Part shown: positions 1 to 23,375 of the stretch, in pieces
How the letters are laid out: each line of letters begins with the position of its first letter
Position numbering within the stretch: position 1 is the first letter of the stretch
Virus record (IMG/VR): IMGVR_UViG_3300027784_000050
Coordinates: 1-23,375 of that record
Origin: a virus
Length of the DNA stretch: 23,375 nt
Direction: 5' to 3' (one strand)
Notes under the pieces: model-generated
The model's input: only the letters and a program-made list of their open reading frames with translations
Told to the model about the DNA's origin: nothing
Databases searched by the model: none
Position numbers and translations under genes: made by a program

Positions 1-2
1 TT

Positions 3-104
3 TCCGGGGGGGATGGTTCCGGCGTTTCCGGCGAGAGCGATACATTCAGTTCCTTTGCCCACTATTGTTGGGAAAATGTATACAGAGCCTTTTTTTGTTC
101 ATAA
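3..104 (+). CDS. C-terminus of a Gly/Ser-rich protein (partial, 5' end outside window)
   Basis: Frame 3 is open from the left edge to a TAA at 102-104 and reads as a Gly/Ser/Asp-rich stretch (SGGDGSGVSGESDTF) followed by an aromatic tail ending FFCS. Such Gly-rich ends are common in phage tail-tip and fibre proteins, and the tail gene that follows fits that setting. The first 60 bases are visibly more GC-rich than the rest of the window, as Gly codons would make them. Frame 1 is also open here and could instead be the 5' part of the next gene. I prefer frame 3 because a strong AGGAGG site and ATG lie just downstream, after a short AT-rich gap (105-168). Function is not determined. Confidence 0.45.
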   Translation, partial: SGGDGSGVSGESDTFSSFAHYCWENVYRAFFCS

Positions 105-168
105 TTTAATAAATTTTTCATTAGGTAAAAATATACAGTTATTTCATCTTTGGTCCTTAGGAGGGGGT

Positions 169-2169
169 ATGTTCATAAAATTATTACAGGGTTTCGGCAC
201 CTCATCTGTACAAAAATTGATGTACCAGATTGGGGTATTCATTAATAATAACCAATCTCTTTTGTACTCATTCTTACGTGGAGATGAAGTTAAAATCACA
301 CAGAAGCTATCAACAAAATTCACTTCTGATATTGTTGTGAATCAAGAATTATTGAATCAGATAGGCGTGTTTGTTACGAGCAATCAAGCTATTCTGAATC
401 AACTTATAAGAGGGGATGAAACAGAAAGCACACAGAAGTTATTAAATGCGTTCACTTCTGATATTATTGTGAATCAAGAGTTGATAAATCAAGTTGGTGT
501 ATTCTGTGTGCAAAATCAATCACTCTTGAACCAACTTATAAGAGGAGACGAAATAGCACTTACTCAAAAACTTCCAATTATGTTTTCTTCTGGCGCATTT
601 AAAAACCAAGCAGTGCTGTACGAATACTCTGTTGTTTTTTCAATCGTACAAAATCTTTTGCAATCTATTTCTGCTGATCCCATAAATATAAATATTGCAC
701 ATATCTTGTCAGTACTGGAAAAGAATGATATTAAAATTCCACAAAACATATTAAGCACTTTACAGGATGTTCCATCTTATTTTTATGCAGAATCGACTCA
801 TATTTTATTAGATGGTAAAAAAATTGATCCAGAAGGAAGAACAAAAAGCACGACTATAACGTATTCTGAAAGTAACGTACACAATGATATTACGATACAG
901 TCAAATGATCCTGATTTGTTTGATTGGGCTGATCCCGAGATTAATTATGGAGAGCCTCGTATTGAGATACAAATAGGAACGAGATCAATTTGGTTCTTAG
1001 TTGAAACGAGAGAGGGAGAAAAAACAAATTTTACAATAACAGGAATATCAGTCTCAGCTAAAGAAGATGATCCTTATTTTGATGATATTGACTTCCAGTT
1101 GGAAGTACCTACACTGGCTTCAGAAATAGCAGAATCCTTAACAGCGTATTGTCCTGTTGATTGGCAAACAGTTGATTGGGTTGTTCCTGCAGGATTTGAG
1201 TTTTCTGGAAAATCTTTGGACGGTATTCAACGATTAGCTTCTGAAGTAGGAGCTATTGTACGTTGTCAGGATGATGGTTCTCTTTTGGTAAGGAACAAAC
1301 GTCCTGTTAGGCCCGTTCATATGAATAATGCTCCAACTATGTTAGATTACAGTAGAGATAATATAATGACGTTATCTCATTCAGAGGTACAAGAAAGTGG
1401 ATTCAACGCTGTAACAATAATGGGAAGAACTGATGAGGTTTTTATTCCCGATCTTGTTGTTGAAGGAAGTCCAGAAAAAGGACAAAATTGTTTTGTGCGT
1501 GTGTATTGGGCAGGGAAAGTAAGCAATGTAATAAGAGCTTTTGTTACCGATGGAACAATGAGCATTGTAAAAAATGGAGCATTCACTACTGAAACTGAAG
1601 AAGAGGTTGTTGAATTCGACGATGGAAAAACATCTGTTTCTCACCCTATTTATGAATTGTTAGGCTGGGAGTGGATAGGGGCTACTTCAGGGCCGTTACA
1701 GTACGAGCAGTACGACAAAGAATTGCAATTGTCTGGAGAAGATAGATTTCGTGTTGCAACAGTGAAGTACAGAACACGTTTCCAACGCTATGAGATCGCG
1801 TCTCATGATGTTGAGCGATTGATCGCTGTACTCTTTCTTGATAATGAAAAGGATACGTACATAAGCGTAAGGACAAAAGCAGAACCAGTTATATACGGAC
1901 CGCCTATTGATGCACCTCTATTGACAACAGAAGAAGCAGCAGTTAATAGAGGAAAAGCATGGATAGACGATCAGTACAGGAAGTCCATGATATCAATTGA
2001 CGTTCCTTTTAAAGAAGAAGCGAAAGATGGCATACTGGTACACATTGATGATGCCCAAATAGGATTTCCAGGGAATTACCACGTTACTTCTTGTGTGCTT
2101 TCTCTTGAAGGGCCGAAAGTAATCAATCAAATAGAGGTAGAAAAATGTCTAACTTTCTTCAATACTTAA
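169..2169 (+). CDS. Tail / baseplate hub-like protein with N-terminal 44-residue repeats
   Basis: A 666-residue protein counted from the ATG at 169, chosen because AGGAGG (159-164) lies just upstream. The frame is open to the left edge, so a longer form is possible. Residues 17-148 are three tandem 44-residue repeats, each with a G-V-F motif and an RGDE tetrapeptide. From about residue 210 the protein resembles phage tail hub proteins of the gpD/gp27/gp44 type: a beta-rich domain (LDGKKIDPEGRTKS), then a region at about 345-381 (SGKSLDGIQRLASEVGAIV, then DDGSLLVRNKRPV) typical of a hub domain that carries the fibre or tube. It probably acts at the tail tip in assembly or host contact. The last 25 bases overlap the next gene, which suggests coupled translation. 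The family call rests on motif style only. Confidence 0.65.
   Translation: MFIKLLQGFGTSSVQKLMYQIGVFINNNQSLLYSFLRGDEVKITQKLSTKFTSDIVVNQELLNQIGVFVTSNQAILNQLIRGDETESTQKLLNAFTSDIIVNQELINQVGVFCVQNQSLLNQLIRGDEIALTQKLPIMFSSGAFKNQAVLYEYSVVFSIVQNLLQSISADPININIAHILSVLEKNDIKIPQNILSTLQDVPSYFYAESTHILLDGKKIDPEGRTKSTTITYSESNVHNDITIQSNDPDLFDWADPEINYGEPRIEIQIGTRSIWFLVETREGEKTNFTITGISVSAKEDDPYFDDIDFQLEVPTLASEIAESLTAYCPVDWQTVDWVVPAGFEFSGKSLDGIQRLASEVGAIVRCQDDGSLLVRNKRPVRPVHMNNAPTMLDYSRDNIMTLSHSEVQESGFNAVTIMGRTDEVFIPDLVVEGSPEKGQNCFVRVYWAGKVSNVIRAFVTDGTMSIVKNGAFTTETEEEVVEFDDGKTSVSHPIYELLGWEWIGATSGPLQYEQYDKELQLSGEDRFRVATVKYRTRFQRYEIASHDVERLIAVLFLDNEKDTYISVRTKAEPVIYGPPIDAPLLTTEEAAVNRGKAWIDDQYRKSMISIDVPFKEEAKDGILVHIDDAQIGFPGNYHVTSCVLSLEGPKVINQIEVEKCLTFFNT
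217..612 (+). repeat. Three tandem 132-bp (44-residue) coding repeats
   Basis: Within the tail gene, codons for residues 17-60, 61-104 and 105-148 repeat with an exact period of 132 bases; for example GTGAATCAAGA occurs at 337 and again at 469. Each unit reads roughly as LxNQxGVF, about ten residues, LLxxLIRGDE, about ten residues, then FTSDIxVNQE. Units 2 and 3 are close at the DNA level. Unit 1 and the end of unit 3 are more diverged. Confidence 0.9.
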
Positions 2170-2402
2170 CAGGAAAGGCAGATTCGCACATTGAAACTGG
2201 CATTGTTGAAGATCCATTGGATAAAGAAACGTACCGTGTGCGACTAAAGAATAAATCAATTATTTTAAAATCAGCTATTGACAGGAAATTGCAAGCAGGG
2301 GAACATGTTGTCATCAACAAAACTAAATATGATAGGTACATTGTTGGTTCAACTAATAGAAAAAACACACAAAAACAAAAGGAGATTGTGATAGATGGCT
2401 AA
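2145..2402 (+). CDS. Small tail-associated protein, possible OB-fold
   Basis: An 85-residue protein. Its ATG lies inside the end of the hub-like gene (25-base overlap) behind a GAGGT site, so translation is probably coupled. The middle (TYRVRLKNKSIILKSAIDR, then AGEHVVINKTKYDRYIVGS) has the alternating hydrophobic strands and turns of a small beta-barrel. Short OB-fold proteins directly after hub genes are common in phage baseplate modules (gpV/gp5-like), so a hub or spike adaptor is plausible. No diagnostic motif is present. The C-terminal 15 residues are Lys/Gln-rich. The fold and role are inferred from pattern and position. Confidence 0.7.
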   Translation: MSNFLQYLTGKADSHIETGIVEDPLDKETYRVRLKNKSIILKSAIDRKLQAGEHVVINKTKYDRYIVGSTNRKNTQKQKEIVIDG

Positions 2403-2982
2403 CCAATACCCAACTGCATCAGTTAGCATCTCATTTGTTGTGAGTACAGTAGATGAGGATGCTGTATTTATCGCTGAAATAAACGCCGAAGATAATGGAG
2501 GAAGGACTTCTTTTCCTTTTGGGGGAGCTTCTCCTAAATTCAGAATTTACAAATCATCTGAGATTAAGAGTGTGCATTCTTTCACTTCTGATGGATCTAC
2601 ATCAAGAGTAAGCTCTAATCTTTCAGAAACATTGACTGAATTTTTATCTTGGGCGGGCGGAGCTTCTGCTGATTCTGACGGAAATGAAGATGAGTCGTAC
2701 AGAAACGCTTCTGTACAAAAGCCAGTAATAGGGAATTACACAATATCGAATATTAAAGGCAATATTGGTTCTGTGTCTTTGGTTGAACAAGAAAAGACAA
2801 CGTTTCAGTGCTCTAAAATTTCTAATGGTCCTCTTGATCCTGTGGTTGGTTTTTGTATGGTTACTTATGGAACAAGATATGATTTGTATCAGCTTAATAA
2901 TGTCAGTAAGCCTGCTGGTTTTGGACAGGATGCTTTTACGGATTATCAAGTTCTTGTTTATCTTGTTGGAGTTACCGGGTAG
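2395..2982 (+). CDS. Beta-rich structural protein, paralogue of the next gene
   Basis: A 195-residue protein overlapping the preceding gene by 8 bases, with AAAGGAG upstream of its ATG. The opening (ASVSISFVVSTVDEDAVFIA) matches in pattern the opening of the next protein (ATVNVSFAVDSVDADTYLAI), so the two probably share an N-terminal domain and arose by duplication. The composition is Ser/Thr/Gly/Val-rich with few Lys or Arg, typical of extracellular beta-sandwich virion proteins. There is no signal peptide or membrane segment. Probably a tail or fibre-associated component; I do not recognise the family. Confidence 0.7.
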   Translation: MANQYPTASVSISFVVSTVDEDAVFIAEINAEDNGGRTSFPFGGASPKFRIYKSSEIKSVHSFTSDGSTSRVSSNLSETLTEFLSWAGGASADSDGNEDESYRNASVQKPVIGNYTISNIKGNIGSVSLVEQEKTTFQCSKISNGPLDPVVGFCMVTYGTRYDLYQLNNVSKPAGFGQDAFTDYQVLVYLVGVTG

Positions 2983-3009
2983 AAACTACATGTAAATAAA
3001 GGAAAAAAG

Positions 3010-3822
3010 ATGTACACAGCTACCGTTAATGTTTCTTTTGCTGTTGATTCAGTCGATGCTGATACCTATTTAGCAATTATGCTGGATGAAGAAAAGAACC
3101 AAAGCGTTTATAAAGTGGAGAAGAAAAACTCTTTTGCTTTAGGAGAAACAGCGTATTTAAAAATATTCAGTAAAGGAGAAGATGCTTTAAATATCTTTTC
3201 CAGCATAGGCAATGTTCAGATTGTGCAGGGTACCTTTTCTTATTCTATTGAAGAAGATATTTCTTTTACGCGAGATAATACAGGCTCTTTATCTTATGTT
3301 CCTATTGGATCCGTGAGCTACACATGGTTTGGTAGGGGCATAATAAATCCTGTTTTTGTAGGAAGAGAGATTCTTTTACAAGAAAATCCAGAAGCTGAAG
3401 ATGCTAAAAAGTTTTTAGGAATTATGCGCTGTACGTATTCGACAGTAGGAAAAAGAGCGACTTTAAATGTTTCGTCCTTGGATGAAGAGGTTGGAGTGCT
3501 TGTTGCTGTTGAGCGTGGTGCTGATTTAGCGTCCGCTACAATTAATTACGAAGCAGACCTATCGAACCCTATTCCTATTTCTTTGCGTGTATCAGATTTC
3601 TGCTCAGACTTGCCTGTTGATGTTGTTTCTGTCTATGTTGATGGTAATTTCAAGGGATGGACAAATATTGAAGGAATATTATACATTGGAGAACTGCGTC
3701 CTGGGACAATGCATACTTTAAAAATGACAAGAGAAGGGTATGTGGACAGTGATCTGGATATTTTATATAACGACAGCTTCACTGTTCCCATACCCCCCAA
3801 GGAAGAGGAAGAGGAGCAGTAA
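3010..3822 (+). CDS. Beta-rich structural protein with PEGA-like C-terminal domain
   Basis: A 270-residue protein with an AAAGGA site a few bases before the ATG. The N-terminal 30 residues resemble the preceding protein. Residues about 190-255 look like a PEGA or carboxypeptidase-regulatory-like beta domain: VDVVSVYVDGNFKGWTN, then GELRPGTMHTLKMTREGY. Such domains mediate surface or polysaccharide contact in other proteins. The C-terminus ends in PPKEEEEEQ. It is the last gene of the plus-strand module, and its TAA (3820-3822) directly abuts the stop codon of the converging minus-strand operon. Probably a decoration or fibre-associated protein; the role is inferred. Confidence 0.7.
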   Translation: MYTATVNVSFAVDSVDADTYLAIMLDEEKNQSVYKVEKKNSFALGETAYLKIFSKGEDALNIFSSIGNVQIVQGTFSYSIEEDISFTRDNTGSLSYVPIGSVSYTWFGRGIINPVFVGREILLQENPEAEDAKKFLGIMRCTYSTVGKRATLNVSSLDEEVGVLVAVERGADLASATINYEADLSNPIPISLRVSDFCSDLPVDVVSVYVDGNFKGWTNIEGILYIGELRPGTMHTLKMTREGYVDSDLDILYNDSFTVPIPPKEEEEEQ

Positions 3823-4023
3823 TCAATACTTTCTTTTCATTTCTTCTTCAGACATCGGCTTCCCTGTCATTAATTTAAGGCCTGTTTCAAGTTGTGCTTT
3901 CATCTTTGGATGGCAAACCAGTTTATGAGCGTGTATTTCAACACTCTTTAGTGGTTTGCCGTCATTATCTTTCATTCGTTCATCTGTTTCAATCGGTAAA
4001 TTAGAAATGTCTTGTTCTTTCAT
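3823..4023 (-). CDS. Small hypothetical protein (66 aa)
   Basis: The last gene of the minus-strand block. Its TGA touches the stop of the plus-strand structural gene. The ATG lies within the end of the upstream cysteine-rich gene (23-base overlap), with AAGGAG about a dozen bases before it. The protein is charged and soluble with one Cys and two His (KSVEIHAHKLVCHPKMKAQ) and a C-terminal EEEMKRKY. No domain is recognised. Confidence 0.55.
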   Translation of the reverse strand: MKEQDISNLPIETDERMKDNDGKPLKSVEIHAHKLVCHPKMKAQLETGLKLMTGKPMSEEEMKRKY

Positions 4024-4270
4024 TGTTTATTTTTCTCCTTCCTTTTTCATTTTCTGAAATATTTCCAGTTCTTTTATCAATAAAATAAAAACCACAACCT
4101 TCATATAATAGATTAGGATGTATAGGGAAAATATGACATTCTTTGGGTTTTGATTCATGTATTGCACAAATACCCCCTGATTTTATTTTTATAAAATGTG
4201 AGCAGTTCTCAGGAATACAGCATATTCCACACTGCTTACATTCTCCTTTTCTTTCAAAATGTTTATACAT
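4001..4270 (-). CDS. YkgJ/UPF0153-like cysteine-cluster metal-binding protein
   Basis: An 89-residue protein from the ATG at 4270 (MYKHFERK). An earlier in-frame ATG at 4309 would give 102 residues but a 47-base overlap with the upstream gene; the chosen start leaves 8. The N-terminus has C11-x2-C14-x2-C17-C18 (CKQCGICC), C23 and later Cys residues in CAIHESKPKECHIFPIHP and GCGFYF. This is the pattern of the YkgJ-type CxxCxxCC family, annotated as zinc- or iron-chelating and possibly Fe-S. Its biochemical role is unknown even in characterised genomes. The neighbours are recombination genes, but nothing shows a shared pathway. Confidence 0.7.
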   Translation of the reverse strand: MYKHFERKGECKQCGICCIPENCSHFIKIKSGGICAIHESKPKECHIFPIHPNLLYEGCGFYFIDKRTGNISENEKGRRKINNERTRHF

Positions 4271-4649
4271 TTTTTCTTTTCTTCTTTCTTTTCTTTTTAT
4301 CAAAAGCATTCAATCCTTCAGTTAATAACCACGCCAATACTTCTCCTACTGTCATTTCATGTTCTTCTGAGAACTCAATCACATCTTTGTATAATTCAAT
4401 TCTTTCTTCTGGATTAAATAAAGAAACGTCAACACATAATAACAAGTTCTTGTAGTGCTTCGTCCTGCACTTTGAGCACATTTCAAGATGATAGGGAGCT
4501 GTTACAAAAGATTCACATTCGGGCCATATGCATCTTTTTTTTCTTCTTGCTGGAGTGCTCAACCGCTCGTACCTTTTCTTGAAATCAAGATCGTACTCTT
4601 TTATTGTGCTCAACGTATCTGTTGTGGGAGAGTCTATTGTGTGCGTCAT
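4263..4649 (-). CDS. Small protein with putative zinc-binding cysteines
   Basis: I chose the ATG at 4649 (MTHTIDSPT, 128 residues) because AGGAGAGGTGG precedes it; an in-frame ATG at 4703 has no comparable site. The start lies 65 bases inside the Rad50-like C-half gene. The middle carries C-x4-C and CxxC (CIWPEC, then MCSKCR), a likely zinc site. After it come a helical region (FNPEERIELYKDVIEFSEEH) and a Lys/Arg-rich tail. Possibly nucleic-acid binding; the family is not recognised. Confidence 0.6.
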   Translation of the reverse strand: MTHTIDSPTTDTLSTIKEYDLDFKKRYERLSTPARRKKRCIWPECESFVTAPYHLEMCSKCRTKHYKNLLLCVDVSLFNPEERIELYKDVIEFSEEHEMTVGEVLAWLLTEGLNAFDKKKRKKKRKNV

Positions 4650-5226
4650 CTGTAACCACCTCTCCTTTCTTGATCTCAAACACTTTGTCAGCGTGTTCGG
4701 CAATCTCAGGAATATGAGTGTTGATGATCAATTGAAGATTAAATTCTTGGGAGAGCAATCTAAGCATTTCGATAGCTCTTGGGATGTGTTTTTTGGAAAG
4801 CATCTTAAACGGCTCATCAAGAACAAAAACAGGTGCACTTTTTTCAATCTTCCAATACGCAAGTCGTGATGCGAAGGACGCAATATCAATTGTTCCTCCG
4901 CCTGCTGAAAATCGAGGTCTCATTAATTTCCCTCCTTTTTCAAAAAAGAGATCGCACTCTGTTTTATTTCTTCTTTCTTCGAATTTAGGAATAAAAGTAT
5001 AGGGATCATCGAAGATAAGATGAAAAGCTTTTGTAACGAGATCAGAGAAATGGTGTTCCACTCTTTGCTGTGTCTTCTTTGCAGCCAATTGATAAATAAT
5101 CCTTGCGTCTTCTGCTGCGTATCTTTCCTCTTTGCACTTTTCGAGTTCTCGTTCTTCTTCTTGAATATCCTTTTCAATTATCTTTTTCTCGGCAATCAAC
5201 ATGTCGATGTCTTTTTTAAACGACAT
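4585..5226 (-). CDS. C-terminal half of a split Rad50/SbcC-type ATPase
   Basis: A 213-residue protein that holds only the C-terminal ATPase lobe of an SMC/Rad50 protein. Residues 1-55 form a short Glu/Lys coiled coil. The ABC signature is SAGGG (107-111), Walker B is VFVLDEP (133-139), and the H-loop histidine is in IINTH (H171). There is no Walker A. The matching Walker A lobe is a separate gene at 6375-7445, with the Mre11-like gene and a coiled-coil gene between. The two lobes would have to meet in trans to form the ATP-binding pockets. With the Mre11-like nuclease the complex would resect or process DNA ends during recombination-dependent replication, as T4 gp46/gp47 do. The start overlaps the previous gene by 11 bases. 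Confidence 0.88.
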   Translation of the reverse strand: MSFKKDIDMLIAEKKIIEKDIQEEERELEKCKEERYAAEDARIIYQLAAKKTQQRVEHHFSDLVTKAFHLIFDDPYTFIPKFEERRNKTECDLFFEKGGKLMRPRFSAGGGTIDIASFASRLAYWKIEKSAPVFVLDEPFKMLSKKHIPRAIEMLRLLSQEFNLQLIINTHIPEIAEHADKVFEIKKGEVVTDDAHNRLSHNRYVEHNKRVRS

Positions 5227-5482
5227 TTGCTTCCCTCTCTTTTTCTATTTCTTCAAGTTTTTCTTCAAGCTCATTAGACAAGGATTCGATGCTGGATTCG
5301 AGTTTCTTGATCTTCACTATGTTCTTATTCAGTAATGCTTTCAGCTTGTCAGAATCGTCTGTCCCGAACTCCTCACGTGCTGTTTGTTTCGTGCTTGCTA
5401 ATTTGCCCTTTGCTTCGCTTAATTCGTTTTGCAATGTTTCCACTCTTTTTTTCAGTTTTTCGAACTTAGACAGTTTTGACAT
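5216..5482 (-). CDS. Coiled-coil protein within the Rad50/Mre11 locus
   Basis: An 88-residue protein that is almost entirely heptad-like: residues 5-35 and 47-85 are Leu/Lys/Glu helices separated by a short EEFGTDDSD linker. There is no zinc hook (no cysteine at all). It overlaps the Mre11-like gene by 17 bases and the Rad50 C-half by 11, so all three are probably translated together. It may supply the returning coiled coil that the split Rad50 lacks, because the C-half has only about 55 coiled residues against roughly 190 in the N-half. That role is inference; a scaffold or regulatory subunit is also possible. Confidence 0.75.
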   Translation of the reverse strand: MSKLSKFEKLKKRVETLQNELSEAKGKLASTKQTAREEFGTDDSDKLKALLNKNIVKIKKLESSIESLSNELEEKLEEIEKEREANVV

Positions 5483-6374
5483 TTAATCCCTCCTCTAAGA
5501 TTTCTTTTGTGCGTTTCTTTGTTCTTCGTTGTTGATCCATCACTATTTTGATGTTTTTCCTGTAATCGAGTTCTGCATCAAAATCTGAATCGAGGCTTTT
5601 TGAGAATTCTTCTCTTCTTCTGCTGTCTGCTTGTTTTTCTCTGATCTCTTCTTCTTTCAGGACTGAACTGGCGGGCTTTATTGGGTAGTTAAAAACCTGT
5701 AGGTCGTGTGTTTTTGTATCGTATATTGCGAATTGTGGTTTGTGTTCTGTTTGGTCAATCTTCATTCTGCAAAGACTTCCGCAATTAACTACTATGCTCT
5801 CTTTGTCTTTGTAAATGAATGCTTTGTGATTATCTCCTGTCACACAGAGATCAAATCCTTTTTTAGTGAGCATCTTTGCCTGAATGTAATCAGTTTGTCC
5901 GGGGAATATTTTCTTTCCATTGATCACCATTTTGTGAGCAACAAGGATGTTAATCCCGTTTTTTGGTTTTGGAAATGTTTTTTGTCCGAAGTGCATTCCG
6001 TATAGATACGTGTTTTTTCCTATTTTCTTTCCGTCTATAGGGATTCGATTAATGAGTCCTGCATTCATGAGTATTTGTAAAGGAACGCCCACAACTTCTA
6101 TATTGTGGAATTTAAGATCGTGTTGTCCAAATAAAGAATAAATAGGAATGTCAACGGACTTCACGAATGAAATTACATCGAAGATAAGTTCTAAGGGATC
6201 TCTTCCATAACTATTGAACCAATCCCCTGGTTGAAGAACAGCGTCACATCCTTTTGTTTTGAACATATCAAACGCATTGTATAATTTATTGAATTGTGTT
6301 TGATAATAATCATCAATCCTGTTAATGGGGGGCGCACTTCTTAAATGCAAATCTCCGAGTATTCCTAATCGCAT
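5466..6374 (-). CDS. Mre11/SbcD-like metallophosphoesterase nuclease (gp47-like)
   Basis: A 302-residue protein with the calcineurin-like phosphoesterase motifs in order: GDLHL (D8, H10), PGDW (D51), GQHD (83-86, Gln replacing the usual Asn of GNHD), VAHK (H147) and TGDNH (180-183). These coordinate the two Mn ions of the nuclease centre. The C-terminal 75 residues are charged and helical and probably bind the Rad50 coiled-coil base. The ATG follows the stop of the Rad50 N-half directly (TAAATG) with GGGAG upstream, so the subunits are co-translated. By analogy with SbcCD and T4 gp46/47 it would be an ATP-regulated dsDNA exonuclease and ssDNA endonuclease. Confidence 0.92.
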   Translation of the reverse strand: MRLGILGDLHLRSAPPINRIDDYYQTQFNKLYNAFDMFKTKGCDAVLQPGDWFNSYGRDPLELIFDVISFVKSVDIPIYSLFGQHDLKFHNIEVVGVPLQILMNAGLINRIPIDGKKIGKNTYLYGMHFGQKTFPKPKNGINILVAHKMVINGKKIFPGQTDYIQAKMLTKKGFDLCVTGDNHKAFIYKDKESIVVNCGSLCRMKIDQTEHKPQFAIYDTKTHDLQVFNYPIKPASSVLKEEEIREKQADSRRREEFSKSLDSDFDAELDYRKNIKIVMDQQRRTKKRTKEILEEGLNVKTV

Positions 6375-7445
6375 TTACTTTCTCCCTGTTAATAGCTTGC
6401 AAGGCTTATCAAGAATCGGGCACACATCAAATGTTTTCTTGAAATTATTAAAATGCTCCTGTGCCTCTTCATACGCCTTTTTTGTTTTTTCAATAATATC
6501 TTCAGTTTCAGCTAATTGCAATGAAATTTTTTCCATATCCTTTATTTCTTTTTCTTTTTGGAGCATTTGTTCATTCCTTTTTTCGAACTCAGAAACGAGT
6601 TCTTGGGCGTGTTTATGTTTTTTTGAAATGCTGTTAATTAATCCTTCTGAATTCTGTATTACAGAGTACAGATGATCGAGTTTTTCTGATGCCTCTTCGA
6701 GTTCTTCAGCCTGCTCTTGTGCTTCTTCAATATTGTTCACTAATTTGTGAACTTCGTTTATGTCCTTTTCGATTGCGAGATTTTCTTTCATCTTTTCAAG
6801 AGATGTCAGAATGAATTGAATTCTTTTCTTCTTCTCGTCAACGGAGACGATCAAATCTTGCTGTTCTTCATAAGTTTGATGCAATGACACTATTTCGTCT
6901 AAAGATCGAAATTTGAGCAACTCCGTTCGTTTCTGAGCTATTCTTTTATTGTGCGCTTTCTCTTGCGTATTTTGTTCTTTTATAATTCGATCCGCGTATT
7001 GCCGACTTAGATCAATGAGATCAAGTCCAGCTGCTTCATTTAATTTACGAGCAACTTCACTCGAATTGAGGCTTAATAAAAAAGGAGCATCATCTTGGAA
7101 CTGAATATTTGTTGAGGTGAAATTAAGAACTTCTTTCACTTGTTCAGGAACTCCTGTGCGTGGTGTATCGAAGTTCTTGTCATTGATGACGTACTTGTTT
7201 TCTTTTGTGCCCCTGACTCGTTGAACTGAATTTGTACCACTCGTTACCGTTACTGTGCACTTCTTTTTGCCGTTTCGGATAAACTCATCTCCGGAAGGGC
7301 GATTAGAGAAAACAAGCTCCAATGCACGAACGATTGATGATTTGCCTTCGTCTGTCTCTCCAATAATAACATTGATTCCTTTATCGAATTCAAGAGTTGT
7401 GTCTTCGTGTATTTGGAAATTTTTGAGATGGAGTTTATTAATCAT
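6375..7445 (-). CDS. N-terminal half of a split Rad50/SbcC-type ATPase
   Basis: A 356-residue protein from the ATG at 7445, supported by GAGG eight bases upstream and an 8-base overlap with the preceding gene; an ATG at 7472 is less likely. Residues 1-150 are the N-terminal ABC lobe: LHLKNFQIHEDTTLEF, Walker A GETDEGKS (29-36), and Q-loop region IQFQDDAPFLL. Residues about 155-335 are coiled coil. The protein ends 7 residues after a hook-like motif, CPILDKPC (C342, C349), a CX6C form of the usual Rad50 CPxC zinc hook. There is no signature motif or Walker B; those are in the gene at 4585-5226. The split therefore falls at the hinge. Confidence 0.9.
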   Translation of the reverse strand: MINKLHLKNFQIHEDTTLEFDKGINVIIGETDEGKSSIVRALELVFSNRPSGDEFIRNGKKKCTVTVTSGTNSVQRVRGTKENKYVINDKNFDTPRTGVPEQVKEVLNFTSTNIQFQDDAPFLLSLNSSEVARKLNEAAGLDLIDLSRQYADRIIKEQNTQEKAHNKRIAQKRTELLKFRSLDEIVSLHQTYEEQQDLIVSVDEKKKRIQFILTSLEKMKENLAIEKDINEVHKLVNNIEEAQEQAEELEEASEKLDHLYSVIQNSEGLINSISKKHKHAQELVSEFEKRNEQMLQKEKEIKDMEKISLQLAETEDIIEKTKKAYEEAQEHFNNFKKTFDVCPILDKPCKLLTGRK

Positions 7446-7827
7446 TTTTGTGCCTCTTTTTTTCCATTTCAAGGTTAGCTTGTCTGTGGTGTTCTATAAC
7501 CTCGTCGTTGTATTCCTTTTCTGTTTGGTATGCTTTTAGCACCTTAAAACAATCGAGACAACCTTTAATCCATCCATCCGTTTCAAAATAAATATTATAG
7601 TGCGGGCACATTTCTTGTTTTTTGTATATATTTATTTGTGCTTGCATATTTTGGATAGTGTTATTCTGTGCTGTTATTTCTTTTTTTAATGTATCAATTT
7701 GTCTTGTATTGTCTTTTAAAGTAGGAGAAATGTTGAACATTTCGTTTTCTTCTATTTTTATCGCCCGTTTCCATAGATTATTAATTTCTTTATTGAGGAG
7801 CTTTTGTTTTTTCTTTAATCCGAACAT
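7438..7827 (-). CDS. Coiled-coil protein with C-terminal zinc-ribbon-like cysteines
   Basis: A 129-residue protein with AAAAGGAG before the ATG. Residues 1-70 are basic, then coiled coil (LKKEITAQNNTIQNMQAQIN). Residues about 73-95 hold CPHY...GCLDCF, a C-x2-H plus CxxC arrangement suited to one zinc ion. The tail is charged. The gene lies between the metallopeptidase and the Rad50 N-half and overlaps the latter by 8 bases. No named family is recognised. Confidence 0.65.
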   Translation of the reverse strand: MFGLKKKQKLLNKEINNLWKRAIKIEENEMFNISPTLKDNTRQIDTLKKEITAQNNTIQNMQAQINIYKKQEMCPHYNIYFETDGWIKGCLDCFKVLKAYQTEKEYNDEVIEHHRQANLEMEKKRHKND

Positions 7828-7839
7828 TATTTTCTCCTT

Positions 7840-8292
7840 TTATTCTTTTTCGTAATGAGATTCAAGAATTCCGGCCATCCTTATTTTCCATTCAGGATCA
7901 TCTTTATTGTAATCAATCTCAGAATAAAATCCTTCGAAGTCGTGAGGAACAACATTGTAATCATTTTCATCTTTTTCTGAAGGAACAACATGGCACAGTT
8001 CGTGATAAATAAGTCTTTTCTTGTCCTTCTTATCAATGTAAGCGAACAGGGCGTAATCAAAAAAGAAAACAACATGTACTCCGTTGGGGCAATCTTCGTC
8101 TTCTGTAAAAACTTTCAATTCATCATTCGCTTTCTTTACACGAGCAAGCACAAGCTTTCCACCGCTCATTCTTTTTTTGTGATCATAGAGAGTAGCAAAT
8201 TCGAGAGTGTCTAATGTAGGAAAACTTTCTTTGATCATGTGCTTAATCAATCGTCTTACGTTTCCATCTGTGAATTCAAATCTTGATTCCAT
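7840..8292 (-). CDS. Putative phage metallopeptidase (HExxH)
   Basis: A 150-residue protein with AAGGAG before the ATG. Residues 94-102 (LIYHELCHV) carry the zinc-peptidase motif H97-E98-x2-H101, and a later HDFEGFYSEI could give the third ligand. The layout of SGGKLVLARV, then VVFFFDYALFAYID, then HELCH agrees with the small 'putative phage metallopeptidase' family seen in many tailed phages, which has no known substrate. No signal peptide is present, so it would act in the cytoplasm. Its place among recombination genes may be incidental. Confidence 0.78.
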   Translation of the reverse strand: MESRFEFTDGNVRRLIKHMIKESFPTLDTLEFATLYDHKKRMSGGKLVLARVKKANDELKVFTEDEDCPNGVHVVFFFDYALFAYIDKKDKKRLIYHELCHVVPSEKDENDYNVVPHDFEGFYSEIDYNKDDPEWKIRMAGILESHYEKE

Positions 8293-8310
8293 TTTTTTCT
8301 CCTTGTGCGT

Positions 8311-8475
8311 TTATGATTTCGTTATGCGGTGAATCGCTCTTTCAAAATGTTTGTTTGCTATGTGAACAAGTCTTCTTGCTTCTTTTTTCGTGAATTTATT
8401 AGGAGAAACAAATTCTCGTTTTTCTTTATCCTTTTTTAAATGCCATGAAATTGTGTATAAAAGCTCTTCTTTCAT
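8311..8475 (-). CDS. Small basic protein (54 aa)
   Basis: A short frame from the ATG at 8475 to TAA at 8311, with a strong AAAGGAG site seven bases upstream. It fills the gap between the DUF551-like gene and the metallopeptidase. The peptide opens MKEELLYTISWHLKKDKEKR and ends ARRLVHIANKHFERAIHRI plus TKS. It is helical and strongly basic, so RNA or DNA binding is possible. The spacing and ribosome site make it a credible gene, but the family is unknown. Confidence 0.65.
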   Translation of the reverse strand: MKEELLYTISWHLKKDKEKREFVSPNKFTKKEARRLVHIANKHFERAIHRITKS

Positions 8476-8485
8476 TTATTCTCCT

Positions 8486-8872
8486 TTACATGTCATTGAG
8501 GGGGTACCAATGTGTAATTCTTGAAAATCCAAGCGTTTTTATGTCGTGTTGTACGTGCTGCCGAGTAACATAAGAAACGCGCACATCGAACCCCCAATCA
8601 GAGTAATACACGAGTATTGTATCTTGTGTTTCAGGAGGAAGTTCACTGACAGAAATCATATGCTTGAACTTTTTATTAGGAGCATCCTTTCGTGGAGAGA
8701 TCCATTCAGTTTTTTGTGCCGCCTGCGTATCTGCTTTTTTCTCTATCTTTTTTAAAGCGGCTTCTTGGCGCTCACGAACTCTTTTTTCTTTTTTTGTTTC
8801 TTGTGTTTTTTGTTCTTTTTGAGGACTTGGACGAGTTCGTTTTCGTTTTTTCTTTTTGAGATCGAATCCCAT
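8486..8872 (-). CDS. DUF551-like protein with basic N-terminal extension
   Basis: A 128-residue protein with AAGGAG upstream. Residues 1-45 are Lys/Arg/Gln/Glu-rich and disordered (LKKKKRKRTRPSPQKEQ). The C-terminal 60 residues fit the DUF551 pattern: MISVSELPPETQDTILVYY, then RITHWYPL, corresponding to the family's usual ISV..LP..G..VLVY...VTHWMPL. DUF551 proteins are common small phage and prophage proteins of unknown function. Its first 101 bases overlap the 3' end of the endonuclease VII-like gene in another frame, and that shared stretch encodes basic residues in both proteins. Confidence 0.75.
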   Translation of the reverse strand: MGFDLKKKKRKRTRPSPQKEQKTQETKKEKRVRERQEAALKKIEKKADTQAAQKTEWISPRKDAPNKKFKHMISVSELPPETQDTILVYYSDWGFDVRVSYVTRQHVQHDIKTLGFSRITHWYPLNDM

Positions 8873-9362
8873 TATTTTTCTCCTTGTAAAACTCAGGGGC
8901 TATTTCAAACTTACTGAAAAGAACTTCGAGTTTTTTTGTCAGCTTTCCTGATTTGGGATATTCAGGGAACTTTTTATCTTGTGCTTTCTTCTTCAGTGCA
9001 TTGTAGCTGCTTTTTTTTAATATCAGGGGCTTTGGTGCTTCACTTGGATGCATGTAAGGAAGTGGTTCTCGTTCAAGATATTGTGCCATGTTTCTTAATA
9101 TATAGGGGAGTTCACTTTGTTGGATGCTGTACCGTACACAATTATTTTCGATTTTTCCTAACATAATATTGCACAAATTATCAATACAGCCTCGGACAAG
9201 TCCACTTCCCTTTATTCGTTTTACGTGGTGGTGATCAAGAACGGGCTTTGTTATTTGTTTATTACAAATAGGACAGATATTATTCTGTTCTTTAAGAAGG
9301 CGCTCTCTCAGTTCGGGAATCTCTTTGTATTTTAATTGTGTTATTTTATTGTTGTTCTTCAT
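8772..9362 (-). CDS. Recombination endonuclease VII-like HNH nuclease
   Basis: A 196-residue protein. Residues 30-72 form the endonuclease VII zinc/HNH core: CPIC (C30, C33), the catalytic-type LDHHHV (43-47), then RGCIDNLCN (C59, C64) and LGKIENN. T4 endonuclease VII resolves Holliday junctions and debranches DNA before packaging, and that is the likely role. The second cysteine pair normally reads RGxLCxxCN; here Asp sits at the first Cys position and a Cys two residues earlier, a possible shifted zinc ligand. Residues about 160-196 are a Lys/Ser-rich tail that overlaps the next gene. The start overlaps the previous stop by 4 bases (ATGA). Confidence 0.85.
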   Translation of the reverse strand: MKNNNKITQLKYKEIPELRERLLKEQNNICPICNKQITKPVLDHHHVKRIKGSGLVRGCIDNLCNIMLGKIENNCVRYSIQQSELPYILRNMAQYLEREPLPYMHPSEAPKPLILKKSSYNALKKKAQDKKFPEYPKSGKLTKKLEVLFSKFEIAPEFYKEKNNGIRSQKEKTKTNSSKSSKRTKNTRNKKRKKSS

Positions 9363-9619
9363 GTCAGTCCTTTTTCAATATCGTTCAACGTTTTTTCAGA
9401 GATTCTCCACATTCCTTTTTTTGATACGTTCCTTAAATCTTCAACAAGTTTCTTTTTTCGAGAAGCCTTTATTATATCTTTGTGGTTTACAGGAAAGAGA
9501 TGTAAATTGCTGCATTCAGGACACCCAAAGAAAAGACAATTAAAGTTTTCGACTTCGTGATCCTCGTCAATAGAGAGTTCGAGTTCACAGAATCTACAAG
9601 TTATTTTCATTGGTTTCAT
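9359..9619 (-). CDS. Small zinc-ribbon protein
   Basis: An 86-residue protein. It contains C-x2-C (CRFC) near the N-terminus and C-x2-C (CPEC) about 25 residues later with nearby His, a classic four-cysteine zinc ribbon. The C-terminal half is helical and basic (KASRKKKLVEDLRNVSKKG). The start may be the ATG at 9619 or the one at 9610; an AGGA site serves either. It lies between thymidylate synthase and the endonuclease VII gene. A nucleic-acid or protein adaptor is possible; the family is not recognised. Confidence 0.7.
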   Translation of the reverse strand: MKPMKITCRFCELELSIDEDHEVENFNCLFFGCPECSNLHLFPVNHKDIIKASRKKKLVEDLRNVSKKGMWRISEKTLNDIEKGLT

Positions 9620-9622
9620 AAT

Positions 9623-10372
9623 TTATTTTCCTATTCTTAGCTTTGCGAGTTCGTGGACATAGCTATATAAATGAAGCCCTTTGCTCGAAGCTATTATTCT
9701 TCCAGGTAGCACCCCTATACTATCTGACATATATTTTTGAAGAACTGCAACTGCTCCAAGATTAGCAGGAAAACCGCTCCATAACTCCCAACTTCTGAAA
9801 TAAGGAAAGAAATGAAGTTTTCCACCAAGTATTCTGAGGTCTATTTGGCGCAAGCAAGGTGGATCAGAAAGAATACAATCTTCAGGTTGTGCTATTTGAA
9901 GAACTGCTTGATTCGTCATTGGTGTTTTTTTGAGAACGTCAATCCAGTGTTCGATTTGATTAATTATTTGAGTTAAAATAGGAAATGTATGTGTGTGTTT
10001 TTTGCCTCTCTTAAATTCAAATAATTTATCACTAAATACTTTTGCAGCACACAATCGACTTCCATAAGTATATTGTTCGTTCTCATCAATTTCTGCTGTC
10101 ATCAGATACGGAAGGTATTGCTCAATGTAGCCTTCACATACTGGATCAGGAATATTTAAATGAGCAGGAGCTTTTGGGAGCATGAGATCATAAGGCTCTT
10201 GATAAGCGTATTCAATTTCTACTGTTGCGTGGAAGAATTCTTTTCGTGTATCTCCCTCGAATGATCCTTTTTCAATTGTATAGTCATACGCGTATCGTTC
10301 ATCGAAGATGTTATATATGCATTGGAACCAAGCGTCCGGGAGGTCTACTGCGTTAATATGAATAGGCTGCAT
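9623..10372 (-). CDS. thyA: Thymidylate synthase (ThyA fold, archaeal/phage type)
   Basis: A 249-residue enzyme converting dUMP to dTMP with methylene-tetrahydrofolate. Visible landmarks are YTYGSRL (102-107), catalytic Cys173 in DPPCLRQIDLRI, the phosphate-binding R193-S194 in YFRSWELW, GFPAN with Asn204 at the base-selecting position (Asn for dUMP, Asp in dCMP hydroxymethylases), and GLHLYSY (H234, Y236). The ELAKLR ending and the FRSWELWSGFPANLGA form look like the archaeal branch rather than the E. coli ThyA. Glu196 replaces the common Asp after RSx. The dCTP deaminase and dNMP kinase genes upstream complete a dTTP route. AAAGGAG precedes the ATG. Confidence 0.88.
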   Translation of the reverse strand: MQPIHINAVDLPDAWFQCIYNIFDERYAYDYTIEKGSFEGDTRKEFFHATVEIEYAYQEPYDLMLPKAPAHLNIPDPVCEGYIEQYLPYLMTAEIDENEQYTYGSRLCAAKVFSDKLFEFKRGKKHTHTFPILTQIINQIEHWIDVLKKTPMTNQAVLQIAQPEDCILSDPPCLRQIDLRILGGKLHFFPYFRSWELWSGFPANLGAVAVLQKYMSDSIGVLPGRIIASSKGLHLYSYVHELAKLRIGK

Positions 10373-10389
10373 TGTTTCTTCTCCTTTGT

Positions 10390-10590
10390 TTATTCTTCTA
10401 TCAACTCCCAGTTTCCACCGTGCAGAACTTCACACTTTCTTTCATGGCATTGGACAAGTTTATCTTCAAAAATAATAAGGAAGTATTTTCCAAAAGTCCT
10501 TGATTCGAACTTTGTAAAAAGCATATCCACATTTACTTCTGTTCCTTTTGGAATTTTAGCATTGTTGCTCAAAATTGCTTTTGCTTTCAT
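10390..10590 (-). CDS. Small hypothetical protein, possibly SH3-like
   Basis: A 66-residue protein whose start overlaps the dCTP deaminase stop by 4 bases, suggesting coupled translation. The sequence has alternating strands (AKIPKGTEVNVDMLFTKF, then RTFGKYFLIIFEDKLVQCH), suggesting a small beta-barrel of SH3 type, and ends WELIEE. No catalytic motif is seen. It sits in the nucleotide-synthesis cluster, but its function is unknown. Confidence 0.6.
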   Translation of the reverse strand: MKAKAILSNNAKIPKGTEVNVDMLFTKFESRTFGKYFLIIFEDKLVQCHERKCEVLHGGNWELIEE

Positions 10591-11087
10591 TGCTTGTATC
10601 CTTCTCTTGTTATTGTTGCGCCAAGTTGTCCTTGATAATGCCCTTGAACTTCATAAGGAGATTCAACTTCTGTTGTTTCAACAAGACATAACTGCATCAT
10701 TCTCATTCGAGGATATATTTTATTCGCCCATCGTGCTTGATTCATTATTTCAAGTGTCAGTTCTCCTTCAAATCCGGGGTCAATATATCCGGCGTGTAAG
10801 TGCTCCCAGCCAAGCCTTCCTGCTGATGATTTTAAAAACAATAATCCCGTAAGATTGGAGGGTATTCGTATATATTCAAGCGTGTGCAAAAGAACAAGTT
10901 CATTTGGTTTTATCCTGCTTCCTTCTTTTCTTATTTCGAATTCTTCCGACCATCTATCATCGAGAGCGAAACGCATATAATTTCCTAATCGTAAATCAAT
11001 AGAAGCGGGATTAACTAATGAAGAATCGTATCCATCAATTCCACCAGATTCAGCCCATTCTCTTATTCGCAAATCTCCAAGAATCAT
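10587..11087 (-). CDS. dcd: dCTP deaminase (Dcd/dUTPase superfamily)
   Basis: A 166-residue protein from the ATG at 11087 (MILGDLRI), which has AAGGAG upstream. An open frame reaches 11243, but that part overlaps the kinase gene and is not enzyme-like. Motifs are NPASIDLRLG (27-36), FLKSSAGRLG (85-93), HAGYIDPGFEGELTLEI (98-114, with Glu113 at the place of the catalytic Glu) and GQLGAT near the end. The usual RSS reads KSS here. Dcd makes dUTP from dCTP; some members also hydrolyse it to dUMP, and sequence alone does not settle which applies. The product feeds the thymidylate synthase encoded two genes downstream. Confidence 0.88.
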   Translation of the reverse strand: MILGDLRIREWAESGGIDGYDSSLVNPASIDLRLGNYMRFALDDRWSEEFEIRKEGSRIKPNELVLLHTLEYIRIPSNLTGLLFLKSSAGRLGWEHLHAGYIDPGFEGELTLEIMNQARWANKIYPRMRMMQLCLVETTEVESPYEVQGHYQGQLGATITREGYKQ

Positions 11088-11097
11088 TCGTTTCTCC

Positions 11098-11619
11098 TTA
11101 TGTAAGAACAACGTTCGCAAAATGCATACTTGATCTATAAAAATCTTCAAGTCCATTATCATTATGAATGATATAATCATACGGGTAATCATCAACATTT
11201 TTATCAGAGGGGTTGCTTGTCGATTTATTATCTGTTCTTTCATTTCTGATCAGAACAGTAACGCAGTCATCAATTGTTTGTACCATTTTTTTAATTTCTT
11301 CTGGTTCTCTGCAATGAACGAATAAATTTTTAAAATTTTTTGATTGTGCCCACTGTATTCTGTCAATTACATATTTATCCATCGGACAGTTGTGTTTTTT
11401 ATTGTACTCTGTTTTTGCTTTTTTGAGATTATAAAGAAGACCGCGTCCTGCATCGTCTTTTTTTCCATCCCACCCCAGTGTTTTTGCTGCTATCAGTTCT
11501 TGATCAATTGTTGAAATCGCTGTGCAGCTTGAATGTGCGATAATAATGTTATTCACAAACGTATCTTTTCCTGATCCTGGTTTTCCGTTTATTACTATGA
11601 CTTTTATATGTGTTTTCAT
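11098..11619 (-). CDS. Deoxynucleoside monophosphate kinase-like P-loop protein
   Basis: A 173-residue protein with AAAGGA upstream. A P-loop GKPGSGKD (12-19) near the N-terminus is followed by a STIDQELIAAKTLGWDGKKD segment and a FVHCREPEEI strand-turn, the layout of phage dNMP kinases and the wider NMP-kinase fold. It would phosphorylate dTMP or other dNMPs to the diphosphate, linking thymidylate synthase to dTTP. The nucleotide specificity cannot be read from the sequence. It is separated from the upstream H1-like gene by a GC-rich hairpin at 11640-11666. Confidence 0.75.
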   Translation of the reverse strand: MKTHIKVIVINGKPGSGKDTFVNNIIIAHSSCTAISTIDQELIAAKTLGWDGKKDDAGRGLLYNLKKAKTEYNKKHNCPMDKYVIDRIQWAQSKNFKNLFVHCREPEEIKKMVQTIDDCVTVLIRNERTDNKSTSNPSDKNVDDYPYDYIIHNDNGLEDFYRSSMHFANVVLT

Positions 11620-11639
11620 ACGTGTCCTTTGTGAATGAG

Positions 11640-11666
11640 AGGGAGCGGGAAGAACTCCCGCCCCCT
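11640..11666 (-). promoter_or_regulatory. GC-rich intercistronic hairpin
   Basis: In minus-strand RNA an 11-bp stem (AGGGGGCGGGA with TCCCGCTCCCT, one G-U pair) closes a 5-base loop (GTTCT). The opposing strand would carry an A-C mismatch, so the hairpin suits minus-strand transcripts. It fills the gap between the H1-like stop (11680) and the kinase ATG (11619). No U-run follows, so it is not a textbook terminator. It may stabilise or help process mRNA ends, or pause transcription. Confidence 0.7.
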
Positions 11667-11679
11667 TTACTGGAAATGA

Positions 11680-12021
11680 TTACTTCTTGTGGTGAGCAAT
11701 AGAAATAGAGCGAAATTCCTTGAACTGTTTTGCGAGTTCTGAGGTAAGTTTTCGTGCTTTTCGGGCTGCCGAAGCATTCTTTATTGATTTGTCCATTTCT
11801 TCTCTCAAAGAATCCATCAGTTCATACAGACCTTCAATATATTCTTCGGTCAGATTTCCTTCTTCGGTCTCTTTCCCCTTTTTCTCGGCACCTTTTTTAC
11901 CCGGGGCTGCTTTCTTTGCTTTTCCTCCACTGTCGGCAATCGCCTTCTTTCCTCTCCCTGCTCCAGTGGTTTTTGTTTCTTCGTCATTTGCTTTGCCCTT
12001 TTTCTTTACGACTTTTGCCAT
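11680..12021 (-). CDS. Histone H1/Hc1-like basic DNA-binding protein
   Basis: A 113-residue protein from the ATG at 12021 with AAAGGAG upstream; an in-frame ATG at 12099 lies inside the flap exonuclease and is unlikely. Residues 1-55 are Lys/Ala/Gly-rich and disordered (GGKAKKAAPGKKGAEKKGK). Residues about 60-110 are helical (YELMDSLREEMDKSIKN, then ASAARKARKLTSELAKQFKE), recalling the helical half of bacterial Hc1/H1-like proteins with their K/AAARRARK pattern. It may coat or compact phage DNA or assist recombination proteins. The order of tail and helical part is reversed relative to chlamydial Hc1, so homology is tentative. Confidence 0.65.
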   Translation of the reverse strand: MAKVVKKKGKANDEETKTTGAGRGKKAIADSGGKAKKAAPGKKGAEKKGKETEEGNLTEEYIEGLYELMDSLREEMDKSIKNASAARKARKLTSELAKQFKEFRSISIAHHKK

Positions 12022-12025
12022 TGTT

Positions 12026-12877
12026 TTACACTCCTTTAAATAACTGTTTAATTTTTTCCTTTCGTTTTTCTTGTCGAAAGGACTCAAGACCGAATTCACG
12101 ACACACTCTTAAAAATTCAAGCATCCTGAATTCATTGGAAACTTCTTTGAAACTTTTTGTTCCTTCAAACGGAAGGTAAACAAGCTTTCTGTTTCTTTCG
12201 ATCACCTCCTTTCCGTCTTTTATGCTCTGGTACGCTTTTGTCGTTCTTTTCATTTCTCCTTTTAGGAACTGAATCGCTTTCTTTTCTCCAACATTAGGAA
12301 TACCAGGCACCTTATCAGAAGCACACCCCGCAATAGCTTTGACTTCTTTCCATTGTTGGGGTTCGATTCCGTATGCTTTCTTGAACACTTGCTTTGTCAT
12401 TGTTGCCTTCTTTACTGGATTATATATTTTGCAATAATCAAGCAATTGCAACATATCATTATCTGAGGTCACTATATACATTTCTTTGTCTTTATTATCA
12501 AGAATGTATTGTGCTATCGTATCATCTGATTCATATCCTGATTGATAGAATTGATTAATGAAACCAATATTCGGGAGTATTTTTTTTCTGAGTTGATTGA
12601 ACTGAGCAAAAGCTGTTTTCCATTCTTGTTCTTCTTCTGGTGTTTGTGTGTCTCTTCTTTTTATTTTGTAATCAGGAAAAATTTCTCTTCTTCTTGATTT
12701 CTTTGAATCCCAAAAAAACAAAAAATTACTTGATTCGAGTTCTTCTGCGACTGTGATTAATTGGCTGAGAAAGCCGTACATTATTCCTGTCCTTATATTT
12801 CCGTACTGCAACTTTCCTGTAGTTAAGTGCGCCCTGTACGCGAGATAATTTGAATCAATCAGTATTTTTTTCGACAT
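12026..12877 (-). CDS. 5'-3' exonuclease / flap endonuclease (FEN, T4 RNase H / T5 D15 type)
   Basis: A 283-residue protein with the FEN metal-site signatures: ILIDSNYLAYRAH (D8), YESDDTIA (E116, D118, D119), IVTSDNDMLQLL (D139, D141), and the helix-hairpin-helix region GCASDKVPGIPNVGEKKAIQFL (D188). The helical-arch region at about 60-80 is Arg/Lys-rich. It would remove RNA primers and 5' flaps, a job that the polymerase encoded here cannot do because it lacks a 5' nuclease domain. The start overlaps the upstream zinc-ribbon gene by 23 bases. No strong Shine-Dalgarno is seen, so translation may depend on coupling. Confidence 0.92.
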   Translation of the reverse strand: MSKKILIDSNYLAYRAHLTTGKLQYGNIRTGIMYGFLSQLITVAEELESSNFLFFWDSKKSRRREIFPDYKIKRRDTQTPEEEQEWKTAFAQFNQLRKKILPNIGFINQFYQSGYESDDTIAQYILDNKDKEMYIVTSDNDMLQLLDYCKIYNPVKKATMTKQVFKKAYGIEPQQWKEVKAIAGCASDKVPGIPNVGEKKAIQFLKGEMKRTTKAYQSIKDGKEVIERNRKLVYLPFEGTKSFKEVSNEFRMLEFLRVCREFGLESFRQEKRKEKIKQLFKGV

Positions 12878-13025
12878 TTTTGGACTCTTTTGCTTTTGGA
12901 AGATTTGTTTTTACTTTTGTTCCACAACTGCATGTGATGTAAATGTGTCCGGTGTTCTCGATGATAAGATCCTGTAGTCGATACCAATTATGGATTTCTT
13001 TGCAGTTTGTACAAATAGCAGGCAC
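12855..13025 (-). CDS. Small zinc-ribbon protein with GTG start (56 aa)
   Basis: A short frame from GTG at 13025 to TGA at 12855, with AAAAAGGAG nine bases before the GTG. The peptide reads MPAICTNCKEIHNWY, then GHIYITCSCGTKVKTN, then a Lys-rich tail. CxxC followed by CxC 22 residues later makes a plausible zinc ribbon. It overlaps the flap exonuclease start by 23 bases and may couple its translation. The ribosome-site leader is a 17-base exact copy of the one before the next gene upstream (start 13245); the aligned start codon there is ATG and here is ATA, with the in-frame GTG immediately after. Confidence 0.7.
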   Translation of the reverse strand: MPAICTNCKEIHNWYRLQDLIIENTGHIYITCSCGTKVKTNLPKAKESKNVEKNTD

Positions 13026-13026
13026 T

Positions 13027-13043
13027 ATTCAAATCTCCTTTTT
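13027..13043. repeat. 17-bp repeat, copy 1 (ribosome-site leader)
   Basis: ATTCAAATCTCCTTTTT on the plus strand occurs here and again at 13244-13260. In minus-strand sense it is AAAAAGGAGATTTGAAT, the ribosome-binding leader of two adjacent small genes. It points to a local duplication of a leader. Confidence 0.85.
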
Positions 13044-13245
13044 AATCATTTATTGTTTGCACTATCAATTTGCAAGGAATGCTGGATTCAATAGTTATCG
13101 TTTGTTCAAATTTTTCTCTTCCATTTTTGAAAAATCCAGTGAACATTTCCTTATTTATTTCTCCACTATCAAGAAATTCTTGAATAGAGTTGTACTCTTT
13201 TTCGTCACACATATCTGGCTCTATATAACTGTACTTTACCTTCAT
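13042..13245 (-). CDS. Small acidic hypothetical protein (67 aa)
   Basis: A 67-residue protein with AAAAAGGAG before the ATG, overlapping the recA-like stop by 4 bases (ATGA). The sequence (MKVKYSYIEPDMCDEKEYNS, then IQEFLDSGEINKEMFTGFF) is acidic, then beta-rich toward ITIESSIPCKLIVQTIND. No motif is recognised. Its tight coupling to the recombinase gene may mean a shared role, but this is not demonstrable. Confidence 0.65.
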   Translation of the reverse strand: MKVKYSYIEPDMCDEKEYNSIQEFLDSGEINKEMFTGFFKNGREKFEQTITIESSIPCKLIVQTIND

Positions 13246-14366
13246 TCAAATCTCCTTTTTCTTTCGAGTTTTGCATCGTTCTCTATTTCTGTCCAACATT
13301 CACCGACAAGTTTTTGTAGCGCAGTTTCAAGATTATTATTTTCAATGTGCTCTACTAATTTCTGTTTTGTTCCTTTAAAATCAAGCTCAGGAATAACCAG
13401 TGTTTGTTTTTCTTTTTTAAGGTAATCCCATTCAAGAAGGAATTCAATGCTTGCTTGTACATCATCAATACCAAGATCATAAAAAATAGGAAAATGCGCT
13501 TTTCTGTTTTTACCTGTTTGTCTGTTTTTTGTAAGAGCAGCATTCGTATTAACCCCAAGTTGTATTTTCTTTTTACTGCTTCCTTTGCTGAATTCCTTAT
13601 CAATTTTTTTACTGAGAAATAACCAAAGCTCATGCCAAGAATAGAACTTTAAAGCTGCGCCTCCACTACGTGTAACCTTTGATTCAAACATTCCCGCATT
13701 TAATTTTTCACGTGTTTGGGAAATGATGATCAGAATTGAATTCGTTTTCTTGAGTTTAAGACGAATATTTCTGAGAATTTGACTCGCTTGCCTTGCTTTT
13801 GCTGCGCCGTAGTTTCCTGCTGTTTTATTTCCTTTCTTCCACGCCTTTCTGAATTCATCAACTTTCTTTTCATCTTCTTCAGAATCAATTGAATCCCATG
13901 AATCAAGAACATAAATAAAAGGCCTTTCTTCATCAAGTGCATCTAATACATGCATGTGGAAATCTTGAACATTCCCGGAAGGGATTCCTTCTCCATCTTC
14001 ATCGACTGCTGGAGCTTCAAGGCGTTTGAGTAATTTATTTCCGAACAGTTTTTTAACATCAAAATCTTGTCCTTGTTCCGCATCATCATGGATTAATCGG
14101 TACTCATCAAAATCAGGAGTACTGGCAACAGCAGCAAAGCATGTAAAAGCGAGTATTGTTTTTCCGGCTGAACTATCTCCAATGATATTAATAATCCTTC
14201 CTTTTCTAAAACCAGCATAAGGATTATCAGCAAGCGCACAATTCAGTACAGTACAGCCTGTTGGGATAAGATCATCTGGGTACTTCAGTGCCGAAGTTTC
14301 TTTACGAGATCGTTTTTTTGGTTTTGTTTGTTCTGTCTGAGGACGTTTTCTTTCTTTTATTGCCAT
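13242..14366 (-). CDS. recA: RecA/UvsX-type recombinase
   Basis: A 374-residue ATPase that forms filaments on ssDNA and catalyses strand exchange. Walker A is GDSSAGKT (63-70), the catalytic-Glu region is HDDAEQG (E97), Walker B is FIYVLDSWDS (150-159), and the nucleotide sensor is IISQTREKLNAG (Q217), leading into SGGAALKFYSWHE, the counterpart of RecA's GGxALKFYAS. The first 25 residues are a basic extension. It lacks the long C-terminal domain of bacterial RecA, as phage UvsX proteins do. An AGGAG site precedes the ATG, and a GC-rich folded element lies just upstream. It would partner the SSB and UvsY-like proteins. Confidence 0.92.
   Translation of the reverse strand: MAIKERKRPQTEQTKPKKRSRKETSALKYPDDLIPTGCTVLNCALADNPYAGFRKGRIINIIGDSSAGKTILAFTCFAAVASTPDFDEYRLIHDDAEQGQDFDVKKLFGNKLLKRLEAPAVDEDGEGIPSGNVQDFHMHVLDALDEERPFIYVLDSWDSIDSEEDEKKVDEFRKAWKKGNKTAGNYGAAKARQASQILRNIRLKLKKTNSILIIISQTREKLNAGMFESKVTRSGGAALKFYSWHELWLFLSKKIDKEFSKGSSKKKIQLGVNTNAALTKNRQTGKNRKAHFPIFYDLGIDDVQASIEFLLEWDYLKKEKQTLVIPELDFKGTKQKLVEHIENNNLETALQKLVGECWTEIENDAKLERKRRFE
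13244..13260. repeat. 17-bp repeat, copy 2 (ribosome-site leader)
   Basis: An exact second copy of the 17-bp sequence at 13027-13043, here serving as the ribosome-binding leader for the 67-residue gene starting at 13245. It lies within the last codons of the recA-like gene. Confidence 0.85.
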
Positions 14367-14384
14367 TTACTTCTCCTAATTTAA

Positions 14385-14482
14385 TGTGCCGGTGGCCGGG
14401 CTTTGCCCGTATCGAGGTCGTCTATTCCCCTATGATTGATCTACCTGTACGGAGATTGCATAGGAGCGCCACCACCGGCACA
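14385..14482. other. GC-rich multi-stem element between SSB and recA
   Basis: An 11-bp perfect inverted repeat, TGTGCCGGTGG (14385-14395) with CCACCGGCACA (14472-14482), encloses two further stems: CGGGC-TTT-GCCCG (14397-14409), and CCTATG (14429-14434) with CATAGG (14459-14464), itself holding an inner GATCT/AGATT stem. Together they make a three-way-junction fold. The 98 bases are 57 G/C (58%), against a clearly AT-rich surround. There is no start codon with a ribosome site and no long frame, and no U-run follows on either strand. It lies in the leader of the recA gene. It could be a structured RNA, a processing or regulatory element, or a DNA site; it is not a tRNA. Confidence 0.75.
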
Positions 14483-14496
14483 AGCTTATCTTATTC

Positions 14497-15561
14497 TTAT
14501 TCTTCATCATCAGAGTTGACAGCATCACACTCCGCCCATACCTCGCATTCAGCGCAATCATCTGTCATGTCTGCATCAGTTCCGAATTCGTGCCCATGTG
14601 GGCATTCGTCTTTACTTTTTTTCTTTCCCTTGCCTTCTTTTTTCTTTCCTTTATCAGAATCAGATTTTGGTTTTGATTTTCCTGATTTCTTTTTGTCTTC
14701 TTTTTTTGTTTTTTTGCCACTTTTCTTTCCTTTCTTTTTAGAAGATTCTTCTTCCTCTTCTTCCTCTTCTTCTTCCTCTTTCTCTTCCTCATCTTCATCT
14801 TTTTCACGCTTATTTGAAGACTTCTTACTCCGAGGACGTTCTTCTTCCTCATTCTCCTCTTCCTCATCTAACTCAAAGAGAGCTTTCTGAAGCGTTTCAA
14901 AAGATTCAATAACAAGAAGTTCGTCAAGATTATAAACGTCCTCAAGAATATCCTCTTCGTACTCGTCCCTTTCTTCAAACTCGATTTTCCTCGTTTCAAA
15001 GAATTCGTTACTTCCGAGTTTCTTTTTCCTGAACGTTACTTGAAGTGTCTTCCCGCCTTCGAGTTCAGCAAAACCTCCAAGATCATCTTCTCCTTCGTTT
15101 ATCTCTTCATCAAGTGCTTTGCCGAAAAGATGATAGCTGTACTCAAACAATTGTACACCTTTGTCCTGGTCATCGAGATCAATGACATTGTAGAGTTCAC
15201 GTTCCTTTGCTTTCATTTCCCTTGCGAGATCATTGTCTCCTTTATCATCACTGTTATAAAGTTCTTTGACATGATCACAAATCGGACAAGGCTTCTTGAT
15301 TGTCTTTGGACAGAGATGTGCTTTCTTGTTCACATAGTGCACCCATATTGTTCTTTGATACCACTCTTCTCCTTTGGCTGCTTCGGGATGAGTATTTACT
15401 GTCACAACATAGGGAAGAAAATCAAGATTGAATTTTCCTTTTTTTGGTCTAAATCTTTCTGTGTCTTCAGGAAGCTGTAAATAATTACTTCCTCCCCTGT
15501 TCATGTTTCGTTCTGCTTTTTTCTTTGCTTTGTCACGCATCGAGCTTTTCTTTTTCGCCAT
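14497..15561 (-). CDS. gp32-like single-stranded DNA-binding protein
   Basis: A 354-residue protein with AAGGAG upstream. The N-terminal 25 residues are basic and may mediate cooperative binding. Residues about 40-215 form the OB-fold core with a zinc site (HLCPKTIKKPCPICDH: C84, C92, C95 plus a nearby His), as in T4 gp32. Residues about 230-320 are a long low-complexity acidic then Lys/Ser run, the usual acidic partner-binding tail. Unusually, the protein ends with a cysteine cluster (CPHGHEFG, then DDCAECEVWAEC) that may form a second zinc ribbon. It would coat ssDNA at forks and recombination intermediates. It is followed downstream by recA and preceded by the UvsY-like gene. Confidence 0.88.
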   Translation of the reverse strand: MAKKKSSMRDKAKKKAERNMNRGGSNYLQLPEDTERFRPKKGKFNLDFLPYVVTVNTHPEAAKGEEWYQRTIWVHYVNKKAHLCPKTIKKPCPICDHVKELYNSDDKGDNDLAREMKAKERELYNVIDLDDQDKGVQLFEYSYHLFGKALDEEINEGEDDLGGFAELEGGKTLQVTFRKKKLGSNEFFETRKIEFEERDEYEEDILEDVYNLDELLVIESFETLQKALFELDEEEENEEEERPRSKKSSNKREKDEDEEEKEEEEEEEEEEESSKKKGKKSGKKTKKEDKKKSGKSKPKSDSDKGKKKEGKGKKKSKDECPHGHEFGTDADMTDDCAECEVWAECDAVNSDDEE

Positions 15562-15784
15562 TTTTTGCTGCTCCTTTCATGATGTCTTTTTGTGTTTCTA
15601 CGAGGGTGTTTAATAATACCCTAAATGAATTTATCTCTTCTGTTCTGTTCTTTTGCTCCATTTCTCCTTTTGCTCTGTAAAACTGACGAGTACACATACC
15701 AATAGCAATAGGGAGTAATATGGAAAAAACAAAAAAGAAATAAATCGTGTACAGGACAATGATAAGAAATGAACTACCTTCCAT
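15533..15784 (-). CDS. Single-span membrane protein in the replication operon
   Basis: An 83-residue protein from the ATG at 15784, which has a strong AGGAGG site; the longer frame from 15889 lies inside the upstream gene. Residues about 4-29 (SFLIIVLYTIYFFFVFSILL and on) form one clear membrane helix near the N-terminus. A charged cytoplasmic-type tail follows (RAKGEMEQKNRTEEIN, then LLNTLVETQKDIMKGAAK). It overlaps the UvsY-like gene by 11 bases and the SSB gene by 29. Tight coupling to SSB could mean it tethers replication or recombination proteins to the membrane, but this is inference. Confidence 0.7.
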   Translation of the reverse strand: MEGSSFLIIVLYTIYFFFVFSILLPIAIGMCTRQFYRAKGEMEQKNRTEEINSFRVLLNTLVETQKDIMKGAAKNGEKEKLDA

Positions 15785-16328
15785 CTTTCCTCCTTTTCTT
15801 TTGGTCTCTGATTTTCTGCTTCGCTTCTTTTTGTGTCTTTCGTGTTTTTTGGTAGTTTTGGAATTCTTGTGAGAGATTTCGTGGGACACTTGGAGTTGAA
15901 AAATATTGCATATTAAGCATTACAACAAGACGCTCAAGCGATACTCGTTTTTCTGACATTGTGTTTACATTCGTATATAAACGATTCACGTTATTTTGTA
16001 AACGATTGAGTTCTTCTTTAGCGTCAAAGAATTGCTGTAATATTTCTTGGTAATCTTCGTGGGCGGTTACTGCGGCTTTTATTACTGCGTCTGTGACTTT
16101 ATCCAGATCAAATTCTTCTGGATCTTTTCTCATTTTTAATTCAAGACTTGCTTTTGTGTACTCAACACTTTCTTTTAATTTATCCACTTCCAGTTTCTGT
16201 TCATTGAATTCTTGTTTGGCATCATCAAGCGCATCAGAGTGGGCGTAAAAAAGGTTGCTTTGATTTAACCATTCAACATCAAGTGCATCTGGATCAATGT
16301 GACGATCAAGATCAATATTAAGTTCCAT
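15774..16328 (-). CDS. UvsY-like recombination mediator (helical)
   Basis: A 184-residue helical protein. The N-terminal IDLDRHIDPDALDVEWLNQS, the central ASLELKMRKDPEEFDLDKVT, and then EKRVSLERLVVMLNMQYFSTP are typical of a phage protein family often annotated as UvsY-like or a recombination mediator, located next to SSB and RecA. The C-terminal 30 residues are strongly basic (KTQKEAKQKIRDQKKRRKDG), consistent with ssDNA binding. Its role would be to load the recombinase on SSB-coated DNA. The call rests on pattern and gene order, not on catalytic residues. AAAGGA precedes the ATG. Confidence 0.6.
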   Translation of the reverse strand: MELNIDLDRHIDPDALDVEWLNQSNLFYAHSDALDDAKQEFNEQKLEVDKLKESVEYTKASLELKMRKDPEEFDLDKVTDAVIKAAVTAHEDYQEILQQFFDAKEELNRLQNNVNRLYTNVNTMSEKRVSLERLVVMLNMQYFSTPSVPRNLSQEFQNYQKTRKTQKEAKQKIRDQKKRRKDGR

Positions 16329-16389
16329 AATTATTCCTTTGTTTGATTTGTCTTACAAAATGAATTGACATTATCTTACACAGAAGAGC

Positions 16390-16419
16390 AAAAAAATATG
16401 CTGCAATGAGTCACAGCAT
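16390..16419 (-). terminator. Intrinsic terminator after the clamp-loader gene
   Basis: In minus-strand RNA, ATGCTGTGA and TCATTGCAGCAT give a 9-bp stem (two G-U pairs) with loop CTCA at 16419-16398, followed by A and then seven U (16396-16390). On the plus strand the same palindrome is followed by TTTGTTTTT, so it may act in both directions. It sits between the clamp-loader stop (16486) and the UvsY-like ATG (16328). Confidence 0.7.
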
Positions 16420-16441
16420 TTGTTTTTGCGTTTCAAATTGT

Positions 16442-16472
16442 AACATAGCACATCAGATTAAAAAGATGTCAA
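16442..16472 (-). promoter_or_regulatory. Possible sigma70-type promoter upstream of a terminator
   Basis: The minus strand carries TTGACA (16472-16467), a 19-base spacer, and TATGTT (16447-16442) preceded by TGC, an extended -10 form. The spacer is two bases longer than ideal. Transcription would begin near 16435 and meet the hairpin plus U-run at 16419-16390 almost at once, so the site would give a very short RNA unless readthrough or antitermination occurs. The promoter may be fortuitous. Confidence 0.4.
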
Positions 16473-16485
16473 AAATAAAATTAAT

Positions 16486-17499
16486 TTATTCTTGCAGTTC
16501 TTTCCAGCACTCGTAAACACAGCGAATAAATTCGTTTTCTGCATCAGTATTATAATAAGGGTCTTTAAACACATCTAAAATAACAAACGCCCATTCGTTG
16601 TTATTAAGTAGAACAGTTTTATAATACGTCCTGATTCCTCTTCTTAGTGTTTCAGGTTTATCAGTTATTCCTTTGAGGATTTCACACATCTTTTTCCACG
16701 ATGTCTTTTGTCCAAGTGCTCTAATGATCCTAATAGCTTCTTGCTGTTTCTCAGCTTCCTGTTTCGCTGCCTTGAGCATATCTTCTTCATTCATGTGCAT
16801 GACACGTTGAAATATTTTAAGAGCATCCCGAGCATGTCCAAGTGAATCTCGTGCGATTTGATTAGCGACTTGTACAGGGAGTTCAACTTCTTCTTTATCT
16901 GCAATCTCATTCAGTAATTCAATGATCTGTTTTGGATTGAGTACTTGGACTTCATAACGAATACATCTGCTTTTAATTGTTTTAAGAATGTTTTGTGGAT
17001 CAGTTGTGCACAGGAAAAAATAACAGTGCTTCGGTGGTTCTTCAAGAGCTTTGAGCAATGCGGATGCCGCCTCGTTTTTTTCGGAAGCTCCACCGCGTCC
17101 TAAGAGAGCTACTTCATCAAGTATCCATACTTTCACATCTCCTTTCATTGGTTTTGTTTTCATTGATTGTCGTATCTGTCTTGCTGTATCAATTCCTGAA
17201 AAGTGCGCGACATCTATTTCTTTGAGATCAAGAGTGGAGCAATTAAGTTCTTGTGCAAGAATACGTGCGATGGTTGTTTTACCACAGCCATAACTTCCTT
17301 CAAGTAGAATACAATTTGGAATTTGTTTTTTTGAGATGATTGATCTGAGTTGTTTTTTGAGAACAGCATTTCCTTTTATTTCATCTATGGATTGTGGTCT
17401 GTACTTTCTTGCGAGATCAAACTCTTCTGCAACAGTCGCTTTCTCGTTAGCGGATTTGCTGCTCCCTGTGTCTTTTTTCTTTCGTCTTTGCTTTGTCAT
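16486..17499 (-). CDS. Clamp-loader ATPase (RFC small subunit / DnaX-like)
   Basis: A 337-residue AAA+ protein. Visible motifs are LARKYRPQSIDEI (29-41), the clamp-loader N-terminal signature; Walker A GSYGCGKT (68-75); Walker B VWILDEV (124-130); the arginine-finger motif IKSRC; and a sensor-2-like GHARDAL. T4 gp44 and cellular RFC/DnaX share this layout. It would load the sliding clamp for the polymerase; no clamp gene is in the window. The C-terminal third (about 240-337) is helical and would form the collar. The ribosome site is weak (GAAAGAG). A terminator follows the gene, marking the end of a transcription unit. Confidence 0.9.
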   Translation of the reverse strand: MTKQRRKKKDTGSSKSANEKATVAEEFDLARKYRPQSIDEIKGNAVLKKQLRSIISKKQIPNCILLEGSYGCGKTTIARILAQELNCSTLDLKEIDVAHFSGIDTARQIRQSMKTKPMKGDVKVWILDEVALLGRGGASEKNEAASALLKALEEPPKHCYFFLCTTDPQNILKTIKSRCIRYEVQVLNPKQIIELLNEIADKEEVELPVQVANQIARDSLGHARDALKIFQRVMHMNEEDMLKAAKQEAEKQQEAIRIIRALGQKTSWKKMCEILKGITDKPETLRRGIRTYYKTVLLNNNEWAFVILDVFKDPYYNTDAENEFIRCVYECWKELQE

Positions 17500-17549
17500 T
17501 GTGTTATCTCTTTCGTTTGTTGTGTGCGTTCTCAGACAGTTTTAATTTT

Positions 17550-17843
17550 TTATTCTCCTTTGAACACAAAAGATTCTCCAAAATTTGTAATAACAAGATA
17601 TTCTCTTCCTGGTTTTACGTACTGTTTCTTTTTAAGGAAAATCAGAAGCATGGGCTCATAAACTTCCCATGGTTCTGGTCCGTTCCCTCCGTATTCAGGG
17701 AACTCTGTAAATGGAATAGGACTAAACCAATCAACCATTAAAAATGGAACAAAATGTCCTCCATTAAAACAGTACTCATTCGGATACTCTTCGGGCAATT
17801 CGAATATGCGGCAAAAATTAGTTCTGTACGTTATCTTTTCCAT
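17550..17843 (-). CDS. Small hypothetical protein (97 aa)
   Basis: A 97-residue protein rich in Pro, Phe, Tyr and Glu (CRIFELPEEYPNEYCFNGGH, then GNGPEPWEVYEPMLLIFLKK). The composition suggests a compact globular protein. There is no membrane helix or metal motif. It lies 50 bases upstream of the clamp-loader gene, with an AAGGAT site before the ATG. No family is recognised. Confidence 0.6.
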   Translation of the reverse strand: MEKITYRTNFCRIFELPEEYPNEYCFNGGHFVPFLMVDWFSPIPFTEFPEYGGNGPEPWEVYEPMLLIFLKKKQYVKPGREYLVITNFGESFVFKGE

Positions 17844-17850
17844 TTTTTAT

Positions 17851-18216
17851 TTATCCTTTGCATCTGAGTTTCATTTCTATTGTTGTAAATCCCGTATACT
17901 TGTGCGTGGTAAAATCGTTAATTCCGGCAGGAGTTATTTCTATATATGAATCAGGCTCAACCTCTTTTGCTGTGTATAAAAAGTGTATTGTTGATTCTAA
18001 TACACCAATTATTTGATTTATCCTTTCATTTCTATGAGGTTCATTTTTTTCTTTTAATTTCTCTTTCAGTTTTTTATTCTCTTCTTTGAGAGCATTATAA
18101 TCAGCTATTGGTGGCGCCCATCCTAATTCCATTAATTTATCTCTGATTTTCTCTTCTGTAAATACAGTATTCAAATCGTATTCCACTGTTACTTTTACAT
18201 CTCCTATTTCTGCCAT
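17851..18216 (-). CDS. Small hypothetical protein with central coiled coil
   Basis: A 121-residue protein with AAGGAG upstream of the ATG. Residues 1-40 are beta/helical (DVKVTVEYDLNTVFTEEKIR), residues about 42-60 form a short Lys/Glu coiled coil (LKEENKKLKEKLKEKNE), and the rest is mixed, ending MKLRCKG. It has no catalytic motif. It is co-directional with and close to neighbours on both sides. Confidence 0.6.
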   Translation of the reverse strand: MAEIGDVKVTVEYDLNTVFTEEKIRDKLMELGWAPPIADYNALKEENKKLKEKLKEKNEPHRNERINQIIGVLESTIHFLYTAKEVEPDSYIEITPAGINDFTTHKYTGFTTIEMKLRCKG

Positions 18217-18229
18217 TTCTTATTCTCCT

Positions 18230-18556
18230 TTATTCTGTATGCAGTCTAAGAAGTGATTTTTGAAAACGTTTTCCTGCTTCTGCTGCTCTTTTTCCGGTTT
18301 CTGATAAATCTTGTGTTTTTTCAAATAAAAGAAGTAAAGCATTTACATGTACTCTGTCCCCTGTAATCTTTAAAAGATCAAACCACGTAAAAGTTAATTT
18401 ACAGTTCACACAGAGAAGATATTCATGTCCAATTACTCCAAGTAAGGGATCTGAATTTTTTTCTTCTTCAGTCATTTCATAATAAGCTTCGGGAACGAGT
18501 TTCATAGTTCTTGATGGTGAATAGCAGATAGGGCAAATATACACAGTGTGTTTCAT
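18230..18556 (-). CDS. Small zinc-ribbon protein (108 aa)
   Basis: A 108-residue protein with a strong AAAGGAGG site. CPIC (8-11) and CVNC (about 49-52) are about 40 residues apart and make a four-cysteine zinc site. The C-terminal half is helical and basic (GKRAAEAGKRFQKSLLRLH). It sits immediately downstream of the polymerase gene and the 43-residue membrane peptide. The function is unknown. Confidence 0.65.
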   Translation of the reverse strand: MKHTVYICPICYSPSRTMKLVPEAYYEMTEEEKNSDPLLGVIGHEYLLCVNCKLTFTWFDLLKITGDRVHVNALLLLFEKTQDLSETGKRAAEAGKRFQKSLLRLHTE

Positions 18557-18568
18557 TGTTTTCCTCCT

Positions 18569-18700
18569 TTACTCGTATGAATCATATATTAAAAAAGCTA
18601 CCAATAACCAGGCTGCCCCTGCTGACATATTTTGATTTGTGAATTCAATGAGCGATATTCCTGCACTTATTAAAAAAAAGGACATATCTATGGGACTCAT
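18569..18700 (-). CDS. 43-residue membrane peptide
   Basis: A short frame from the ATG at 18700 to TAA at 18569 with AAAGGAG seven bases upstream, filling the gap between the polymerase gene and a zinc-ribbon gene. The peptide has two hydrophobic stretches, MSFFLISAGISLIEF and AGAAWLLVAFLIY, joined by TNQNMS, and almost no basic residues. It resembles a small two-helix hairpin membrane protein. Its placement and ribosome site argue for a real gene. The role is unknown. Confidence 0.65.
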   Translation of the reverse strand: MSPIDMSFFLISAGISLIEFTNQNMSAGAAWLLVAFLIYDSYE

Positions 18701-18713
18701 AATTTCTCCTTTG

Positions 18714-20135
18714 TTAATGAATGTATTCCATTTCTGTTTTCATCTTACTCCAATTACCATTTAATTCAGAACAATCAGCTTCGAGTTCAAGCGGGGTAAT
18801 AATAAAATCCCAAAAGTCCTTAATCTCGTGGCACATGACCTGTTGAAGAAGCTCATAGAAATCCTTTTTCTCATTCTTCGGGCAATCACCAATCACAGAG
18901 TCATGGATTTGAAAAACGATTCTTGTCTTCATCTTGTACTTTTTAATTAATTCAACAAGACGAATAGCACTCCACAGAAGACAATGGAATGAAACAGATT
19001 GGATGGGGTAATTAACAGCATCATTCTTGCCCATTATTCCTTGAAAAGTAACACCACTTAATGATGTTAGATACCCGTGTTTTGTGTACCACTTATACGT
19101 TTTTTCTTTCCAATCTCTGTAAACAGTGAATCGTTTATTCCACATATTGTCTTCGATCTTTTTCACATGATTCAGGAATTGATCAAATGTTCTGATTTTG
19201 TGCTTTATCAGATTTTCACCTACTGTTATTCCTGAATCGAGAACAAGTCCGTCTTTTTTCTTTATTTTCTTGCCTTTGAGATTCGCCCAGTTCCATAGAG
19301 ATACGGCATTATTTCCATAATAATCTCCATAGAACTGAGGAAATGTGAATCCGTTCTTTGTTCCTTTTCTTAATGTTTTTTCACCAGCGCATTTTGAATT
19401 GTAATGATTAAGGCAGAATATTAGTTGCATAAAGTCAGAATGCATATCTGCTGTTTTTGGATTTCTCAAGTATTCAAGTAATGTGGGATCATGATTATTC
19501 CAACTTGCTCCTTTTATCTCCACGCCTCCGTAGTCCGCCTCTATCAGATAATTACCATCTCGTGGAATAAATGCTCTGCGAACGATCTCATTGCTTTCTT
19601 CATCCCGCACGGGGATATTTTGAACGTTAGGAGAATTTGCCGAAGAACGAAAAGTACGGGCTGTGTGCAGATTTAGAAAAGGGTATACAAAACCATTATA
19701 CGTTTCAGTGATGATATTACTTATGTACGTGTCTTTTAATTTTTCAAGTTTCCTCTTTCTTAAAAGATCATCTGTAAAAGGAAGTCCCATAGCTTCAAGA
19801 GCTTCTTTATCTGTTGACGGAGTTCGTTCTCCGTTCGGTCCTACTGTGTCTGTGAATTTCAGAGGTTCGTATTCGAATTCATTGAACAAAATATCAATCA
19901 TTTGTTTGGAACTTTTAAGATTGAACTTGCTCTTGTACTTTTTCTTCCACTCTTTGATTTCTTTATGTTTATAAAGCTTCTCTTCTTGTACTTGGATTTC
20001 TTTTGTCAGATTATCATGCGCTTGATGGCAGTAATCTATGTCTATTCTGACTCCTGTTTGTTGGATTTCTGAAAACGCGATCATTCCTTTATGAAGCAGA
20101 TCGTACCCTTCAGGATTATAGGGGACTACTTGCAT
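18714..20135 (-). CDS. DNA polymerase family A, polymerase domain only
   Basis: A 473-residue protein with the three family A catalytic motifs: motif A LIEADYGGVEIKGAS (D201, E206; the usual DYSQIELR reads DYGGVEIK), motif B LRKGTKNGFTFPQFYG (R256, K260, Y269), and motif C VFQIHDSVIGD (H411, D412; Ser for the usual Glu). Thumb residues and TARTFRSSANSPNVQNIP (158-175), typical of the template-primer cleft, are present. It has no exonuclease domain; that is in the gene directly upstream, whose stop overlaps this ribosome site (TAAATG). The two proteins probably act together as the replicative polymerase. Confidence 0.93.
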   Translation of the reverse strand: MQVVPYNPEGYDLLHKGMIAFSEIQQTGVRIDIDYCHQAHDNLTKEIQVQEEKLYKHKEIKEWKKKYKSKFNLKSSKQMIDILFNEFEYEPLKFTDTVGPNGERTPSTDKEALEAMGLPFTDDLLRKRKLEKLKDTYISNIITETYNGFVYPFLNLHTARTFRSSANSPNVQNIPVRDEESNEIVRRAFIPRDGNYLIEADYGGVEIKGASWNNHDPTLLEYLRNPKTADMHSDFMQLIFCLNHYNSKCAGEKTLRKGTKNGFTFPQFYGDYYGNNAVSLWNWANLKGKKIKKKDGLVLDSGITVGENLIKHKIRTFDQFLNHVKKIEDNMWNKRFTVYRDWKEKTYKWYTKHGYLTSLSGVTFQGIMGKNDAVNYPIQSVSFHCLLWSAIRLVELIKKYKMKTRIVFQIHDSVIGDCPKNEKKDFYELLQQVMCHEIKDFWDFIITPLELEADCSELNGNWSKMKTEMEYIH

Positions 20136-21425
20136 TTATTCTTCCCTTACTTTTTTGTATTGTGGACAGATATCGTATCCAGTGCATTCGGAAAAAAGAT
20201 GAGAGTAATCAATTCCTATTATATCCATCATGATTAATCCCTGTCTGAATTCTGTCATTGAATCCATCCCATTGTATATAAGAAGATCATATATATCTAT
20301 TTCATCAATATTGTTGAGATCATTTCCTGATTCTGCTGTTTTTAGAAACTTGTCGATGTGCGTGTTATATGGTTCAATTCCCAAAGAAACATAGTTCTGA
20401 AAATCAAGACTCGTGATGCCTTTTCTGTTATCTATGAAATGCATTCCAATCATCGTATCAAAAAATAAACCATTAAGAGCGGCGTTCAGTTTTACATTAC
20501 TCCAGTCTTTTTCGTATTTAATATTCGCACAGATTTTATAAATGTCTTTCGATGATAAATAACGCTTAAATAACGATAAGAATTTCTGATCATCGAACAT
20601 AGGAAAAGCAACAGCTTCATAAGGGCCTGTGCTGATTGAACACGAAGTAATTCTTTGTTCTTTTCTTTGGGGCTTTAATCCCGTTCCTTCGTAATCGAAT
20701 GCAGTCAATATATTCTTCTGTTTCAACAAGTCTCTGAGATAGCTCACAGCGTCTTTTGCGTGTTTTATAATGCGAATGTACTTCGTTTCATCTTCGAACG
20801 CAGGGAGCGAGACATCTCGCATCTGTAGAGAGCATTTTAAATCATCTCTGAATATCTTTTTTGCGACTTCGGGGGTTTTGTCATTTCTGACATACGAAGG
20901 ATTAAATACAGGACATACCCACGCATTGAATTCACGATCAGGAATAATGAATCCTCGCCATTTATTAACTGATTCAATATCTTTTTTAAACTTATGATTA
21001 ATGAGGGCTTTTAATGCTGTGTCTCCAACAGGGATGATTATATGGGGCTTATATTTTTGTATTGTTTTTTTAAGATTAGGATAACACGCATTTGTAATTG
21101 TGTTTGGAATCTTTTTTGGATTAGAAGGACGACACAACAAAGCGCCTGTTCTTGTCGCTTCTTCAATATCGTGCCCCAAGTTCTTGAGTACTTTTCTGTA
21201 ATACTGCCCATTTCTTGACGAGAAGAAATCTTCGTTCTTATCATCTTGTGCTTCAGGAAATCCTGCTACGTGCAGAATACGCACATTGTGATTGCCCTTT
21301 GGTTCTATTTTAGGGTTTTTGCTGTTCTGGTCGAACCCACATTTTTTGCACTGAGCTAATGTGGATCCGTTTCTCTTAATTTTTTTTGATTGTACTTGAG
21401 AAGCTTTAAAAAATCCTTTTCCCAC
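20136..21425 (-). CDS. UDG-like Fe-S domain fused to DEDD 3'-5' exonuclease
   Basis: A 429-residue protein with a GTG start at 21425 and AGGAG upstream. Residues about 20-195 resemble family 4/5 uracil-DNA glycosylases: CKKC (C26, C29), ALLCRP (C98) and NACYPNL (C114) match the four Fe-S ligands, and IIPVGDTALKAL matches the core strand. Typical catalytic residues are altered: GFPEAQ in place of GEAPG, and FNPSY (N175) in place of HPS. Residues about 238-390 are a proofreading exonuclease: FDYEGTG (D244, E246), NIKYEKDW (D307) and YNGMD (Y384, D388). It would proofread for the adjacent polymerase. Some phage polymerases, such as that of SPO1, carry a UDG-like domain in one chain; here the chain is split before the polymerase domain. 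Confidence 0.82.
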   Translation of the reverse strand: MGKGFFKASQVQSKKIKRNGSTLAQCKKCGFDQNSKNPKIEPKGNHNVRILHVAGFPEAQDDKNEDFFSSRNGQYYRKVLKNLGHDIEEATRTGALLCRPSNPKKIPNTITNACYPNLKKTIQKYKPHIIIPVGDTALKALINHKFKKDIESVNKWRGFIIPDREFNAWVCPVFNPSYVRNDKTPEVAKKIFRDDLKCSLQMRDVSLPAFEDETKYIRIIKHAKDAVSYLRDLLKQKNILTAFDYEGTGLKPQRKEQRITSCSISTGPYEAVAFPMFDDQKFLSLFKRYLSSKDIYKICANIKYEKDWSNVKLNAALNGLFFDTMIGMHFIDNRKGITSLDFQNYVSLGIEPYNTHIDKFLKTAESGNDLNNIDEIDIYDLLIYNGMDSMTEFRQGLIMMDIIGIDYSHLFSECTGYDICPQYKKVREE

Positions 21426-21438
21426 ATCAAGCTCCTTT

Positions 21439-21813
21439 TTATGTTCTTTGATTTGGGATAATGCGTCCCATACCTTTTGTTTTTTTAAGAAATCCTCTGT
21501 ACTCGATCACTGATGGGCATTTTTGTGATTCTTTTTCTCCACAAAGAGATATGCAGAAATAATTATCTACCCAAGGAACTTTTTCTGAAGTAACATATAT
21601 TCTTCTTTCTCTTCCTGGACAATTATCAGGGGGGAATGGAGTGCAGCCTCCCATTGGGTATCCGTAGGGGTTGTGTGGATTTATTCCTATATCTGAGCCG
21701 TCTTTTCTTCGTCTTCTTTTCTTTGTTTCGGATGCTGCTTCTATATCAGGAGGGGTTCGTTTTCGTTTTCTCTTAGGAGTTTCTTCTTCATTCTTTCTTC
21801 GTCTGCGTTTCAT
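21439..21813 (-). CDS. Basic N-terminus, Cys-containing small protein
   Basis: A 124-residue protein with AGGAG upstream. Residues 1-40 are Arg/Lys-rich (MKRRRRKNEEETPKRKRKRT) and probably bind nucleic acid or are disordered. The remainder has Gly/Pro-rich turns (NPHNPYGYPMGG) and several Cys (GGCTPF, DNCPGR, YFCISLCGE, KCP) that could bind metal. It lies just upstream of the exonuclease gene. The family is not recognised. Confidence 0.6.
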   Translation of the reverse strand: MKRRRRKNEEETPKRKRKRTPPDIEAASETKKRRRRKDGSDIGINPHNPYGYPMGGCTPFPPDNCPGRERRIYVTSEKVPWVDNYFCISLCGEKESQKCPSVIEYRGFLKKTKGMGRIIPNQRT

Positions 21814-21827
21814 AATAGGCTCCTGTA

Positions 21828-21899
21828 TTAAGCACTCTTTATTCTGTCAAAAATTTCGTACATGAATTCTATTGCGTACTTAGGAAGAACGTAAGACAA
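21828..21899 (-). CDS. Possible 23-residue peptide with TTG start
   Basis: A minute frame from TTG at 21899 to TAA at 21828, with AGGA about six bases before the TTG. The peptide reads (M)SYVLPKYAIEFMYEIFDRI plus KSA, amphipathic and protein-like. An internal ATG would give only 11 residues. The start codon is weak and the frame may not be translated. It occupies the gap of about 90 bases between two genes. Confidence 0.3.
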   Translation of the reverse strand: MSYVLPKYAIEFMYEIFDRIKSA

Positions 21900-21907
21900 T
21901 TCTATTC

Positions 21908-22141
21908 CTACTTACCCCTGTAAGGCCCCTGTATATCAATGTGCGCTCTTCTAAATCCACCCATTTTTCCATTATTTTCAAAAAGTTCAAGCATCATGGC
22001 ACCAACAGATTCTTGAACCCTGGAAGATTGCGTGTCTTCTAAAAAAGCCCATAACGTTTGTAATGCTACTTCTAAATTAAGAATACGTTGTTCCATTTCG
22101 TAAATATCATGTGGATTGTAAATACCACGTGGATTAGTCAT
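21908..22141 (-). CDS. Small hypothetical protein (77 aa)
   Basis: A 77-residue protein with AAGGAG upstream. The N-terminal half is helical (DIYEMEQRILNLEVALQTLW) with heptad-like Leu spacing. The C-terminus is Gly/Arg-rich (GKMGGFRRAHIDIQGPYRGK). No motif is recognised. It follows the 149-residue helical protein by 12 bases. Confidence 0.6.
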   Translation of the reverse strand: MTNPRGIYNPHDIYEMEQRILNLEVALQTLWAFLEDTQSSRVQESVGAMMLELFENNGKMGGFRRAHIDIQGPYRGK

Positions 22142-22153
22142 TATTCATTCTCC

Positions 22154-22603
22154 TTATGCTGGAAGTTCATAGAATTCACTAATTAATTCATCAGCGAGAT
22201 CATATGCATCCCACCTATTCAGTTTTTTATCATAGTGCCTGTGGAGTTGACTGTACGCAGTCAGTAAATTATTTATGCGCCTGTGCTTTCTTTTATTCAC
22301 ATTATCGTACATATCAGACAGCATTCCGAGCAGCATTGAAGTCAGAACAACAATAGGTGCTTTTGCTTGTGTGATCTTTTTTTCTAATTCAAGTAATCTG
22401 TTATTTATTTTCTTCACTTCTTTCTGATCAAGCTTCCCTTTCCATAATTGAAAGCAAGGATCAGTTCTTTCCTTAATCATCTTCGTGTACTTCATTACGG
22501 ACTTATTCTTCTCTTTATTTCTGTACTCTTCCTCTATCATTTCTGCTATACCGTGTGCCATTCCAATAACAGCGTAACAGTGCCTTTCGTTTTTGCTCGC
22601 CAT
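22154..22603 (-). CDS. Helical hypothetical protein (149 aa)
   Basis: A 149-residue, almost wholly alpha-helical protein with AAAGGA before the ATG. Features are an N-terminal GMAHGIAEMIEEEYRNKEKN, a hydrophobic segment (APIVVLTSMLLGMLSDMYD) that may be buried or membrane-associated, a basic NKRKHRRINN stretch, and an acidic C-terminus. It is the first gene after an intergenic region that carries promoter-like sites on both strands. The family is not recognised. Confidence 0.6.
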   Translation of the reverse strand: MASKNERHCYAVIGMAHGIAEMIEEEYRNKEKNKSVMKYTKMIKERTDPCFQLWKGKLDQKEVKKINNRLLELEKKITQAKAPIVVLTSMLLGMLSDMYDNVNKRKHRRINNLLTAYSQLHRHYDKKLNRWDAYDLADELISEFYELPA

Positions 22604-22631
22604 TGTTTTTCCTTTGATAAGAAGTGGGTCA

Positions 22632-22660
22632 TTGACAGGTTTATATGATGTTATTATACT
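22632..22660 (+). promoter_or_regulatory. Sigma70-type promoter reading rightward (antisense to genes)
   Basis: TTGACA (22632-22637), a spacer of exactly 17 bases, and TATACT (22655-22660) lie on the plus strand, although every gene within 18 kb runs the other way. Transcription would start near 22667. On the minus strand a perfect TATAAT (22658-22653) overlaps it but has no good -35 (TAAAAC at 17 bases), so a leftward promoter for the 22603 gene is weaker. Confidence 0.6.
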
Positions 22661-22666
22661 GATTTT

Positions 22667-22760
22667 GAAATCACTGTTTTATTGGGGCCAGGCGTGATTT
22701 CGAACAGTTTTATTTTTTCTCCTTATGATGCCGGGTGGACGAAAGTCTGCTCGGCATCAG
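22667..22760 (+). ncRNA. Candidate structured RNA downstream of the rightward promoter
   Basis: Two stems follow the plus-strand promoter. The first pairs GAAATCAC (starting near 22667) with GTGATTTC (ending near 22702), followed by CAGTTTTATTTTTT, which could end transcription near 22719. The second is TGATGCCGGGTGGAC (22726-22740) with GTCTGCTCGGCATCA (22745-22759) around a GAAA tetraloop; its three G-U pairs would be A-C mismatches on the minus strand, which favours plus-strand RNA. The second stem's end covers the stop codon (22757-22759) of the converging gene. No coding frame with a ribosome site is present. The ends and the existence of the RNA are inferred. Confidence 0.4.
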
Positions 22761-23035
22761 TATTTTGTGGCATACGTCTTTTTCTTTCTCTCTCTTCTCT
22801 TTATTCTTATTCCAAGATTATCTAACCAATACCTCATGATGGTTTGCGCTTTATCTTTTGCGATGCGTTCTGTTTTAAAGTTCCCGAGGTCTTCTTTGAT
22901 TCCTGGAAGGGTACATTTTAATTTGTAGGGGGGAATGTCAGAATCTTTTGGACGCAAGCCATTATAGTAAATTAAAAACGTTTGCCATTTTCCTTGATAG
23001 CCTTTAATTGTTCCATTAATTGAATCCCATCTCAT
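22757..23035 (-). CDS. Small hypothetical protein (92 aa)
   Basis: A 92-residue protein from the ATG at 23035 (MRWDSINGTIKGYQGK), preferred over 23080 because GAGGAATAAA precedes it and the upstream gene ends one base before (TAA-A-ATG). The protein is beta-rich at first (WQTFLIYYNGLRPKDSDIPP), then helical (ERIAKDKAQTIMRYWLDNLG), with a basic C-terminus. No motif is recognised. Its stop codon lies within a GC-rich hairpin. Confidence 0.65.
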   Translation of the reverse strand: MRWDSINGTIKGYQGKWQTFLIYYNGLRPKDSDIPPYKLKCTLPGIKEDLGNFKTERIAKDKAQTIMRYWLDNLGIRIKRRERKKKTYATKY

Positions 23036-23036
23036 T

Positions 23037-23282
23037 TTATTCCTCACTTTTATAATCGAATTCAATAAATACTTTTCCATGTCCTGGATTTATTAAATAT
23101 TCATGTGCTTCTTCTCCGAAAAAAGAGGCACAATAATATTCTTTTCCAAAATCATCCTCATCAGTGAGAGTGAAGTTATTTATCTCTTTTGTTTTTATTA
23201 CTTCAATGAGTTCTCGGAGTGCTTTTATCAATACCTCTTTTTGTTTCTTGCTCGGATTCTCTGATTCAAGAATTATTCTCAT
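23037..23282 (-). CDS. Small acidic hypothetical protein (81 aa)
   Basis: An 81-residue protein with GGGAG upstream of its ATG, which overlaps the previous stop (ATGA). It is helical at the N-terminus (SKKQKEVLIKALRELIEVIK), then acidic with beta strands (GKVFIEFDYKSEE). No motif or family is recognised. Confidence 0.65.
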   Translation of the reverse strand: MRIILESENPSKKQKEVLIKALRELIEVIKTKEINNFTLTDEDDFGKEYYCASFFGEEAHEYLINPGHGKVFIEFDYKSEE

Positions 23283-23375
23283 GTCTTTTCTCCCAAGTAT
23301 TGTTTTCTGAATTCTTCTGGATTTCTCATATAAGCCTTCTTCATCTTTCTGTACAAGAAGCGATTATCTCCTTTC
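23279..23375 (-). CDS. 3' end of a gene running in from the right edge (partial)
   Basis: The minus strand is open from the right edge to TGA at 23279, reading GDNRFLYRKMKKAYMRNPEE then FRKQYLGEKT. Its TGA overlaps the ATG of the next gene. The fragment is basic and helical. An AAAGGAG occurs at the very edge of the window, so a TTG or ATG start just inside the window cannot be ruled out. The function is unknown. Confidence 0.5.
   Translation of the reverse strand, partial: KGDNRFLYRKMKKAYMRNPEEFRKQYLGEKT

Follow-up and report, generated by a model that had tools for sequence, protein, structure and literature searches.

A structured RNA between ssb and recA of a viral contig, in a slot where related phages carry other, partly tRNA-like RNAs

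Introduction

Some described RNAs are shaped like tRNAs and depart from the standard cloverleaf, among them the tRNA-Other of Bacillus cereus and the allo-tRNAs, which keep the anticodon arm. Phage T4 makes, along with its tRNAs, the stable RNAs C and D, whose role is unknown. A review of non-canonical tRNAs does not contain the words phage, virus or pseudoknot (PMC7609411). Here, we describe a GC-rich, strongly folded element in the replication operon of a viral contig, and compare it with the RNAs that occupy the same position in related phages and with a wider group of tRNA-Leu-like viral RNAs in which a pseudoknot stands in place of the anticodon arm.

Results

The window, by which we mean the whole stretch of DNA analysed, is a viral contig of 23,375 nt (IMG/VR record IMGVR_UViG_3300027784_000050). 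From 3.8 kb on, the contig carries its genes on the minus strand, in an operon for replication and recombination that comprises a split DNA polymerase, a clamp loader, ssb, recA/UvsX, an exonuclease, a dCTP deaminase, an SbcCD-like pair, and endonuclease VII. The DNA polymerase A consists of two adjacent ORFs (18714-21425, minus strand), as it does in one relative, L031. The element fills the gap from the ssb stop (14497) to the recA start (14366): it begins 14 nt after the former, and 18 nt, with the ribosome site among them, separate its end from the recA start codon. Since both flanking genes lie on the minus strand, this is the transcribed strand, and the RNA is an intercistronic piece between ssb and recA (Table 1).

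Table 1 Features of the element, its flanking genes, and examples of the wider group
Feature	Position	Strand	Evidence
Whole structured RNA element, 98 nt, ssb-recA intercistronic region	14385..14482	-	Fold energy and z
P1 closing stem, 5' strand UGUGCCGGUGG	14472..14482	-	Sequence and fold
P1 closing stem, 3' strand CCACCGGCACA	14385..14395	-	Sequence and fold
UGGCG right after the acceptor-like stem; same as U8-G12 of the L031 tRNA-like RNA	14467..14471	-	
Hairpin P2/S1, 5' strand CUCCUAUG	14459..14466	-	Fold
Hairpin P2/S1, 3' strand CAUAGGGG	14427..14434	-	Fold
Possible pseudoknot helix S2, 5' strand UCCGUA, inside the P2 loop	14448..14453	-	Pseudoknot score
Possible pseudoknot helix S2, 3' strand UACGGG; shares bases with P3 and so competes with it	14406..14411	-	
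Hairpin P3, CGGGC-AAA-GCCCG, at the T-arm place, without T-loop	14397..14409	-	Fold
ssb, gp32-like single-strand DNA-binding protein, upstream of the element	14497..15561	-	phrog_1192, E 1.5e-14
recA/UvsX-like recombinase, downstream of the element	13242..14366	-	Pfam RecA 6e-18; phrog_97 UvsX-like 2e-34
Example members of the wider group (L054-L172)	L091 4102-4209; L120 771-881; L133; L057		

The original prediction, made from the sequence alone, had delimited the element at 14385-14482 and described a perfect 11-bp terminal inverted repeat (14385-14395 / 14472-14482), and both are correct by sequence. The high GC content that it reported holds as well (58.2% vs 36.3% for the contig), as do the two inner hairpins, which are present in the fold. 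On the minus strand, the element folds at -46.5 kcal/mol (z = -5.0, none of 200 shuffles as good; z = -4.1 for the plus strand), and it is the lowest-energy 98-nt stretch of that strand, the runner-up reaching -32.9 kcal/mol. The RNA is predicted to form a three-way junction of a closing stem, P1, and two hairpins, P2 and P3. P1 is a perfect 11-bp stem that a U-G pair extends to 12, P2 comprises 8 bp plus an inner part, and in the predicted fold the two stack as one long helix. Repeats of this length are ordinary when composition is ignored (2 observed vs 2.5 expected), and GC-rich ones (perfect 11 bp, at least 8/11 GC, spacer 40-230) number one in the contig, against a mean of 0.0 in 60 first-order Markov sequences. 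No U-run follows P1, as had been stated; UUAAAUUAGGAG comes after it on the minus strand, and an intrinsic terminator is thus not seen. The claim that the element lies in no reading frame was inaccurate, as the ORF scan lists a plus-strand ORF with a GTG start (14288-14890). We judged this ORF spurious; it is antisense to both flanking genes.

A covariance search against Rfam, which the original prediction had proposed as a check, was run on the element and returned no family at E up to 10 except two chance matches. The tRNA model RF00005 had no match at E ≤ 10 over 14300-14560 and none in the whole record, and ARAGORN found no tRNA, and no standard tRNA even with a lowered threshold and introns allowed. 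The perfect 11-bp closing stem provides the 7 bp of a tRNA acceptor. The element has no T-arm with a UUCRA loop, a 5-bp stem with an AAA loop standing there instead, its fold has no anticodon arm, and the window copy has no D-loop, T-loop, or GG. Riboswitches and self-cleaving ribozymes gave no Rfam match, nor were hammerhead or HDV-type cores seen by eye; a known self-cleaving RNA is not supported. The contig contains no second copy of the element, a DNA similarity search against GenBank phages yielded no real match to it, and visual inspection of its plus-strand flanks (TTTAA / AGCTT) revealed no target-site duplication. No comparable gap is seen in the annotated gene order of Edwardsiella phage ZHS or Vibrio phage CC6. 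The terminal-stem pattern GTGCCGGTGG..CCACCGGCAC had 28 matches in IMG/VR; judged from their sequences, these are two recurrent codon-like sequence sets and single GC-rich matches, and we dismissed them as apparent coding coincidences.

The relatives are few and all metagenomic, and the slot after ssb was inspected throughout in five of them (L031, L032, L033, L043, and L051), whose ssb is 62-69% identical to that of the window. As far as their contigs reach, they keep the gene order clamp loader - p184 - ssb - recA - exonuclease. In all five, the GC 80-mer that ranks first or second in the fetched sequence lies at or next to the slot, and the slot is occupied by a GC-rich structured RNA, never the same one; the window's own element sequence is absent from them. 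The original prediction had counted such absence, or unpaired changes, in relatives as refuting, a rule that does not fit as worded where each slot contains a different structured RNA. The more distant relatives L048-L050 (ssb 42-27%) are without a slot element.

Three of the five slots hold tRNA-Leu-like content. The L031 occupant, which lies after ssb with the same gene order and spacing as in the window, is a 109-nt RNA with acceptor, D-arm, and T-arm of the tRNA-Leu type (RF00005 E 1.3e-7). That of L032 measures about 89 nt (5077-5165) and carries a CCG-GAAA-CGG hairpin at the anticodon-arm place. In L033, an occupant of about 227 nt has the same acceptor and T-arm with an insertion in the D-loop, Rfam finds only a tRNA fragment (E 8.4), and a 69-aa ORF intervenes before recA. 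The original statement that there are no tRNA features therefore stands for the window copy, by ARAGORN and Rfam, but not for the slot. The L043 occupant, about 190 nt with a closing stem UGCGUCUCCUU/AAGGAGACGCA, is followed by an 85-aa ORF before recA and has neither an Rfam match nor a convincing tRNA core. A permuted tmRNA in the ssb slot of L043 (2990-3190) was reported by ARAGORN only at a lowered threshold, its tag was not identified, and we set it aside as probably a chance match. The L051 occupant ends at the contig edge; it shows a tRNA-Leu-like D-arm by eye and no Rfam match. The folds of the L031 and L033 occupants exceed those of shuffled sequences by a modest margin only (z -1.7 and -0.6, respectively).

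Other features of these contigs were also observed. L031 has a second structured gap element before its DNA polymerase gene (2504-2647, z -3.3), with a closing stem UGUGGGGAG/CUCCCCACA that nearly equals the L031 stem after ssb. In L043, recA contains an intein that carries a LAGLIDADG domain (3516-5891), and in L051 the clamp-loader gene is interrupted by about 1.4 kb (335-1710, intein or intron).

The content of the slot changes even between near-identical phages. L032 and L033 are 100% identical over the 3254 nt before the element and 99.9% identical over the 1942 nt after it, and the element with its 3' flank is replaced between them (L033 3241-3698). In L034, which is 99.95% identical to L032 and whose contig ends inside the element (4200-4222), the D-loop already differs, hinting at population-level variation. 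Such turnover among near-identical phages may point to host-phage conflict.

The L031 RNA led to a wider group, which we searched for with a fixed pattern, the tRNA-Leu D-arm and T-arm 46-76 nt apart; this spacing is 36 in E. coli leuT. At least 120 viral stretches match; among the matches listed there are 124 matches and at least 108 distinct viral RNAs, and the size and host range of the group are to be read as lower bounds. Among these listed matches, the acceptor pairs at 7/7 bp in 98 of the 108 and the T-stem at 5/5 bp in 100, and 85 have an A at position 73. The group is defined here by the acceptor, the D-arm GGAAUUGGUAGACRC, and the T-arm GGUUCRAAUCC, and its members carry, at the anticodon-arm place, a pseudoknot-forming insert of 43-73 nt (about 40-75).

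An anticodon arm in the insert does not rise above chance (5.46 vs 5.30 ± 0.22 in mononucleotide shuffles). With mononucleotide shuffles and with scores picked after viewing examples, so that exact significance should be treated cautiously, a helix S2 whose 3' strand ends at most 4 nt from the T-stem scores 11.54 vs 8.85 ± 0.28 in shuffles, strong S2 cases number 30 in 85 non-redundant inserts vs 4.2 ± 2.0 expected, a crossing helix S1, given S2, scores 12.5 vs 10.15 ± 0.37 (the maximum of 100 shuffles being 11.27), and, inside the S2 loop, nested hairpins exceed shuffles only slightly (9.00 vs 8.45 ± 0.23). As modelled from these helices, the layout is that of an H-type pseudoknot. Compensatory changes are found between L120 and L161 in both S1 (A-U to G-C) and S2 (C-G to A-U), between L057 and L133 in S1, and in S2 for the pairs L060/L091 and L081/L105. 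The L031 RNA fits the same layout, with S2 formed by GAGUC/GACUC and S1, by eye, by GUCACAU/AUGUGUGAC. Taken with the compensatory changes, the pseudoknot signal indicates that these RNAs are maintained and are not debris.

One member is present in a cultured phage: positions 19550-19657 of Bacteroides phage BS-TP2 (PQ571275), in an unannotated gap before NinG, are 100% identical to L180 2051-2158. A similar tRNA-like sequence, unannotated, whose T-loop reads UGCAAAU and whose insert is long, occurs in Bacillus phage vB_BauS_KLEB27-1 (OM654379, about 63.85 kb; L173 2497-2605). Rfam scores the tested members as tRNA at about 40 bits, and ARAGORN misses most of those checked. Among ten neighbouring proteins checked, the named functions belong mostly to DNA metabolism (helicase, thymidylate synthase, exonuclease); in both L081 (3555-4445) and L105 (426-1331), the tRNA-like element lies 5-7 nt after a phrog_29758 gene of unknown function. 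In three loci (L056, L057, and L064), the anticodon-less RNA is accompanied by a tmRNA gene, and the tmRNA match of L056 has a group I intron match next to it. A host-genome control with the tRNA-Leu pattern lacked normal-length matches too, so it gives no contrast. We found no description of such anticodon-less phage RNAs in the open-licence literature.

How does the window copy relate to these RNAs? Besides its position, it shares with L031 ACAU past the 3' strand and an acceptor-like stem, 8 bp or longer, that is directly followed by UGGCG; both motifs are short, and UGGCG has a chance of 0.0013 at one fixed place. The D-arm and T-arm of the wider group are not in the window copy, where only the stem and UGGCG are present. 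A pseudoknot built from P2 and UCCGUA/UACGGG scores 32, against 25.2 ± 3.1 in shuffles (3% as good), and a plain two-hairpin model, which competes with it for CGGG, scores equally. As the window copy has no D-loop or T-loop, we count it neither among the members of the group nor among tRNAs; it is best read as a positional homologue and probably a degenerate relative.

Discussion

Our preferred reading, put forward tentatively and at somewhat less than even confidence, is that the element is an intercistronic structured RNA in a slot of fast-turning-over tRNA-like RNAs and has diverged from a tRNA-Leu-like ancestor. We infer that the ancestral occupant of the slot was a tRNA-Leu-like RNA with a pseudoknot for an anticodon arm, as is still found in L031. 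The window copy would have diverged strongly from it, keeping the long acceptor-like stem, UGGCG, and the stacked inner arms, and losing the D-loop and T-loop. The minus-strand ssb-recA transcript would include the element, given presumed co-transcription of the two genes, and a stable RNA would be cut from this message, in the tRNA-like relatives putatively by host RNase P and RNase Z. The idea of a processed RNA, one of several raised in the original prediction, is in this respect supported, the element being structured and probably processed. Excision would separate the ssb message from the recA message, and the freed RNA may act as a decoy or tRNA mimic. A decoy or counter-defence role would drive sequence change; in the open-licence literature, the nearest precedent is phage tRNAs that evade tRNA-targeting defences (e.g., PMC11555353).

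A distinctly possible alternative, to which we nonetheless give only about a third of our confidence, is a generic intercistronic stabiliser: any strong fold directly after ssb would shield the 3' end of an abundant mRNA and make ssb independent of recA, perhaps with cutting by RNase III or RNase E, and its sequence would be free to change because stability alone matters. It would account for position and stability being conserved and sequence not, and for P1 and P2 stacking into a long helix. In its favour, another gene of the operon (window 11680-12099) likewise has a strong hairpin after it (11640-11666, minus strand, z -3.2), and its homologue in L043 has a different one, of 17 bp (7460-7595, z -4.4). 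However, a simple hairpin would be enough for this purpose, the paired acceptor, D-arm, and T-arm around the pseudoknot of L031 exceed the needs of stability, and the L031 and L033 folds beat shuffles only modestly.

The other explanations are less probable. A site acting at the DNA level, such as a replication origin, a recombination hot spot, or a small mobile inverted-repeat element, is unlikely: the perfect terminal inverted repeat, the setting in a replication and recombination operon, and the rapid replacement of content in relatives would suit it, but the element is single copy, lacks a target-site duplication by eye, and has relatives that keep an RNA-type pairing of acceptor and T-arm. 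We regard as very unlikely a cis-regulatory recA leader, whether a riboswitch, a thermometer, or an autoregulatory site. The original prediction had named the recA leader as the setting, and the recA start codon does follow 18 nt downstream, behind the ribosome site; this description is incomplete, as the element lies 14 nt after the ssb stop and stays at the ssb 3' end even where a gene is inserted before recA, in L033 and L043. With this extra gene in two relatives, and with a slot that follows ssb and varies in content between near-identical phages, a recA-specific cis-regulator is not supported, and neither a conserved aptamer-like core nor an Rfam match speaks for one. Least likely of all is an ordinary decayed tRNA gene or a functionless fold, with which the lack of a tRNA model match would agree; a gene in decay would be expected to lose its stem, but P1 has no mismatch, no other fold of its strand is as strong, and each close relative examined has an occupant in the slot.

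A bolder version of our preferred reading, which we consider doubtful, is that the window element belongs, in hyper-diverged form, to a widespread, undescribed group of phage RNAs that are swapped rapidly between near-identical phages. If so, its anticodon and variable arms would have been replaced by a hypervariable pseudoknot and it would not decode. Leucyl-tRNA synthetase does not read the anticodon; under this reading, the RNAs may be end-processed and charged (A73). The rapid swapping is as expected of decoys or counter-defence RNAs, and in the ssb-recA slot such RNAs are seen replaced in phages otherwise 99.9% identical. More generally, a group of conserved phage RNAs may be going unnoticed, since oversized, anticodon-less phage "tRNAs" either escape ARAGORN or would be classed by Rfam as tRNA of low score. 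As BS-TP2 is cultured, direct tests of charging, processing, and role are feasible.

Among known RNAs, tmRNA (RF00023) resembles the wider group in its tRNA-like ends, in its pseudoknots, and in a helix that abuts the T-arm. The group differs in having no tag frame, inserts of 40-75 nt, and an intact tRNA-Leu D-stem, and L056, L057, and L064 each have a tmRNA gene as well. Another close counterpart is tRNA-Leu: the L031 and L032 RNAs score as tRNA with RF00005 (33.8 and 31 bits, respectively), with acceptor, D-arm, and T-arm, whereas the wider group carries a pseudoknot in place of the anticodon arm. The window element shares the acceptor-like stem followed by UGGCG, and differs from tRNA-Leu in having no D-loop, T-loop, or model match. 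Non-canonical tRNAs, including allo-tRNAs, are likewise tRNA-shaped and depart from the standard cloverleaf (PMC7609411).
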